From: Sulfurimonas sp.
Lineage (GTDB): Bacteria > Campylobacterota > Campylobacteria > Campylobacterales > Sulfurimonadaceae
Direction: 5' to 3'
Assembly (NCBI GenBank): GCA_028684815.1
Contig: JAQUFE010000007.1
Coordinates: forward strand, 1 to 64,000
Length of the DNA stretch: 64,000 bases
This document shows, one piece after another, positions 1 through 64,000 of this stretch (positions are counted from its first letter, which is position 1; each line of letters starts with the position of its first letter). The notes below the pieces were generated by a model. It saw only the letters and a list, made by a program, of their open reading frames with translations. It did not search any database and was not told where the DNA came from. The position numbers and the translations under genes were made by a program.

Positions 1-127
1 TCTAAAGAAACTTCGTTTTCTAAAGAAACTTCGTTTTCTAAAGAAACTTCGTTTTCTAAAGAAACTTCGTTTTCTAAAGAAACTTCGTTTTCTAAAGAAA
101 CTTCGTTTTCTAAAGAAACTTCGTTTT
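1..127. repeat. 18-bp tandem repeat, seven perfect copies (VNTR), cut by the window edge
   Basis: Seven identical copies of CTAAAGAAACTTCGTTTT run from base 2 to 127, and the array probably continues to the left of the window. The unit is six codons long, so it keeps a reading frame. On the plus strand one frame reads (SKETSF)n, ending in Cys-Val and a TAA at 133-135, so the array could be the end of a gene entering from the left. On the minus strand a frame reads (EVSLEN)n and is also open, so coding is not proven. Each unit holds a small inverted repeat (AGAAA, 6-nt loop, TTTCT). The array ends about 50 bp upstream of flgA. Confidence 0.95.
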
Positions 128-151
128 GTGTGTAAGATGATATAAATATGT

Positions 152-157
152 TACAAT
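152..157 (+). promoter_or_regulatory. Possible -10 box of the flgA operon
   Basis: TACAAT lies about 20 bp upstream of the flgA start, in the AT-rich gap after the 18-bp repeat array. No clear -35 box is visible, which is usual for sigma-70 promoters in this phylum. Confidence 0.4.
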
Positions 158-175
158 AAATAAAAAAGCAACAAA

Positions 176-1057
176 ATGTTTAAAAAAACCGCCCTTTTTA
201 TACTCTTAACAAACTTTCTATTTGCAAATAATTTTGCTCATATAAAACTTCAAAGTACTTATTATGTTGATTCAGATGATATTTATATCTCTCACATCAT
301 AAAAGATGCTCCAAGAAATAAAAAAATATATAAGATAAATGAGGGAAGATACACAAAAAGAGTAAAATCACAAGATTTGTTAAAAGTACTTAGAGAGAAT
401 GGCTATAGAGGTATTGAGGCTGAGACTTCTTATGTAAAGTTTGTAAAATCTAGCCCGATAGACACTTCAAAAATAGTTAACCATGTTAGGCTCTACTACC
501 AACGGCACTACAAAAACATAGAGATAAAAGATATTAAGATTCAAACAAGAGGCTTTATAGAGTCACTTCCAGAGAGTTACGTGGTGGAGATAAGAGGAGA
601 TGCTTATCTTGCAAAAGATGGGATATTAAGCATCAAAACACCAAAAAATAAAAAGATATACTTTAACTTTATAGTAGATGCCAAGGTCTTTGTCTATATA
701 ACAAGAGAGACACTAGCAAGGGCGACCAAACTATCAGCTCTTAACACATTTAAAAAGAGTATAATTCTTGATAAATTTATGGCAAAGCCCATTGAAGAAC
801 TAGATGAAAAGTCACTGCAAAGTAGACATCATCTACAAAAAGATAGCATCATAACCACAAGAGATATAGAGATTTTAAGTATGGTTCGCAGACATGAGAG
901 TGTAAGCGTTTCAATGGATAGTAAAAATATGTCTATAACTTTTAATGCAAAAGCCCTTCAAGAAGCAAAGATGGGCGATATAATTATGGTTGAAAAATCA
1001 AATGGTACAAAACTAAAAGTACAAATAGTTGGAAAAAACAGAGGAATTATAAAATAG
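176..1057 (+). CDS. flgA: Flagellar basal body P-ring formation chaperone FlgA
   Basis: FlgA is a periplasmic chaperone that helps FlgI assemble into the flagellar P-ring. The 293-aa product starts with a signal peptide (two Lys, a hydrophobic stretch of about 13 residues, then LFANNFA). The last 80 residues look like the SAF domain typical of FlgA: LQKDSIITTRDIEIL, then SVSVSM, then a stretch close to the family pattern (ALQEAKMGDIIMVEKSNGTK). The middle is poorly conserved, as is normal for the family. It is first in a run with ubiX, coaD and tmk, an order I recall from Campylobacter jejuni. The ribosome binding site is weak (A-rich), but no better start follows. Confidence 0.88.
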   Translation: MFKKTALFILLTNFLFANNFAHIKLQSTYYVDSDDIYISHIIKDAPRNKKIYKINEGRYTKRVKSQDLLKVLRENGYRGIEAETSYVKFVKSSPIDTSKIVNHVRLYYQRHYKNIEIKDIKIQTRGFIESLPESYVVEIRGDAYLAKDGILSIKTPKNKKIYFNFIVDAKVFVYITRETLARATKLSALNTFKKSIILDKFMAKPIEELDEKSLQSRHHLQKDSIITTRDIEILSMVRRHESVSVSMDSKNMSITFNAKALQEAKMGDIIMVEKSNGTKLKVQIVGKNRGIIK

Positions 1058-1070
1058 ATGATGAGAAAAT

Positions 1071-1595
1071 ATGAAGCGTAAAATAGTAGTAGCAACAAGT
1101 GGTGCTAGCGGAGTAAATTTAGGTATAAAGACTACAAAGTTACTTCCAAGTGACATTGAGAGGCACTTTATTATGACAAAAAATGCTGGTGTTGTTTTAG
1201 AAAAAGAGAATAACTTAACCATACATGATAATCAAAACATAGCAGCAAGCGTTGCATCTGGCTCATTTGGAGTAGATGCTATGATAATAGCACCTTGCAG
1301 TATGAATACACTTGCTAAAATCGCTTGTGGCATCTCAGATAACTTAGTAACAAGATGTGCTAGCGTTATGATAAAAGAGCAAAAAAAGCTTATCTTAGCT
1401 CCAAGAGAGATGCCGTTTTCTGCTATAGCCTTAGAAAATATGCTAAAACTCTCTCGCCTTGGAGTTATAATTGCCCCACCTGTTATTGCCTACTACTCAG
1501 AACAACAAACACTAGATGAGATGGAAAATTTTATCATAGGCAAATGGTTTGATTTGCTAGATATTGAACATAATCTTTATAAGAGATGGGAGTAA
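1071..1595 (+). CDS. ubiX: Flavin prenyltransferase UbiX
   Basis: UbiX joins dimethylallyl phosphate to FMN to make prenylated FMN, the cofactor of UbiD-type decarboxylases; in this phylum it probably serves the futalosine menaquinone route or other UbiD enzymes. The 174-aa product opens with the flavoprotein motif VVATSGASG (residues 5-13). Further family motifs are APCSMNTLAKIACG, NLVTRCASVMIKE and LAPREMPFSAIALENM. It begins 13 bp after flgA and ends 3 bp before coaD, so it is in the same operon. No ubiD lies in this window. Confidence 0.93.
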   Translation: MKRKIVVATSGASGVNLGIKTTKLLPSDIERHFIMTKNAGVVLEKENNLTIHDNQNIAASVASGSFGVDAMIIAPCSMNTLAKIACGISDNLVTRCASVMIKEQKKLILAPREMPFSAIALENMLKLSRLGVIIAPPVIAYYSEQQTLDEMENFIIGKWFDLLDIEHNLYKRWE

Positions 1596-1598
1596 TAT

Positions 1599-2084
1599 TT
1601 GAGAAAAATAGCACTATACCCAGGGACATTTGATCCTATCACAAATGGTCATTTTGACATTATTGAGAGAGCTTTAAAGCTCTTTGATGAAGTTATTATT
1701 GCAATTGCCGAGTCACATGAAAAACAACCTATGTTTAGTTTAGAAGACCGTATAGACATGGCAGAAAAAGCAACTCTAAAGCTTGGCAATATAAGAGTTG
1801 TTGGATTTAATAACCTAACAGTTGAACTTGCAAAAACTCATGGAGCCACTATCCTTATACGTGGTCTTCGTGCACTTAGCGACTTTGAGTATGAGCTGCA
1901 ACTTGGCTACTTAAACAACTCGCTTGATGATTCCATAGAGACTGTTTACTTGATGCCAAAGCTAAAACACGCTTTTATAAGCTCCTCAAGTGTAAGAAGC
2001 CTTTTAAAGTTTAAAGCAAAAACAGAGCATTTGCTTCCTAGTGAAGTGCAAAACATTATAGGGAGCAAACAGAGATGTATATAA
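1599..2084 (+). CDS. coaD: Phosphopantetheine adenylyltransferase
   Basis: CoaD transfers AMP from ATP to 4'-phosphopantetheine, the penultimate step of coenzyme A synthesis in the cytoplasm. The 161-aa product has the nucleotidyltransferase motif at residues 9-18 (GTFDPITNGH) and ISSSSVR near residue 128, both active-site signatures; the length is normal. The start is TTG at 1599, supported by a GGGAG ribosome binding site just upstream that overlaps the end of ubiX. Its last 10 bases overlap tmk in another frame, which implies translational coupling. Confidence 0.96.
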   Translation: MRKIALYPGTFDPITNGHFDIIERALKLFDEVIIAIAESHEKQPMFSLEDRIDMAEKATLKLGNIRVVGFNNLTVELAKTHGATILIRGLRALSDFEYELQLGYLNNSLDDSIETVYLMPKLKHAFISSSSVRSLLKFKAKTEHLLPSEVQNIIGSKQRCI

Positions 2085-2644
2085 CAATAGAGGGTATTGA
2101 TACTGCTGGAAAAAGCACTCAGATAGAAAAACTTCAAGAGCATTTTAAAGATGCCATTATCACAAAAGAACCTGGTGGAACTGCTCTTGGTTCTAAGATA
2201 AGAGAGATAGTCTTAGATGCAGATATCAGAAGCAAAAAAGCTGAGTTTTTACTCTTTTTAGCAGATAGAGCTGAACATATTCAAGAGGTAATAAAGCCAA
2301 ATATCCATAAGATGATTATCTCTGATAGAAGCGTTGTTAGTGGGATTGCTTACGCTTTAGTTCAAGGAGAGATAAGTGAGACTGCAATTGTGCATCTAAA
2401 TAGATTTGCAACTGATGGCATCTATCCCAAAAAAGTGTTTTTACTAAAGCTTACAAAAGAGGAGTTAGAGTTTAGACTATCTCAAAAAAAGCTCGATGGC
2501 ATCGAACTTCGTGGTGTTGAGTATCTACTAGGCATCCAAGATGCCATTATAAAAGCTACACAACTCCTAGGATTGGAGCTTATAGCTGTAGATGCCACTA
2601 AAGATATAGAGACAATAACAAAAGAGATAATTAAAGCTATTTAG
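2075..2644 (+). CDS. tmk: Thymidylate kinase
   Basis: Tmk phosphorylates dTMP to dTDP for DNA synthesis. The 189-aa product has the P-loop GIDTAGKST near the N-terminus, the KEPGGT motif that contacts substrate, and the DR motif (ISDRSVVSGIAYA). It is slightly shorter than the common 205-215 aa, mainly in the lid region, as in other members from this phylum. It is the last gene of the flgA-ubiX-coaD-tmk run and overlaps coaD by 10 bp. Two hairpins follow it before the convergent sodB. Confidence 0.95.
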   Translation: MYITIEGIDTAGKSTQIEKLQEHFKDAIITKEPGGTALGSKIREIVLDADIRSKKAEFLLFLADRAEHIQEVIKPNIHKMIISDRSVVSGIAYALVQGEISETAIVHLNRFATDGIYPKKVFLLKLTKEELEFRLSQKKLDGIELRGVEYLLGIQDAIIKATQLLGLELIAVDATKDIETITKEIIKAI

Positions 2645-2662
2645 CTTGTCATTTATCTTATA

Positions 2663-2708
2663 CATTAAAATGAACTAGCCCATTTTAATGGCAGGGACAA
2701 ATGTCCCT
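2663..2708. terminator. Two stem-loops between convergent tmk and sodB
   Basis: The first hairpin has a perfect 10-bp stem (CATTAAAATG at 2663-2672, CATTTTAATG at 2681-2690) with an 8-nt loop. The second has a 7-bp stem (AGGGACA at 2693-2699, TGTCCCT at 2702-2708) with a 2-nt loop. Neither is followed by a clear T run, so a terminator role rests on position only. Confidence 0.5.
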
Positions 2709-2747
2709 AGCAACCCCATTATCATTGAATATATCTTGACATAGCTA

Positions 2748-2777
2748 AGAGTTACAAGCTATTTAGCTTGTAACTCT
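2748..2777. terminator. Perfect 14-bp stem-loop over the sodB stop codon
   Basis: AGAGTTACAAGCTA (2748-2761) and its exact reverse complement (2764-2777) are separated by only TT. The right arm encodes the last codons and part of the stop of sodB. No T run follows in either direction. It could stop transcripts from both sides or protect the 3' end of the sodB mRNA. Confidence 0.5.
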
Positions 2778-3440
2778 ATCATTTCTTTGCATCTCATCTA
2801 GTATTTGACAAAATGGGTCGTGTATATCATTACACGGTTCTATTGCAATAAAAACATCATTATCTGTTGCTTCATAGGTCTTTTGTGCAAACTCCCAATT
2901 TATATGCTCCCAAAATTCAGCTAAATAATTTGGTCTTGCATTACGAAAATCTATATAGTAAGCATGTTCCCAAACATCACAAACAAAAAGGGGAATAGCT
3001 CCAGAGCTTAGTGGCGTATCTGCATTTTTAGTCTGCTTTAACATAAGCTGCCCTTTTGCCTCACGAACAAGCCAAACCCAACCTGAACCAAAAAGAGTAG
3101 CGCCCTCTTTTAAAAACTGCTCTTTAAGAGCATCGAGTGAACCAAAATCTTCTTCTATTTTGCTAAGAAGTTTTCCTTTTGGTGGAGTTGATACAGCGCA
3201 CAGAGATTTCCAATAAAAATTGTGATTAAAAGTCTGGGCTGCATTGTTAAACATTGCTCCTTCACTATCACGAATGATAGATGATAGGGCAAGTTCATCA
3301 TATCTTGTGCCTTTTATAAGAGCATTTAAGTTTTTAACATAAGAAGCGTGATGCTTATGGTAGTGAAACTCTATGGTCTCTTTAGATATAAAAGGCTCTA
3401 ACGCGTCTTCTTCAAATGGTAGTTTTTCTAACTCTATCAT
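2763..3440 (-). CDS. sodB: Superoxide dismutase, iron type
   Basis: This enzyme converts superoxide to oxygen and hydrogen peroxide in the cytoplasm. The 225-aa product has the metal ligands His26, His73, Asp155 and His159. Gln69 in AAQ is at the position typical of iron enzymes, whereas manganese enzymes carry this Gln later in the chain. About 25 extra residues at the C-terminus (after residue 200, acidic, with two Cys) go beyond the usual 193 aa. The gene stands alone, convergent with tmk. An AAGGAGATTATC stretch gives a good ribosome binding site. Confidence 0.95.
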   Translation of the reverse strand: MIELEKLPFEEDALEPFISKETIEFHYHKHHASYVKNLNALIKGTRYDELALSSIIRDSEGAMFNNAAQTFNHNFYWKSLCAVSTPPKGKLLSKIEEDFGSLDALKEQFLKEGATLFGSGWVWLVREAKGQLMLKQTKNADTPLSSGAIPLFVCDVWEHAYYIDFRNARPNYLAEFWEHINWEFAQKTYEATDNDVFIAIEPCNDIHDPFCQILDEMQRNDRVTS

Positions 3441-3479
3441 GATAATCTCCTTAAGTTTTTTATTGTAAGTTTACGCTCC

Positions 3480-3485
3480 ATTATA
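3480..3485 (-). promoter_or_regulatory. -10 box of sodB
   Basis: TATAAT on the minus strand about 40 bp upstream of the sodB start. It lies in the 185-bp gap between divergent sodB and hisS, which holds no other feature that I can see. Confidence 0.6.
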
Positions 3486-3625
3486 ATATTTTATTATTAA
3501 ACGACATTTAATCATCTAAGCTACTTTATATTAGTTCAAAAGAACTCCAAAATAAATCTCATATAAGCATAAAATGGTATCCTTTCATAGATTTAAACTC
3601 CAAGATAAAAAGCTTAAGGAACTAC

Positions 3626-4837
3626 ATGATTAAGTCGTTAAGAGGTATGAATGATATTATGAGTGAAGATTATCAAAGATTCACTCACTTTATAGATACG
3701 GCTACAGATATAGCCAAAAGGTATGGTTACCACTTTATAGAGACTCCTTTGCTTGAAGAGACAGCTCTTTTTAAGCGCTCTGTTGGAGATTCTAGTGATA
3801 TTGTCTCAAAAGAGATGTACCAGTTTATAGATAAAGGCGACAATGATGTTTGTCTTCGTCCTGAGGGAACTGCTGGTGTTGTAAGGGCTTTTATTGAGAA
3901 AAAACTTGATAAAGCTGGCGGTACTCATAGATTTTTCTATCATGGACCTATGTTTCGCTATGAGAGACCTCAAAAAGGAAGACTTAGAGAGTTCCATCAG
4001 TTTGGAGTTGAGAGTTTTGGAGTAGATAGTGTTTATGAAGATGCATCTATGATTATGATGGTTAGTGATATCTTAAATGCTCTTGGCATCGGTTATAGGC
4101 TTCAACTAAACTCTCTAGGATGCAGTGAGTGTATGCCACCATATCGCCAAAATCTTGTCAACTTTGTTAAAAATGTAGAAGATAAGGTCTGTGAGGATTG
4201 TGTTCGCCGACTTGAAACTAATCCCATCAGAGTTCTTGATTGTAAAAACTCAACTTGTCAAACTATATATAAAGATGCACCAAAACTTTTAAACTCACTT
4301 TGTAAGAGCTGTGATGATGATTTTACTAATTTAAAAAAGATATTAAGTGAAAATAGTATAAGTTATGAGATAGATACAAACCTTGTTCGTGGCCTTGACT
4401 ACTATTCAAAGACTGCATTTGAGTTTGTAAGTGACAATATAGGGAGCCAAAGTGCGATAGCTGGCGGTGGAAGATATGACAGACTTGTAGAATTTTTAGA
4501 TGGAAAAGCTACTCCTGCTGTTGGTTTTGCTATGGGAGTTGAGAGACTTTTAGAGCTTATCGAGATGCCACAAAGTACAAGAGATGGTTACTATATGGGA
4601 GCTTTAGATGAAGAAGCGATTGACTTAGTTGTAAAGCTAACTCAGAGCAAAAGAAAAACTCATAAAGTCACACTTGATTATAAAGCAAAAAATCTTCAAA
4701 AGCATCTAAAAGCAGCTGATAAGGCAGAAGCCAAATTTTGCTGTGTTATTGGCTCAAATGAGTTAAAAGATGGCACAATCTGGGTTAAAAATTTAGAAGA
4801 AAAAACAGAAGAAATTATTAAAATAGAGGACTTTTAA
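3626..4837 (+). CDS. hisS: Histidine--tRNA ligase
   Basis: HisRS charges tRNA-His. The 403-aa product is a class II synthetase: motif 2 is FRYERPQKGRLREFHQFGVE, the histidine-specific segment is LVRGLDYYSKTAFEF, and motif 3 lies around GGGRYDRL and VGFAMGVERL. A Cys-rich insert near residues 165-235 (several CxxC pairs: CSECM, CEDC, CKSC) is a common feature of bacterial HisRS. The C-terminal anticodon-binding domain is present. AAGGA sits 6 bp before the ATG. The stop overlaps the next start by one base, so hisS leads a four-gene operon. Confidence 0.96.
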   Translation: MIKSLRGMNDIMSEDYQRFTHFIDTATDIAKRYGYHFIETPLLEETALFKRSVGDSSDIVSKEMYQFIDKGDNDVCLRPEGTAGVVRAFIEKKLDKAGGTHRFFYHGPMFRYERPQKGRLREFHQFGVESFGVDSVYEDASMIMMVSDILNALGIGYRLQLNSLGCSECMPPYRQNLVNFVKNVEDKVCEDCVRRLETNPIRVLDCKNSTCQTIYKDAPKLLNSLCKSCDDDFTNLKKILSENSISYEIDTNLVRGLDYYSKTAFEFVSDNIGSQSAIAGGGRYDRLVEFLDGKATPAVGFAMGVERLLELIEMPQSTRDGYYMGALDEEAIDLVVKLTQSKRKTHKVTLDYKAKNLQKHLKAADKAEAKFCCVIGSNELKDGTIWVKNLEEKTEEIIKIEDF

Positions 4838-6564
4838 TGCAGACACTTCATACTATATGGGCTTTGTTTATAGAGTTCATAGAGTTTTTTATACTCGCAG
4901 GTCTATTTGCTACTATAGCCCTATTTATATATGATAAATATATCCAAAGAAAACATGCCCTGCTTATAAACTACCCAGTTATTGGTCGTTTTAGATACTT
5001 CTTTGAAGCACTGCGAGAGCCTCTTCGTCAGTACTTTGCAAATGAGACTTTTTATGACTCAAAAGATAAAATAGACTGGGTTTACACCGCTGCAAAAGAC
5101 TTGCCAAACTATAAATCTTTTTCAGTTGCTCAGCCTTTTTCAGGTTCAAGATTTATTATCAAACACGCTACAAATGTTTTAAATGAAGATGAAGTTCTAG
5201 AAGATACAAGTGTGATTTTTGGTAAAGATAGAGAGATTCCATTTGTTTCTCACACTCCAATCATCCGTTCTGCTATGAGCGATGGCTCGCTCTCCCCAGA
5301 AGCAGTTAGAGCTTTTTCTATAGCAGGAGCGAAAACAAATCTAACAATAAACACAGGAGAAGGGTCACTTACCTCAAATCATCTCTTTACTCATAAACCA
5401 AACTTAAAAGATTGTGATTATCTAGAGATTGTAAAAAGCACACCTTGGGCTGAATTTGTTTTTAAAGTAGGAGATAAACTTTTTAATCGTGCGAGAGCTT
5501 TAAAGTGGTATAGAACTGTTTTACTAAACAGAGATACTCAAAACACATATATATATGACACAGACTCTCACGTACTTTTTCGTGTAAACTGGAACGCTTC
5601 CCTTGAGTCATTTCCAAAAGAAGTTCCACAAGATATACCAAACATAATATTTCAGATGAGTTCAGGTCTTTATGGAGTAAGAGATGCTAGTGGAAAGTTT
5701 GATGAGTTAAAGTATCAAAAAGTTATGAAATTTTGCCGTATGACTGAGATAAAAATAGCACAGGGTGCAAAACAGACTGGTGGAAAACTAGCAGCCGTAA
5801 AAGTGACTGCTGATGTTGCATACTATAGAGGTGTGCCACAGGGTAAGGATATCTTCTCACCAAATAGATTTCCTTATGCGGACACAACTGAGCATCTTTT
5901 AGACTTTGTAGAGAGACTTCAAAAACTCTCACAAAAACCTGTAGGTTTTAAAATAGTAATCTCTGATATGGATGCTGTTGATGAGTTGGCTCGTGAAATT
6001 GCAAAGAGAAAAGCTGAGGGTAAAAATATACCTGATTTTATCTCAGTAGATAGTGGTGAGGGCGGAAGTGCAACTGCTCCGCTAGAACTCATGGAATCAG
6101 TAGGTCTAACAACAAATAACGCTCTTTACATCTTAGATGCAATGCTGAAAAAGCATGATGTACGTCAAGATATAAAGATAATAGCAAGTGGTAAAATACT
6201 AACTCCAGACGATGCAATAATAACTCTTTGCATGGGTGCAGATGCCATAGGTATAGCAAGAGGATTTATGATGAGTGGTGGATGTATTCGTGCTAGAATG
6301 TGTTCTGGTTTTGGTTCTCATGTATGCCCTGTTGGAATGGCTACACAAGATGAGAAAAAAAGAGCCTCCTATCTTGTTATAAAAGAGGGAAGAGAGATAG
6401 GAAACTATCACCTAAATTTAGTAAAAGGAATGAAAATGATATCTGCTGTTATGGGTATTAAAAACATTAATGACATGAACCAAAAGAACTTAACCTATAG
6501 AGATCAAAATTCAGAACTGTTTTTTGATATAGATAAATATTTTCAACAAAAGCTGCACGTATGA
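4837..6564 (+). CDS. Membrane-anchored FMN-binding glutamate synthase family protein
   Basis: The 575-aa product has one transmembrane helix (residues about 8-33), then the FMN/glutamate synthase barrel. Barrel motifs are SVDSGEGGSATAP (FMN and substrate loop) and IASGKILTPDDAIITLCMGA. The cysteine cluster C-x5-C-x7-C within GGCIRARMCSGFGSHVCPVG resembles the 3Fe-4S site of GltB, but the third spacing is longer than the usual x4. It has no glutaminase domain, so it is not a full GltB. Stand-alone proteins of this type are widespread and their substrate is mostly unknown. It overlaps hisS by 1 base and speA by 4. Confidence 0.85.
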   Translation: MQTLHTIWALFIEFIEFFILAGLFATIALFIYDKYIQRKHALLINYPVIGRFRYFFEALREPLRQYFANETFYDSKDKIDWVYTAAKDLPNYKSFSVAQPFSGSRFIIKHATNVLNEDEVLEDTSVIFGKDREIPFVSHTPIIRSAMSDGSLSPEAVRAFSIAGAKTNLTINTGEGSLTSNHLFTHKPNLKDCDYLEIVKSTPWAEFVFKVGDKLFNRARALKWYRTVLLNRDTQNTYIYDTDSHVLFRVNWNASLESFPKEVPQDIPNIIFQMSSGLYGVRDASGKFDELKYQKVMKFCRMTEIKIAQGAKQTGGKLAAVKVTADVAYYRGVPQGKDIFSPNRFPYADTTEHLLDFVERLQKLSQKPVGFKIVISDMDAVDELAREIAKRKAEGKNIPDFISVDSGEGGSATAPLELMESVGLTTNNALYILDAMLKKHDVRQDIKIIASGKILTPDDAIITLCMGADAIGIARGFMMSGGCIRARMCSGFGSHVCPVGMATQDEKKRASYLVIKEGREIGNYHLNLVKGMKMISAVMGIKNINDMNQKNLTYRDQNSELFFDIDKYFQQKLHV

Positions 6565-8390
6565 ATCATTTTGGATTAGACATATGGTCAAACAAAAACT
6601 TTATAGTAGAAAATGGTGAGGTTAAACTAAACTATAAAAGTATGCCCTCAATCTTAGAGCTGGTCCAAGAGATTCGCTCAAACGATGTGAGAGGTCCTCT
6701 ACTTTTAAGGTTTCCACATCTTATAAAAAAACAGATCAGTAGTCTCTACTCTTACTTTGATAAAGCCATAAAAGCAAACAACTATAAGGGTAATTTTAAT
6801 GCCGTTTTTCCTCTTAAGGTAAACCAATTTCCTCACGCCGTAGAGGCTATTACAGCTCAAGGTAAAAGGTTTAATTATGGTCTTGAAGCGGGATCAAAAG
6901 CAGAGCTAATTCTAGCGATGAGCAAAACTCCTACTGGAGCATACATCACAGTAAATGGCTTTAAAGATAAAGAGATGATAACCCTAGGATTTATCGCAGC
7001 TCAAAGTGGACACAATATCACTCTAACGATCGAGGGCTTAGGTGAGTTAGAGACTATTATTGAGGTTGCACAGGAGTGTAACTTAAAGGTTCCAGATATT
7101 GGCATCCGTGTAAGACTTCATAGTGCAGGAAGTGGCATCTGGGCAAAAAGTGGAGGAATGGATGCTAAATTTGGGCTAACTTCTACGGAGATTATAGAGG
7201 CTATCAACCTCCTAAGAGAAGCTGATTTACTGAAATACTTAAGTATGATTCACTTTCATCTAGGTTCTCAAATGTCAGATATAGCTCCACTTAAAAAAGC
7301 ACTAAGAGAGGCTGGAAATATCTATGCTGAGCTTAGAAAAATGGGCGCGCATTCACTTGATAATATAAATATCGGTGGAGGTCTTGCAGTTGAGTATGAC
7401 CAACATACTAAATCAAAAGCAAGAAACTACTCAATAGATGAGTTTACAAGTTCTGTTGTCTTCTCTCTAGGACAAGTCATGGATGCTAAAAATGTAAAGC
7501 ATCCAAATATTTTCACAGAGTCAGGTAGATTTATAGTAGCATCTCATGCTGTTTTAGTTACTCCCGTTTTAGAACTATTTACTCATGACTATCAAGAAAA
7601 ACTGCTAAACTTTAAGCCTGTCAATCCACCTCTTCTTGATGAGCTCATAGAGTTAAACAACCTCCTTAGCAATCAAAACTGTATAGAGTATCTTCACGAT
7701 GCACTAGACCATATGGAATCGCTACTGACCCTTTTTGATTTAGGTTATATTGATCTTCAAGATAGATCAAATGCTGAGATTTTAGTGCATAACATTATAA
7801 AAAGAGCACTCTATCTAAAGTCAGCAGATCCAACGGATGAGTTAGAGCAACTTCAGGTAAAGCTACAAGAGAGATATCTTATAAATGCATCTATCTTTCA
7901 AAGTTTGCCAGATTATTGGGGTCTAAACCAGCACTTTCCTGTTATGCCTCTGCACTATCTAAATACGACTCCACTAAGAGCAGCATCTCTATGGGATATA
8001 ACTTGTGATAGTGATGGAGAGATAGGTTTTGATCCTGATAAACCTCTCTATTTACATGATATCGATCTTGATGAAGAGGACTATTTTCTAGGTTTTTTTA
8101 ATGTTGGAGCGTACCAAGAGACACTTGGAATGAACCACAACCTCTTTACTCACCCTAGTGAGTATACGATTGAGATAGATGAAGATGGTCACAAGATTAT
8201 AAACAAAGTGGAATCAAAAGATATATTAGAGATATTAGAGTCAATCGGCTATAATAAAGATGATATTTTAGATAAACTTAAAAATGATTTAATGAAAAGT
8301 GACTTTATATCTGAGCAAGAAAAAAATGATACACTTGCAAAACTTGAAACTTTTGTAAAACAAAATGGTTATTTAAGAACTACAAATTAA
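6561..8390 (+). CDS. speA: Biosynthetic arginine decarboxylase
   Basis: SpeA decarboxylates arginine to agmatine, the first step toward putrescine. The 609-aa product is a fold III PLP enzyme: FPLKVNQ holds the PLP lysine, followed by HFHLGSQ and the phosphate-binding IGGGLAVEY, with a C-terminal beta domain containing a Cys-centred segment (LWDITCDSDGEIG). It is a little shorter than E. coli SpeA (658 aa). The start overlaps the previous stop (ATGA). Together with the carboxynorspermidine enzymes at 52738-55057 it points to a spermidine route that starts from arginine. Confidence 0.94.
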   Translation: MNHFGLDIWSNKNFIVENGEVKLNYKSMPSILELVQEIRSNDVRGPLLLRFPHLIKKQISSLYSYFDKAIKANNYKGNFNAVFPLKVNQFPHAVEAITAQGKRFNYGLEAGSKAELILAMSKTPTGAYITVNGFKDKEMITLGFIAAQSGHNITLTIEGLGELETIIEVAQECNLKVPDIGIRVRLHSAGSGIWAKSGGMDAKFGLTSTEIIEAINLLREADLLKYLSMIHFHLGSQMSDIAPLKKALREAGNIYAELRKMGAHSLDNINIGGGLAVEYDQHTKSKARNYSIDEFTSSVVFSLGQVMDAKNVKHPNIFTESGRFIVASHAVLVTPVLELFTHDYQEKLLNFKPVNPPLLDELIELNNLLSNQNCIEYLHDALDHMESLLTLFDLGYIDLQDRSNAEILVHNIIKRALYLKSADPTDELEQLQVKLQERYLINASIFQSLPDYWGLNQHFPVMPLHYLNTTPLRAASLWDITCDSDGEIGFDPDKPLYLHDIDLDEEDYFLGFFNVGAYQETLGMNHNLFTHPSEYTIEIDEDGHKIINKVESKDILEILESIGYNKDDILDKLKNDLMKSDFISEQEKNDTLAKLETFVKQNGYLRTTN

Positions 8391-8398
8391 GGTTAATT

Positions 8399-9100
8399 AT
8401 GGGACTGTTTGGCGAAATAAAAGAAGATTTTTTAAATGTTTATAGAAATGACCCTGCCCTAAATTCTAAGCTAGATTTCCTCTTTAACTATCCTGGTGTT
8501 TGGGCAATAGCATGGTATAGAATAGCCCATAGACTCCATAAGGCAAATTTTAAAAGACTCTCTCGGATGATTATGGGTGTAAATCACATCATCACAAACA
8601 TAGATATTCATCCTGCTGCGGTTATTGGGCCTAGAGTCTTTATAGACCATGGAACTGGCGTAGTCATTGGTGAAACTAGCGTTATAGAGAGTGATGTTTT
8701 AATATATCAAGGAGTTACTTTAGGCGGTGTCTCTTTGGTTCAAGGTAAGCGTCACCCTACTATAAAAAAAGGCGTAGTTATTGGTGCTGGTGCTAAAATT
8801 CTAGGTAATATTACAATTGGTGAGTATTCAAAAATTGGTGCTAATTCTGTTGTAGTTAGAGAGGTTCCAGATTGCTCAACTGCTATTGGGATTCCTGCTC
8901 ATATTATTGAAAAAGGCAGATGTAAAGATCCTTTTATGCACAACCTGCTTCCAGATATCAACAAAGAGATGTTTGAGTATCTCTTAAAAAGAGTCGCTAT
9001 TTTAGAGCATATCTTAGTTGTTGATAATAAAAATGTTTTAGAAAAAGATTTAGAGCTAGAAAATATTTATGAATCATTTATAAAAGCTATGAGAAGCTAG
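8399..9100 (+). CDS. cysE: Serine O-acetyltransferase
   Basis: CysE acetylates serine with acetyl-CoA, giving O-acetylserine for cysteine synthesis. The 233-aa product has a helical N-terminal part (about 1-65) and a left-handed beta-helix of hexapeptide repeats (about 70-190). The active-site segment is IDHGTGVVIGET, followed by IYQGVTLGGVS. The C-terminal tail is longer than in the shortest CysE forms. AAGG overlaps the speA stop, so this is the last gene of the hisS operon. Confidence 0.95.
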   Translation: MGLFGEIKEDFLNVYRNDPALNSKLDFLFNYPGVWAIAWYRIAHRLHKANFKRLSRMIMGVNHIITNIDIHPAAVIGPRVFIDHGTGVVIGETSVIESDVLIYQGVTLGGVSLVQGKRHPTIKKGVVIGAGAKILGNITIGEYSKIGANSVVVREVPDCSTAIGIPAHIIEKGRCKDPFMHNLLPDINKEMFEYLLKRVAILEHILVVDNKNVLEKDLELENIYESFIKAMRS

Positions 9101-9171
9101 GTTTTTAGAAACGCTAAGCGATGGAATTCCCCACGATGGACCCCGTAAATAAGGCTTGCAAATTTTATTTT
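9097..9171. pseudogene. Two abutting inverted scraps of a gene fragment also found at 18590-18721
   Basis: Read on the minus strand, 9138 down to 9097 encodes HRGEFHRLAFLKT and a stop. Read on the plus strand, 9139 to 9171 encodes DPVNKACKFYF and a Lys. The fragment at 18590-18721 carries the matching parts NLVDKAYKFYFDFK and YRGERHWLAFLKAS in one orientation. Here the two halves are head to head and join at 9138/9139. I do not recognise the parent protein. Confidence 0.5.
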
Positions 9172-9207
9172 AAAGCCACAAGTGCGAAGCACTAGTTCCC
9201 AGGTTCT

Positions 9208-9291
9208 CTAGCTCCCACGCTCCGCGTGGGAGCCTATATATGCACTACAACTCAGATATATATAAATTCCAACGCAGAGCATTGGAACTAG
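9208..9291 (+). repeat. 84-bp REPIN-like element, copy 1
   Basis: The element begins and ends with CTAG. It contains a 10-bp-stem hairpin (GCTCCCACGC, TCC, GCGTGGGAGC), an AT-rich spacer of about 35 bp, and a second hairpin (TTCCAAcGC, AGA, GCaTTGGAA). Copies of the same length lie at 9403-9486 (same orientation) and 10920-11003 (inverted). Confidence 0.88.
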
Positions 9292-9402
9292 TAGAAAATT
9301 TTCTAGTTCCCAAGTTTCACTTGGGAATTCATATTTTAATTTCTATTGTCATTGATATATACACTCCCAAGTAAAACTTGGGAGCGAGAGAGAACTCCAT
9401 CT

Positions 9403-9486
9403 CTAGCTCCCACGCTCCGCGTGGGGGCCTATATATGCACTACAACTCAGATATATATAAATTCCAACGCAGAGCATTGGAACTAG
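9403..9486 (+). repeat. 84-bp REPIN-like element, copy 2
   Basis: Same layout and length as copy 1 with few base changes; the first hairpin carries one change that breaks perfect pairing (GTGGGGGC instead of GTGGGAGC). It is bounded by CTAG on both sides. Confidence 0.88.
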
Positions 9487-9694
9487 TAGAACTCACTAGT
9501 TTTCTAGTTCCCAAGTTTCACTTGGGAATTCATATTTTAATTTTTATTGTCATTGATATATACACTCCCAAGTAAAACTTGGGAGCGAGAGAGAACTCCA
9601 TTGCTTATCATTCCTAATACATCGCATCCAAAAGCCCTGATATATTTTAAATCTACAAAAGATAAAACTTTCTACTATCATAAGGTATTTTAAG

Positions 9695-9700
9695 TATAAT
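9695..9700 (+). promoter_or_regulatory. -10 box of the aspartate aminotransferase gene
   Basis: TATAAT lies 32 bp upstream of the ATG at 9733. Its position just before an in-frame TTG at 9700 argues that the TTG is not the start, because it would leave no leader. Confidence 0.65.
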
Positions 9701-9732
9701 TGCACCATTATTTTATTGTAAGGAATGCACTT

Positions 9733-10902
9733 ATGCTAACTGACCGCGTTAACACACTATCTGAATCAATTACGATTGCTATTACTACCTTAGCACAAGA
9801 ATTAAAAGCACAGGGAAAAGATATTCTTAGCTTTTCTGCTGGAGAGCCTGACTTTAACACACCTAAAGTTATAAATGATGCTGCGATTGCTGCAATAAAT
9901 GAAGGTTTTACAAAATATACCGCTGTTGATGGTATAGTTGAATTAAGACAAGCTATAGCAAATAAGCTAAAAAGAGATAACAATCTTAGCTATGCACCTA
10001 ATCAAATCATCACAAACAATGGTGCTAAGCACTCCCTTTTCAACCTTATTAGTGCAACTATACAAAAAGGAGATGAAGTTATCATTCCTGCACCTTACTG
10101 GGTTACTTATCCTGAATTGGTATTATATTGCGGTGGCGATGTAGTTGAGATAGAGACAAATGATGAGACAGCTTTTAAGATAACACCTGAGCAGTTAAAA
10201 GCGGCTATAACTCCAAAAACAAAGATGCTAATACTAACTACTCCTTCAAATCCTACTGGCTCTATCTACTCAAAAGATGAACTCATAGCTTTAGGAAAGG
10301 TTTTAGAAGGTACAGATATCATCGTTACATCTGATGAGATGTATGAAAAACTAACATTTGAGGGTACATTTACATCTTGTGCTGCTGTTAGTGAAGATAT
10401 GTACAAAAGAACGGTAACTATCAATGGCCTTAGCAAATCAGTAGCAATGACGGGCTGGAGATTTGGCTATATGGCTGCACACAATACTGAGCTAATTAAA
10501 GCTACTAAAAAGCTTCAAAGTCAGAGTACTTCAAATATCAATACTATAACTCAAAAAGCTGCTATTGCTGGACTTGACGGCAGTGCAGATGCAGATATAG
10601 AGATGATGAGACTTGAGTTTATAAAACGAAGAGATGAAGCGTATGAGCTTATAAACAAGATAGATGGACTAAGTGTTGTAAAGCCTGATGGTGCATTTTA
10701 CTTGTTTGTAAATATCAAAGAGGTTAGTTCTGATTCACTTGAATTTTCAAAAGAGTTACTTGATAAAAAGCTAGTAGCAGTAGTTCCAGGTGTAGCTTTT
10801 GGAAGTGAGGGCTATTTTAGAATGAGCTTTGCGACCGATATAGAGACTATTCGTACAGGAATTGCAAGAATTGCAGAGTTTGTAAAGGAGTTGAAAGCTT
10901 AA
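9733..10902 (+). CDS. aspB: Aspartate aminotransferase (class I, PLP)
   Basis: This enzyme swaps the amino group between aspartate/oxaloacetate and glutamate/2-oxoglutarate. The 389-aa product has LTTPSNPTG, the PLP-binding ITNNGAKHSLFNL, VTSDEMYE, and the Schiff-base lysine in INGLSKSVAMTGWRFGY. The size and motifs fit the subgroup I-gamma enzymes. The ATG at 9733 is chosen because AAGGAA lies 7 bp upstream; a TTG 33 bp earlier would begin inside the promoter. The gene follows cysE, as in C. jejuni, but here is isolated by repeats on both sides. Confidence 0.94.
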   Translation: MLTDRVNTLSESITIAITTLAQELKAQGKDILSFSAGEPDFNTPKVINDAAIAAINEGFTKYTAVDGIVELRQAIANKLKRDNNLSYAPNQIITNNGAKHSLFNLISATIQKGDEVIIPAPYWVTYPELVLYCGGDVVEIETNDETAFKITPEQLKAAITPKTKMLILTTPSNPTGSIYSKDELIALGKVLEGTDIIVTSDEMYEKLTFEGTFTSCAAVSEDMYKRTVTINGLSKSVAMTGWRFGYMAAHNTELIKATKKLQSQSTSNINTITQKAAIAGLDGSADADIEMMRLEFIKRRDEAYELINKIDGLSVVKPDGAFYLFVNIKEVSSDSLEFSKELLDKKLVAVVPGVAFGSEGYFRMSFATDIETIRTGIARIAEFVKELKA

Positions 10903-10919
10903 TTTTATTACGAACTCAA

Positions 10920-11003
10920 CTAGTTCCAATGCTCGGCGTTGGAACTCATATATGTCTGGGTTGTAGTGTATATATAGGCTACCACGCGGAGCGTGGGAGC
11001 TAG
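10920..11003 (-). repeat. 84-bp REPIN-like element, copy 3, inverted
   Basis: The reverse complement matches copies 1 and 2 along the full 84 bp, including both CTAG ends. The hairpins are TTCCAATGC/TCG/GCGTTGGAA and a stem of CCACGC/GCGTGG with one mismatch outside. Some changes in the loop-proximal bases are compensated in the stem. It starts 17 bp after the aminotransferase stop and could also act as its terminator. Confidence 0.88.
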
Positions 11004-11033
11004 AAAAGTGATTAAATAACCAGTAGAGGGATA

Positions 11034-11058
11034 CAATCCCGCGCAGAGCATGGGATTG
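11034..11058. repeat. Isolated hairpin of the same palindrome family
   Basis: CAATCCC and GGGATTG form a 7-bp stem, continued by GC/GC around an AGA loop with one wobble and one mismatch. The AGA loop and GC neck are the same as in the second hairpin of the 84-bp elements, so this looks like a solitary member. Confidence 0.65.
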
Positions 11059-11070
11059 AGTGAAAGCTCC

Positions 11071-11274
11071 CTACTTTAGAGCTTTAAGTGCCTCTATAAC
11101 TTCATCTAAATTGTCTAGTGGTATATGAACTTTCCACTCTGGAGAGTCACTCTTTCCAGTTAGAGATATACCTATACTTGCCACTGTCTCACTATCTTCC
11201 CCATACGGCTCTTCTAGTTTAGTTATAGATATAACACCTTTTTTTGTTCCACTTAGTTCTATTGTTTTTAACAT
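11071..11274 (-). CDS. Small hypothetical protein (67 aa)
   Basis: I do not recognise this protein. It has 67 residues, is acidic, and has no membrane segment, signal peptide or cysteine. The sequence suggests alternating beta strands (MLKTIELSG, GVISITKLE, VASIGISLTG, EWKVHIPL) and a final helix (DNLDEVIEALKALK). A real gene is supported by AAGGAGT 7 bp before the ATG and by its position 41 bp upstream of lpxD in the same direction. It may be transcribed with lpxD. Confidence 0.7.
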   Translation of the reverse strand: MLKTIELSGTKKGVISITKLEEPYGEDSETVASIGISLTGKSDSPEWKVHIPLDNLDEVIEALKALK

Positions 11275-11315
11275 ACTTGTACTCCTTAATATTATTTTAT
11301 AAACTATTTACCTTA

Positions 11316-12269
11316 CTATGACTTAGCTAGTCTAGCTAGTTTTGCCTGAAGTTTCAACCATGCTCTATGCTCCATCAGAGGGAAGCCAGCATATGTTGAG
11401 CCACCCTCTTTAATACTCTTTGTAACTCCACTTCTTGCGGCCATTGTAGTAAATGCTGCAACCTCAAGATGCCCAGCTATTGCACTCTGTCCGCCCATAA
11501 CAACATTTCTGCCCATCTTAGAGGAGCCTGCGATGCCAGCTTGTGAGACTAAGACACTATACTCACCTATCTCACAGTTGTGTCCGACTTGGACAAGATT
11601 ATCAATCCTAACGCCCTTTTTAATAAGCGTAGTCCCAAAAGCAGCTCTATCTATAGCAGTAGAACTTCCAATCTCAACATCATCTTCAATGATTACATTT
11701 CCATTTTGGTATATCTTTTTATGCTCACCTAACTTTGATGTAGCAAAACCAAAACCATCACTTCCTATAGTTGTGTTTGCATGTATAATGCAATCACTTC
11801 CCACTTTACAATCTCTATAGATGCAAACACTTGGATAAAGAATAGTGTTATCACCTATGGTAACATTTGCACCAACATATACATGGGCCATAATTGTGCA
11901 ATTTTTACCAATAATAGCACCCTTTGCTATCTCAGCTTTAGGAGATACTATACTGCCCTCGCCTATCTTTGGCTCAGGGAGTGTTTCATCTTCTATAGGT
12001 GAAGCAAAGTATTTTGAAATCTTTGCCATCTCCCAATAAGGTGACTCTACTACTAAAGCGATAGAGTCTACTGGTACGAACTTTTCTGTCTTTGCATCAA
12101 CTATTATAGCTCTAGCTTGTGAATTTTTTATATCATTTATATATTTTACATTTGATACAAAAGAGAGTTCTGTTTTTGAAGCAGATCTGAGAGTGTTTAT
12201 AGCTGTAACTTCAAAATCTTCTTTATCGTATTTTACTCCAATTATAGAAGCTATTTCTGATATCTTCAT
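11316..12269 (-). CDS. lpxD: UDP-3-O-(3-hydroxyacyl)glucosamine N-acyltransferase
   Basis: LpxD adds the second acyl chain in lipid A synthesis, using acyl-ACP. The 317-aa product has the N-terminal uridine-binding domain (about 1-95), a long left-handed beta-helix of hexapeptide repeats (about 100-285), and the catalytic His in [12 protein letters not shown]-terminal helix ends the chain. It follows ilvH with 42 bp between them; the order ilvB-ilvH-lpxD is also known to me from C. jejuni. Confidence 0.95.
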
Positions 12270-12311
12270 CTATATCCTTTTAGATGAGATGCTATTTTTT
12301 AAGAGCATCTA

Positions 12312-12788
12312 CTATCTTTCTAGTGCTACAGCACCGCTTCTTACTATCTCTTTAGGATTATATTTTTTTATCATCTTTAAAAAATTATCTACTCTTTTTG
12401 GCTCATCCGCAATCATTGCAATAAAAACATTTTCTCCAACATTTACTATATTTCCATTATAAGCCTTACAAAAAGCAGTTATATCACTAATGTTTTCAGC
12501 TATAGGAAATTTTATCAGAGCCATCTCTTTTTCAACCAAGTCAGCATGTTCATAAACTTTCAAAACTGGGATGAGTTTGTGAAGCTGTTTAGTAATCTGC
12601 TCTATAACTCTAACAGAGCCAGAGGTTACTATGGTTAGTCTTGAGTATTTACTATCAGGAATCGGAGCTACTGTTAGTGAAGTGATATTATATCCACGAC
12701 CAGAAAAAAGATCTGTGATGCGAGATAAAACACTCGCTTCATTAACCACGATAACTGAAACTACTCTTCTTTCACTATTTTCAGTCAT
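12312..12788 (-). CDS. ilvH: Acetolactate synthase small (regulatory) subunit
   Basis: IlvH binds the catalytic subunit and confers valine feedback inhibition. The 158-aa product has an N-terminal ACT domain (VVSVIVVNEASVLSRITDLF, then GYNITSLTVAP) and the C-terminal IlvN/IlvH domain; the length is standard. Its start overlaps the ilvB stop by one base, so the two subunits are translated together. Confidence 0.96.
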   Translation of the reverse strand: MTENSERRVVSVIVVNEASVLSRITDLFSGRGYNITSLTVAPIPDSKYSRLTIVTSGSVRVIEQITKQLHKLIPVLKVYEHADLVEKEMALIKFPIAENISDITAFCKAYNGNIVNVGENVFIAMIADEPKRVDNFLKMIKKYNPKEIVRSGAVALER

Positions 12789-14482
12789 TACTTCTCCTTT
12801 CTCTCTAATAACATCATATTAAATAAGCTTCCACCTGATGGAACCATCGGCATAACATTTTCTAACCTCTCAACAACAACATCTATAAACGCAACAATAT
12901 TTTTCTCTATCGCATCTTTAAGTGCTGCATCAAACTCTTCTTTTGTTGTAACTCTATATCCTATCCCACCAAAAGCCTCTGCTAGAAGAACAAAGTCAGG
13001 CTGAACGCTTAGGTCTGTTTCACTATGTCTCTTATCATAAAAGAGAGTCTGCCATTGGCGAACCATTCCAAGGTAGTTGTTGTTTAAGATGATGTTTATA
13101 ACAGGGAGCTTCTGCTCAACCGCCGTCATCAACTCTTGACAGTTCATAAGAATAGAGCCATCTCCTGTAAAGTTTATACTAATCTTATCAGGAGTCGCAG
13201 CTTTAACGCCCATAGCAGCTGGAAAACCAAAGCCCATAGTTCCAAGTCCACCAGAACTTATAAACTGTCTAGGGCGGCTAAAAGGGTAAAATTGTGCAGT
13301 CCACATCTGATGCTGACCAACATCTGTTGAGATATTTGCATCGTCACCTAACAACTCACCTACTCTCTCTACAACCCATTGTGGCTTTATTCTATCTGTA
13401 TCTTCATGATATACAAGAGGATGAAGCTGGGCAAAGTTTGCTACAGTCTCTCTCCACGGCTCATATTTCTTAGAGTTTATAGATGAAGATAGTTCTAGCA
13501 TCTCTTTTACAACATTTTTAACATCTCCAACTATTGGATAGTCTGCATTTACAAGCTTTGAGATAGATGCAGGGTCGATATCGACATGGATAACACCTGC
13601 ATTTTTTGCAAACTCAGAGAGCTTACCTGTTACACGATCATCAAATCTCGCTCCTAAACCTATAACTAAGTCAGTCTCACTCATCGCCATATTTGATGCG
13701 TAAGAGCCGTGCATACCAAGCATTCCAACTAAAAGTTCATCATCATAAGATAACACACCTCTAGCCATAAAAGTCTCAACAGCAGGTATGCCAGTTCTCT
13801 TAACTAACTCTCTTACTTCATATCCAGCATTTGCATTGATTACTCCACCACCTATGTAAAAAAGAGGTCTTTTTGCTTTAGCAATCGCATTCATCGCTTT
13901 TTTTATTTGACGAGGGTTTCCTTTGACATTTGGTTTATATGTCTCAAGATCTACCTCTATAGAGTAGTCAAACTCTGCAATTTCAGCAGTTACATCTTTT
14001 GGAATATCAACATGAACAGGGCCAGGACGTCCAGATGCAGCGATATGAAATGCTTCTTTTAAAACACGAGGCAGATCACTTGCGTTTGTTACAAGATAGT
14101 TGTGCTTAGTGCATGAACGACTAATCCCAACTGCATCTATCTCTTGAAAGGCATCTGTGCCAATAAGGCTCATTGGAACTTGCCCACTAATGACTACTAA
14201 AGGGATAGAATCCATGTAAGCATCAGCTAGACCTGTCACTGCATTTGTAAAGCCAGGACCGCTTGTAATCATAGCAACACCGACTTTTCCACTCGCTTTT
14301 GAGTAACCCTCAGCAGCATGAACTGCAGCTTGCTCGTGTCTTGTCAATATATGTTTAAATTTGTCTTGTTTATAAATCTCGTCGTAAACATTCATAATTG
14401 CTCCACCAGGGTAGCCAAAAACTGTCTCTACACCCTCTGCAATTAATGCTTCAATGACCATTTGTGCGCCACTAATCCGCAT
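12788..14482 (-). CDS. ilvB: Acetolactate synthase large (catalytic) subunit
   Basis: This ThDP enzyme makes 2-acetolactate (valine, leucine) or 2-aceto-2-hydroxybutyrate (isoleucine). In the 564-aa product, the catalytic Glu lies in RHEQAAVHAAEGYSKASG and the ThDP/Mg motif is GDGSILMNCQELMTAVEQ, ending in LNNNYLGMVRQWQ. AAGGAG sits 7 bp before the ATG. It works with ilvH behind it and with ilvA (16699-17904), which supplies 2-oxobutyrate. Confidence 0.96.
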   Translation of the reverse strand: MRISGAQMVIEALIAEGVETVFGYPGGAIMNVYDEIYKQDKFKHILTRHEQAAVHAAEGYSKASGKVGVAMITSGPGFTNAVTGLADAYMDSIPLVVISGQVPMSLIGTDAFQEIDAVGISRSCTKHNYLVTNASDLPRVLKEAFHIAASGRPGPVHVDIPKDVTAEIAEFDYSIEVDLETYKPNVKGNPRQIKKAMNAIAKAKRPLFYIGGGVINANAGYEVRELVKRTGIPAVETFMARGVLSYDDELLVGMLGMHGSYASNMAMSETDLVIGLGARFDDRVTGKLSEFAKNAGVIHVDIDPASISKLVNADYPIVGDVKNVVKEMLELSSSINSKKYEPWRETVANFAQLHPLVYHEDTDRIKPQWVVERVGELLGDDANISTDVGQHQMWTAQFYPFSRPRQFISSGGLGTMGFGFPAAMGVKAATPDKISINFTGDGSILMNCQELMTAVEQKLPVINIILNNNYLGMVRQWQTLFYDKRHSETDLSVQPDFVLLAEAFGGIGYRVTTKEEFDAALKDAIEKNIVAFIDVVVERLENVMPMVPSGGSLFNMMLLERKEK

Positions 14483-14510
14483 AAACGACTCCTTATTAAA
14501 AAATTCGCCA

Positions 14511-14516
14511 ATTATA
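14511..14516 (-). promoter_or_regulatory. -10 box of the ilvB-ilvH-lpxD run
   Basis: TATAAT on the minus strand 28 bp upstream of the ilvB start. The 88-bp gap between the upstream WD40 gene and ilvB holds nothing else that I can see; in particular there is no obvious leader peptide with an attenuator. Confidence 0.6.
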
Positions 14517-14570
14517 TGAAAAAAGAACTATAATTGAGGTTAAAAAGTCTGAAAATTTTGTGATTTAAAT

Positions 14571-16697
14571 TTAATCTAAGATGGAGTTTATAACCATAGA
14601 GGGTCGCCACATACTCTTAGAGCCTTTAGTTTGGAGTTCTAGGTTTAGTTTTGTTTGCGGATAATTCTCTTTAAATATATTAAAAAGAGAGACTATCTGA
14701 TCTTGAAGTCCAAAGTATAAGATATAGTTTTTTATACCATTTTCTATAATAGTTTGCTCTCTTTTTTCTTCTATAGCCTTTTCAAGCTCAACCATATAGC
14801 ACCAGCCATAGATACCAGCAAGTGCAGAACTTTTAGAACTTATCTTCATATATTTTTCTAAAGCTCTATTTACCCCTTTTATATCTGCATCTAAAGCAAA
14901 TTCATTTGCAATTGCTACAGCATCGTTGTACTCTTTTTGAAGTCTTTTAGCATCTTGTGTACTTTGTAAATCCTCATTTAAGGCAAGAATATTATATGCG
15001 CTTGTTATATCATCCTCTTTTATAGCTGCATAAAACTTATGTCTTTGCTCTACACTTTTCATAAGCTCTTTTACTTCTTTGGAAAAATCAGTAAAGTCAA
15101 CTAAGACTCTTAGCATCTTTATAGCCCCATGGGTATCATCTTGTTGTAGGAGTTTTTGGCTCTCTATATAGAGCAAATCACCGTAATCTATAAGCGAGGA
15201 ATAGTCTGAGAGTTCTTTTAAAAATGGGTTTAGTTTAACAAGCTCAAAAGCCGCTTTAAAATCTTTTTGACCAACAGCCATACGAAAGCGTTTGTAAACT
15301 TCACTTTTTGCAAATAACTCTTGTATAAGCATTGTTTTTTGAGATACACCCCTATATGGAGCTAAAAGTTCTCTAGTTATCTCTGCACCATTTGGGTCTA
15401 TGGCATATTTTTGAGCTTTAGAAAATGTTTTTTCCCAGTTTAATTCAAGTGCTTTATATAGTTGTGAGTTTTGATAATGTGGATATTTTAAAGCTAAGGC
15501 GTAAGCTAAAGGAAACTTTGACTCTTGTGCAAACTTAGCAAATTTGTCAAACTCTTCATACTCTCTTATAATAGCTTTGATGATAGTACTTTTTGCTGGT
15601 ATCTCTTGAAAGTTCTTAAAAAGCATTAAAGCAGTTTTTTTATCGCCCTTCTCAAGCGCTAACCTTGCTTTTTTTACCGTTGTCTCCCAGATTGATATAA
15701 GAAGTTTATAGGCTTTTGTGTAAGCAAGTAGTGGATTTCTTTCTACAATTTCTTGGATTTTTTTATAGTTTTTTAGTCTTAAGAGCTTTACAATGCGACC
15801 TTCTGATTCAAATATATCATAAATAAGTAGATTTGCTTCCTCAGTTGCAACTATAAGCTGTAAAGCTTTTTCATCGAAATCGAGGGCTGTTATAGTCGAT
15901 GTTAGTTTTATATATTTTCTTGAGAGCATCTTATAACTCTCTAGTTCATAAACCATAACATAACCAAGTTTAGTCCCTAAAAAAAGGAAATTTCCATCTT
16001 CTGTAGATGCAATACGCAATACATCATCATGAATACCCTCTAATCTAGCAATAACCTTTGCATTTACATAGTCCCAGACAATGGCAACATTTGCCTTGTC
16101 TATACTTATAAGTCTATTTTCACTTAAGAAGTGAACTTTTAAAACCGCCTCATTATGTCCTATAAGTTTATGTACTTTAGTCATGGTTATCAAGTTAAAG
16201 AGGTGTATTTTCTTATCATAACTTGCAGTTGCTACCCACTGAGCATTTTTACTAAAGGCTATATCAGCAAGGGAATCAGAGTGTATGGGAAGAGTGAAGG
16301 CTATTTTTCTGTTTATCATATCAATGGCGTATGATTTTCCATCATCACCACAACTAAACATATATTTACCACTTGGATCTATTGCCACACAGTTTACTTC
16401 ACCACTATGTCTATCCATCTTTGCGATAATTTTTTTGGTTTTGGCACTATAAAGAAGTGCCTCTTTTTTAGTTGAGCTTATAAGTGTAAAGTACAAACCA
16501 TCATAGCTAAAATCAAAAACTTGTCTATTGAAATTTTTATACTCTACACCACATTTAAAACCAGAGAGAATTTTCAAACTCGCAAAATCTAAAAATCTAA
16601 CTACACCCTTAGCATCTACAACTAAAAGATTGCCATCTTCCATCATCTTTACTCTTATGATGGCATCTTTAAAGCTAAGTTCTCTTGTTGGATTCAT
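14571..16697 (-). CDS. WD40 beta-propeller plus alpha-helical repeat protein (paralog of 46912-49011)
   Basis: Function unknown. The 708-aa product has no signal peptide or membrane helix. Residues 1 to about 310 form WD40-like repeats, clearest in HSGEVNCVAIDPSGKYMFSC, HSDSLADIAFSKNAQWVATA and GHNEAVLKVHF. Residues about 315-708 are helix pairs that resemble TPR/solenoid repeats. The second half aligns with the protein at 46912-49011: LxxxWEKT, DFK, LVxxxxFLK and related positions are shared. The start is one base after the ilvA stop, so the gene is coupled to ilvA, perhaps only by position. The propeller-then-solenoid layout is that of coat proteins in eukaryotes; a role as a scaffold is inference. 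Confidence 0.85.
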   Translation of the reverse strand: MNPTRELSFKDAIIRVKMMEDGNLLVVDAKGVVRFLDFASLKILSGFKCGVEYKNFNRQVFDFSYDGLYFTLISSTKKEALLYSAKTKKIIAKMDRHSGEVNCVAIDPSGKYMFSCGDDGKSYAIDMINRKIAFTLPIHSDSLADIAFSKNAQWVATASYDKKIHLFNLITMTKVHKLIGHNEAVLKVHFLSENRLISIDKANVAIVWDYVNAKVIARLEGIHDDVLRIASTEDGNFLFLGTKLGYVMVYELESYKMLSRKYIKLTSTITALDFDEKALQLIVATEEANLLIYDIFESEGRIVKLLRLKNYKKIQEIVERNPLLAYTKAYKLLISIWETTVKKARLALEKGDKKTALMLFKNFQEIPAKSTIIKAIIREYEEFDKFAKFAQESKFPLAYALALKYPHYQNSQLYKALELNWEKTFSKAQKYAIDPNGAEITRELLAPYRGVSQKTMLIQELFAKSEVYKRFRMAVGQKDFKAAFELVKLNPFLKELSDYSSLIDYGDLLYIESQKLLQQDDTHGAIKMLRVLVDFTDFSKEVKELMKSVEQRHKFYAAIKEDDITSAYNILALNEDLQSTQDAKRLQKEYNDAVAIANEFALDADIKGVNRALEKYMKISSKSSALAGIYGWCYMVELEKAIEEKREQTIIENGIKNYILYFGLQDQIVSLFNIFKENYPQTKLNLELQTKGSKSMWRPSMVINSILD

Positions 16698-16698
16698 C

Positions 16699-17904
16699 CT
16701 AATGGTCTCTTAAGTATCCCTCAGCTCTTAACTTATCTTCAATCTCTTGTTGATGTTCTTGTCCTTTTGTCTCCATATGAACTGTAACATTTGCATCTCC
16801 ATAGTCGAGTGAAATCGAAGTTCTATCATAGGCTATATGGACAATATTTGCATTTAACTCTTTTAGTATCTCAGTAAAACGCATAAGTGAACCTGGTCTA
16901 TCTATAAGTGTGACTGTTAGCTTCATCTTTCTGCCAGACTTTAGAAGTCCTTTTTCGATGATTACGGACAAAAGTGTTACATCCATATTTCCGCCACTTA
17001 AAACTAAGGCTACTTTTTTACCTTTAAGATGCTCAAGTTTGTTATGAATAACAGCAGCCACAGCTGCAGCACCAGCGCCCTCAACTACAAGCTTTTGCTT
17101 CTCAAGCAAAACTAAGATGGCACTAGCAATCTCCGCATCGTCAACGCTTACAAACCTATCTACACTCTTTAGTGCATAACCAAGTGTCACAGAGGAAGTA
17201 TCTCTAACGGCTATACCGTCGGCTATAGTTCTAACACTAAGAGAATCGACAGGTTTTTTAAGCTCAAAAGAGTCTTTAAAAGCAGGTGCGCCTTTTGCAC
17301 TAACTCCAATAACTTCTATGTTTGGATTTATACTCTTTATGGCAGTAGCCATTCCAGCGATAAGTCCACCACCACCAACTGGGATAACTACTGCATCTAA
17401 ATCTTTACATGACTCTAAAATTTCAAGTGCAAGTGTGCCTTGTCCTGCCATAACCTCTTCATCCTCAAAAGGATGTACAAAGGTCAAAGAGTTTTTCTCT
17501 CCATACTCTTTTGCATAAGCGTAGGCTTCATCATAGTTAGAACCTGCCAAAATCACTTCTGCACCGTAGAGTCTTACGCCATCTATCTTTGTAAGCGGAG
17601 TAGAATCTGGCATAACAATAACTGCACGAATTCCAAATTTAGATGCACTAAGAGCAACGCCTTGAGCGTGGTTTCCAGCACTTGCGGCTATAACACCGCA
17701 ATTCTTTTGAGCCTCACTTAGAGATGCTATCTTGTTATAAGCACCTCGTATTTTAAAAGCACCAGTTATTTGAAGATTTTCTTTTTTTAAGTAAATCTCC
17801 ATAGATGATATTTTACTTAGATGCGGAGCGTATGAAAATGGAGTTTGCGAGATAACCTCTTTTATAGTCTCTCTTGCCTTATAAATTTTATCAATATTTA
17901 ACAA
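16699..17904 (-). CDS. ilvA: Threonine ammonia-lyase with C-terminal ACT domain
   Basis: IlvA deaminates threonine to 2-oxobutyrate, the entry to isoleucine. The 401-aa product has the PLP lysine at about residue 51 (TGAFKIRGAYNKI), the glycine-rich phosphate loop VGGGGLIAG, and a single C-terminal ACT-like domain (about 325-401, KLTVTLIDRPGSLMRFTEIL). This is the short form, which in some bacteria is catabolic and in others biosynthetic; with ilvB and ilvH nearby a biosynthetic role is likely. It lies between the CoA-binding gene (4 bp) and the WD40 gene (1 bp). Confidence 0.93.
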   Translation of the reverse strand: MLNIDKIYKARETIKEVISQTPFSYAPHLSKISSMEIYLKKENLQITGAFKIRGAYNKIASLSEAQKNCGVIAASAGNHAQGVALSASKFGIRAVIVMPDSTPLTKIDGVRLYGAEVILAGSNYDEAYAYAKEYGEKNSLTFVHPFEDEEVMAGQGTLALEILESCKDLDAVVIPVGGGGLIAGMATAIKSINPNIEVIGVSAKGAPAFKDSFELKKPVDSLSVRTIADGIAVRDTSSVTLGYALKSVDRFVSVDDAEIASAILVLLEKQKLVVEGAGAAAVAAVIHNKLEHLKGKKVALVLSGGNMDVTLLSVIIEKGLLKSGRKMKLTVTLIDRPGSLMRFTEILKELNANIVHIAYDRTSISLDYGDANVTVHMETKGQEHQQEIEDKLRAEGYLRDH

Positions 17905-17908
17905 CTAA

Positions 17909-18340
17909 CTAACCCCTCAACGCTTTATGTTCTATCATTGTGCATAAGTTTTGCACAACTCTCATCCCTGCATCTTTAGCTCTTTGTGCAGCTTCATTAT
18001 TTACAATACCAATCTGCGACCAAAAGACCTTAATATCGCCTCTTTCTATACACGCATCAGCTACATCATCTAGTACTTTTGGTTTCCTAAAAATATCTAC
18101 CATATCTACTTCAAATGGTATCTCTTTTAGTGATCTATATACTTTTTCACCTAAGATAGTCTCTTCTTTTGGATAAACAGGTACTATCTTAAAACCACTC
18201 TTTTGAAGATAAGCAGCAACTCTATGACTAGCCTTACTCTCATCTGGAGATAGACCTATAACGGCGATAGTTTTAATCTCTTTAAAAATCTCTTCTATCT
18301 CTTTTTTGTTTGAATTTACCGAGGGGAACTCACACTCCAT
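17909..18340 (-). CDS. CoA-binding domain protein (YccU family)
   Basis: The 143-aa product is a single Rossmann-like CoA_binding_2 domain: IAVIGLSPDESKASHRVAAYL, then VPVYP, VDMVDIFRKP, and the end VVQNLCTMIEH. Family members bind CoA in vitro, but their role is unclear. The ATG at 18340 is chosen because GGAG lies 6 bp upstream. A longer frame reaches 18448, but its extra N-terminus is a translation of the repeat element at 18362-18486 and should not be used. It is the first gene of a run with ilvA and the WD40 protein. Confidence 0.85.
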   Translation of the reverse strand: MECEFPSVNSNKKEIEEIFKEIKTIAVIGLSPDESKASHRVAAYLQKSGFKIVPVYPKEETILGEKVYRSLKEIPFEVDMVDIFRKPKVLDDVADACIERGDIKVFWSQIGIVNNEAAQRAKDAGMRVVQNLCTMIEHKALRG

Positions 18341-18361
18341 CATAATCTCCTTGTAATATAG

Positions 18362-18486
18362 TTTTAATTGAGTGTTCTGAACAATTATTAAATTAGATCC
18401 TGAATCAAGTTCAGGATGACACATATCCCGTGATTTAGTACTTAACACGGAATCTAGTTTACAAATTAATCAGAGGGTTCAATTTT
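18362..18486 (-). repeat. MITE-like element, copy 1
   Basis: The ends form an imperfect inverted repeat (AATTGAGTGTTCTGA at the left; the right end reads AATTGAACCCTCTGA on the other strand). Inside lies the palindrome ATCCTGAA/TCAAG/TTCAGGAT and a decayed second one. The whole element matches, in reverse, 49051-49201. It carries no gene. It lies between the -10 box at 18494 and the CoA-binding gene, so it would be transcribed in that leader. Confidence 0.8.
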
Positions 18487-18493
18487 AGATGCG

Positions 18494-18499
18494 ATTATA
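18494..18499 (-). promoter_or_regulatory. Possible -10 box for the CoA-binding gene, ilvA and WD40 gene
   Basis: TATAAT on the minus strand just outside the MITE-like element. If used, it gives a leader of about 145 nt that contains the element. Confidence 0.45.
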
Positions 18500-18589
18500 T
18501 CGAAATTTAGCTATATTTTTTTACGCTATATAAAAACAGCCCCTAGCATCTACTGCGTAAGTGCAAAAAATTCCTTTGTAAAAAGATGT

Positions 18590-18721
18590 TTAGCTAGGAA
18601 GTGATGCTTTTAGGAATGCTAACCAATGGCGTTCTCCACGATAAGCTTCGTACTGTGCTACTTTAAAATCAAAATAGAATTTGTAAGCCTTATCTACGAG
18701 GTTGAAATCTCGTTTGCATAA
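18590..18721 (-). pseudogene. 43-codon gene remnant directly behind the transporter gene, in frame with it
   Basis: After the TAG stop of the transporter (18722-18724) the same frame stays open for 43 codons, contains NLVDKAYKFYFDFK and YEAYRGERHWLAFLKASLPS, and ends in TAA. It has no start codon. Parts recur, rearranged, at 9097-9171, so it is a repeated fragment of a lost gene rather than a natural tail of the transporter. I do not recognise the parent protein. Confidence 0.5.
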
Positions 18722-20158
18722 CTAGGTTGAGAAGAAAAGCACAACTCCTAAGATAAATATGAGTGCAAGTGAGAGATACTCTAAAATAAGCTGGATTTTT
18801 GTATGTTTTTGTGAGGTTTTTTTACGCACACTTACACTTATTATGGCTGAGAGAAAGATTATAGTGCTCATCCCCAAACTCATCACAAAAGCTGATAAAA
18901 ATCCTAGAAAATACATCCCCATAGAGAGTGAGAAGATAAAAATAGTTACAGTTCCAGGACAAGGAATGATTCCAGCTGAGACTATAAGCGCCATATCAGT
19001 AGAGTTTTTATCTACTTTGCACGAGCCACAACCACAACTTGATATATGAGGTGTTGTGCTAAAACTCATACTGTTTTTTCTAATTTTATACGCTCTTAGT
19101 TTTTTATATAGTAGATAGACAGCTATCGCAATAATCACAAAAGCGGAAACCTTTGTAGTTAGCATAATAGTGTTTTGCATAAACTGTACCAAAAAAGTCT
19201 CTATAAGAAAGTAGATAATTAAGGTTAGTAAAAAGGCTGAGAAAGTATGCACAACTCCAATGGCAAGAGAGATGAAAAAGGCTTTTGTGTAAGATCTATC
19301 ATTTGAGAGAAAGTAACTAGCTACTAGTGTTTTTCCATGCCCTGGGCCTACAGCATGAACAACTCCATATATATAAGCAAAAAGTAAAATAAGCAGATAT
19401 GTTAGAGGTTTTTTACTCTCATTTGCCTCTGTAAAAAGTGACTTTAGCTTCTCTATGGTTTGAAGAAGAAGGCTCTCTTGTGTTACTTGCTCACTTTGTT
19501 TTTCTGACTTTTCTGGCTCACTTTGTGTTTCTGGTTCATCTTCTATAACTACATCTTCTTTTAAAATAGTTCCAAATTCTATCGTCTCATCTTTTATCTC
19601 TTTAAAAGGTTCAAAACTAAATTGCACTGCTGCACTAAAGAGATAAAGATTTTCAAGAAAATACAAATCTTTTGCCTTAATCTCTACATCATCAACTATA
19701 AAACTAAAAAAAGCCTCATCATCTTCAAACAAAAAAGAGATAGTGTGTTTATCTTTTATCTCAATATCCACTAAGATATTAAACCCAAAAAGAAGCCTTT
19801 TATCTACTACTTTTATAGTAAAATCATCATAAGTAGCATCTATGATATTTTCATGTTCACTATCTCCATACTTTATGAGTGTGAGCATCTTTTTAGGTAA
19901 AAGATAGTTAAGTTTTATCTCTAAAACTTTGTCAAGCTCTTCTTTATCTAGAGTGAGATTTTTATTTTTATCGTAGTTATGAGTTAGCTCAGAGGTATAA
20001 GCATCTGAGAAGTGCCACAGCACCTCTATTTTTTTTAGTTTATTGTTTTGTATAGGAAGTTTTAGTTTAACATCCGCAGTAGGAATCATAAACGAACATG
20101 TAGCACAAGAGTACAAAAGAGCCTGTGTTAGAAGGATATAAAAGAGTATTTTTTTCAT
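18722..20158 (-). CDS. NicO/RcnA-type nickel/cobalt transporter with N-terminal DUF1007 domain
   Basis: The 478-aa product is a probable inner-membrane divalent metal transporter. A signal-like N-terminus (MKKILFYILLTQALLYS) leads to a periplasmic DUF1007 domain (about 25-200). A low-complexity Glu/Gln/Ser linker follows (about 205-240). The NicO membrane domain begins around 255 with the signature HAVGPGHGKTLVASYFLS and VHTFSAFLL. A loop around residues 375-385 carries SSCGCGSCK, a likely metal site. Nickel, cobalt or zinc are possible substrates; direction is not clear from the sequence. It follows the methyltransferase gene by 18 bp. Confidence 0.85.
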   Translation of the reverse strand: MKKILFYILLTQALLYSCATCSFMIPTADVKLKLPIQNNKLKKIEVLWHFSDAYTSELTHNYDKNKNLTLDKEELDKVLEIKLNYLLPKKMLTLIKYGDSEHENIIDATYDDFTIKVVDKRLLFGFNILVDIEIKDKHTISFLFEDDEAFFSFIVDDVEIKAKDLYFLENLYLFSAAVQFSFEPFKEIKDETIEFGTILKEDVVIEDEPETQSEPEKSEKQSEQVTQESLLLQTIEKLKSLFTEANESKKPLTYLLILLFAYIYGVVHAVGPGHGKTLVASYFLSNDRSYTKAFFISLAIGVVHTFSAFLLTLIIYFLIETFLVQFMQNTIMLTTKVSAFVIIAIAVYLLYKKLRAYKIRKNSMSFSTTPHISSCGCGSCKVDKNSTDMALIVSAGIIPCPGTVTIFIFSLSMGMYFLGFLSAFVMSLGMSTIIFLSAIISVSVRKKTSQKHTKIQLILEYLSLALIFILGVVLFFST

Positions 20159-20176
20159 TTGGCAATTGTATCCATA

Positions 20177-20806
20177 TTAAACTATAGCAGTAAGTAAAAA
20201 AACGCCATACTCTTTATGTGGTTTTTTTATAGTGTTTACTTGTGAGATTTCTATATCTTTAAATCCACTTCTAGATGCGATACTTCGTAGTTCTTCTGTA
20301 TCAAAACCATAATGAAAAACTCCTGTGTTATCGGAGTGAAAACTACCATCTTCAAGTTCTAAGTCAGCTATAGCGATAAAACCATCTTCTTCTATGTTTG
20401 AATAGATTGTAGAGAAAAAGAGAGGCAAATCCTCTATGTGATGCAGGGTCATAGAGCTTATAAGTCCATCAAAGCTCCTTTGTAGAGGTGTTTTTATGAT
20501 GTCTTGATGGAGTGGCTCGATGCTAAGCTCAGGAGTGTTTTTTGCACGAAGCTCTTCTAACATACTAAGTGAAGTATCAACACCATAAACTTTTTTTACA
20601 TGCTGTGCTATCTCAAAACCCAAAAGTCCAGTTCCAGCCCCAAAGTCTAAAAGTTCCATCTCAGAGTGCAAGGCAAACCTCTCTAAAATCGCCCCACCAA
20701 TAGTTTTTGTGTTGGTGTTACTCCTCTTATCCCAGTCCTTTGCTCTATCTTTAAAGTTGTCATGTAACATATCTATACCTACTGAGTTTGAAATTTTAAA
20801 TGACAT
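20177..20806 (-). CDS. Class I SAM-dependent methyltransferase
   Basis: The 209-aa product has the SAM-binding motif I LLDFGAGTGLLGFEIA (about residues 54-69), an acidic residue after motif II (VYGVDTSLSMLEEL), and the post-motif LISSMTLHHIED. The substrate is unknown. It is the first gene of a pair with the metal transporter. The 138-bp gap upstream is shared with the divergent thioredoxin gene. Confidence 0.85.
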   Translation of the reverse strand: MSFKISNSVGIDMLHDNFKDRAKDWDKRSNTNTKTIGGAILERFALHSEMELLDFGAGTGLLGFEIAQHVKKVYGVDTSLSMLEELRAKNTPELSIEPLHQDIIKTPLQRSFDGLISSMTLHHIEDLPLFFSTIYSNIEEDGFIAIADLELEDGSFHSDNTGVFHYGFDTEELRSIASRSGFKDIEISQVNTIKKPHKEYGVFLLTAIV

Positions 20807-20897
20807 ACTACCCTTTAAAAGTAAAACAACTAAATAGTTCTAAGAACAATGACGACTACAAGCTTCTAAGTTTCAGCAATATCTTTAAAAGTGGTGG

Positions 20898-20903
20898 TAT
20901 AAT
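20898..20903 (+). promoter_or_regulatory. -10 box of the thioredoxin-like gene
   Basis: TATAAT about 40 bp upstream of the start at 20945, in the gap between divergent genes. Confidence 0.6.
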
Positions 20904-20944
20904 TTTTTGATATATATAAAACAGAACTATCTTTAAGGAAAAAC

Positions 20945-21343
20945 ATGAAATATATAGCTATAACTCTACTTCTAATCTCCTCACTTTGGAGTGTTGAGCT
21001 TGGTTGGTCAGATGATTATGAAACATCTCTAACAGTCGCACAAAAAGAGAACAAAAATCTCTATGTACTCATAACTTCATCAACTTGTGGTTGGTGTAAA
21101 AAGTTTAAAAACACAACTCTACAAGATGAAGAAGTGCTAAAGATGCTAAATGAAAAATATATTCTAGTCAATATAGACAGAGATATAGATGATTTTCCAT
21201 CATGGATGAATACAAAAAGTGTCCCAAGACACTACTTTGTAACTGCAAAAGGTGAAGAGATATTTACCTTTATGGGTTATTGGGACTCATTAGATTTTAA
21301 GTCATTTTTAGGTGATGTTGAGAAGAAAATTAAGCTTCGTTAA
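20945..21343 (+). CDS. Periplasmic thioredoxin-like protein (CGWC active site)
   Basis: The 132-aa product has a signal peptide (MKYIAITLLLISSLWSVELG) and one thioredoxin fold. The active site is ITSSTCGWCKKF, and the cis-Pro loop is SVPRHYFV. This type (thioredoxin_7, SoxW/DUF255-like) keeps periplasmic thiols reduced or repairs thiol enzymes. A single gene with AAGGA 6 bp before the ATG; convergent with the DUF2400 gene. Confidence 0.88.
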   Translation: MKYIAITLLLISSLWSVELGWSDDYETSLTVAQKENKNLYVLITSSTCGWCKKFKNTTLQDEEVLKMLNEKYILVNIDRDIDDFPSWMNTKSVPRHYFVTAKGEEIFTFMGYWDSLDFKSFLGDVEKKIKLR

Positions 21344-21369
21344 GCTTATATCAAATTAGTTTAAACTAA
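21331..21369. terminator. Palindromes between convergent genes
   Basis: TAAGCTT/CGTT/AAGCTTA (21331-21348) overlaps the stop of the thioredoxin gene. A 14-bp palindrome, TTAGTTTAAACTAA (21356-21369), overlaps the stop of the DUF2400 gene. Either could stop transcription, but T runs are short. Confidence 0.4.
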
Positions 21370-22125
21370 CTTTTCTTGCCCAATGCGGTACAAAGCAAAG
21401 TCATACTTTAGCGGGTCATTTTCATCAAAACTCTTTAGCATCTCTGTAAGCTCAATGGCAGCTTGCAAGTCATAGCTTTTTCTGTGGAGTAGTCCTAGTT
21501 TTTTTGAGACATTAAAGGTGTGAGTATCTAGTGGCATTATGAGGTCTGACTTGTTTACACCACTCCAAAGTCCCATATCTATCTTATCCTCTCTTACCAT
21601 CCATCTAAGAAACATCATCCATCTCTTTAGCGCCCCTGCTCCCTTGGTTTTTGTGGTAACTTTTGAGATTAAAAATCTATAGCCTTGAGAGTTATGTGGA
21701 AAAAGTGAGTTTATTGTCTCTATAAGAGCGTTGATGCCGTGGATAACACTTCTCTCTTTTATGTAAGCAACTCTAAATATCTCTTCTAAAGAACTTACTT
21801 CATTTAATCTCTTTAGAGCGATAAAAAGAGCTATCACATCTTCACTCTTTTGAAATCTATAGTAGTGATTTTTCAAAGCATCTCTTATCTCTTCATCACT
21901 CTTTTTTAAAAGAGAGAAGTCTAGTGAGTCTAGGAACTTAACTATCTGTTTGACTCCTCCATAAGCGAACAAGGCACAGATTAAAGAGATATTTGCATCT
22001 TTGTATCGTTTTGCCACTAAGATGGGATCTAGCCTCTCTTGCGAGACTTCATCTGCATCATCTCTTTTTTTTGCTTCTGCTTCTAAGCGTTCTTTAATGT
22101 AGATGATAGAGTTTTTTTCTTTCAC
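21361..22125 (-). CDS. DUF2400 / TIGR02757 family protein
   Basis: The 254-aa product matches the TIGR02757 family by its motifs (DPILVAKRYKD, FLISKVTTKTKGAGALKRWM, IMPLDTHTFNVSKKLGLL, and the end DFALYRIGQEK). The helical LDTHTFNVS segment recalls the helix-hairpin-helix DNA glycosylase fold, but no function is established to my knowledge. It overlaps the rpoN end by 32 bp, so the two are translationally coupled. Confidence 0.85.
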   Translation of the reverse strand: MKEKNSIIYIKERLEAEAKKRDDADEVSQERLDPILVAKRYKDANISLICALFAYGGVKQIVKFLDSLDFSLLKKSDEEIRDALKNHYYRFQKSEDVIALFIALKRLNEVSSLEEIFRVAYIKERSVIHGINALIETINSLFPHNSQGYRFLISKVTTKTKGAGALKRWMMFLRWMVREDKIDMGLWSGVNKSDLIMPLDTHTFNVSKKLGLLHRKSYDLQAAIELTEMLKSFDENDPLKYDFALYRIGQEKLV

Positions 22126-23362
22126 TTGAACCTGCTATATTTAGTTGTTTTCTATACTTTGCGATGGTGCGTCTAACCATTGTAACTTTAAATTTATCTT
22201 GGATAAGGTCAAGAAGTTTCATATCACTAAGAGGTTTTTCACGGCTCTCTTGTTTGATAAGTCCTATCAAAAACTCTTTTATTGCCGCGTTTGAGACATC
22301 TTCATCTATGGCAGTTGTAAAAAACTCTTTCATAGCAAAAAGACCTCTATCACAGGCTATATATTTGTTTGCGATGGCTCTTGAGATGGTAGAGGGATTG
22401 TGCCCAAACTCATCTGCAAGGGTCTTTAGAGTAAGCGGCATAATCTGACCGCCTGTAAAAAACTCATACTGATACTCAACTATCATAAGTCCGACTTTAT
22501 AAAGTGTAGCTCGCCTCATATCAAGAGCATCCACCAAACTCTTTGCCTCTTTTATCTTTTGAGTGATAAACTCATGTTTTACTGCATAGTTGGTGTCTAT
22601 TTTAATGATGGGATAGTACTCATCATTTAGTTTTATCTCTATTTCATCTTCATCATTAAAGTAAATCATAAGGTCTGGCACAACATGGGCAGAATCTTCT
22701 TGGTACTCTATGGCTGGAGGGTTTTTAAAGCTAGAGAGCACTCTCATAACCTCGCTAAACTGCTCTTGTGATGAGTACTCATGTATATCTTCAAGCGAGT
22801 TTATAACCTCTACACAAAGAGGATAAGCCTCATCGCTTATATCTGAGTTATCTAGTTGAAACAAAAATGATTCAGCAAGATTTTTGGCTGCAATACCCAC
22901 AGGCTCTATAAAAGCAAATCTAAGACGGACTCTCTCAAACTCATCTTCACTCAGACTATTTTCATCACAAAACTTAGTTGTATCTCCCTCATAATAGCCA
23001 TCTTCATCTAAGTTCTCAACTACAAATAAGGCTATCTTTTGTGAGATTGGAGTTGGAAAGAGTGGTTTTCCTATCTGCTCATCTAAAATTTCATAAAGAG
23101 ATCTGTGTTGAATAGTAAGAGCTTCTATCTGCTCGGTTCTTGAGTTACTTACATGTCCGCTTAGAATTTTTTTAGGAATCTTTTTAGCAAACTCTTCTTC
23201 ATATCCAGATTTTACCTCTACAACAGGGTTACCCTCAACAAAAGGAGCCATTGCATCACCTAAATCTCCAAGGCTAGAGTGCAAGATAGGAAGCCAATTT
23301 CTCAAAGTATTTGAGAGCTTATGCTTTGTTTGGACGCTGGTGTTTTGCCTAAGTGATGCCAT
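22094..23362 (-). CDS. rpoN: RNA polymerase sigma-54 factor
   Basis: Sigma-54 directs transcription from -24/-12 promoters with enhancer-binding proteins; in this phylum it runs the middle flagellar genes. The 422-aa product has a Gln-poor region I of reduced size, the core-binding domain (about 70-240), an HTH (LKTLADEFGHNPSTISRAIANK), and the RpoN box at the end (VRRTIAKYRKQLNI). It is shorter than E. coli RpoN (477 aa), mainly in region II. It follows lptB by 15 bp. Confidence 0.95.
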   Translation of the reverse strand: MASLRQNTSVQTKHKLSNTLRNWLPILHSSLGDLGDAMAPFVEGNPVVEVKSGYEEEFAKKIPKKILSGHVSNSRTEQIEALTIQHRSLYEILDEQIGKPLFPTPISQKIALFVVENLDEDGYYEGDTTKFCDENSLSEDEFERVRLRFAFIEPVGIAAKNLAESFLFQLDNSDISDEAYPLCVEVINSLEDIHEYSSQEQFSEVMRVLSSFKNPPAIEYQEDSAHVVPDLMIYFNDEDEIEIKLNDEYYPIIKIDTNYAVKHEFITQKIKEAKSLVDALDMRRATLYKVGLMIVEYQYEFFTGGQIMPLTLKTLADEFGHNPSTISRAIANKYIACDRGLFAMKEFFTTAIDEDVSNAAIKEFLIGLIKQESREKPLSDMKLLDLIQDKFKVTMVRRTIAKYRKQLNIAGSSERKKLYHLH

Positions 23363-23377
23363 GATACTTTAAGCTAT

Positions 23378-24100
23378 TTAGAGCTTAAACTCCTCGCCAA
23401 GATAGTGTTTTCTAACATCTGCATTTTGTCCTATCTCTTCACTTGTTCCAGCTGCAAGAAGTGAGCCTGCTTTTATCACGTAGGCACGATCACAAACGGC
23501 AAGAGTCTCACGAACATTATGGTCAGTTATCAAAACACCAATATCGTAAGAGACAAGTTGATGGATAACATTTTGAATATCTAAAACAGCTATGGGGTCA
23601 ACTCCTGCAAATGGTTCATCAAGAAGCAAAAACTTAGGACGATTTACCAAAGCACGAGCTATCTCAACGCGGCGTCTCTCCCCACCACTAAGACTAATCC
23701 CTTTTCGGTTACGAATCGGCTCAATATTAAACATATCCAAAAGCTCTAAGATTCTAGCCTCTTGAGACTCTTTGTCTTTATAACCAACTTGAGCTGCTAC
23801 CATCAAGTTATCTTCAACGCTCAAATCTTTAAAGATAGAAGCCTCCTGAGGAAGATAACCAATGCCTTTCATCGCTCTCTCATGCAGAGGCATATTTGAA
23901 ATATTTTCTCCGTCAAAAAAAACCTCTCCACCACTAGCTTCTACAAGTCCACATATCATATAAAAAGTAGTAGTTTTTCCAGCTCCATTTGGTCCCAAAA
24001 GTCCTACAACTTCTCCACTACTAACTTCAAGGCTCATCCCTTTTACTATCTCTAAATCTTTTATCTTTTTCTTTAAGTCAACTGCTCTAAGCGTGTGCAT
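23378..24100 (-). CDS. lptB: LPS export ABC transporter ATP-binding protein
   Basis: LptB powers extraction of lipopolysaccharide from the inner membrane with LptF and LptG. The 240-aa product has Walker A GPNGAGKTT, the signature ISLSGGERRRVEIARAL, Walker B FLLLDEPFAGVD, and the switch His in ITDHNVRETL. The LptB-specific stretch IGYLPQEASIFKDLSVEDNL is present. Overlap with tsaE by 14 bp. The order lptB-rpoN is shared with many Proteobacteria. Confidence 0.95.
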   Translation of the reverse strand: MHTLRAVDLKKKIKDLEIVKGMSLEVSSGEVVGLLGPNGAGKTTTFYMICGLVEASGGEVFFDGENISNMPLHERAMKGIGYLPQEASIFKDLSVEDNLMVAAQVGYKDKESQEARILELLDMFNIEPIRNRKGISLSGGERRRVEIARALVNRPKFLLLDEPFAGVDPIAVLDIQNVIHQLVSYDIGVLITDHNVRETLAVCDRAYVIKAGSLLAAGTSEEIGQNADVRKHYLGEEFKL

Positions 24101-24506
24101 AATCTACCTCATATTCTCTACTATTATCATCTATTTTTTTTATACTAATTGTCATATTTTTTATCTCTGCATTATCTAAAATCTCTTTGAGTTTTTCATC
24201 GCCCCACTCTACTAGATGCACTCCATCTCTTTCTAACTCTTCAAGCATTCCTAAAGAGATAAAATGATCTAGTCCATGGTTATAGATATCATAGTGAAAG
24301 ACTCTATCTCCATAAGATTGTTGAAGTGAAAAAGTGGGAGATGTAACATCATCATTTATTTTTTTTTGCTTTACAAACTCTTTTACAAAAGTGGTCTTCC
24401 CAGTCGCCAAGTCTCCTCTTAGGATTATAACTCCATTATCAAAATTTTCACAAATATCTTCTGCTAAAGTGGTGATTTGGTCTAATTTTAGTAGATATTT
24501 TCTCAT
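24087..24506 (-). CDS. tsaE: tRNA threonylcarbamoyladenosine biosynthesis ATPase TsaE
   Basis: TsaE is the ATPase that supports the TsaB-TsaD complex in making t6A37 on tRNAs that read ANN codons. The 139-aa product has the P-loop LRGDLATGKTTFVKEF, then SPTFSLQQSY, YDIYNHG, and HLVEWGD, all in family order. Its start overlaps the trpD stop (ATGA). Confidence 0.93.
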   Translation of the reverse strand: MRKYLLKLDQITTLAEDICENFDNGVIILRGDLATGKTTFVKEFVKQKKINDDVTSPTFSLQQSYGDRVFHYDIYNHGLDHFISLGMLEELERDGVHLVEWGDEKLKEILDNAEIKNMTISIKKIDDNSREYEVDYAHA

Positions 24507-25489
24507 AATTTGTTTGATATTTCAATGATTTTTCTAAGTTTCTCTTTGGCTTTTGATGATTTTATTGTTTCTCTTGCAATCTCAAGTCCATCTTGCATAT
24601 CTCTAGCCATTCCATCAACTACAAGAGCTGCTGCTGTGTTAATTAGTACTATATCTCTTTGTGCATCTGTAGCTTTAGAGTCAAGAATATCTCTAAGTAT
24701 AGAAGCATTAAAAGTAGCATCTCCACCAACAATAGATTTAAGAGGAGCCTTTTTTATGCCATAGATTTGTGGGTCAATCTCAAACTCTCTTACCTCACCT
24801 TTGTAGAGTTGTGAAGCGTAAGTAATATCAGAAATACTTATCTCATCCATATTCTCTTTGGAGCTTACAACCATAGTTGATTTTGCACCATTTATCTTTA
24901 GAGCTTCTGCCATCTTTGATACAAAAGATTTGTTAAAAACTCCAAGAAGTGACTTCTTAACTCCAGCAGGATTTGTAAGTGGACCTAGAATATTAAAGAT
25001 GGTTTTATCAGGGATATTTTTTCTAACTGGCATGATGAATTTCATAGCAGGATGATGGTTAGCTGCAAACATAAAAGTAAAGCCGCTCTCTTCTAAAAGC
25101 CTAGCACTATCTTCTATGCTCAAATCTAATCTAACACCCAACTTTTCAAACATATCTGCACTTCCAGACTTTGAAGTTACAGAGCGACTTCCATGTTTTG
25201 CAACGAAGCATCCAGATGCTGCTAGTATGATGGCAACAGTTGAAGAGATGTTAAAGCTTCCTATCTTATCTCCACCAGTTCCTACAACATCTATAGACTT
25301 GTCTCTAAGCGCACTAGATATTGGAAGCATTAGAGCATTTTGACGCATTACTTCAGCCGCAGCTGCTATTGTCTCCACAGAAGTGTTAGCATCTAGCTTT
25401 ATACTAATCAAAAACTCTAGCATCTCCTCTTCATTTAACTCATTGTTAAAGAGTGATACAAACTGCTCTTTTGCTCTCTCATAACTCAA
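24503..25489 (-). CDS. trpD: Anthranilate phosphoribosyltransferase
   Basis: TrpD joins anthranilate to PRPP in tryptophan synthesis. The 328-aa product has the PRPP motif VVGTGGDKIGSFNISS (about residues 68-83), KHGSRSVTSKSGSADMFEKLG, and ILGPLTNPAG. It stands apart from other trp genes, in the S4-trpD-tsaE-lptB-rpoN run; its start overlaps the stop of the S4 gene by 4 bp. Confidence 0.95.
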   Translation of the reverse strand: MSYERAKEQFVSLFNNELNEEEMLEFLISIKLDANTSVETIAAAAEVMRQNALMLPISSALRDKSIDVVGTGGDKIGSFNISSTVAIILAASGCFVAKHGSRSVTSKSGSADMFEKLGVRLDLSIEDSARLLEESGFTFMFAANHHPAMKFIMPVRKNIPDKTIFNILGPLTNPAGVKKSLLGVFNKSFVSKMAEALKINGAKSTMVVSSKENMDEISISDITYASQLYKGEVREFEIDPQIYGIKKAPLKSIVGGDATFNASILRDILDSKATDAQRDIVLINTAAALVVDGMARDMQDGLEIARETIKSSKAKEKLRKIIEISNKL

Positions 25490-25734
25490 GACAACTCCTT
25501 TACATACTCACCTTGAAGTGATTTTGGAGTTGATTTTGTTGTGGGAATCTTTAGCACCTCATACATCTTAGTGCTCTCTAAAAAGTTGATACTAATGATG
25601 CTACCAACTTCAACATTTTTACTAGCCTTAGCTACTGTACCATTTATCAAAACAACCTTGTTGTTTATCATATCTTGCGCAACTGAGCGCCTTTTTGTTA
25701 TATTTACGGAGTTTAAAAACTTATCTATTCTCAT
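25486..25734 (-). CDS. Small S4-domain RNA-binding protein
   Basis: The 82-aa product is little more than one S4 RNA-binding domain (MRIDKFLNSVNITKRRSVAQ, then INGTVAKASKNVEVGSIISI). Proteins of this kind (HslR/RqcP-like) bind ribosomes or structured RNA, for example in rescue of stalled 50S subunits. It is the first gene of the run that ends with the DUF2400 gene. Confidence 0.87.
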   Translation of the reverse strand: MRIDKFLNSVNITKRRSVAQDMINNKVVLINGTVAKASKNVEVGSIISINFLESTKMYEVLKIPTTKSTPKSLQGEYVKELS

Positions 25735-25832
25735 TTTTATGTACTTTATCTGTTATTTTATTGAGCATTGTAGAATATTAAAACTGAGAGTATAGTAAGA
25801 GTTGGAACATTTTTTGCTAAATTATCTAGTTT

Positions 25833-28217
25833 TTAACAACAAACTCTATTTCTTCCCTCACCTTTTGCTTGATATAACAAGTCATCTACGCGTTTTAATA
25901 GCTCATGCCTACTCTCACTTTTAAAAACTTCTATAGCACCCATGCTTATTGTTATCTCTCCAACATCAGTAAAGTTAAATGACTCTACTTTCTCTCTTAT
26001 TCTATCTGCTATACTCTTTGCTGTATCTAAATTAGTTTTTGGTAAGATCGCTAAAAATTCTTCACCACCATATCTACCAATACTATCAGCATCTCTTAGA
26101 TTCGCTTTAACAAGCTCTGTAATCTCCATAAGCACACTATCCCCAGCACTATGACCATATAGATCATTTACCTTTTTAAAGTGGTCTAAATCAAACATTA
26201 TGATAGACAAACTTAGATTAGTATTTTTAAATTTTAGGAGTTCCTCATCTATTATCTGCATGATAGAGAACCTGTTATGTGCTTTAGTTAGGCTATCTGT
26301 GTTGGCTAGAAGTTGGTACTTCTCTTTAGATTTCTCTACCTCTTTTATCTTTTTTAACTCTTGTAAGATACTTTTTTTATAAAATATAAATATATTTTTA
26401 ATAACTGCAGACATCGCAATAGATAGTATTAGACTAAAAACCAACAAGACAACAGATGCTAAGATTATTATGTTTATATTTTTCTCATCATAAAGTGCAT
26501 CTTGTTTTAGTTTATTTTCTATATAGTTATCAAGTTCATCAAGATATACTCCAGATGCTACATACCAGTTAAGTTCAGGTATATAATTTACATATGTTAA
26601 TTTTTCCTCATCCTCTTTAGTAGTTGGATTTTCCCACATATAAGAGACAAAACCTCTACCTTCTTCATCTATTTTTTCTTTAAACAAATCAAAAACTCTT
26701 TTGGCTTTTACATACTTAGCATCCTCAAATCTAGCACCAATCAAATCTTTTTGTGGATGCTGTAACATTATCCCATCCATACTACCAACTATAATGTATC
26801 CATTATCACCATAACGGATACCAGATGCTATGCTTAAGAGATTTGATTTTATCATCTCTTTATTATTGTATTTTAATGTAAATCTATGTTGGGCTATTTG
26901 GACAAATCTATCTACTTCTAGTTTTGATTTTAGTTTCATATTTTCTATATATATCTGACTCTCGGCATATTTTCTATCTTGTAAATTTTCGTTTGCTGAA
27001 TATATAAACAACCAAACCAAGATTGCAGTTATCAGAGGGATGACAAAAATAGGGCTAAATCTGATAATATTAATTACTATCATGTCTTTTTGATCTGTTT
27101 TCTTTGCTATTTTTATATAGAACAAAAAGAGAGCAAACAGAGTAATAATAGTGCCAAAAAGAGCTATTAGATAGAACAATATAGTTTTATATTCTTCATA
27201 TAAAGAGAAAGGTTTGTTTATAATTTTAGAATCTTTAGGTAGTTTTGCCTCGTTTATATTATGCTTTTTCAAGCCCTTATAGTTAAAAACAAATTGATTT
27301 GCTTGTGAGTCTTCTACAGCGATACTGCTTGCTTGTTCACCATTTAAAATTCTCAAAGCTATTTTAGACATTCTCTCGCCTTGAGTATATCCACCGATGA
27401 CTTTTCCACCAACAACATTATTAGAAATATTAAAGTTAAAAAGGCAATAAACGGGAGATTCACTTGCCTCTAAAAGATAGTCTCCCACTACTTCATAAGT
27501 TATAAATTTTTTGTTTTTATCTGCATAGTAAGATCCTAAAAGAACAACTGTATCACTTTTAAGACTTGCTATTTCATCTCTTAACTCTTCAAGCGTTAGA
27601 TTGTCCGAATATATAAACTTTACTCTATCTTCATAGGAAACCAACTCTTTTTGCATATCTTTTTTACTTATTAGACCTGTTTTAAGGTAATCGTTGATGA
27701 TAAAGATATTTTTAGCATCCTTGTGAAGTTTTAAGATAGTATCAACAGTCTCTTTGACAGAGTACTTCTCTGCTACTCCCGTTATGTTACTAATATCTTT
27801 TATGCTATCTTGCTCAAAGCCATTAACCCCACAAAAAGAGACAGGTACTTCCCCAAAAATCACATCTCTTTTCTCAAGCAAAAAATTAAAGGCATTGTTA
27901 TCAGATGCTAAGATAATATCAAACTTCATACTCTTATATTTATTTTTAAAAAACTCTTTTAGGCTTTGACAATAACTCTCAGAATTATACCTCTTAGAGT
28001 CCATATACTCCGTATAAATTATGCAGTTGTTCTTCTCTGGTTTGATTATATCTATGATAGCTTTGTTAATGTTCTCAACCCAAGTCATGCCACTATGATA
28101 AGAGTGAAGAACAAGTATTTGTTTTTTGTCACTAGCTTTTTCTATGGCACTAGAAGATAGTGTAGTATTATAAAAAATTATAAATATCAAAAATATTAAA
28201 CGAAAAATTTTAATCAT
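25833..28217 (-). CDS. Membrane diguanylate cyclase with ABC-substrate-binding and Cache domains
   Basis: The 794-aa product makes c-di-GMP in response to outside signals. It has a signal peptide, a periplasmic ABC_sub_bind-like domain (about 30-320, with LVLHSYHSGMTWVENINKAI), a helix near 345-370, another near 390-410, a Cache-type sensor (about 420-580, with YGDNGYIIVGSMDG and WYVASGVYLDEL), a helix near 590-615, and a GGDEF domain. The active site GGEEF is at 717-721, preceded by an RxxD inhibitory site (RDAD). Two stacked sensor domains on one cyclase is less common. It stands alone. Confidence 0.9.
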   Translation of the reverse strand: MIKIFRLIFLIFIIFYNTTLSSSAIEKASDKKQILVLHSYHSGMTWVENINKAIIDIIKPEKNNCIIYTEYMDSKRYNSESYCQSLKEFFKNKYKSMKFDIILASDNNAFNFLLEKRDVIFGEVPVSFCGVNGFEQDSIKDISNITGVAEKYSVKETVDTILKLHKDAKNIFIINDYLKTGLISKKDMQKELVSYEDRVKFIYSDNLTLEELRDEIASLKSDTVVLLGSYYADKNKKFITYEVVGDYLLEASESPVYCLFNFNISNNVVGGKVIGGYTQGERMSKIALRILNGEQASSIAVEDSQANQFVFNYKGLKKHNINEAKLPKDSKIINKPFSLYEEYKTILFYLIALFGTIITLFALFLFYIKIAKKTDQKDMIVINIIRFSPIFVIPLITAILVWLFIYSANENLQDRKYAESQIYIENMKLKSKLEVDRFVQIAQHRFTLKYNNKEMIKSNLLSIASGIRYGDNGYIIVGSMDGIMLQHPQKDLIGARFEDAKYVKAKRVFDLFKEKIDEEGRGFVSYMWENPTTKEDEEKLTYVNYIPELNWYVASGVYLDELDNYIENKLKQDALYDEKNINIIILASVVLLVFSLILSIAMSAVIKNIFIFYKKSILQELKKIKEVEKSKEKYQLLANTDSLTKAHNRFSIMQIIDEELLKFKNTNLSLSIIMFDLDHFKKVNDLYGHSAGDSVLMEITELVKANLRDADSIGRYGGEEFLAILPKTNLDTAKSIADRIREKVESFNFTDVGEITISMGAIEVFKSESRHELLKRVDDLLYQAKGEGRNRVCC

Positions 28218-28445
28218 TGTTTAGAAGGCCTACTTTTTATATTTTTTTGATATCGCTCAATATAGTCAAATATTGACAGAATTGTAGTATGTTAAACTGA
28301 TAATATAGTAATAATAAAACACTAGATTATAGGTTCGTTTATTAGTGTTAAAATACTATATAGTTTTTTGTTTTTTAGAGTTAAATATAAGTTTTTATAT
28401 AGATGAAAGAGAGCCCATTTTAAAGAGTAGAACTTATTGTTTACA

Positions 28446-30221
28446 TCATGAAGCAAATCCGCTCTTAAAGCACTCTTTTGCTACAACTATCTGCTTCTGC
28501 TTCTCTTTTCTTTTTGTATCTTTTTCTACAAAAATTTTCTTGCGCGTTTTTGGGTCTAGCTCTGTGTAGTACATAACAGCGGAGTAAGTGCTAGGTGTGG
28601 GAGTAAAGACTTGAGCTTGTTCTGGGTTCATCTTTAGTTCATCTGTTGTAAAACGCTTTAACTCATGCATATCTTTCTCTTCGCATCCAGGATGCGCAGC
28701 TATAAGATAGTAGGTTAAAAACTGATTTTTACCTGACTCTTTGTTTAGTCTATCGTACATCTTTTTAAAGTCAACTAGAGTCTCTTTACCAGGTTTTCCC
28801 ATAAGCTCTAAGACATGTTGCTGAGTATGCTCGGGTGCTACTTTCATCTGACCTGAGATATGATGTTCAACCATCTCTTTAAGATATGAATATCCATGTT
28901 TTTTATCAGCAGTAATAAGATCATATCTAACTCCAGATGCAACAAAAGCTTTTCTTACACCCTCCACTTCCCTTACTTTTCTAAGTAGGCTAATATTTCT
29001 ACTGTGATCAACATGCATAACCTTACAGAGTCTATCGGCATCTACACATCTGATATCATCACAAGTACCTTTTTTAAGTTTTTTAACACACTCATAGCCA
29101 TACATATTTGCAGTTGGACCGCCAACATCGCTTATGATGCCTTTATAGTCTTTGTACCTGCTAAACTCTTTTGCCTCTTGTAGGATATTTTCTTCTGTTC
29201 TTGTTCTTATGGTTCTACCTTGATGCACACCAATAGCACAAAAGTTACACTCTCCCCAGCATCCATGATGAGTCATGATGGAGAATTTTATAGTCTCTAG
29301 GCACTTTACCTTTCCAAACTTTCTATAGTAAGGATGAAGCTCTCTTGTAAAGGGTAAGTTTGAGTTAGCATCCATCTCTTCTTGGTTGAGATAATCACAG
29401 GGTGGATTTTGTATAAGATATCTATCATCTACCTTTTGGCAAAGTCCTTTTGCACTTATGGGGTCATTGTTATCATAAAAATCATCAAAAAGGTCAATAT
29501 AACGCTCTTTATCGTCCACACACTCTTGATGCGATGGAAGTTGTATATACTCAAGCTTTGGCTCTTTAGAAATGTAGCAAACTCCTCTAATACCACTATA
29601 ATCAGTTTTGTTTTCTATAGCACGGGTTAGTTCTTCTAAAGCAATCTCTCCCATCCCATAGATAAGCGCATCAGCTTTTGAGTCAAAGAGTATAGGTTTT
29701 TTTAGCCTGTTTTGCCAATAATCATAATGACTCACGCGTCTAAGAGATGCCTCAATCCCTCCGATAACCAAAGGTACAGTATCTTTAAAATATCTTCTTA
29801 TAAGGTTGCAGTAAACACTTAGAGCGCGGTCTGGTCTTTTATCGTTTTTCCCACCAGGAGTATAATCATCTGTATTTCTAAACTTTTTTGTAGCTGTGTA
29901 GTTACTAACCATACTATCAACACTTCCGCCACTCACACCCCAGTAGAGTCTAGGCTCGCCAAGTCTTTTTATATCAGTATCGCTGTTAATATCAGGCTGA
30001 CCTATCATGCCAACTCTATAACCCATCCTCTCAAGCATCCGACCAACCATTGCCACGCCGATAAAAGGAGAGTCTATATATGCATCTCCACTAACTAGGA
30101 TAATATCGCATCTATCCCAGCCAAGAGCATCCATCTCTTCTTTAGTTGTTGGCAAAAAATCTTTTTCGCTAAACTCTACAGTGTTTCGTTTTGTTTGGTT
30201 GTTTTTACTTCTTCTACTCAA
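28446..30221 (-). CDS. YgiQ family radical SAM protein
   Basis: The 591-aa product has a B12-binding-like N-terminal part (DIILVSGDAYIDSPFIGVAM, then MIGQPD), then the radical SAM cluster motif CWGECNFCAIGVHQGR (CxxxCxxC). The conserved tail holds PEHTQQHVLELMGKP and QVFTPTPSTYSAVMYYT. It lacks the long C-terminal DUF3362 extension of E. coli YgiQ (about 740 aa). The reaction is unknown. It stands alone and is divergent from the acyl-CoA synthetase gene (66 bp apart). The 228-bp gap before the diguanylate cyclase is AT-rich with no clear feature. Confidence 0.9.
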   Translation of the reverse strand: MSRRSKNNQTKRNTVEFSEKDFLPTTKEEMDALGWDRCDIILVSGDAYIDSPFIGVAMVGRMLERMGYRVGMIGQPDINSDTDIKRLGEPRLYWGVSGGSVDSMVSNYTATKKFRNTDDYTPGGKNDKRPDRALSVYCNLIRRYFKDTVPLVIGGIEASLRRVSHYDYWQNRLKKPILFDSKADALIYGMGEIALEELTRAIENKTDYSGIRGVCYISKEPKLEYIQLPSHQECVDDKERYIDLFDDFYDNNDPISAKGLCQKVDDRYLIQNPPCDYLNQEEMDANSNLPFTRELHPYYRKFGKVKCLETIKFSIMTHHGCWGECNFCAIGVHQGRTIRTRTEENILQEAKEFSRYKDYKGIISDVGGPTANMYGYECVKKLKKGTCDDIRCVDADRLCKVMHVDHSRNISLLRKVREVEGVRKAFVASGVRYDLITADKKHGYSYLKEMVEHHISGQMKVAPEHTQQHVLELMGKPGKETLVDFKKMYDRLNKESGKNQFLTYYLIAAHPGCEEKDMHELKRFTTDELKMNPEQAQVFTPTPSTYSAVMYYTELDPKTRKKIFVEKDTKRKEKQKQIVVAKECFKSGFAS

Positions 30222-30248
30222 GGTATCTCAGCTTTGTGTCTTTTTAAG

Positions 30249-30254
30249 TATAAT
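30249..30254 (+). promoter_or_regulatory. -10 box of the acyl-CoA synthetase gene
   Basis: TATAAT 34 bp upstream of the ATG at 30288. Confidence 0.65.
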
Positions 30255-30287
30255 AATACTCAATCAAATTAAAATAAGAGATTAGTT

Positions 30288-31973
30288 ATGACATACCCCT
30301 ATGAAAATCTAGATAACTATACGCTACCAAAGTTACTAGATCGTTCTGTTTTGCTATATAAGGATTCTGATGCATTAAGCAAACTCTCAGAAGTACCTAT
30401 GAACTATTTAGAGTTTGGGCAAAAAGTACAAGAGATAGTAAAACTACTTCAAGAAAATGGTATCTCTCATGGTGATAAAGTACTACTTCTTAGTGAGAAT
30501 ATGCCTAACTGGGGCATAGCTTACTTTAGTGTAACTTACATAGGTGCAGTTATAGTTCCTGTTCTTCCAGACTTTCATCCCTCAGAGATTCTTCATATAC
30601 TCCGCCACTCTGAGGCAAAAGCAGCTTTTGTATCTCATAAGCATCTAAGCACACTAGAAGAGAGCAGTGATACTTACTTAGAGTTTGCTATAGAGTTAGA
30701 CAGCCTTAAAATCATCGATGAGTCTATAAATAAAACCTATCTTAGTGAACTTAGAGCAAAGACTAAAGAGATGGCACAAAAACTCTCAAACCAAACTCCA
30801 AAAGAGATAAAAGAGGATGATTTAGCGGCTATTATATACACATCAGGCACAACAGGACACTCAAAAGGGGTGATGCTAAGTCACAAAAATATTGTAACAA
30901 ATGCCCTCTCAACTCACTCCATCTTAGAAATAACAAAAGATGATGTTTTTTTATCCATACTTCCTCTAGCCCATACCTATGAGTGTACGGTTGGCTTGAT
31001 CGTTCCCATACTTCACGGCTCGAGTGTTGTATATATTGAGAAAACACCAACTCCAAGCGTTTTACTAAAGGCTTTTGAGATTGTAAAACCAACTATGATG
31101 CTAAGCGTGCCTCTTATTATAGAGAAGATTTACAAAAACAGAGTCCTACCAAAGCTTACTAGCTCTTTTATAATGAGAAATCTCTATAAAAACAGCTTTA
31201 TACGAAAAAAATTAAACAAGATAGCTGGTAAAAAACTCTTAGAGACTTTTGGTGGCAGACTTAGATTTTTTGGCATAGGCGGAGCAGCTCTATCTCCATA
31301 TGTTGAGGAGTTTCTAATAGAAGCAGAGTTTCCATACACTGTGGGCTATGGCTTAACTGAAACTGCACCTCTCTTAGCTGGGACAAACATAAACTTACAA
31401 CCAAAGTTCAGATCAACAGGCCCTGCCTTTTACGGTGTAGAGCTTAAAATAAAAGATCCAGACCCAGTTACTAAAGAGGGAGAAATCATGGCATCTTCAC
31501 CTAGTGTGATGCTAGGGTATTACAAAGATAAAGAAAAAACTGATGAGGTACTGAAAGATGGTTGGTTTTTGACTGGAGATTTAGGTTATATAGATGAGGA
31601 TGGTTATCTCTTTATCAGAGGAAGAAGCAAAAATGTCATCATCGGTTCAGATGGAAAAAATATCTACCCAGAGCAGCTAGAATCCATCATAAACCAAAAC
31701 GAAGCTGTACTTGATTCACTAGTTTTAGAGCAAAACTCCAAATTAGTAGCAAGAGTCCACTTAAATTATGAACTCTTAGATAAAAGATTTCGTGCCGATA
31801 AAAACACTGATGCAATGGTCAAAGAAGAGATAGCAGAGTTTTTAGAAGAGTTACGCCTTAAAGTAAATAACCAAGTAGCATCTTCTTCTAAAATAGTAAA
31901 ATTTATACAACAGATAGAGCCATTTGTAGAGACCCCAACTAAAAAAATAAAAAGATATCTTTATGCTGAGTAG
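30288..31973 (+). CDS. AMP-binding long-chain acyl-CoA (or acyl-ACP) synthetase
   Basis: The 561-aa product activates a fatty acid with ATP. Motifs in order are IIYTSGTTGHSKGVMLSHKN (AMP binding), VGYGLTETAPLLAG, LTGDLGYIDEDGYLFIRGR, and NVIIGSDGKNIYPEQLE. A long-chain acid substrate is likely from the overall similarity to FadD/Aas-type proteins; whether the acceptor is CoA or ACP is not clear. An MFS-PlsC fusion at 55499-57328 lacks the AMP-binding part found in complete Aas proteins, so this gene may supply that activity. It is followed after 7 bp by a FliL-like gene. Confidence 0.87.
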   Translation: MTYPYENLDNYTLPKLLDRSVLLYKDSDALSKLSEVPMNYLEFGQKVQEIVKLLQENGISHGDKVLLLSENMPNWGIAYFSVTYIGAVIVPVLPDFHPSEILHILRHSEAKAAFVSHKHLSTLEESSDTYLEFAIELDSLKIIDESINKTYLSELRAKTKEMAQKLSNQTPKEIKEDDLAAIIYTSGTTGHSKGVMLSHKNIVTNALSTHSILEITKDDVFLSILPLAHTYECTVGLIVPILHGSSVVYIEKTPTPSVLLKAFEIVKPTMMLSVPLIIEKIYKNRVLPKLTSSFIMRNLYKNSFIRKKLNKIAGKKLLETFGGRLRFFGIGGAALSPYVEEFLIEAEFPYTVGYGLTETAPLLAGTNINLQPKFRSTGPAFYGVELKIKDPDPVTKEGEIMASSPSVMLGYYKDKEKTDEVLKDGWFLTGDLGYIDEDGYLFIRGRSKNVIIGSDGKNIYPEQLESIINQNEAVLDSLVLEQNSKLVARVHLNYELLDKRFRADKNTDAMVKEEIAEFLEELRLKVNNQVASSSKIVKFIQQIEPFVETPTKKIKRYLYAE

Positions 31974-31980
31974 GTAAACT

Positions 31981-32511
31981 ATGTTACGAAAAATAATCTT
32001 ATCAATAATCTGGCTTACATTAACAGCCCTTCTACTTTTACTCATCTTTTATGGTGTCTCAACTTCAGACTTTAAAAACTTAAAAAAGTACAATGAAGAG
32101 GATTATGGTATCGGTAATGTTAGAGATAATATGCAAAATCCATCAAAGAAAAAACAGGAATTTGCAAAAGAGAGATTTTATACTAACAGAGTAACTGTAA
32201 AAAGCTCTACTATGGCAAATCTAGGTGACTTTACTGTAAATATTGCTGGGGATAAAAAGCTTATACTTAACATATCACTAAAATATAAAGAGAAAAATAA
32301 AAATGCTTGGATAAGTACAGGGGCTGCAAAAAACGAGATTTTAGCTAAAGGCGATGTTTTAAGAGATGCTGTTATTCATACTTTTTCAAACTCAAATAGT
32401 GCCAGAGTATCAAACCATAGAATGAAAAAAGAGCTAGTTAAAAATATAAATGCCTACCTCTCCGAGGGAGAGATAGAAGATGTTTATTTTAATAGATTTT
32501 TAATCCAGTAA
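31981..32511 (+). CDS. FliL-like membrane protein
   Basis: The 176-aa product has one N-terminal transmembrane helix (about 6-26) and a periplasmic domain. The C-terminal half follows the FliL pattern: LILNISLKY, then LRDAVIHTFSNSNS, KKELVKNINAYLSEGEIEDV and the end YFNRFLIQ. FliL surrounds the flagellar stator units. It sits away from flagellar genes, 7 bp after an acyl-CoA synthetase, so it may be a second FliL-type protein with another role. It is convergent with ppaC, with a 2-bp gap. Confidence 0.7.
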   Translation: MLRKIILSIIWLTLTALLLLLIFYGVSTSDFKNLKKYNEEDYGIGNVRDNMQNPSKKKQEFAKERFYTNRVTVKSSTMANLGDFTVNIAGDKKLILNISLKYKEKNKNAWISTGAAKNEILAKGDVLRDAVIHTFSNSNSARVSNHRMKKELVKNINAYLSEGEIEDVYFNRFLIQ

Positions 32512-32513
32512 AG

Positions 32514-33431
32514 TTAAAACTGTGCTTGAAGAAATGGAATAACTTGCTTTTTACGACTAAGTACTCCATCAAGCCACACTTGAGAGTTCTGAAGTGTGCA
32601 TCCAAAAGCCTTTTCTATCTTGCTCTCATCATCACTAACTACTAGCATCTGAGAACCCTCTTTCATAATGTCCGTTAGAAGGATGATAACACTATGAAGG
32701 TTTCCTTCTTCTTTTAGTTTTTTCATATCAAGGAAGAGGTCATTTTTAATCTCATCAAAAACGCTCAAATCAACCACTTCAAGCTGCCCAATGCCGAGTT
32801 TATCGCCACCCATAACAAACTCTTTATAATCACGAGTATTTAACTCTCTCGCACTCGCCCCTTCTACTGCTGACTTTACGATAAACATCTCCATACCAAG
32901 AGCTTTATAGTCTTCGATGCCAGCAATCTTTGCTAACTCTTTAACTGCTTTAGTATCTAGTTTTGTACATGTTGGAGATTTAAAGATAACAGTGTCACTA
33001 AGTATCGCACACAGCATCATCCCAGCTATATCTTTTGGGATTTCAACCCCGTGATAATCATACGCTTCTTTTATAACTGTGTTTGAGCTACCAATAGGTC
33101 GTATCCAACACTCTAATGGAGTAGAGGTTGTAATGTCTCCTAGTTTGTGGTGGTCATAAATCCCTAAAATAGTAGCTTCCATAATGTCTTTTGGAGCTTG
33201 GGCTAAGTCAGAGAAATCAACCAAGTAAACACTCTCACCTGCATAAGTCGTCTTAAGTTCTGGCACAGCGCCGCCAAACTTGTTTAGTATAAACTCAGTT
33301 TCAGGAGATATTTCACCTTGACGAGTAGCTACACAATCTTCACCGATTTTGTTTTTAAGATAAGCTAGAGAGATTGCTCCGACTATAGAGTCAGAATCTG
33401 GATTAGTATGTCCAAAAATATATGTTGACAT
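32514..33431 (-). CDS. ppaC: Manganese-dependent inorganic pyrophosphatase (family II)
   Basis: This cytoplasmic enzyme hydrolyses pyrophosphate and pulls biosynthetic reactions forward. The 305-aa product belongs to the DHH family: FGHTNPDSDSIVGA, YLVDFSD, GIYDHHKLGD, SDTVIFKSPT. The C-terminal DHHA2 domain ends in SRKKQVIPFL, which holds the substrate-binding Ser-Arg-Lys-Lys. No CBS domains are inserted, so it is the unregulated short form. It has its own promoter at 33459. Confidence 0.95.
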   Translation of the reverse strand: MSTYIFGHTNPDSDSIVGAISLAYLKNKIGEDCVATRQGEISPETEFILNKFGGAVPELKTTYAGESVYLVDFSDLAQAPKDIMEATILGIYDHHKLGDITTSTPLECWIRPIGSSNTVIKEAYDYHGVEIPKDIAGMMLCAILSDTVIFKSPTCTKLDTKAVKELAKIAGIEDYKALGMEMFIVKSAVEGASARELNTRDYKEFVMGGDKLGIGQLEVVDLSVFDEIKNDLFLDMKKLKEEGNLHSVIILLTDIMKEGSQMLVVSDDESKIEKAFGCTLQNSQVWLDGVLSRKKQVIPFLQAQF

Positions 33432-33458
33432 TTAATTGACCTTTGAATTTTTTTTGTA

Positions 33459-33464
33459 ATTATA
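33459..33464 (-). promoter_or_regulatory. -10 box of ppaC
   Basis: TATAAT on the minus strand 28 bp upstream of the ppaC start. Confidence 0.6.
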
Positions 33465-33486
33465 CTCTTAGTTTTTAAAGCAAAAC

Positions 33487-33927
33487 TTAGTCGATTATCT
33501 TATCCACTCGAGCTACTTTGTTGCCATCTTTAATGATTTTAACACGGTCGCCTACTACAATATTTTCACTTCCCTTAACAACAACTACAACCGTCTCACC
33601 ACTTTGTAGTTCTACTGTAAGTTCTGCCCCATTTGCCTTTCCTACTTCATGTCCAGCATATCCACCAGCTAAACCGCCACCTAACATCGCTAATGTTGTT
33701 CCAGCTCCTCTGCCAACAGTTGAGCCTAAAACTGCACCTACGACAGCTCCCAAAAACTTACCTGAGCCATCATCTTTGATAACTACAAGTTTTTGTTCTA
33801 CTACTTTTCCTATCTCAATGCGCTTCATTTGATTGTAACTACTTCCATCATACTCAGGGCCACTGTTTGTTGCACAGCCCCCAAGAAGAAAGGCGCTTAA
33901 GATTGTTGTATATAAAAATTTCATCAT
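33487..33927 (-). CDS. Glycine-zipper outer-membrane lipoprotein (SlyB/Pcp-like)
   Basis: The 146-aa product has a lipoprotein signal (MMKFLYTTILSAFLLGGC, Cys about 18). A glycine-zipper stretch (GAVVGAVLGSTVGRGAG, then GGGLAGGYAGHEVGKANG) is followed by a small beta domain ending in VARVDKIID. The family is thought to insert in or stabilise the envelope. It follows the nitroreductase by 7 bp. Confidence 0.87.
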   Translation of the reverse strand: MMKFLYTTILSAFLLGGCATNSGPEYDGSSYNQMKRIEIGKVVEQKLVVIKDDGSGKFLGAVVGAVLGSTVGRGAGTTLAMLGGGLAGGYAGHEVGKANGAELTVELQSGETVVVVVKGSENIVVGDRVKIIKDGNKVARVDKIID

Positions 33928-33934
33928 CTTTTCC

Positions 33935-34564
33935 TTAATCTATGTACTCTACCACTTCATCAAACTTAAGTCTTTGCTGAGAAGATTGCTCATTTACTCT
34001 ATAACCTAAAGGAAGAAGCATAGAGAGTCTAAACTTACTCTTGTCAAGAGCTAAAATAGTCTCAACTCCATCTTTATCATAACCCTCTATAGGACAAGAA
34101 TCAACACCTTTAACGGCTGCTGCACTCATCATATTTGCAGCTGCAAATATAGTCTGCTTAGCAGTCCAAGCGTAGATATTTTCATCACTACTCAGTGTAT
34201 CTTTTAAATGATTTCTATAAAGATTGATATAAAACTCCAACTTATCTTCTGGCATCTCTCGTCTTGCAAATCTTTTTTTTGGAATACCAGACTCTACTTT
34301 TACACTCTCGATGCCAGCTAAAATGACTATAAGATGCGAACAAGAAGTTATCTGAACTTGATCCCAACAATGTGGTCTTAGCTTTGCTTTTAGTTCTTCG
34401 TTTGTTATAACTAAAAACTTCCAAGGCTCCATACCAAAAGAGGATGGAGCACGTCTTGCAGCATCTAGTATAAACTCTAAATCTTTTTGCGGTATCTTTT
34501 TTGATTCATCAAAAACTTTACAAGCGTGCCTAAACTCTAATGTCTCTTCAAATGTTTTATCCAT
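33935..34564 (-). CDS. NAD(P)H-dependent FMN nitroreductase
   Basis: The 209-aa product is of the nitroreductase fold, which binds FMN and reduces nitro compounds or quinones. Typical motifs are RRAPSSFGMEPWKFLVI and AAAVKGVDSCPIEGYD, with LPLGYRV near the end. Members in this phylum include RdxA and FrxA. It lies 15 bp after the quinone reductase gene, so the two flavin reductases are co-transcribed. Confidence 0.88.
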   Translation of the reverse strand: MDKTFEETLEFRHACKVFDESKKIPQKDLEFILDAARRAPSSFGMEPWKFLVITNEELKAKLRPHCWDQVQITSCSHLIVILAGIESVKVESGIPKKRFARREMPEDKLEFYINLYRNHLKDTLSSDENIYAWTAKQTIFAAANMMSAAAVKGVDSCPIEGYDKDGVETILALDKSKFRLSMLLPLGYRVNEQSSQQRLKFDEVVEYID

Positions 34565-34579
34565 ATATTCTCCTACTGT

Positions 34580-35170
34580 TTATATAAAATTTTTCTCTAA
34601 TACTTTTTTAAAGTTTTCTAATTCAGCATCCATATTTAAATCACCTTTATATACATCGTGAATGGAATATGTTTCTAGAGGATTTGCTCCACAAAACTGA
34701 AATGTTTTATGCGTAGCTACATTTGCTTCATCTAGTGATAAACCTTCAAAGAAACCATCTTTGTTAGAAAATTCACTAGTAGGACAGTTATAAGTGAGCG
34801 ATAGCATATAGCTCTTATCTTGCATCAAACCTCCACTACCATAGCATTTTGTTGCATCACTTCTACTCCTACCATCATTTATGTATATACCATTATTAGC
34901 ACCAGCAGAAAAAACTTCATCTATATATTTTTTTGTAATCCAAGGAACACCCATCCAGTAAATGGGGTGTTGAAACACTATATAGTCAGCCCAAACAAAT
35001 TTTTCAACCTCTTGCTTTACATCATAATCGCTCTCAACAACACTATGTTTTACAAGAAAACCATTTTTCTCAAAAAATTCAGTTGCAGAGTCTATGTATA
35101 TCTTTGTAAGCTTACCCTCAGCCACTTTTTCATATCTTTGATGCCCGTTTATTATTAGTACTTTTTTCAT
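34580..35170 (-). CDS. mdaB: NAD(P)H quinone reductase, MdaB-like
   Basis: The 196-aa product has the flavodoxin-like fold of the modulator of drug activity B family, which reduces quinones by two electrons and protects against oxidants. Motifs are VLIINGHQRY, then WADYIVFQHPIYWMGVPWIT and KKYIDEVFSAG. Four bases overlap with uvrA upstream, then the nitroreductase follows. Confidence 0.85.
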   Translation of the reverse strand: MKKVLIINGHQRYEKVAEGKLTKIYIDSATEFFEKNGFLVKHSVVESDYDVKQEVEKFVWADYIVFQHPIYWMGVPWITKKYIDEVFSAGANNGIYINDGRSRSDATKCYGSGGLMQDKSYMLSLTYNCPTSEFSNKDGFFEGLSLDEANVATHKTFQFCGANPLETYSIHDVYKGDLNMDAELENFKKVLEKNFI

Positions 35171-38001
35171 GAGTCCTCCTTATTTGCACTTAACTCTTTT
35201 ATCAAATACTCAGCCGTATAACTTTTGGTTTTTTTATAGTTTTTAATCAAATCCTCTGGGGAACCCTCTGCGATGATAAGTCCACCGCCTGAGCCTCCCT
35301 CTGGACCCATATCTATAATCCAGTCAGCATTCTTAATCATATCTAAATTGTGTTCTATAATCAAAACACTGTTTCCAAGCTCTACAAAGTGATGTAAAAC
35401 TTTTGTAAGTCTATCCACATCTGCAAAGTGAAGCCCTGTTGTAGGTTCATCTAAGATGTAGAGTGTTTTACCTGTATCTTTACGACTAAGCTCTTTACTT
35501 AGTTTTATCCTTTGAGCCTCTCCACCTGAGAGCGTTACTGCATTTTGTCCCAGTGTTATGTAACCTAGTCCTACATCAACTAGAGTTTGCATCTTTTGAT
35601 GGATTTTTGGAATGGGTTTAAAAAACTCAAAAGCTTCATCAACGCTCATGTTAAGAACATCAGAGATAGTTTTGCCTTTGTAAAGGACTTCTAGTGTCTG
35701 CTGATTATATCTTGTACCATGACAAGTATCACACTTCACCATGATGTCTGGCAAAAAGTGCATCTCTATCTTTATCTCGCCCTCACCTTGACACTTCTCG
35801 CATCTGCCACCCTTAACATTAAAGCTAAATCTTGAAGTGGTATATCCTCTTATTTGTGACTCTTTTGTTTGCGAAAAAAGGTTTCTTATCTCATCCATTA
35901 CACCTGTGTAAGTTGCTGGATTTGACCTTGGAGTTCGCCCTATTGGACTTTGATCAAGGTATATAACCTTATCAACATGCTCTAACCCTGTAATCTCAAC
36001 ACCTGCAACTTTGTTAACTTTTCTAGCATGATTTAAAAGCTCCCTTGCAGTTGGAAGCAGAGTTTGAAGCATAAGTGAACTCTTTCCACTTCCACTCACA
36101 CCTGTTATACAAACAAAGTTATTTAGTGGAATCTTCGCACTTAGATCTTTGATGTTATTTAGAGTTACATTTTTTATTTCTATAAACTTATCTTGAGGTC
36201 GTCTATGGAAGTACTCTATTTTTTTTCTTCCATAGAGGTAGTCTGAAGTAAGAGTATCGGCAGCTCTAAGTTTATCTAGCGTTCCACTAAAAACAACCTC
36301 TCCACCAAACTTTCCAGCCCCAGGACCAATATCTACAATATAGTCAGCATTTTCAATCGTCTCTTTATCATGCTCAACAACTATAACACTATTACCTTTT
36401 TCTTGAAGACTTCTTAGTGTACGGATGAGTTTTTTTGTATCTCTCTCATGGAGTCCAATACTTGGCTCATCTAAGACATATAAAACCCCTGTTAGACCAC
36501 TTCCTATCTGAGATGCGATACGAATCCTTTGAGCCTCTCCACCACTTATTGTCCTTGCATCTCGTCCTAGCGTTATATAGCCAAGTCCAACATCGTGTAA
36601 AAAGTAGAGTCTCTCTCTTATCTCATTTAGTATAGGCTGTGCTACTTGTGTGTTTTGAGCATTAAAGTACTCAAAGTTTTTACTATCTGCAAACCACTCA
36701 TAGGTTTTAGAGATGGGCATATCTAAAATCTCTGCAATGCCTTTATTGCCTACTCTAACGGCTAAAGACTCTCTTTTTAATCTATGAGAGTTACAGATAT
36801 TACAAGTCTTCTCACTCATATAATCTGCTAACTCTTTTTCATCTTTGAACATATCATAAGCTATTTTTACGATACCCGGCCACATTCTCTTTACTGGATG
36901 ATTTTTCCAAAGAAAGGTAACTTCTTCTATTCCACCATGAAGTATCGCTTTTTTCTGATGTTCTGGAAGCTCTGAATATGGAATCGTTACATCTATCTCA
37001 TTTTGTTCACAAAAGCCTTTTAAAAATGTAAAGTAGTAACCCTTGTTAAAGCCATAGACTATTTTTACAGCCCCTTTTTCAACTGAGAGGTCAATGTCTA
37101 TGATTTTTTCATAATCAAGTGCATAGCGAAGTCCCAAACCATCGCACTCACTACAAGCACCTTTTGGCGAGTTAAAAGAGAATGAGAGTGGCTCAAGTGG
37201 GTCAAAACTTATCTTACAATCAAAACAAGCGTTATGCTCACTATAGTGGATATTGCTATGCTTTAAACCAAGTTCTTCGTGGTTTAGTATATCAATCTCA
37301 AGTTCTCCATAACTCTCTTTTAGAGCCTTCTCAACATCAGATGCTATTCTCTCTTTGTTCTCAGCTTTTACCACCACTCTATCTATAACAACTTTGATGG
37401 TGTGTTTTTTAGTTTTACTAAGTTCTATCTCTTCATCGAGTCTTACCATCACACCATCTATCATAGCTCTTACATAACCTTTGTGAACTAAAGATTCAAG
37501 CAAATCAGCGTATGAACCTTTTTTCTCACGAACAAGAGGAGCTAAAAGTGCTAGTTTTGCGCCCTCTGGAAGCTTTGCAACTTCAGCTATGATATCTGCT
37601 GCTGACATTTGTGAGATAACTTTTTGGCATTTATGGCAGTGTTGCACACCAACTCTTGCATATAAAAGTCTAAAATAGTCATAAATCTCTGTAATTGTCC
37701 CAACAGTTGAGCGAGGATTTTTAGAAGTTGTTTTTTGATCTATCGCAATAGCTGGAGTTAATCCTTCTATCTTGTCAACATCAGGTTTTCCAACACGGTC
37801 TAAAAACTGTCTTGCATAAGATGACAAAGACTCCATATATCTTCTTTGTCCCTCAGCATAGAGTGTATCAAAGGCTAGAGTTGACTTACCACTTCCACTA
37901 ATACCAGTCATTACCACAAGGGAATTTTTTGGGATTTGTAAGTTAATATTTTTTAAATTATTCTCTCTCGCACCAGTTATTGTAATATAATCTTTTTTCA
38001 T
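35167..38001 (-). CDS. uvrA: Excinuclease ABC subunit A
   Basis: UvrA finds DNA damage for nucleotide excision repair. The 944-aa product has two ABC ATPase units (Walker A GISGSGKSTLAFDTLY near the N-terminus and GVSGSGKSSLMLQTLL in the second half; signatures TISGGEAQRI and TLSGGEAQRI). Zinc-finger pairs include CFDCKISF...CSECDGLG and CEKCQGEGEI...CDTCHGT. Full length. It follows the TauE gene by 9 bp and overlaps mdaB by 4. Confidence 0.97.
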   Translation of the reverse strand: MKKDYITITGARENNLKNINLQIPKNSLVVMTGISGSGKSTLAFDTLYAEGQRRYMESLSSYARQFLDRVGKPDVDKIEGLTPAIAIDQKTTSKNPRSTVGTITEIYDYFRLLYARVGVQHCHKCQKVISQMSAADIIAEVAKLPEGAKLALLAPLVREKKGSYADLLESLVHKGYVRAMIDGVMVRLDEEIELSKTKKHTIKVVIDRVVVKAENKERIASDVEKALKESYGELEIDILNHEELGLKHSNIHYSEHNACFDCKISFDPLEPLSFSFNSPKGACSECDGLGLRYALDYEKIIDIDLSVEKGAVKIVYGFNKGYYFTFLKGFCEQNEIDVTIPYSELPEHQKKAILHGGIEEVTFLWKNHPVKRMWPGIVKIAYDMFKDEKELADYMSEKTCNICNSHRLKRESLAVRVGNKGIAEILDMPISKTYEWFADSKNFEYFNAQNTQVAQPILNEIRERLYFLHDVGLGYITLGRDARTISGGEAQRIRIASQIGSGLTGVLYVLDEPSIGLHERDTKKLIRTLRSLQEKGNSVIVVEHDKETIENADYIVDIGPGAGKFGGEVVFSGTLDKLRAADTLTSDYLYGRKKIEYFHRRPQDKFIEIKNVTLNNIKDLSAKIPLNNFVCITGVSGSGKSSLMLQTLLPTARELLNHARKVNKVAGVEITGLEHVDKVIYLDQSPIGRTPRSNPATYTGVMDEIRNLFSQTKESQIRGYTTSRFSFNVKGGRCEKCQGEGEIKIEMHFLPDIMVKCDTCHGTRYNQQTLEVLYKGKTISDVLNMSVDEAFEFFKPIPKIHQKMQTLVDVGLGYITLGQNAVTLSGGEAQRIKLSKELSRKDTGKTLYILDEPTTGLHFADVDRLTKVLHHFVELGNSVLIIEHNLDMIKNADWIIDMGPEGGSGGGLIIAEGSPEDLIKNYKKTKSYTAEYLIKELSANKEDS

Positions 38002-38010
38002 TTTAAATTC

Positions 38011-38742
38011 CTAAGTAAAAATTCTTTGTATTAAATATGCCACAACTAAAAAGTAAAAAATAACAAGAAGTCTTTTTTGCAGCACAATGTCTACTCTATC
38101 TTTTAAATGGATGCCAAGATAGACTCCAAATAGAGATGCCAAGCCTATTATTATTCCTGTCTCAAAATTAACATGCCCTATTTTTGCATGAGATATAAGC
38201 CCTGCAATAGATGAAAAAACCACAAAAAACAGGCCAGCAGATATGGCTTTTTTTAGTGGTACATGTAAAAAACCTACTAAGATGGGAACGAGCAAGATAC
38301 TGCCACCAACTCCAATAGTCATACTAATCGCGCCCAAAACAAAGCCTATAACAAAGAGCCAAGCCTTGCTTATCTCTTTTTGTTGTAGCCCTGCTTTTGT
38401 CTTGATAAAGAGTCTCAAAAGTGCAAAAACGGCAAAGGCTAAAAATATCAGCTCTAAAGCTAAATCACTAAAGCTAGATGCGATATTTCCACTTAGTAAA
38501 GCTCCAATAAATCCACCAACGCCAATGATGCCAATCATTGTGGCATCTAGTGTACCTTTTTTATGATTTAGATAACTCCCATAAACAGAACTAAAAACCA
38601 TTTGGACTACTGCTATGCCTATAGCCTCTTTTATCTCATAGCCTAGAATCAACAGAAGTGGCACTAAAATAGTCCCGCCACCTATGCCAAAAAAACCAGA
38701 GAGAACTCCAACAGTAGCGCCAAGAAATATCAATTCAATCAT
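38011..38742 (-). CDS. Sulfite exporter TauE/SafE family membrane protein
   Basis: The 243-aa product has about seven to eight membrane helices in two repeats, each opening with a Gly-rich stretch (GVLSGFFGIGGGTILVPLLL and SMTIGVGGSILLVPILVG). The family exports sulfite, sulfoacetate or other organosulfur anions; the substrate is not known here. It leads the run TauE-uvrA-mdaB-nitroreductase-lipoprotein. Confidence 0.88.
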   Translation of the reverse strand: MIELIFLGATVGVLSGFFGIGGGTILVPLLLILGYEIKEAIGIAVVQMVFSSVYGSYLNHKKGTLDATMIGIIGVGGFIGALLSGNIASSFSDLALELIFLAFAVFALLRLFIKTKAGLQQKEISKAWLFVIGFVLGAISMTIGVGGSILLVPILVGFLHVPLKKAISAGLFFVVFSSIAGLISHAKIGHVNFETGIIIGLASLFGVYLGIHLKDRVDIVLQKRLLVIFYFLVVAYLIQRIFT

Positions 38743-38766
38743 TAATCGCCATCAAACTTTTTGCGA

Positions 38767-38772
38767 ATTATA
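38767..38772 (-). promoter_or_regulatory. -10 box of the TauE-uvrA run
   Basis: TATAAT on the minus strand 25 bp upstream of the TauE start. Confidence 0.6.
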
Positions 38773-38837
38773 CATACTATAGGCTTTATCATTGTTTTAT
38801 TCTAAAGAGTTTAATTTTGCTTTGAGATTGGATGAAG

Positions 38838-38843
38838 TATAAT
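38838..38843 (+). promoter_or_regulatory. -10 box of the CheX-like/fliN/fliO run
   Basis: TATAAT about 20 bp upstream of the start at 38865. It looks like a housekeeping promoter; I see no sigma-54 or sigma-28 type sequence in front of this flagellar run. Confidence 0.6.
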
Positions 38844-38864
38844 CAAGTTTAATAAAGGGCACAA

Positions 38865-39293
38865 ATGTTAAAAACTATAATTCGAGCTTCAGAAAATTTT
38901 TGTATTCATCAAATCCGCGTCTCTCACAGCATTAGTGATATCATAAACAAGAAGAGAACACTTATTGCTTACATAGACATACAAACAATAGAACCTAAAA
39001 AGTTCAGAATATACTTAGCATCTGACTTAGGGTTTATGCAGAAGATTTCAAAAGTTTTTTTAGAAGAAGATGAGAGTGATGAAGAGACACTTATAGACAT
39101 GACATTAGAGACTACAAATCTTATCATAGGAAGTGCTAAAGTTCTAGCTCAAAGCACTGGTGACTCTTTCACTATTGCGACACCTTGTTTTGAAAAAATA
39201 GACATTTTTGATTTTGATTTTGATGATGCAAAGAGCATTAAGATAGATGATGATGAGATGGTAATAGCCATCAAGGAGATACAAATTGGCTAA
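38865..39293 (+). CDS. CheX-like protein
   Basis: The 142-aa product resembles the CheC/CheX/FliY phosphatase family. The segment LIDMTLETTNLIIGSAK carries the E-x2-N spacing seen on the active helix of these CheY-P phosphatases, and a duplicate-like strand arrangement surrounds it. It overlaps fliN by 8 bp in another frame. FliN-family proteins and CheC-like phosphatases are fused in FliY of other bacteria, so a split form next to fliN makes sense. Phosphatase activity is inference. Confidence 0.65.
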   Translation: MLKTIIRASENFCIHQIRVSHSISDIINKKRTLIAYIDIQTIEPKKFRIYLASDLGFMQKISKVFLEEDESDEETLIDMTLETTNLIIGSAKVLAQSTGDSFTIATPCFEKIDIFDFDFDDAKSIKIDDDEMVIAIKEIQIG

Positions 39294-39627
39294 AAAAAGT
39301 AAATACTATTATGGAGAGACTCAACCTCCTTATAATGCAGATAAAGAACTATCATGGATGAATTATGGTGGCCTTTTAGATATGGAAGTAGAGTTCGTAG
39401 CTGATTTAGGTGAGACAGAAAAAACTATAGCTGAGATATTAGACCTTAAAAAAGATGCTATTATCGACCTTAAAAAACCAGCTGGAGAGAGTGTTGAGAC
39501 CTATGTAAATGGTCGCATCTTGGGCAAGGGTGAAGTTATGGTTTATGAAAAAAACCTCGCTATTCGTATAAATGAGATACTAGATTCAAGCGCAGTTTTA
39601 TACCATCTTTCTAAAGAGAGACTATGA
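39286..39627 (+). CDS. fliN: Flagellar motor switch protein FliN
   Basis: FliN is part of the C-ring and controls rotation direction and export. The 113-aa product has the SpoA domain: MEVEFVADLGETEKTIAEIL, then IDLKKPAGESVETYVNG, and GKGEVMVYEKNLAIRINEIL. Its N-terminus of about 30 residues is short. It overlaps the fliO start by 4 bp. Confidence 0.93.
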   Translation: MAKKSKYYYGETQPPYNADKELSWMNYGGLLDMEVEFVADLGETEKTIAEILDLKKDAIIDLKKPAGESVETYVNGRILGKGEVMVYEKNLAIRINEILDSSAVLYHLSKERL

Positions 39628-40508
39628 TTAGATTTCTACTTATCGCCCTCCTTCCTCTAGTTTTAAACGCATCAAAAATTTTAAGCTATAACATCTACGA
39701 CAGAACGGATAGAGCAGATGTTATGATAACTTTTGACACTCCTTATGAGGGCAAAATAAAACAGAGTATCTCGAACTCTATCATCACCATAAAACTAACA
39801 GATGCGAACATAGAATCAGTTAAGACAAAAAAACTCTCTTCAAAGTTTTTACACTCCATTAGCATAACACCAATGTCAGGATATATCCAGATAGTAGCAG
39901 CAGTAGCTCCATCAGTAGAGTTACAGGCATCTAAAACTTCTGATGCTTATGGACTTAGACTAAGATTTCATATAAATACCCCAACAACAGCAACATCTCC
40001 TCAAACTAAAGCACAAACTCCATCCAGCAACCCTTTAGTAAATTTGCCGACTAAAGATGATTCTGGTATGTCACAAAGCTACTATATAGTTGTAGCTATC
40101 TTAATTATAGGCATTGTTATTTTATTCTATCTAAAGAGAAAAATTGCACCAAAAGATATAAAAGCAAATAAGTGGTCATATAACTCTTCAACACAAAACA
40201 ATACTCAGATGCAGCAATCACAAAAACTAGGGGATAATGTCTCTATTAGATTTCAAAAAAATATTGACAGATCAAGCAGTGTAGTGATGCTTGACTTTGG
40301 CGAGCAAAGTTATTTGGTACTTATGGGTTCAAACAATATTTTACTTGATAAGTTTACAGATAACAGACCAGCTACACAGGATGAGTTTGAATCAATTCTA
40401 CGAAATAGACAAGAGGATTTGGATAAACTTATAAATCCAAGAAAAGAGGATAAAGAGCCTTTACAAGCATATAAAGAGAGAGCCGCTTCTATCTCTTACG
40501 AAGCATAA
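39624..40508 (+). CDS. fliO: Flagellar export protein FliO, with large periplasmic domain
   Basis: The 294-aa product has a signal peptide, a periplasmic beta-rich AMIN-like domain (about 18-120), a Thr/Pro/Ser linker, one transmembrane helix (about 152-174), and a cytoplasmic domain. In the latter, SSSVVMLDFGEQSYLVLMGS followed by NNILLDKF matches the FliO pattern. FliO helps assemble the FliP-FliR core of the export gate. I recall that H. pylori FliO also has an enlarged periplasmic part and is next to fliN. Convergent with the gene at 40516. Confidence 0.75.
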   Translation: MIRFLLIALLPLVLNASKILSYNIYDRTDRADVMITFDTPYEGKIKQSISNSIITIKLTDANIESVKTKKLSSKFLHSISITPMSGYIQIVAAVAPSVELQASKTSDAYGLRLRFHINTPTTATSPQTKAQTPSSNPLVNLPTKDDSGMSQSYYIVVAILIIGIVILFYLKRKIAPKDIKANKWSYNSSTQNNTQMQQSQKLGDNVSIRFQKNIDRSSSVVMLDFGEQSYLVLMGSNNILLDKFTDNRPATQDEFESILRNRQEDLDKLINPRKEDKEPLQAYKERAASISYEA

Positions 40509-40515
40509 CAGGTAG

Positions 40516-41658
40516 TTACTTTTTCAAGCCCTGTTCAAATTTTGATCTTAAGAGTTTTTTGATACTCTTTAGGCTTGCCATGCTCAGCTTGTAACTATCA
40601 TCCATCATTTTATTTATATGAAAGACCTCTGTTACAGTTATACCGTATGGATCTTTTTTCTCCTTAATGACCTTATGGGCGTCACTAAAAGAGTATAGAT
40701 AGAGGTTTTTTCGATTTCTTTGTAAGTAGTATGTTAGAACTATCTCATCACTATATTTTTTCTCTATAGCTACTATAACTCTTTGATCCTCTTGGTACTC
40801 CCCCTCTAATCCTAAAAGTTCTATTGCATCTGCTATATCTATATAACCTATATAAAATTTATTGTATAAATCAAGATATCTTTGTACGGTATCTTTATAC
40901 AAAAAATTCATATCTAATGTAAACTTTTTATGAGCTCTGAGTGTCTTTGTAAGCCATGACATAGTGTTGTAGTATCGAAATTGGTAGAGCTTAAGAGAGT
41001 GTGCTTCAATCATCTTTGTAGAGCAGACTCTTGAGATAGGAGCTAACTCTCTAGAATCTGGATTTTTGATGTACTCTAGTACATCTTTTGCTGTAAACTC
41101 TTTTGTAAACCAAACTGTACAATAGTCTGGGAACTGTCTAGTTCCTGTTGCACCCTCATTTAAAATGATGAGCGCCTTTATCTCATAGTCTGGAAAAATT
41201 ATCTCTAGGAGTGCTTTTTTCTTTCTAAGTCTTTTTCTTAATTTCATTACAGATTTTACAAGAGTCATCTCTACAAAATATAGCTCTCTATCTTTTGTAA
41301 TAAACATAGCATCAAATTCGCTAATCTCTCTACTCTTTGTTCTATAAACAATCTGTTGCTTTTCACTTATGGAGAGAGTATTTGCATGTGCTTTTTGCCT
41401 TCTTTGATGAAAGCCCTTAAGTATAAACTTATCTATATTGTCATTTTCTTCTGCATATCTTAGGAGTTTTTCATATATAAAGTTTTCAAAAACTTCACCT
41501 TCAAATGAGCGAAATGAACTCAAATATAGAGTATCATCTTCATCAACTCCTTCATCAATGAGTGAGAGTAAATGGTTGACATTGTAGTCATAGTGAAATA
41601 TATTATCACCTATGTCAATGTCATCTAATTTTCTTATCGACTTGCTTATCTCTAACAT
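40516..41658 (-). CDS. Hypothetical protein with PD-(D/E)XK-nuclease-like N-terminal half
   Basis: Not recognised as a named family. The 380-aa product has no membrane helix. Residues 50-140 resemble the PD-(D/E)XK core: SFEGEVFENFIYEKLLRY (helix with Glu55), then REISEFDAMFI (Asp116), then ELYFVEMTLVKS (Glu130-x-Thr132). The usual catalytic Lys of E-x-K is replaced by Thr, although Lys135 is close. The C-terminal half (about 200-380) is helical and basic. It is the last gene of a seven-gene run and follows dusB by 10 bp. A nucleic-acid role is inference. Confidence 0.7.
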   Translation of the reverse strand: MLEISKSIRKLDDIDIGDNIFHYDYNVNHLLSLIDEGVDEDDTLYLSSFRSFEGEVFENFIYEKLLRYAEENDNIDKFILKGFHQRRQKAHANTLSISEKQQIVYRTKSREISEFDAMFITKDRELYFVEMTLVKSVMKLRKRLRKKKALLEIIFPDYEIKALIILNEGATGTRQFPDYCTVWFTKEFTAKDVLEYIKNPDSRELAPISRVCSTKMIEAHSLKLYQFRYYNTMSWLTKTLRAHKKFTLDMNFLYKDTVQRYLDLYNKFYIGYIDIADAIELLGLEGEYQEDQRVIVAIEKKYSDEIVLTYYLQRNRKNLYLYSFSDAHKVIKEKKDPYGITVTEVFHINKMMDDSYKLSMASLKSIKKLLRSKFEQGLKK

Positions 41659-41668
41659 ATATAAACCA

Positions 41669-42622
41669 TTAAGTTACCTGTTGATTGTTTTTAAAAAAAT
41701 CATCTAAAACATCACGATACTCACTAATGTCAGATATATTATTTACACTATTTCTTAATACTGAAGCACCTTGATAGCCTTTTGAGTATGTGTGTGTATG
41801 TTTTCTAAACATAGCAACACCGTGGCTTCCATAAAACTCTATCATCTTATCAAAATGTTCCATGATAATCTCATGCTTGATGCTACTATCTATATTTTTA
41901 CTTCCAGACTTTAGTTGATGAAAAAGCCATGGAGCACCGATCGCACCGCGACCTATCATAACACCATCACACCCTGTATGCTCTAACACCCACTTAGCTT
42001 TTTCATACGAGTCAATATCACCATTTGCTATGACTGGGATAGAGAGAGCCTCTTTTATCTCTTTAATAGCATCATAATCAACCTCAGACTTAAACTTCCC
42101 AGCTCTAGTTCTACCATGAACTGCTATAAAGTCGGCACCACTTGCCTCAACCATTTTTGCTATCTCTATATGGTTTTTCTTCTCAAAGCCTAGTCTTATT
42201 TTAACACTTGTTAGGCTCTTATTTGAAGTCTCTTTCATGGTTTTTATAATCTCACCCATAAGAGGAAGATTTAAAAGCAGAGAACTTCCACTACCATGAC
42301 CTACAACTTTAGGAACAGGGCAACCGCAATTTAAGTCTAGTATATCTATACCATCTTGCTCATTTAAAATCTCAACTGCAGATCTTACAACATCTACATC
42401 TGAGCCTGAGATTTGAACTGAGTAAGGGTCTTCAATGCTTGCTTTTTGAAGCATATGAAGTGTTTTTTGCGAACCATGGCTAAGTGCATTTGAGCTTATC
42501 ATCTCACTTACAGTAAGATCCGCTCCAAATTTTTTTGCAACACTTCTAAAAGGTAGGTCAGTATATCCAGCCAAAGGGGCTAGAACGTAGATAGGTTTAG
42601 CAAAGGATAGTTTATTAAGCAT
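41669..42622 (-). CDS. dusB: tRNA-dihydrouridine synthase
   Basis: Dus enzymes reduce uridines in the D-loop of tRNA with FMN and NADPH. The 317-aa product has LAPLAGYTDLPFR at the N-terminus, the catalytic Cys in LNCGCPVPKVVGHGSGSSLL, HGRTRAGKFKSEVDY and GVMIGRGAIGAPWLF. These fit the DusB-type barrel. The start overlaps the stop of the upstream membrane protein gene. The C-terminal helical domain is shorter than in E. coli. Confidence 0.93.
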   Translation of the reverse strand: MLNKLSFAKPIYVLAPLAGYTDLPFRSVAKKFGADLTVSEMISSNALSHGSQKTLHMLQKASIEDPYSVQISGSDVDVVRSAVEILNEQDGIDILDLNCGCPVPKVVGHGSGSSLLLNLPLMGEIIKTMKETSNKSLTSVKIRLGFEKKNHIEIAKMVEASGADFIAVHGRTRAGKFKSEVDYDAIKEIKEALSIPVIANGDIDSYEKAKWVLEHTGCDGVMIGRGAIGAPWLFHQLKSGSKNIDSSIKHEIIMEHFDKMIEFYGSHGVAMFRKHTHTYSKGYQGASVLRNSVNNISDISEYRDVLDDFFKNNQQVT

Positions 42623-43638
42623 CAGATAAAAAGATTTATATTAAAATTTTTACCACACTCTTTTAGTGCACTATATGCTTTGAAATTTTGGTACTCATGC
42701 TCTTGAGTATTTAGCAAAAGTTCATTAGCAACAGCTATCATCTCTAAGTCAAAGAGAGTAAATATATAAGCTTCAAAACCATCTTCTCTCTTCTCACTTA
42801 GTATCTCAAAGAGTTTCATTCTCTGTTCTGGAATCATATTAGTAGCGAGTGCTTTTGATATCTCTATGAGATCTTTTGCATCTAACTCTAGTGCGTTTAT
42901 CAAAGATATAAGTGCATCATTTGAGATTTCTAAAGAGTTCTTTGAAGAATTGATTCTAGATATAACTATAAAAAGTCCATCTTTTGCTAAGAATTGTTTA
43001 TGCTTTTCTACTAGAGATATAGGAGCAGTTGTAAGCATATCCATATAAGCTTCTTTAATTAAGCTTTCATCATAATTTGCTATATGATTTAAGATGCTCT
43101 CAGCCGTAAGGACACCTTTTTTATATCTATTTTTATCATTTTGAATAACTAGTGGATTTTGTGGCTTTAGCGAGTATTTTTTAAGCTCTACGACTTCGCC
43201 ACTTTTAATATCTTCTATAACTTTTAAAATATTTTGAAGTTTTTCATTTTCAACTTCACTTTTTTTTAGAGTTGCAGGAAAAAGAGTCGAATTATCTATC
43301 AAAAAACCCAATAGTTTGTACCTTGGAGTTTTATAACTATGCGCTCTATCTTCTTTTGCAAGATAAGCCTCAGCTACTGCATCTATAATTTCTTCATAAT
43401 CTCTATCATATTTGCGAAGTCTAAAACTTGACAACATTGAGTAAAATGACATATGAAAAACACTGGCAATATATAGTATTATAACAGGTACAACCACCCA
43501 AATTGCAGTTGGCATAGCTGCTAGAGTAGTACCAAACAGATTTAGTGTGATAATTTCTTGGGAGACATATGAATAAACATACCATCCCACCAAAGCAATC
43601 AGGATTAGTGATGCTATTGTGTATCTTTTTATATACAT
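42622..43638 (-). CDS. Hypothetical membrane protein (two N-terminal helices)
   Basis: I do not know a function. The 338-aa product has two N-terminal transmembrane helices (about 9-27 and 42-65), then a soluble domain of about 270 residues, rich in Leu, Glu and Lys and probably helical. A short Arg/Lys-rich stretch follows the second helix (SFRLRKYDRDY), which puts the soluble part in the cytoplasm. It sits between dksA and dusB, an arrangement I recall from C. jejuni, which suggests a conserved link. Confidence 0.75.
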   Translation of the reverse strand: MYIKRYTIASLILIALVGWYVYSYVSQEIITLNLFGTTLAAMPTAIWVVVPVIILYIASVFHMSFYSMLSSFRLRKYDRDYEEIIDAVAEAYLAKEDRAHSYKTPRYKLLGFLIDNSTLFPATLKKSEVENEKLQNILKVIEDIKSGEVVELKKYSLKPQNPLVIQNDKNRYKKGVLTAESILNHIANYDESLIKEAYMDMLTTAPISLVEKHKQFLAKDGLFIVISRINSSKNSLEISNDALISLINALELDAKDLIEISKALATNMIPEQRMKLFEILSEKREDGFEAYIFTLFDLEMIAVANELLLNTQEHEYQNFKAYSALKECGKNFNINLFI

Positions 43639-43655
43639 AACTCGCTCCTTAAAAT

Positions 43656-44006
43656 TTAACTAGACTTCTCTACTATCTCTCTACAATCTATGCAGTATAT
43701 CGCATGAGGCTTAACTTTTAGTCTTTGAAAACCTATCGGGTCTTCACACATCTCACAAATACCATAATCACCTTTAGTGATCTTTGCTAAAGTGACTTCT
43801 ATCTCTCTTAGCTCTCTTTGTTGTTGGCTTACAATTGCACTCTCTACCATTGAGTTATTGTTCATAGAAGCATGATCTCCCTCATCACTTAACTCTAAAG
43901 AACTCAGCTCTGCTAATTCAGCATTTACGCCTGTTATATTTTTTATAATTTGCTCTTTCCTACTCTCTAATATCTCTTTGAAGTAGTTTAATTCACTCTC
44001 TTGCAC
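43656..44006 (-). CDS. dksA: DksA/TraR family zinc-finger protein
   Basis: DksA-type proteins bind the RNA polymerase secondary channel and, with ppGpp, adjust transcription in the stringent response. The 116-aa product has an N-terminal coiled coil (about 1-75) with the tip residues DEGDHASMNNN, and the zinc finger CEMCEDPIGFQRLKVKP ending in CIDC (all four Cys present). It is shorter than E. coli DksA (151 aa), as is usual in this phylum. Confidence 0.9.
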   Translation of the reverse strand: MQESELNYFKEILESRKEQIIKNITGVNAELAELSSLELSDEGDHASMNNNSMVESAIVSQQQRELREIEVTLAKITKGDYGICEMCEDPIGFQRLKVKPHAIYCIDCREIVEKSS

Positions 44007-44017
44007 TTACACATTCC

Positions 44018-44476
44018 TTACTTATGATATGGATGATTACTCAGTATTGAAAAACCTCTATAAATCTGCTCTAGCAAAACTACTTTTGCTATCTTATGAC
44101 TCATTGTGAGATTACTTAAACTTATGACTGCATCACTTTGTTTTAAAAAGTCCTCATGAAGTCCATAAGCGCCGCCTATGAAAAATTTAACGGACATTCT
44201 ATCATTTAATAGCTTACTAAATTCAAAACTCTCCATTACTTTGCCCTCAGGATGTAAACTTATGCAAAAACCACTGCCTATATGGGGCGCAAAAACTCTT
44301 GAGTATGCGTCTTTTGAGGCATCTGATGAGATAGTGTGTGCTTTTGTTACATCTTTTGAAAAAAGTTCAATATCTTTGACTTTAGCAAAGCGAGATATCA
44401 TCTTTGTAAGCTCTTTATATAACGGATCATAAGTAGAACGCTCTTTTTTTGCGATGCTGATAATCTCTATATTCAC
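44018..44476 (-). CDS. rlmH: 23S rRNA (pseudouridine1915-N3)-methyltransferase RlmH
   Basis: RlmH is a SPOUT methyltransferase that modifies helix 69 of the 23S rRNA on the 70S ribosome. The 152-aa product has the SAM-binding knot [31 protein letters not shown], and the conserved end HPYHK. It follows the ThiE-like gene directly, with its start base next to that gene's stop. Confidence 0.95.
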
Positions 44477-45034
44477 TTATAAAAGCCCGCTTCCTATAAC
44501 TCTATAGGTAACATTGCTAAACTCATCATCAAGCTTCACGCCACCAATAGCAGCGACTAGATGCTTTGATTTTGCAGCAATTGAGTCTAACTCTTTACCT
44601 AAAATAGTAGTTATATCTGATTTTGTAGAACTCTCTCTATATGCACCAAGTCCAATGTAGTTTAAGTCCATCTCATTTGCAAGAAGAACCTCCGCTTCAT
44701 TGTGAGTAGAGATGCCAAGAAGTTTCTCTTTTATAACACTTCTAAGAATTTTTACAGCTTTAAGAGCGTCTGCATCTATGGCTTTTAAATCCTCTTGTCC
44801 TACATGAACTCCATCACAAAACTCTATAAGCTCATAAGCATCATTTACTATTAAAAAACCATCGTAAATCTTTCTTATTGCAATGAGTTGTTGCTTTATA
44901 AAAGCTATATCTGCGGTTTTGTTTCTATACTGAATAATCTCTGCATTGTTGGCTTTTGCAAGGCTTACAAACTCTTCTAAAGAGAGTTGTTTTTTATCAA
45001 GCAGTTCTTGGTCACAAAGAGCGTAGAGTCTCAT
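44477..45034 (-). CDS. thiE: Thiamine-phosphate synthase-like protein (ThiE/TenI)
   Basis: ThiE couples the pyrimidine and thiazole phosphates to make thiamine phosphate. The 185-aa product has the barrel motifs QYRNKTADIAF, IVNDAYELIEFCDGVHVGQ and IGLGAYRESSTKSD, then VAAIGGVKLDD. It is shorter than typical ThiE (about 210 aa), and the GP-x-F-x-T phosphate loop is changed to GAYRESSTKS, so a TenI-like variant is possible. It overlaps accD by one base. Confidence 0.8.
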   Translation of the reverse strand: MRLYALCDQELLDKKQLSLEEFVSLAKANNAEIIQYRNKTADIAFIKQQLIAIRKIYDGFLIVNDAYELIEFCDGVHVGQEDLKAIDADALKAVKILRSVIKEKLLGISTHNEAEVLLANEMDLNYIGLGAYRESSTKSDITTILGKELDSIAAKSKHLVAAIGGVKLDDEFSNVTYRVIGSGLL

Positions 45035-45879
45035 TAAGCAGCTTTTAAAAGTGTTAGCATATCAGAGAGAGTCTTTTTAAGCTCATTTCTATTTACTATC
45101 ATATCGATAGAGCCTTTTTCAAGCAAAAATTCTGCTCTTTGGAAACCATCAGGAAGTGCTGATCCTATAGTTTGCTCTATAACTCTCTGCCCAGCAAAGC
45201 CTATCAAAGCCCCTGGTTCTGCTATGATAATATCGCCTAGAGTTGCAAATGAAGCGCTCACTCCACCCATAGTTGGATCTGTTAGCACTGAGATATATGG
45301 GATGTTGTGTCTAGCAAGTCTCGCAAGAGCTGCTGAAGTTTTACTCATCTGCAAAAGTGAGAAAGTACTCTCTTGCATCCTAGCTCCACCACTAGCACTC
45401 AGTATTACTAAGCCTTGTCTTTTCTCTATAGAGCGATTTACCGCTCTTACAATCTTCTCACCCTCAACAGAGCCTAAAGAACCGCCCATAAAGGCAAAGT
45501 CAAAGATTACAATCTGAGCAGCTACTCCATTCATAACTATCTCGCCACTAACCACAGATGACTTTCTTCCAGTTTTAGCAAAACCCTCTTCTATTCTTTT
45601 TGTATAGGCTTTTGAATCTACAAATTTTATGGGGTCAACTGGATGAAGATTTGCATCATATTCTACAAATGTACCCTCATCTTCTAAGAGCTTTATCCTC
45701 TCTTTTACACCGATGCGAAGATGAAAACCGCACTTTGGACAGACATAGTTTTGGTTTTCCACTTCCTTGTAGTACATCAAAGAGTGACAAGATTTACACT
45801 TTACCCAGTGCGAAGATGATTCGTTTTTAATGGCTTCTTTTTTGTTTGAGTTAAAAGAAAAAATGCTTAAGAGGTTCAA
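45034..45879 (-). CDS. accD: Acetyl-CoA carboxylase carboxyltransferase beta subunit
   Basis: AccD with AccA transfers the carboxyl group from biotin to acetyl-CoA, the first step of fatty acid synthesis. The 281-aa product has the N-terminal zinc finger ([13 protein letters not shown], then [12 protein letters not shown]) and the crotonase-fold core ([35 protein letters not shown]). It is first in a seven-gene run that ends with the PD-(D/E)XK-like gene. Confidence 0.96.
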
Positions 45880-45912
45880 AGAGTATCCTTTTTATTTATA
45901 AAATAGCGAGAG

Positions 45913-45918
45913 ATTATA
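45913..45918 (-). promoter_or_regulatory. -10 box of the accD run
   Basis: TATAAT on the minus strand about 34 bp upstream of accD. Confidence 0.55.
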
Positions 45919-46096
45919 TCGTATTTATACTTTAAACTGTAAAAAGATTATATAAATTACTATAAATGTTATTTAATGTTTCATATATCACACTAGATAT
46001 AAAAAGAACAATTTGTCATTAAAAGGTAGAGGAATGACAACTTTTAAGTTAATCTTTTGTAGGATTGAAACGGAAAATAATTCATCAAGGTTTAAT

Positions 46097-46930
46097 ATGG
46101 ATAAAGCTATTCAACAAAATGTAGATTTGACAAAAGAGTTGCACCAAGCAAATAAAATTTTACAAGAGTATAAAAAAGCTGTTGATGAATCAACAATATT
46201 TTCTATTGGTGATTTAGGCGGAAAAATAACATATGCAAATAAGCAGTTTAGAAATATATCTGGCTACTCGCTAGAAGAGCTCATAGGAAAACCTCACTCT
46301 ATTGTTCGTGACCCAAACACTCCAAAAGAAGCTTTTGAAGATATGTGGAAGACCATACAAAACAAAAAAGTATGGAGAGGGACTCTAAGTAACCGCAAAA
46401 AAAATGGTGATATTTACTATGTAGAAGCAACCATAGTCCCTATACTTGATGAAAACAATGAGATTGTAGAGTATGCAGGCATAAGAAGTGATATCACACT
46501 TTTGGTCACTAAAGAGAAAGAACTTTTAGCATTAAGAGATAAACAGAGATTTGAAGATGTAGATAAAGCACTAAAGATTACTAACTCAAACATCTTAGAT
46601 TCAATGCCATTTGCAGCCATTCTTGTATGTGAAAAAACACATAAAGTTATAGGATTTAATGAGTGCTTCGCATCTATGTTTTTTGAGAGTTCATTTTTGC
46701 AAAAAGAACCTGAAATAGGAGAACTTTTACTAAATAGCGAGGATGATGCCATCTATGAAAATAAGCAGATTAGCTTTATACAAAGATATGAGCTTTTAGC
46801 TCCAGATTGCAGAGCTTACTTAGATATTAATGGTGAAATAGTAGATTTTTTAGTAGGTATAAAAAAACTTGACAAAGCTTATGTAGCCTCTTTTGCTGCT
46901 AAGGAATATGCGTGCAAAACTACCATATAA
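46097..46930 (+). CDS. Aer-type PAS sensor protein without an output domain
   Basis: The 277-aa product has a short coiled coil (1-30), then a PAS domain (about 30-140) whose sequence follows the redox-sensing Aer type: SGYSLEELIGKPHSIVRDPN, TPKEAFEDMWKTI, VWRGTLSNRKKNGDIYYVEA. The second half (about 165-270) looks like a degenerate PAS. There is no HAMP, kinase, GGDEF or methyl-accepting domain. The ATG at 46097 is chosen because AAGG lies 6 bp upstream; a TTG at 46013 and an ATG at 46034 have poor spacing. Its end overlaps the WD40 gene by 19 bp. Confidence 0.82.
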   Translation: MDKAIQQNVDLTKELHQANKILQEYKKAVDESTIFSIGDLGGKITYANKQFRNISGYSLEELIGKPHSIVRDPNTPKEAFEDMWKTIQNKKVWRGTLSNRKKNGDIYYVEATIVPILDENNEIVEYAGIRSDITLLVTKEKELLALRDKQRFEDVDKALKITNSNILDSMPFAAILVCEKTHKVIGFNECFASMFFESSFLQKEPEIGELLLNSEDDAIYENKQISFIQRYELLAPDCRAYLDINGEIVDFLVGIKKLDKAYVASFAAKEYACKTTI

Positions 46931-49011
46931 TCAACCACTTTAAGCTTGAACATCCAATCGTAGAAGTAAAGCTATTAGATGAGAATATCTCTTTTGTAGA
47001 TTCTAAAAATATATTATATATATTTGATAGAAAATTCAAGCTATCACTAAAAATAAAATTAGATAAAGATGATGATACTAAGCACATGTTTTGCAATGAG
47101 TTTAGCATCTCCAACAACAATATCTCTGTACCCTTACAAAAAAATCTTATCTCAACATTTTATAATGAAGAAAAAAAGATAAAGGCTACATTTAAAAGCA
47201 CGATTCATCAAAGCGATATCAACTTTACTCGCTATTCTAAAGATGCTAAGTATCTACTAAGTGCTAGCCTAGATGGAAAAGTCTTTATACATGATTTAGA
47301 GTCAAAAACCATAAGGTATAGCTATAAAAACAGGCCAGACCACTGCTCTTACGCTACTTTTTCACATAAGAATAAGTTTGTTTTTGTGTCATATTTCAAT
47401 CGCATTAACACTTTACTCAACTTACAAGATGACACTATTGTAGAGTTTAATACAAATGATCCCATAGAACTTGCTATCTTCTTCGATGATGATAAAAAGC
47501 TTTTTTTAGCAAATAGAGAGGGTTATAGCATCGTTTATGATTGTATAGAGAAGGAGATTATAAGTCAGAAAGTTTTATTTACCCATTGGCCTTGTAGTGC
47601 CACGTTATCTCAAAATAGAAAAAATATAGTAATTGGTACTAGGACAAATAAGCTCTATATAGTAGATCCATTTAAAAATGAGCTTATAGATAGTATGAAT
47701 TTTGAAGATAGCGCAGTGGGTAAAGTTGACATTAAAGATAATAACTTACTCATAGGTTTTACAAATGGAAATATATCTTTGATAGATCTCAGCTACAATA
47801 AACAGCAGTTCTTACACCATGTAAATCTAAAAGAGTATGACAAAGCCAAGGAAGTTTTAGATGCTAACTGCTTTTTATATCTTGATGATGCTATAGAGAA
47901 GTTTAAAAAGAGTTTTGATGAAGTTTTAATAAAAGCAAAAGAGCTTATTACTAAAAAAAATATCGAAGAAGCTATAAAAATTGCAAACCCATTTATGCAG
48001 TATAAAGAGTTTAAAACAAAGGTAGATGCACTCTTTATGCAACAAGACCATATAGCACTATTTATAGAAGCCGTTGAAAAAAAAGATATAAAAAATGCTT
48101 ACTTTTTTTCTCAAAAATACCCAATAATAGAGTCTCTTCATCACTATACTTTATTAGAAAACAGATGGGAAAAAACTTATGCTGAGGCTAGAAATGCACT
48201 CGAAGAGGATCCCCTTCGAGGCGTACATAAAGCAAAAAATATCTTAAATTTATATGAAAAGATTCCCCAAAAGAGCGAACTTATAAAGTTCTTGTTAAAC
48301 AACAGTGCAATGCTAAACAGAGCAGATGCTGCAGTAAAAAAACAAGATTTTAAAACATACTTTAAGCTTGTAGAAGAGTTCGATTTTTTAAAACAGACTA
48401 GGCTCTTTAAAAAGATACAAGACTTAGCAGTTTCTATAAAAAACAAAGCTACACAACTCTATGTGGATGGAGATTATAAAGAGGCACAAAACACTTATAG
48501 AACTATTTTAGATTTTAAAGAGTATAAGCAGTTTGCCCTAAATGAGATAGAAAAAATAGATCACATACTAAGATTCCAATTTGCCATAGAAAAAGGGAAT
48601 AAAAAGCTAATTTACTCTTTTGCAAATAGATACAATTTTTTAAGCTTTACCCCAGAGTTTGAGAGCTTCAATGAGGAGTTTGATAAACATATAAATGAAG
48701 CTCTAAAGGTCACAAAATATGGAGATATTAAAAAAGCAAGACACATGCTTCATGACTATATAGGCATAAAAGAGTTGGAGCAAAAAATAGATAATACCAT
48801 CAAGATTGGCTATCTTAAGCAGTTTGAAAATGTAGATAGTGACTCTAAATCTCTCGACTTGTTTTTAAAAAGATATAATTTTTTATTTGGAGTTGACAAC
48901 CTCCTAGAGGCAACAATGCAAAAGAAATCTCTATCTAAATTTTATGAAAACTTTAGCAAAAATCCATCAACTCTTGAAGTAAAACGCTATCCAGATTTTT
49001 TGCATCTTTAA
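46912..49011 (+). CDS. WD40 beta-propeller plus alpha-helical repeat protein (paralog of 14571-16697)
   Basis: Function unknown. The 699-aa product has no signal peptide or membrane helix. Residues 1 to about 300 form WD40-like repeats (HQSDINFTRYSKDAKYLLSA, SKDGK-like turns, NRKNIVIGTRTNKLYIVDP). Residues about 305-699 are helix pairs; recurring pieces are SFDEVLIKAKELI, RWEKTYAEARNAL, IKNKATQLYVDGDYKEA and HINEALKVTKYGDIKKA. The solenoid aligns with the other paralog. The GTG start has AAGGA 6 bp upstream and lies inside the PAS gene, so the two proteins are translationally coupled and probably act together. Confidence 0.85.
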   Translation: MQNYHIINHFKLEHPIVEVKLLDENISFVDSKNILYIFDRKFKLSLKIKLDKDDDTKHMFCNEFSISNNNISVPLQKNLISTFYNEEKKIKATFKSTIHQSDINFTRYSKDAKYLLSASLDGKVFIHDLESKTIRYSYKNRPDHCSYATFSHKNKFVFVSYFNRINTLLNLQDDTIVEFNTNDPIELAIFFDDDKKLFLANREGYSIVYDCIEKEIISQKVLFTHWPCSATLSQNRKNIVIGTRTNKLYIVDPFKNELIDSMNFEDSAVGKVDIKDNNLLIGFTNGNISLIDLSYNKQQFLHHVNLKEYDKAKEVLDANCFLYLDDAIEKFKKSFDEVLIKAKELITKKNIEEAIKIANPFMQYKEFKTKVDALFMQQDHIALFIEAVEKKDIKNAYFFSQKYPIIESLHHYTLLENRWEKTYAEARNALEEDPLRGVHKAKNILNLYEKIPQKSELIKFLLNNSAMLNRADAAVKKQDFKTYFKLVEEFDFLKQTRLFKKIQDLAVSIKNKATQLYVDGDYKEAQNTYRTILDFKEYKQFALNEIEKIDHILRFQFAIEKGNKKLIYSFANRYNFLSFTPEFESFNEEFDKHINEALKVTKYGDIKKARHMLHDYIGIKELEQKIDNTIKIGYLKQFENVDSDSKSLDLFLKRYNFLFGVDNLLEATMQKKSLSKFYENFSKNPSTLEVKRYPDFLHL

Positions 49012-49050
49012 AATATATAGCTAATATATGGTTTTTACTCTTTGGTGAAT

Positions 49051-49201
49051 AAAACCCTCTGATTAATCTATAAACTAGATTCCGTGTCAAGCACGGAATG
49101 ACAGAATACGCACGGAATAATGGGACAATCATGGAATGACGGGACACACGTCATCCTGAACTTGATTCAGGATCCAGCTTAATAATTATTCAGAGCGTTC
49201 A
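49051..49201 (+). repeat. MITE-like element, copy 2
   Basis: The ends read ACCCTCTGA (left) and TCAGAGCGTTCAATT (right), an imperfect inverted repeat. Inside lie two palindromes with the same TCAAG-type loop: TTCCGTG/TCAAG/CACGGAA (49079-49099) and ATCCTGAA/CTTGA/TTCAGGAT (49153-49173), separated by short degenerate copies of CACGGAATGAC. It is the reverse complement of 18362-18486 over most of its length. It lies just upstream of the recO promoter. Confidence 0.8.
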
Positions 49202-49211
49202 ATTAAAAAGG

Positions 49212-49217
49212 TATAAT
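49212..49217 (+). promoter_or_regulatory. -10 box of recO
   Basis: TATAAT 25 bp upstream of the recO start, immediately after the MITE-like element. Confidence 0.6.
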
Positions 49218-49241
49218 AGATTTAAAAATAAGTAGAGCAAG

Positions 49242-49862
49242 ATGCAAGGTTATATCATAAAACTTAACAAAGTTAAGGAAGAAGACTTAATTGTCACCAT
49301 AATTACAAGAGGTAGCCTAGACACCCTTTACAGATTTTATGGAGCGAGGCATGGAGTTATAAATCTTGGCTTTAAAATAGACTATGAGAGAGAAGATAGT
49401 GCAAAATCAACTATATCAAGATTAAAAGATGTTATACATGTAGGCTTTAAATGGATAAACAACCATAGGCTCTTAAAGTTATGGCAGGACTTTATAGCAC
49501 TCTTTTATAAGCATCTTCGGGATGCCCAGGAGTTAGATGACTTTTACTTTGAACTTATAGATAGTGCATCTAAAAACTGGAATGAGCAAAACCCAAAAAG
49601 AGTAGCAATAGAGTCTTATGTAAAGCTTTTAGAGCATGAGGGAAGACTTCACTCTGAGCTTGTTTGTTTTTTATGCTCGACTAAGATAGAAGATGATGAA
49701 GTCTCACTTATACGAGCATATCTGCCAACGCACAGAGCTTGTTCTCACACTCTTGGCATAAATAAAAATGGACTTGTTGAACTATTTGAGGCAAAGTCTT
49801 CTATCTTTTTAAGCGATAAAGAGGTAGATAGACTCTGGATAATCTTACTTGAAGGGCTTTAA
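49242..49862 (+). CDS. recO: Recombination mediator RecO
   Basis: RecO loads RecA onto SSB-coated DNA together with RecR. The 206-aa product starts with an OB fold (MQGYIIKLNKVKEEDLIVTI, then GSLDTLYRFYGARHG), followed by a helical region and a C-terminal Cys pair in VCFLCSTKIEDDE. It is shorter than E. coli RecO and of the form seen in Campylobacterota. Its stop overlaps the stop of the convergent methyltransferase gene. Confidence 0.88.
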   Translation: MQGYIIKLNKVKEEDLIVTIITRGSLDTLYRFYGARHGVINLGFKIDYEREDSAKSTISRLKDVIHVGFKWINNHRLLKLWQDFIALFYKHLRDAQELDDFYFELIDSASKNWNEQNPKRVAIESYVKLLEHEGRLHSELVCFLCSTKIEDDEVSLIRAYLPTHRACSHTLGINKNGLVELFEAKSSIFLSDKEVDRLWIILLEGL

Positions 49863-50413
49863 GATTTTTTAGCAACTATAGATGCTATTTTTACTCTTTC
49901 TCCGTTTGAGTTTACATCTATACGCTCCTCATAGTAGATAACTTCAAGAGCTATAAAAGAGTGCAGTAGCTCATTTTTTCGCAAAAGATAATCAAGATTC
50001 ATAGTTGGAATCTTAAAATCACCGTGAGCAAGAAGGTATGTTTCAAATATAATTACTCCATCTTTTTTTAACCCATCTTTCATTTGAGAGACTATGCGTC
50101 TATTTAGATAGTTCACATTTACAATTAGGTCATATTTATTTGGTGCGATATTATACTTATCTAAGTCAGCTTCTATTTTGTTGATTGTTGGTAGCTTGCT
50201 TACCTTCTCTAATGCTACATTTGAGATATCTACTGCATCTACTTCAAAACCTTTTTTAGCTAAAAAGTCAGTATTTCTACCTGTTCCACAAGCAACATCA
50301 AGCGCTATACCAATGTTTGCATGACTTATATATTTTTCAACTATAGCAGAAACCTCACCTTGTTCCTCATTTTGTGAATATTTTTCATTCCATTTTTTTT
50401 TATCTTCTAACAT
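49859..50413 (-). CDS. Class I SAM-dependent methyltransferase
   Basis: The 184-aa product has motif I ALDVACGTGRNTDFLAKKG and motif II VDAVDISNVAL, and VNVNYLNRRIV. The sequence is of the TehB/UbiE general type; the substrate is unknown. It overlaps the end of the GGDEF-EAL gene by one base, so it is co-translated with it. Confidence 0.85.
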   Translation of the reverse strand: MLEDKKKWNEKYSQNEEQGEVSAIVEKYISHANIGIALDVACGTGRNTDFLAKKGFEVDAVDISNVALEKVSKLPTINKIEADLDKYNIAPNKYDLIVNVNYLNRRIVSQMKDGLKKDGVIIFETYLLAHGDFKIPTMNLDYLLRKNELLHSFIALEVIYYEERIDVNSNGERVKIASIVAKKS

Positions 50414-52692
50414 TAGTTATCCTTTTTTAAATATTTTATTAAATCCTCTTTAGAGAGTGGTTTTGAGTAGTAGTAGCCTTGAAACACATCACACTTACTC
50501 TTTCTTAAGAGATCTATTTGTTCAATGCTCTCAACTCCCTCAGCTAAAGTTTTCATATTAAAATTCTTTCCTATGTTTATTATACTATCTACTAAGTTTT
50601 TTTCGCTTTCATCATACAAGATTTTATCAATAAAACTCTTATCTATCTTTAACTCATCTATAGGTAACTCTCTTAAGATGCTAAGAGATGAGTAGCCAGT
50701 TCCAAAATCATCTAATGATATCTTAATATCATGCTCTTGTATATCATATAGAATAGGCAAAACATCATCTAGGCTCTCTATCGATAGAGATTCAGTGATT
50801 TCAAGCGTTAAAGAGCTTCTGTTGAAGTTCTCTTTAGCTATTGCACTTAGTAGAGTTGATAAGAAGCCAGCTTCCATAAGTTGAACAACTGAGATATTTA
50901 TAGATAGATTAAAAGTGAGATTTAACTCTTTTTGAACCTCTTTTATCTCCCTTAGAGAGGTCTCTATGATAAACTCTCCAAGCTCTTTCATAAGTCCACT
51001 CTCTTCAGCTACATATATAAACTTATCAGGAGGAATAAGTCCAAGCTTCTTGTTTTGCCATCTTACAAGTGCTTCAACCCCACAAAGAGTCTCATCTGCA
51101 TTAATCTGTGGCTGATAAGCCATCCAAAGCTCCCTTGCTTCCAAGGCTCCTCTTAGCTCATGTTCTACATCTGCTCTAAAAGCATTTTGTGTTCGCATCT
51201 CCTCACTAAAAAAACAGTATGAATTTCTAATCTTCTTTGCTTGATACATCGCAGTATCCGCAAGAGATAAAAGCTCTTCAATATTTTGGGCATCCCTTGG
51301 ACACTCAGAGATTCCAATGCTCACACCTGCTCTAAAGTCTCTTTTTTTTACATGATAGATTTTAGATATGTAGACTATTAGTTTTTGTATTTTTATCTCT
51401 AACTCTTGCCTGTCTATATTTCCTACAAATACAATAAACTCATCTCCACCCTGCCTTACTATCATATCCTCTTTATTGAAAAATATATTGAGCCTATTTG
51501 CAACCTCGACCAAGATAGCATCCCCAGTAATATGCCCAAACTTATCATTTATGTTTTTAAAATTATCTAAATCAAGATATAAAATAAAATATTTATCGTT
51601 ATGTAACTCTTTATATTTTTCTATATTTTGGTACATATAGATTCTATTTGGCAGATTTGTTAGAGTGTCGTGCTCTATCTGATGTAGAAGTTCTTCATCT
51701 TTTTTCCTCTCAGATGCAGCAACTCTCCTAAAAAGTATAAAAAGTATGATAAAAGTTAGTATCGACATCGTTATGTGAAAAGATGCCTCTTTAAAAAATT
51801 CTTTTTTTATCCCTTGTGCATCTCCACCAACAGATATCCAAAGTTTATATTTTTTGTTATAAATTAACCCTGCTATATTGTGACCCAAAAGAGAGTTGTT
51901 AAGAAAAAAACTAACAGTTTTCTGGGTCTCTCTCAGCTCCTCTATAGGATATTCATACTTGGAGTAAAAGCTCTCTTTAATACGAGAGAGAAACTCTTTT
52001 TTTATAGGCTTTTCATATAGATCTTTATGAGAATGCTCTTGTTGGCTATAGTATAGTTTATATATATCACCTCTATCATCTATATCTTTTAAAATTATTA
52101 TTCTTTTATTTTTTGAGAGATTTAGTTCATCAAGGTAGTTAGAGTTTTTAGAATTTTTTAGGCCTGCTACTATAACACCTATTATATTTCCATCATCATC
52201 TCTTATAGCTTTTCTAAGTGGGATAATCCACTCATCAATACTGTCAAAATAGTAAGTTTTTGATACTACCATGTACGAAGAGCTAAGAGATCTTTGAAAG
52301 TCATACCTAGTGTTATCACTTTGCATAAAGTTTATATCTTTTTTTTCTACATTTTTACTTGCTATTAAGAGCTGACCATTTACATCTGCTAAACCAATAC
52401 TAACTAAGTAGGGATTGTGTTTTAACAAGAGAGCAAAAATTTTTTGTATTTTCTCATTTGAGTTACTACTATACTCTCTAAATAGCCTCTCACCAACAAT
52501 ACTTAGAAGCATATCTTTTTGCATAAAGTCTGCTTCTATTGATTTGGCAACTATCTGAGTATAGTACTCTACTTGAGTGCAATGCCTCTCATTTATCTCT
52601 TTATAGCTAAAATAAAGGAGCGCCACTAAAAGTAAGATAGCGGCTATTGAGAGTATGTAAAATATCTTCCATATACTGTTTTTTACCATCAT
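50413..52692 (-). CDS. Membrane GGDEF-EAL protein with Cache-type sensor
   Basis: The 759-aa product has an N-terminal helix (about 8-28), a periplasmic Cache-like sensor (about 35-305), a second helix (about 308-326), then GGDEF and EAL domains. The GGDEF motif is intact (VRQGGDEFIVFV) but the usual RxxD inhibitory site is absent. The EAL motif is intact (VEALVRW at about 540), as is DDFGTGYSSL. So it may make or degrade c-di-GMP; which activity dominates is not clear. Its own promoter is at 52722. Confidence 0.92.
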   Translation of the reverse strand: MMVKNSIWKIFYILSIAAILLLVALLYFSYKEINERHCTQVEYYTQIVAKSIEADFMQKDMLLSIVGERLFREYSSNSNEKIQKIFALLLKHNPYLVSIGLADVNGQLLIASKNVEKKDINFMQSDNTRYDFQRSLSSSYMVVSKTYYFDSIDEWIIPLRKAIRDDDGNIIGVIVAGLKNSKNSNYLDELNLSKNKRIIILKDIDDRGDIYKLYYSQQEHSHKDLYEKPIKKEFLSRIKESFYSKYEYPIEELRETQKTVSFFLNNSLLGHNIAGLIYNKKYKLWISVGGDAQGIKKEFFKEASFHITMSILTFIILFILFRRVAASERKKDEELLHQIEHDTLTNLPNRIYMYQNIEKYKELHNDKYFILYLDLDNFKNINDKFGHITGDAILVEVANRLNIFFNKEDMIVRQGGDEFIVFVGNIDRQELEIKIQKLIVYISKIYHVKKRDFRAGVSIGISECPRDAQNIEELLSLADTAMYQAKKIRNSYCFFSEEMRTQNAFRADVEHELRGALEARELWMAYQPQINADETLCGVEALVRWQNKKLGLIPPDKFIYVAEESGLMKELGEFIIETSLREIKEVQKELNLTFNLSINISVVQLMEAGFLSTLLSAIAKENFNRSSLTLEITESLSIESLDDVLPILYDIQEHDIKISLDDFGTGYSSLSILRELPIDELKIDKSFIDKILYDESEKNLVDSIINIGKNFNMKTLAEGVESIEQIDLLRKSKCDVFQGYYYSKPLSKEDLIKYLKKDN

Positions 52693-52721
52693 TTGATTAT
52701 GATACCTAAAGTCTGCTATAT

Positions 52722-52727
52722 ATTATA
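52722..52727 (-). promoter_or_regulatory. -10 box of the GGDEF-EAL gene
   Basis: TATAAT on the minus strand 30 bp upstream of the start at 52692, between it and the nspC stop. Confidence 0.55.
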
Positions 52728-52737
52728 TTTTTCTATA

Positions 52738-53868
52738 TTAAGAGAGTCTGTTTTTGTAATCCTCGTAACCAAAATCCCTTACTATCTCGATATTCCCATC
52801 TCCTTTTTTAAGTGCTAAAGATGGAAGTTTTATACCGTTAAATGTTGTACTTTTAACAAAAGTGTAGTGAATCTGATCTTCAAAAATAACTCTACTTCCA
52901 ACTTCAAGAGGTACTTCAAATGAGTAGTCACCCATAATATCACCAGCTAGACAAGTATTTCCTGCGAGTCTATAGGTAAACTCTTTTTCACTTGCTTCAC
53001 TAGCATCTCTAACCTCTGCACGATATGGCATAGCCATAGTATCTGGCATATGTGCCTCAGCCGAGGCATCTAGTATAGCTATCTTCATGCCATTATCTAC
53101 AATATCTAAAACACTACTTATGAGATATCCACACTCCCAACCAACAGCCTCGCCAGGTTCAAGATATACTTCTACACCATATTTTTCTCTAAAATCTTTG
53201 ATGATTTGTATAAGTTTTTCAACATCATAACCCTCTTTAGTTATATGATGCCCTCCACCAAAGTTTATATATTTTAAACCCTTAAAATAGTTAGAAAACT
53301 TACTCTCAAAAGCTCTTAAGACACCCTCTAAGGCATCTACATTTTGCTCACACAGAGCGTGAAAGTTTAAGCCATCAACATATTCTAAAACTCTCTCATC
53401 AAAGTTTGCTTTAGTTGTGCCTAAACGGCTATAGATGCCACAAGGATTATAAATCTCTTTTGGTGACTCAGAGTATTCTGGATTTATTCTAAGTGAAATT
53501 TCTATCTTAGGATTTACCTCTTTTACTCTAGATGCATACTTAAAGAGTTGATTTGGAGAGTTAAAAACTATATGATCAGAGATGCTAGCTATCTCATCAA
53601 TCTCTTCATCCTTAAAAGCTGGCGAGTAGGTATGAACCTCTTTGCCAAACTCCTCGTAAGCTAGTTTTGCCTCATGAAGTCCACTCGCTGTACAGCCATG
53701 AAGATATCTCTTAACCTGTCCAAAAGTGCTCCACATTGCAAAACCTTTAAGAGCCAGAATTATCTTAGCTCCACTTCTTTTTTGCACATCATCCAAGATA
53801 AGAAGATTTCTCTCTAAAAGCTCCTCTTCACAGACATAACATGGAGTTGGGATATCTTCAATCTTCAT
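52738..53868 (-). CDS. nspC: Carboxynorspermidine decarboxylase
   Basis: NspC removes CO2 from carboxynorspermidine or carboxyspermidine, the last step of the alternative polyamine pathway. The 376-aa product is a fold III PLP enzyme: IILALKGFAMW carries the PLP Lys, then NFGGGHHI, YLEPGEAVGW and LAGNTCLAGDIMGDY with the active-site Cys. It follows the carboxynorspermidine dehydrogenase gene by 4 bp. In C. jejuni this pair makes spermidine. Confidence 0.94.
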   Translation of the reverse strand: MKIEDIPTPCYVCEEELLERNLLILDDVQKRSGAKIILALKGFAMWSTFGQVKRYLHGCTASGLHEAKLAYEEFGKEVHTYSPAFKDEEIDEIASISDHIVFNSPNQLFKYASRVKEVNPKIEISLRINPEYSESPKEIYNPCGIYSRLGTTKANFDERVLEYVDGLNFHALCEQNVDALEGVLRAFESKFSNYFKGLKYINFGGGHHITKEGYDVEKLIQIIKDFREKYGVEVYLEPGEAVGWECGYLISSVLDIVDNGMKIAILDASAEAHMPDTMAMPYRAEVRDASEASEKEFTYRLAGNTCLAGDIMGDYSFEVPLEVGSRVIFEDQIHYTFVKSTTFNGIKLPSLALKKGDGNIEIVRDFGYEDYKNRLS

Positions 53869-53872
53869 CTTC

Positions 53873-55057
53873 TTATACTTCCATCTCTTTTATCTCCCAA
53901 GGAAGCCCCTGACTGTTCATCTCATCCATAAACGGGTCTGGGTCGAGTTGCTCTAGGTTAAAAACGCCCTCCCCACTCCACTTTCCTTGTAGCATTAGTT
54001 TCGCACCTATCATCGCTGGAACTCCAGTTGAGTATGAAACACCTTGAGAGTTTGTCTCAGCGAAGCAGTCCTCATGATCTTTTACTTGATAGATATATAT
54101 CTTTCTTTTCTTACCATCTTTTACACCTTCAACTAAAACACCGATATTTGTTTTGCCTGTTGTTCTAGGGCCTAGTGAAGCTGGGTCTGGTAAAAGAGTC
54201 TTTAAAAACTCCATAGGAACTATCTTCATACCTTTGTGCTCAACTTCTTTGATGCCTAGCATCCCCACATTTTCCAAGCACTTCATGTGAGTCAGATAAC
54301 TCTGCCCAAAAGTCATAAAAAATCTTATACGTTTTAAGCCTTTAATGTTCTTTACAAGTGACTCTAACTCTTCATGGTAGAGTAAGTAAGAGTCTTTTGG
54401 ACCAACTTCAGGATAATCCCAAACTTGCATAATCTCCATAGGTTCAGTCTCTATCCAATCACCATTTTCCCAGTAACGACCTTTTGAACTTACTTCTCTA
54501 AGGTTTATCTCAGGGTTGAAGTTTGTAGCAAAAGCGTAACCATGATCTCCAGCGTTACAATCAAGAATATCTATGGTGTGAATCTCGTCAAAGTAGTGTT
54601 TTTGCGCATAAGCACAAAAAACATTTGTAGCACCTGGATCAAATCCGCTCCCTAGTACTCCCATAATCCCAGCTTTTTTAAATGCCGCATCTCTCTCCCA
54701 CTGAAGTTTATACTCAAACTTAGCCTCATCTGGATGCTCATAGTTTGCAGTGTCGAGATATGGCGTCTGTGTTGCTATACAAGCATCCATGATAGTTAAG
54801 TCTTGATATGGAAGTGCTACATTTATAACGATGTCAGCATCTACATCTTTTATAAGTTTTATAAGCTCCTCTGTATTGTCCGCATCTACACTTCTAGTCT
54901 CAATGTCAGCATCTGGCAAGTCACTCTTTATAAGATCGCATCTTGCAATAGTTCTACTCGCTAAAACGATGCGACCAAATACATCTGAATTTTGTACACA
55001 TTTATGTACGACTACGCGGCTGACTCCGCCAGCTCCAATTATCAAAGTTGTTTTCAT
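53873..55057 (-). CDS. Carboxynorspermidine/carboxyspermidine dehydrogenase (saccharopine dehydrogenase family)
   Basis: The enzyme condenses aspartate semialdehyde with putrescine or diaminopropane and reduces the product with NADPH. The 394-aa product has the Rossmann motif LIIGAGGVSRVVVHKC, then VLASRT, DIVINVALPYQDL and LGSGFDPGATNVFCAY. Saccharopine dehydrogenase is a relative, but the neighbouring nspC fixes the call. The ATG at 55057 is chosen because GGGAG lies just upstream; an in-frame TTG at 55069 overlaps that site. Confidence 0.92.
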   Translation of the reverse strand: MKTTLIIGAGGVSRVVVHKCVQNSDVFGRIVLASRTIARCDLIKSDLPDADIETRSVDADNTEELIKLIKDVDADIVINVALPYQDLTIMDACIATQTPYLDTANYEHPDEAKFEYKLQWERDAAFKKAGIMGVLGSGFDPGATNVFCAYAQKHYFDEIHTIDILDCNAGDHGYAFATNFNPEINLREVSSKGRYWENGDWIETEPMEIMQVWDYPEVGPKDSYLLYHEELESLVKNIKGLKRIRFFMTFGQSYLTHMKCLENVGMLGIKEVEHKGMKIVPMEFLKTLLPDPASLGPRTTGKTNIGVLVEGVKDGKKRKIYIYQVKDHEDCFAETNSQGVSYSTGVPAMIGAKLMLQGKWSGEGVFNLEQLDPDPFMDEMNSQGLPWEIKEMEV

Positions 55058-55115
55058 TTTTTCTCCCAAATTGTCTTTATATATAAATTTTATTTTGACT
55101 CTATTTACTACTGTG

Positions 55116-55121
55116 ATTATA
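55116..55121 (-). promoter_or_regulatory. -10 box of the carboxynorspermidine gene pair
   Basis: TATAAT on the minus strand about 59 bp upstream of the dehydrogenase start and just after the dgkA stop, so the polyamine pair can be transcribed separately from the lipid genes. Confidence 0.55.
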
Positions 55122-55146
55122 GCAGTTCTAATAATTTTTGCTAACC

Positions 55147-55524
55147 CTATACCAACTCAAAAGCCACAACAAGTGTAAAAATCCACACAAGTGCTGTAAC
55201 TATAAGGCTCATAAGCACTAGCGTAGCTCCAGCATCTTTTGCTCTCTTTGCCAGAATATGATAGTCAGTTGTCACAAGGTCAACTACTCTTTCGATAGAA
55301 CTGTTTGTAATCTCTGCTAAAATAGGCAAAAATAGAGAGATAAACAAGATGCTAGAGTATCCAAAACTTAGAGGTAATACCCAAGCCACCAAACCCATTA
55401 CACTAAGAAGCAGAAGTTGCCACTTAAATGATGTTTCATTTTTTGTAATATCCACAAAGCCCTCAAGAGCGTAGATGCCATTACGAAATAGTGAGTGCTT
55501 AGGCTTGTTTAGTTTCATGTTCAT
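55147..55524 (-). CDS. dgkA: Diacylglycerol kinase
   Basis: DgkA returns diacylglycerol to phosphatidic acid in the inner membrane. The 125-aa product has three membrane helices and the signature EITNSSIERVVDL followed by AKDAGATLVLMS. The N-terminal RNGIYALEGFVDITKNETSF also fits the family. It overlaps the MFS-PlsC gene by 26 bp in another frame, so the two are coupled, and both act in phospholipid turnover. Confidence 0.94.
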   Translation of the reverse strand: MNMKLNKPKHSLFRNGIYALEGFVDITKNETSFKWQLLLLSVMGLVAWVLPLSFGYSSILFISLFLPILAEITNSSIERVVDLVTTDYHILAKRAKDAGATLVLMSLIVTALVWIFTLVVAFELV

Positions 55525-57328
55525 CCTTTAGATTTTTTATAATATTTCTTGTTTCATTTGCTTTTGTATCTCTACATATTGGCTTAGAAAAATAGACCAC
55601 AACATCCCTTTTTGTAAAAAATTTAAACTCTCTGTTTTTTGAGAATATACTTCCTTGCATACCATCTATAAAAAAAGTACAGATAGAACCATCATAGTCG
55701 CTAGAGATAAATTCATAGCCCTTGTAAAACTCTCCTAGCTCTCCATCAGGGCTTATTTTGCCCTCTGGAAACAGAGCCACTATTTTACCCTTTTTTAATC
55801 TCAGAGATGCCTCTTTAAATGCACCATTTGAAGCTTTTTTTGAGATGGGTATAAGCGAGCCTTTTCTCAGAACTATGTTAAAAAACCTGTTGTTATAGAT
55901 ATCTTTGTCTATCATAAAGTTTATACGCTTCTCTATTGGCATCTGGATAATTGCCCAATCAATCCAGCTAACATGATTCCCTAAGAGTAAAATAGCTCCA
56001 CTCTTTGGGATGTTTTCAAGTCCCTCGTAACGAAACCTATATCTTATCTTAAGAAGCATCTCTACAAGCGCCCAAAATGAGATAACAAAATATCTACGCA
56101 CTAAGATGAAAGAGAGATAAGCTCCCACTAAGCTCATAAGATAAAAGAGTGAGATAGCACTCGTTCCAAAGAATGCAAAAAGAGTAGTTAAAAGTAAAAA
56201 AGAGACCATAAAGATATTTTGTACAAAGTTGTTTCCAGCCAATATTATACCAAGATGAACTCTCGGCGCTTTAAGCTGTATAAGAGAGTTTAGTGGCACC
56301 ATAATGAAGCCTGAAAAGATTCCAAAAAGAGCAAAAAGTAAGACCAAACTCAGCATTGATTCACAAGATGGAATAATCAAAACTACAATAGTTATCCCCA
56401 CTGCCCCGATAGTTGCAACTCCGCTATTTACATAGTACTTTGAAAGAGCAGCTGCAAGAAATGAGCCAGCTATGATGCCAAAACCAGCCATCGCCATAGC
56501 ACCTTGAACATAGATGGCATTTGTAATGCCTAGCTCTCCCTTTGCAAACTCTCCAAATATAGCAAGAACTACTTGCGAGATAGACCAAAATAGACTAAGA
56601 GCTAGTATGGCGTCAAATATTTCTCTGTTTCTCTTAAGCGTTTTGATATTTTTATGAAGATACTCGGCTCTTATATATCGCTTGAAATTAAACTTCTTTT
56701 GGCTTGCTCCGACCATCATATTTGGAAGATTTGAAGCTAAAAACCACTCAATAACTGAGCCTAAAACTAAAAGCCAACCAAGAGGAGCTATAGCCCTTAA
56801 AACATCCTCTTTAGTCTCAAAATTATCAGCTAAAGAAATTTCAAACAAAACTGTATAAAAGATTATTCCACTTAGTATTGCCACCGTTGTAACCGCTTGA
56901 ACTGCACCATTTCCAAGGCTTATAAACTTTAGTCCTACTAACTCTTTTATATATCCATACTTTGCAGGGCTATAGATGGCACTTTGAAGAGCGAGCATAA
57001 AGGTCATAAAAAATGCAGTATAAAACCAGCCCTCATAGTAAGAGTATGTGATAAGAAGCGTGATGGCGACCGCTAAAGCCGAAGAGTGTTTCATGATGGT
57101 GCTCTTAGCAAATCTATCAGCTAAAAATCCAGAGGGAGAGAAGAGTAAGATAAAAGGTAGAAGTATCAGAGCGTTTACAATCGCAGTTAAGACAATCTGC
57201 ATCTCACCATCATAAACTTTAAAAACAGTGTTTTGTATAATAATCTTATGTCCTAAGTCTGTAAAAGCGTTTAAAAAAACTACTATAAGGTAGTTTATAA
57301 CTCCTACAATCTTGAACATTTCTCTCAA
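55499..57328 (-). CDS. MFS lysophospholipid transporter fused to a PlsC-type acyltransferase
   Basis: The 609-aa product has an N-terminal major facilitator domain of about 12 helices (about 5-410), similar to LplT, and a C-terminal acyltransferase (about 430-600). The acyltransferase motifs are GNHVSWIDWAII (H-x4-D) and VALFPEGKISPDGEL. The layout matches the LplT-Aas system that flips lysophospholipid inward and re-acylates it, but the AMP-binding third is missing. It lies between DUF695 (4-bp gap) and dgkA. Confidence 0.88.
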   Translation of the reverse strand: MREMFKIVGVINYLIVVFLNAFTDLGHKIIIQNTVFKVYDGEMQIVLTAIVNALILLPFILLFSPSGFLADRFAKSTIMKHSSALAVAITLLITYSYYEGWFYTAFFMTFMLALQSAIYSPAKYGYIKELVGLKFISLGNGAVQAVTTVAILSGIIFYTVLFEISLADNFETKEDVLRAIAPLGWLLVLGSVIEWFLASNLPNMMVGASQKKFNFKRYIRAEYLHKNIKTLKRNREIFDAILALSLFWSISQVVLAIFGEFAKGELGITNAIYVQGAMAMAGFGIIAGSFLAAALSKYYVNSGVATIGAVGITIVVLIIPSCESMLSLVLLFALFGIFSGFIMVPLNSLIQLKAPRVHLGIILAGNNFVQNIFMVSFLLLTTLFAFFGTSAISLFYLMSLVGAYLSFILVRRYFVISFWALVEMLLKIRYRFRYEGLENIPKSGAILLLGNHVSWIDWAIIQMPIEKRINFMIDKDIYNNRFFNIVLRKGSLIPISKKASNGAFKEASLRLKKGKIVALFPEGKISPDGELGEFYKGYEFISSDYDGSICTFFIDGMQGSIFSKNREFKFFTKRDVVVYFSKPICRDTKANETRNIIKNLKDEHETKQA

Positions 57329-57332
57329 AGGG

Positions 57333-58043
57333 TTACTCTTTTGTTGCTAGAGTTGTGCTCCAGCCCTCATAGTATCCGCCATAAGCTTTTGCACTTAGGT
57401 ATAACTCATTTACAACTTCACTAACCTCTTTGTTTGTTAGTGCATGGACTTTTAAAAGTGCGATGCCATTATCAAACTCATCACTACTTATCTCATCTTT
57501 AAATCTTACACCCTCGAGGTTTAAGTTATCTAAAAATTTCTCTTTTTGTGATGGAGTCTCAAAAGAGAGATAGTGTTCAACATCTCTTTTTACACTCAAA
57601 TCATCTTCTTCTTCTTCAAGCATAAAGATGATTTTGTCACTCTCTATGTGACAAAATTCTAACTCACTAGGATAGAGCTCTTTTTCATAAAAATTCCACT
57701 TTGTATCTCTTACAACATTACTTTCATAAACATAAGAGGATGGAGTAAGTATATTTGAAGTGATAGCATCTAAGCGTTTTGAATCCATTGCATAGAAGTA
57801 AAGTTCTGCCCAACCATCATAGAGCCTACTTCCTACAAAAACTGCTCTATCTATATGTTCTAGTGCAATTATTAGTGACTCTTTTGTCTCTAAAAACTCT
57901 TCGTAGCTATCATCCGTGGTAGCATCTTGCTTTAAAAACACACTAAACAACCAAGGATTCATCTCTTTTGCAAAAGGTGCTTCAAGATTTGTCTCTATAA
58001 TCATCTCGCAAGAGTCTTGGACTCTCTTAAATATCTCTCTCAT
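57333..58043 (-). CDS. DUF695 domain protein with RraB-like C-terminus
   Basis: The 236-aa product has a DUF695 domain (about 1-130, with WLFSVFLKQD and DRAVFVGSRLYDGWAELYFY). The C-terminal part (about 140-230) resembles the RNase E inhibitor family RraB: VEHYLSFETPSQKEKFLDNL, then AKAYGGYYEGWSTTL. The function is not established. It is the first gene of a run with the MFS-PlsC fusion and dgkA. Confidence 0.78.
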   Translation of the reverse strand: MREIFKRVQDSCEMIIETNLEAPFAKEMNPWLFSVFLKQDATTDDSYEEFLETKESLIIALEHIDRAVFVGSRLYDGWAELYFYAMDSKRLDAITSNILTPSSYVYESNVVRDTKWNFYEKELYPSELEFCHIESDKIIFMLEEEEDDLSVKRDVEHYLSFETPSQKEKFLDNLNLEGVRFKDEISSDEFDNGIALLKVHALTNKEVSEVVNELYLSAKAYGGYYEGWSTTLATKE

Positions 58044-58067
58044 TTGACTCTTTTATATTTTTAGTGC

Positions 58068-58073
58068 ATTATA
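58068..58073 (-). promoter_or_regulatory. -10 box of the DUF695 run
   Basis: TATAAT on the minus strand 25 bp upstream of the DUF695 start. Confidence 0.55.
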
Positions 58074-58099
58074 TCTCATTAATAATAAAAGACACAAAA

Positions 58100-59770
58100 T
58101 CAGTCGTATATCAAAACCTCAAAAGCATCTTTATAAACAATAGGATAAGAAATCTTTGCAAAGTTATATGCATCCCTATACTCTTTAATCTCTTCTTGAT
58201 TTTGTTCTTTTGTTATAAAGTAGATTCCATTTACAACAGCTTCATGTTTTAGTAGAGGATATTTTTTATATAAGAGATTTAAAAACTCGACTCCATTTTT
58301 AAACCCAGAGCCTTTAAAATCATAATCTATAACTATTTTATTTGGCTTATTACTGCACAACCACGCTTCAAAAATTGCACTCTTTGCAAAACAAAAAACA
58401 CCCCAGTTTTTAAAAGTATTTCCAATCGTATCTTTAAAAAACTCGAGTGTTTTTAACTCCCCTGATATGACTGCAAGTTTTTGCATCTCAAAAGGGGCGT
58501 AGTCTCTTAACTCTTTAGTAGTCACTTTGCCCTTAAAGTGTAAAAATGTAGAGCTAGATGGAATTGACTTTGGCATATTTTTCTTAAAAAATCTATGTAT
58601 CTCACTTGAAGCTTTAGCTCTTTTAAATATATAGAACTCAATGTTTGAGCAGTAACATCCTCTTAATGCGTATGTTATTTTTAGTATTTTACTCAAACGA
58701 TTTTTTAGTTCTATACCTAAAATTTTTGAGGAATGAACTGCTTTAATACTCTTAAAAATCTCTCTATTTTTTAAATAGTTATATAAAAATTCTGAAAACT
58801 CAACTATCTCTTTATACTCAAACATAAGTTTTAAAAGTTTTTCATCTTCAAACTCACAATCTATCTTGATAAATTCTTTTATTATGTACTCAAAGTGTTG
58901 AGCATAGAGTTTGCTATCTTTTGCAGAGAACTTCTTTACATGACTTGTCGCCATAGAGAGCGTATCAAAAGTGTGTGAGACAAGTGCAGTTATTATCTCA
59001 CTTGGGCGTAAATCTGTAGAGTTTACGTAGTCTAACTCTCTTTTAAAACCATCCATAAGCCCTAATCGACTCTTTTTTATATGAGATGAACTTTCAGAAT
59101 GTTTAAGTAAACACTTGATTTTTTTATGACTTACCTTATGATCAATTAGCATCTCAAAGAGGTAGATGCTAAGTATGGAGTAGAGAAGCTCTGGATATTC
59201 ATCTTGTGTTATTTGTGCATAAGAAAATGACTCATCTATAATCATATCCAGATTAGCACAGACCGAATCTATACCTATATCTTCAAGATATAAAAAACAT
59301 ATTTTTTCTATAAACTCTTTTTTTTCTACTTGCTCTATCTTTATCTTTTGTAGCTCTATGTTTTTCAATACCTTCTGTTTTTGCAGGGATTTAAACCCTT
59401 CTGCAAAACTCTCATATCTAAACGGTTTATAGATAATGCCTAAGATGCTATCTTCTATCTCCCTCTTAAGCATGAGCTGTGTGCTTGAAGATGTTACAAA
59501 AACAACTTCAAGATCAGATAATTTACCAGTATCTTTTAATATCTCAATAAATTCGTCACCGTTTAGGTACGGCATATTTATATCGGTAATGATGAGTTTT
59601 ATACCATAAGCCCTTCCCATAACCTCAAAAGCCTCCATGCCATCAGATGCACTGTAGATGGAATCCTCTGTAAAGTTATATCCCTCTATTTTGTTCACTA
59701 GGAGTGATCTTTTTATAATTTTGATAATCATAGGACTATCGTCAACTATAAGTGCGGGGGTAACGCTCAT
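58100..59770 (-). CDS. Response regulator with a second, degenerate receiver-like domain
   Basis: The 556-aa product has an N-terminal receiver domain (about 1-130): acidic pair Asp10-Asp11, phosphoacceptor Asp63 in IITDINMPYLNG, VTSSS, and the Lys in IYKPF. The middle (about 135-425) is helical with no family I recognise. The last 120 residues look like another receiver: KIVIDYDFKGSGFKNGVEFL, YFITKEQ, and YPIVYKDAFEVLI. There is no DNA-binding or enzymatic output domain. It follows ribB by 25 bp in the same direction. Confidence 0.8.
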   Translation of the reverse strand: MSVTPALIVDDSPMIIKIIKRSLLVNKIEGYNFTEDSIYSASDGMEAFEVMGRAYGIKLIITDINMPYLNGDEFIEILKDTGKLSDLEVVFVTSSSTQLMLKREIEDSILGIIYKPFRYESFAEGFKSLQKQKVLKNIELQKIKIEQVEKKEFIEKICFLYLEDIGIDSVCANLDMIIDESFSYAQITQDEYPELLYSILSIYLFEMLIDHKVSHKKIKCLLKHSESSSHIKKSRLGLMDGFKRELDYVNSTDLRPSEIITALVSHTFDTLSMATSHVKKFSAKDSKLYAQHFEYIIKEFIKIDCEFEDEKLLKLMFEYKEIVEFSEFLYNYLKNREIFKSIKAVHSSKILGIELKNRLSKILKITYALRGCYCSNIEFYIFKRAKASSEIHRFFKKNMPKSIPSSSTFLHFKGKVTTKELRDYAPFEMQKLAVISGELKTLEFFKDTIGNTFKNWGVFCFAKSAIFEAWLCSNKPNKIVIDYDFKGSGFKNGVEFLNLLYKKYPLLKHEAVVNGIYFITKEQNQEEIKEYRDAYNFAKISYPIVYKDAFEVLIYD

Positions 59771-59795
59771 GACTTTTCTTGCATCTATTAAGTTC

Positions 59796-60824
59796 TTAGA
59801 TGCTTATAGTTTCATTAACTTCAAGCCCAAAACCACCAAGCCCTACAAACTCAGCTTGCTTTAGTGAAGTTATAAGATTCATTTTTGACACTCCTAAAGA
59901 TTTTAGTATCTGTGCACCTGTCCCTATCTCTTTCATTGTAGAATTATCTTGATGATTAGTTTTATTTATAAAGACTAAAACACCACTATTTTTTTTGAGA
60001 TAGTCAATTGAATTTATAAGATTTTTATATTTTTTTTGATTTAGTAATAGCTCTATATCTGGAATAACATTATGAACTCTTACATTTGAGACTTCAGATG
60101 CTGAGTAGAAGACTATAGCAGTATGTTCTATCTTATCATGGTCTTCAAACTTATGTTTTTTTACTTTTACACCAAAAAACTCTATCTCTTGGACATCTAT
60201 CTCTTTTACAAGTCTCTCGTTAGCTAATCGGTACTCAACTATATCAGAGATAAAAACCGTTTTAAGTTTGTGAGTCTCTCCAAATACATCTAAGTCATCG
60301 CGTCTTGCCATTGTTCCATCTTCTTTGATTATCTCACAAATAACAGCAGAGTCACTAAGTCCTGCTAAACGACACAAATCAACAGAACCCTCAGTATGCC
60401 CAGTTCTAACAAGTGTTCCACCATCTTTTGCAATAAGTGGAAAAATATGACCTGGTTTTACTAACTCATCCGCTCTTGAGATTGGATTTGCAAGGATTTT
60501 GATAGTGTCATCTCTCTCACCCGCAGAGATGCCAGTCAAAGCATTTTTTGCATCTACAGAGACTGTAAAAGCCGTCTCATAAGAAGATGTATTTGAATTC
60601 ACCATTGGGTTAAGCTCAAGTCTTGCAGCTATAGATTTGCTAATTGCAACGCAGATTAAGCCTCTTGCGTGTGTAGCCATAAAGTTTACATGCTTAGGTG
60701 TAGAAAAGGCTGATGCATAGACTAAGTCACCCTCATTTTCTCTATCTTCATCGTCACACATGATGACCATGTTTCCCTTTTTTATCTCATCTATCGCTTG
60801 AAGTACTCTTTGTGTAGGTGTCAT
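59796..60824 (-). CDS. ribB: 3,4-dihydroxy-2-butanone 4-phosphate synthase with degenerate GTP cyclohydrolase II domain
   Basis: RibB makes the four-carbon unit of riboflavin from ribulose 5-phosphate. The 342-aa product has an intact RibB domain (1-205: CDDEDRENEGDLVYAS, MATHARGLICVA, RTGHTEGSVDL). The C-terminal part (about 215-342) derives from RibA (IGTGAQILKSLGVSKM, FVGLGGFGLEV), but the zinc-binding cysteines and the catalytic core are gone, so it cannot act as a GTP cyclohydrolase II. A separate ribA must exist elsewhere. A similar degenerate form is known to me from Helicobacter. Confidence 0.92.
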   Translation of the reverse strand: MTPTQRVLQAIDEIKKGNMVIMCDDEDRENEGDLVYASAFSTPKHVNFMATHARGLICVAISKSIAARLELNPMVNSNTSSYETAFTVSVDAKNALTGISAGERDDTIKILANPISRADELVKPGHIFPLIAKDGGTLVRTGHTEGSVDLCRLAGLSDSAVICEIIKEDGTMARRDDLDVFGETHKLKTVFISDIVEYRLANERLVKEIDVQEIEFFGVKVKKHKFEDHDKIEHTAIVFYSASEVSNVRVHNVIPDIELLLNQKKYKNLINSIDYLKKNSGVLVFINKTNHQDNSTMKEIGTGAQILKSLGVSKMNLITSLKQAEFVGLGGFGLEVNETISI

Positions 60825-60857
60825 TTACTCTTCTTTTTTATGGTTTGTTTTATGAGA

Positions 60858-60863
60858 ATTATA
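60858..60863 (-). promoter_or_regulatory. -10 box of ribB
   Basis: TATAAT on the minus strand 34 bp upstream of ribB. The 213-bp gap to the tRNA genes holds this and the tRNA promoter and nothing else that I can see. Confidence 0.55.
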
Positions 60864-60970
60864 CACAAGATAGTTTAATCTCAACTATCATCATAGATTT
60901 AATCTTTTTGCAAAACAAAAGACTATTTATTCACAAAAAACTAAACTTTATGCACTTTTATCGAAATTAC

Positions 60971-60999
60971 TTGACAAAGCAAACTCTTTTGCCTATAAT
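60971..60999 (+). promoter_or_regulatory. Consensus sigma-70 promoter of the tRNA cluster
   Basis: TTGACA (60971-60976) and TATAAT (60994-60999) are both perfect and separated by 17 bp, the ideal spacing. It lies 38 bp upstream of the first tRNA. Perfect -35 boxes are unusual in this window, in line with strong expression of stable RNA. Confidence 0.88.
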
Positions 61000-61037
61000 T
61001 TCGCTCCAACAAACATATTAGACTAGTTTGTTAACAC

Positions 61038-61114
<77 letters not shown>

Positions 61115-61134
61115 ATTTAAAACTTTTTACACAC

Positions 61135-61209
61135 TGGGGTATCGCCAAGCGGTAAGGCCGTGGCTTTTGGTGCCACTATCCGGGGGTTCGAATCCCTCTA
61201 CCCCATCCA
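61135..61209 (+). tRNA. tRNA-Gln (TTG)
   Basis: The 75-nt sequence folds with acceptor stem TGGGGTA/TACCCCA, anticodon loop CTTTTGG with TTG, and T-loop TTCGAAT. CCA is encoded. It lies 20 bp after the first initiator tRNA in the same transcript. Confidence 0.96.
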
Positions 61210-61232
61210 CAAACTCCTATTTATAGGCATAT

Positions 61233-61309
61233 CGCGGAATAGAGCAGCACGGTAGCTCGACGGGCTCATAACCCGTAGGTCGCAGGTTCAAATCCTGCTT
61301 CCGCAACCA
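61233..61309 (+). tRNA. Initiator tRNA-fMet (CAT), copy 2
   Basis: The 77-nt sequence has the same hallmarks as copy 1 (C1-A72, GGG/CCC, CAT). It differs at about eight bases, and the changes in the stems are paired: T-A becomes A-T in the anticodon stem and A-T becomes G-C in the T-stem. Both copies should therefore be functional. CCA is encoded. Confidence 0.96.
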
Positions 61310-61386
61310 AAATCATAATATTTTCTTATAAAACTCACTCACTTTAAGTTTACAATAATCTAGTTGTTCATAAAACTGTCAATGGC

Positions 61387-61413
61387 GGAGTTCAAATCCT
61401 GTTTGTGCAACCA
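61387..61413 (+). pseudogene. 3' fragment of an initiator-type tRNA
   Basis: GTTCAAATCCTGTTTGTGCA followed by ACCA matches the T-arm and 3' acceptor strand of the fMet tRNAs with two changes in the acceptor. No 5' half, anticodon or D-arm lies upstream, so it cannot fold as a tRNA. The rest of the gap 61310-61480 is AT-rich with no further feature. Confidence 0.75.
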
Positions 61414-61480
61414 AAATTTAGATTGATTCTTACTCTAAACTTCTTCACACAAATAATTTTTACCCCTTTATAAACCAACT

Positions 61481-63880
61481 TTACAAGCTCTTATTTAGAG
61501 CTAAACGAAAGCTAGTGCCTTCTCCTTCAATAGAAGAAAATGAGATTTTTATACCCATATCATCACACATTCTTTTTACTAGACCAAGTCCAAGACCTGT
61601 TCCATTATCAGTATTGCTTACTTGCATAAATGGTTCAAATATGATGCTTTGCTTATCTTGAGGTATTCCCTTTCCACTATCTTTTACTTCTACAACTGTA
61701 TGATCTTTTTCTTCAAAGCTCCTCAACTCTATCTCTCCCTTTTGAGTAAATTTGATTGCATTTGAGAGCAGATTTAAAAGTATCTGCAAAAATCTTCTTG
61801 AATCCACTTCTGCGATTAGTGGCATCTCATGAAGATTTAAATTGAATATCACATCTGTCCCATTTAAAAGAGAGTATGTGTTGTTATATGCCGTTTTTAT
61901 AATTAAATTTAAATCACACTGCTCTATTTTATAATCAATCTTTCCAGCTTCTGCCTTTGTAAATTCCAGTAAATCATTTATAAGATTAAGCAGATGCCTT
62001 GAGTTTACTAGGACTCTTTGCATAAATATTTTTGTATCTTCTTGTAACTCTTTGTCTTCTAGCATCTCATCAAAGTCTTCTATCACTTGATCTGAAAAAT
62101 TGATAATCGCATTAAGTGGTGTTCTTAACTCATGTGACATACTAGTTAGAAAGTTAGATCTTGCCTGTGCAGCCTGAAGAGCTTCTGTTTTAGCTTTATG
62201 TAGTTTGTAGTTCACTCTTTCAAGGTCTGTTATATGTCCCTCAAGTTTTTCATTTGTCGTTTGTAACTCTTGAGTCTTTTCTTCTACTCTATTTTCAAGA
62301 GTTAGATTAAGTGATAAAAGTGCCTGCTCCATCTCCTTAATATGAGTCATATCTCTTGCAACAGCGACAACTCCCTTTACACTACCTTCACTGTCATATA
62401 TAGGGCTTTTCTTCACCTGAAGCACTACAATACTTCCATCCTCTTTTTGAAACCTCTCTTCAACAATAATGGTCTTTTTTTCTTCAATAGCTCTTCTATC
62501 TGTCTTTATATAATAACTAGCAACTTCAACAGGATAGAGTTCACTATCAGTTTTACCAATAATCTCTTCCAGCTTTTTTGAATTCAACTTTTCAAATGCA
62601 CTATTTCCTCCCAAATACATACTTTTTGTATCTTTGTAAAGAATAAAATCATCAGCAGAATCTATAATATTTTTTAATAATTTTTCTTTATAGTTATACT
62701 TTTCTATTGTCCTTTGTAAAATAGTATAACTTTTTTTAAATGCCCTACATATAGTATCAAACTCACAACACATTTTTTTACAATTTTTTAACTCAAAATT
62801 AAAACTATAATCAAAATTATTTACTGCTATTGATATTTTTTTAAGCGGTCTTGATACTAAGTATAAAAAAGTCAAACCACCGATAACTAGTAATAAAAAG
62901 AGCAATATAACGCCGCCAACAATGTTTTTGTCATCAACTCCACCAGTGCTTTGTAAAAAATTATTTTTTGAAAAATCTACAACGATAGCCCATTTTAACT
63001 CTTTAATCGGAATAAAAAGCAGGTTTCTCAATTGCCTTTCTACCATATATTGAACAAGTTTTTTATTATTTTGTCTTGCATTTTCTATGGCGTCTATCTT
63101 TTCTTTACTAAGACCAGATTCATGTAGTGATCTATTTAATAAATCACTATTGTTAGATGAAGCATAAATCAAGTTTTCATCATTTAAAATAATCACATTT
63201 ACACATTTTTTATGAAAATCTTCCAATACTATTTCAAATATATTGCTAATATCCATTCCGACACCAGCAAGAGCTACTGGTTCATCTTTGCTTTCTACAA
63301 TTTCATCTAGATATATATATGGTTTGCCTGCAGAATTACTCTCTGCGCTAATTAAAAAATCTTTTTTACTCTGAAGTGTTCTAAAAAACCACCCACTCTC
63401 TTTTTTAGATGGGTTTACAGCTTGAATAAAACCATCTTCATTAAAATAATTTCTACTTTCTACATGAGCTATATATATCGTGTCTAATTTATGAAGATTC
63501 TTTATATCTGATAATTTTTGCTTTATTGCTTGCGATATTTTACCTTCTAAAGCATCTTTACTAAGAATAAATTTTTGTAAATCTTTTGATGAGATAATTT
63601 CAACTGCCGCTCTCTTCATTTCTAAAAGAATACTTTCTATCTTTAGAGTAGAGATCTCCTCTATATGGTGTATCCGTAAATCAATAGTAATATCTTGAAC
63701 AACTTTATGTAGATATGTATGTACAGCAAAAAAAACAATACTAACAAGTAAACTTGTAATAGTAAGTAGAGGTATCATCATTTTAAATATTATAGAATTT
63801 AATTTCAATTTATTTTGCCTTCTTCGATTATTAGATGAAAAGTTTTCCTTCTTATGTATAATATTATTTACCATAACCAT
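61481..63880 (-). CDS. Membrane sensor histidine kinase (Cache, HAMP-like, PAS, HisKA, HATPase)
   Basis: The 799-aa product has a helix near 33-55, a periplasmic Cache-type sensor (about 60-310), a second helix (about 324-347), a linker, and a PAS domain (about 410-530, with RFQKEDGSIVVLQVKKSPIY and VVAVARDMTHIK). A coiled coil leads to HisKA with the phosphorylated His583 (SHELRTPLNAIINFS). The ATPase has LLNLLSNAIKF (N box), VKDSGKGIP (G1) and NGTGLGLGLV (G2). No receiver domain is attached and no regulator gene is adjacent on the known side. The EAL gene upstream on the same strand ends 46 bp before it. Confidence 0.92.
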   Translation of the reverse strand: MVMVNNIIHKKENFSSNNRRRQNKLKLNSIIFKMMIPLLTITSLLVSIVFFAVHTYLHKVVQDITIDLRIHHIEEISTLKIESILLEMKRAAVEIISSKDLQKFILSKDALEGKISQAIKQKLSDIKNLHKLDTIYIAHVESRNYFNEDGFIQAVNPSKKESGWFFRTLQSKKDFLISAESNSAGKPYIYLDEIVESKDEPVALAGVGMDISNIFEIVLEDFHKKCVNVIILNDENLIYASSNNSDLLNRSLHESGLSKEKIDAIENARQNNKKLVQYMVERQLRNLLFIPIKELKWAIVVDFSKNNFLQSTGGVDDKNIVGGVILLFLLLVIGGLTFLYLVSRPLKKISIAVNNFDYSFNFELKNCKKMCCEFDTICRAFKKSYTILQRTIEKYNYKEKLLKNIIDSADDFILYKDTKSMYLGGNSAFEKLNSKKLEEIIGKTDSELYPVEVASYYIKTDRRAIEEKKTIIVEERFQKEDGSIVVLQVKKSPIYDSEGSVKGVVAVARDMTHIKEMEQALLSLNLTLENRVEEKTQELQTTNEKLEGHITDLERVNYKLHKAKTEALQAAQARSNFLTSMSHELRTPLNAIINFSDQVIEDFDEMLEDKELQEDTKIFMQRVLVNSRHLLNLINDLLEFTKAEAGKIDYKIEQCDLNLIIKTAYNNTYSLLNGTDVIFNLNLHEMPLIAEVDSRRFLQILLNLLSNAIKFTQKGEIELRSFEEKDHTVVEVKDSGKGIPQDKQSIIFEPFMQVSNTDNGTGLGLGLVKRMCDDMGIKISFSSIEGEGTSFRLALNKSL

Positions 63881-63926
63881 ATTGTTTATATGTTCTCTTT
63901 TACGTAAATTTCTATCTAAAATCTAC

Positions 63927-64000
63927 TTATACTATTACTATTTTAGAGCTTGGTTCTCCTATAAAGTAGCCTTGTGAGTAGTCAACTCCAAGATATTTGA
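63927..64000 (-). CDS. EAL domain protein, C-terminal end only (cut by window edge)
   Basis: The last codons read on the minus strand give YLGVDYSQGYFIGEPSSKIV, followed by a few residues and TAA at 63927-63929. DYSQGYFIGEPS matches the conserved end of EAL phosphodiesterase domains (the usual D-x-x-QG-Y-x-x-x-x-P). The gene begins beyond base 64000. It may be in one operon with the histidine kinase gene that follows it after 46 bp. Confidence 0.8.
   Translation of the reverse strand, partial: KYLGVDYSQGYFIGEPSSKIVIV

Follow-up and report, generated by a model that had tools for sequence, protein, structure and literature searches.

Closest described systems

NifL of Azotobacter vinelandii carries an FAD-PAS domain followed by a second PAS domain, senses redox state and exerts its output through protein–protein contact. 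The sensor encoded in the window (the whole stretch of DNA analyzed here, 64,000 nucleotides from Sulfurimonas sp.) has a similar arrangement. In contrast to NifL, which possesses a GHKL domain and has the sigma54 activator NifA as a partner, no GHKL domain was found in the sensor by domain search, and its neighbor is a WD40-solenoid protein. Likewise, MmoS of Methylococcus capsulatus (3ewk) exhibits tandem PAS domains with FAD-type pocket residues and continues into a histidine kinase, whereas the window sensor, in which no kinase domain was found, ends after its tandem PAS fold. Escherichia coli Aer (8dik) shares with the sensor a PAS domain with conserved FAD-contact residues; the HAMP and MCP signaling domains that define the Aer receptor are absent from the sensor protein, which presents a second PAS-like fold instead.

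A precedent for orphan Aer-type PAS proteins exists in the same order, namely CetB, which works with CetA in the energy taxis of Campylobacter jejuni (PMC2628428). CetB/CetA and the window locus have in common a stand-alone Aer-type PAS protein, no kinase or cyclase, and a separately encoded partner (PMC2628428). The two differ in that CetB is partnered by an MCP-type transducer, while the window sensor bears a second PAS-like module and neighbors a WD40-solenoid gene; being 277 aa long with this second module, and with no MCP-type CetA gene beside it, the sensor is not a CetB. The sequence-only reading of the locus had called it an unfamiliar signaling design. The orphan PAS has its precedent in CetB, while our literature search found no account of an Aer/NifL/CetB-type sensor with a WD40-solenoid partner.

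Regarding the partner, in 2010 the propeller-then-solenoid order was described among bacteria only in the Planctomycetes–Verrucomicrobia–Chlamydiae superphylum (PMC2799638). The WD protein resembles the membrane-coat-like proteins of that report in the order of an N-terminal beta-propeller and a putative alpha-solenoid after it, a likeness of predicted fold order and not a claim of membership, and differs from them in being shorter, with a single propeller and four repeats of ~86 aa, linked to a sensor, and found in Campylobacterales (PMC2799638).

Organization of the gene pair

The pair comprises the following elements:

46097..46930, + strand, sensor gene, 277 aa from ATG
46928-46930, + strand, sensor stop codon TAA
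46912..49011, + strand, WD-solenoid gene, 699 aa from GTG
46912..46930, + strand, overlap of the sensor and WD genes, 19 bp, with the GTG at 46912

Both open reading frames, their strand, their lengths, and the 19-bp overlap match the earlier description exactly. The sensor start is preceded by an AAGG-type Shine–Dalgarno sequence (AAGG at 46087-46090), and the WD gene start by AAGGA at 46901-46905, inside the sensor gene. In the closest relative found (G272), with protein identities of 83% for the sensor and 86% for the WD protein, the overlap also measures 19 bp and the WD gene starts with ATG at the corresponding position, which makes the WD start in the window credible. Between the window and this relative, dN/dS was ~0.12 (sensor) and ~0.07 (WD protein); therefore, both genes are real and under purifying selection. 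In the window, accD lies beside the pair on the opposite strand, and the WD gene follows the sensor. A sigma70 promoter scan of the region returned fewer sites than were found in shuffles, and the PADLOC matches were noise, with no anti-phage link.

The sensor protein and its constant C-terminal module

The sensor is composed of an N-terminal helix, an FAD-type PAS domain (aa 33-132), a linker helix (aa 134-168), and a PAS-like module (aa 173-267), encoded as follows:

46193..46501, + strand, Aer/NifL/MmoS-type PAS domain, from profile match, structure match, and flavin-contact residues
46505..46909, + strand, constant C-terminal module, divergent PAS-like, common to proteins encoded directly 5' of WD-solenoid genes

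In the domain search, PAS_9 matched with E=6.5e-19, far over its cut-off, and PAS families were the sole matches of the protein above cut-off. The closest NCBIfam match was the NifL model TIGR02938 (E 2.3e-29), a partial one with 102 bits against a cut-off of 242 bits that spanned only positions 6-164 of the 494 in the profile. Among solved structures, those of MmoS, Aer, and NifL were nearest in sequence, and the PAS domain was 44% identical to that of the E. coli Aer structure 8dik. The AlphaFold2 model (mean pLDDT 86) comprised two folds, a PAS fold at residues 33-132 and another at 173-267, with a long helix (134-168) between them. Structure comparison of this model gave the MmoS tandem PAS 3ewk as the best match (Z 19.4), followed by Aer (Z 19.3), NifL (Z 18.1), and the NifL–NifA complex 9qq6 (Z 17.5, residues 19-270). 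The rmsd values of the two-domain superpositions were large, so no domain orientation is claimed.

The residues contacting FAD in Aer are H53, R57, M69, W70, N85, and R115 (PMC9668731), and their equivalents in the window are H, R, M, W, N, and R. Since all six are kept, the PAS domain likely binds FAD, and its assignment as Aer-type and FAD-compatible is borne out at the level of the six residues checked. A natural G occupies position 28, and the equivalents of Aer H58 and D60 are D and N.

The protein had been read as a PAS protein without an output domain. Its matches were indeed to PAS families only; what had been overlooked is a conserved PAS-like module of ~140 aa at the C-terminus (residues ~137-277), in which residues 173-267 are predicted to follow the strand–helix–strand order of a PAS domain. 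This module aligns with the proteins preceding other WD genes, despite their differing N-termini, and is probably the coupling part of the sensor. Weaker module-like PAS domains also occur in histidine kinases (L118), so the module is best regarded as a specialized PAS and not as an entirely new kind of domain.

The WD-solenoid protein

The second protein contains two predicted parts, and a paralogous gene is found elsewhere in the window:

46927..47787, + strand, seven-bladed WD40 beta-propeller, aa 6-292, from the AlphaFold2 model and structure matches
47809..48846, + strand, alpha-solenoid made up of four homologous helical repeats of ~86 aa each (aa 300-390, 385-475, 472-560, and 556-645), with a shorter C-terminal cap after them
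14571..16697, - strand, paralogous WD-solenoid gene, 708 aa, between ilvA and ilvB, with no sensor partner

The proposed architecture of WD40 plus helical repeats is upheld by the AlphaFold2 model (mean pLDDT 91.5, pTM 0.84), which shows 28 strands in residues 6-292, forming a seven-bladed propeller, and helices in 297-683. No Pfam family reached its cut-off on this protein, WD40 included, and the single NCBIfam match was far under its own; the model nevertheless contains the seven four-stranded blades, and the propeller matched WD40 structures with Z up to 29.8. The four solenoid units are homologous to one another, with probabilities of 97-99% when segments of the family alignment were compared profile against profile. 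Intraflagellar transport proteins were rejected as a full-length likeness, given the very large rmsd of the Foldseek matches, and were used for the propeller only.

The WD family is present in 154 of the 399 Campylobacterales genomes. The whole family alignment is highly variable, and the scan of a wider collection was run with an alignment of four sequences; it returned two named relatives, both from Epsilonproteobacteria/Campylobacterales MAGs, and one weak WD40 match from an Oscillospiraceae MAG. A widespread WD-solenoid family with the same predicted fold order in another phylum bears on the 2010 claim of uniqueness to the superphylum (PMC2799638). Among the WD matches listed, the longest frame was 790-805 aa and no sensor–WD fusion was seen.

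A module neighbor is lacking for many WD copies, among them the paralogue in the window, so WD proteins can act without the module. In the WD tree, this paralogue (14571-16697) falls in the unlinked clade. WD genes next to a module were clustered, with 4 changes compared to 17.8 in shuffles; the inner branches of the tree are weak, and a single origin of the module-linked copies is not settled by it. Genome G056 bears at least five WD copies, including a tandem pair of WD-solenoid genes without a sensor gene (L042, 2936-7235).

Pairing across the Campylobacterales

A profile built from nine modules lying beside WD genes was searched in the 399 genomes of the order. The training modules had been chosen for their adjoining WD genes and were therefore excluded from the count, leaving 34 matches at >=40 bits, of which three were cut by contig ends and 31 were testable. 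A WD gene was situated directly downstream, on the same strand and within 80 bp, in 27 of these 31 cases, and was adjacent in any orientation in 29 (L112 and L122 having another orientation); the two modules away from a WD gene were the first gene of L113, ~5 kb from a WD system, and L125. By chance, adjacency would be expected about once in a thousand cases (a genome of some 2,200 genes with two WD genes). A module match at E<1e-10 occurred in 37 genomes, all of which carry the WD family (Fisher p=2.5e-17, a value overstated by the relatedness of the genomes). The pair was present in ten families (f1, f5, f6, f7, f9, f14, f15, f19, f20, and f21), with many of the pairs coming from the single family f20. 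Overlaps measured 19 bp in the window and G272, 25 bp in most f20 loci, and 8, 4, or 1 bp elsewhere, while short gaps were found in others. The idea that the pair might be adjacent only in this strain, with an overlap that is not conserved, thus fails, since the genes adjoin in ten families and often overlap.

A search of the phylum yielded one new module match, in an unsampled genus of f14, where the module gene overlaps the WD gene by 4 bp; in this case, the profile had predicted the pairing before it was confirmed. In G314, contig C8 terminates with the two module genes and contig C38 opens with a WD gene at its base 5, the pattern that a break in the assembly between the two would leave. 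G054 has a frameshifted module flanked by a receiver–PAS gene and a WD gene.

These data bear on the simplest alternative, in which the two genes are inherited as an ordinary operon and co-kept for expression while their products never meet. Short overlaps are common in bacteria, and the overlap alone says little. However, the flanking genes vary between families while the pair stays constant, and strongly matching modules hardly ever occur without a WD gene beside them. Moreover, the nearest neighbors of module and WD protein agree across families even with a swapped input domain, as in L016 (REC) with L044 (TM-heme-PAS). This agreement is better evidence than the mirror-tree correlations over the same 30 pairs (0.67 for module–WD and 0.61 for PAS–WD), whose difference is too small to argue from. 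We therefore regard mere operon inheritance as highly improbable. Support for both the pairing and the constant module is good, and the observation is genuine and extends far beyond what the sequence-only reading could show.

Exchangeable inputs and gene order

The domains preceding the module differ among loci. An FAD-type PAS was found in the window, f5, and f7; a receiver plus PAS in f20, f9, f6, f14, and f17 (REC–PAS loci include L059 and L114, with a degenerate one at L010); a receiver only in L016, L110, L111, L119, and L121; two PAS domains in L116; and a transmembrane segment with a weak Tll0287-like/CxxCH match plus PAS in L044 and L112. In f20, several flavin-contact residues are lost, and the module and WD protein are kept. 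The pairing of a redox PAS with a WD protein, as originally described, stands for the window, where the redox PAS is one of several interchangeable inputs and the constant module lies between it and the WD protein.

In L110, L111, L119, L121, and L138, histidine kinase genes lead into a REC–module gene and then the WD gene. The simplest order is therefore kinase, receiver–module, WD, which places the WD protein at the output end; by analogy, the order in the window would be redox PAS, module, WD. The suggestion that the WD scaffold is the effector is accordingly the best reading of the loci in which REC–module and HK–REC–module genes lead into WD, with contact and effect as presumed steps. Alternatively, the WD-solenoid protein could act upstream, sensing or carrying cargo and regulating a PAS/receiver protein whose output protein is distant. 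The order of action is deduced from gene order, and the first protein could act on such a partner; however, several receiver–module genes lie directly behind a kinase gene, which makes them the simplest point of entry for the signal, and we consider an upstream role improbable.

In three genomes, a CetB-like PAS gene, with an MCP-type gene after it, lies near module or WD genes (G031, L053; G314, L109; G328, L113), forming mixed taxis/WD loci; the MCP-type protein of L109 carries MCPsignal and CZB (zinc-binding) domains. These loci, together with the kinases flanking REC–module–WD in L110, L119, and L121, would fit a WD-solenoid adaptor that docks the sensor to chemoreceptors or histidine kinases, the true output being taxis or phosphotransfer elsewhere. 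On the other hand, no MCP or kinase gene adjoins the pair in the window, in G272, or in the f7 and f5 loci inspected. We judge the adaptor role unlikely, and it keeps some weight because of the three genomes with a CetB-like PAS and MCP-type protein.

Other genes were observed after the WD gene. A riboflavin-synthase-like gene is located there in L046 (4743-5354) and L115 (5024-5623), of families f5 and f7, beside FAD-type PAS sensors, which may reflect a flavin link or chance. A gene encoding a cyclophilin-type peptidyl-prolyl isomerase follows the WD gene in L031, L130, L132, and L136 (f20), and in L116 (f15).

Proposed mechanism

We consider it probable that the pair constitutes a split signal-transduction system with the propeller-solenoid protein as its output. 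The mechanism, a good hypothesis, builds on the paired and overlapping genes, the constant module with its exchangeable inputs, the predicted folds, and the purifying selection observed. The first protein would sense redox state through its FAD-type PAS domain with a presumed FAD; the change would pass through the helix to the second, divergent PAS-like relay module, which in turn may bind and switch the presumably co-translated WD40-propeller/helical-solenoid protein. Across the order, the input is swapped (FAD-PAS, receiver, receiver plus PAS, or membrane heme-HAMP-PAS), with relay module and WD protein staying together.

Interchangeable sensors with a constant tail module, encoded directly before a eukaryote-looking propeller/helical-repeat protein, suggest an undescribed bacterial signaling output. 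More tentatively, and as an extension that falls somewhat short of probable, this could be a general output in which a cytoplasmic WD40-propeller/solenoid of membrane-coat-like architecture is switched via the constant relay by interchangeable inputs (redox, heme, and phosphorylation). If the proposal is correct, Campylobacterales sensors and response regulators would be able to act via a large propeller-solenoid protein and not via a kinase, cyclase, DNA-binding domain, or chemoreceptor. This would explain receiver-only and PAS-only proteins seemingly without an output, and would name a concrete partner for them.

A palindromic repeat in the window

The palindromic element CATCCTGAACTTGATTCAGGATC occurs in two exact copies in the window, at 18396-18418 (- strand) and 49152-49174 (+ strand), the latter ~140 bp 3' of the WD stop codon. 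With up to 2 mismatches allowed, 111 copies were found in the 2.27-Mb genome, compared to 0 for the reversed control pattern; the element is a genome-wide interspersed palindromic repeat. The N-terminal extension (..CHPELDSGSNL..) of the ORF at 17909-18448 covers one copy, and since the extension overlies the repeat, the true start of this ORF is probably further in.
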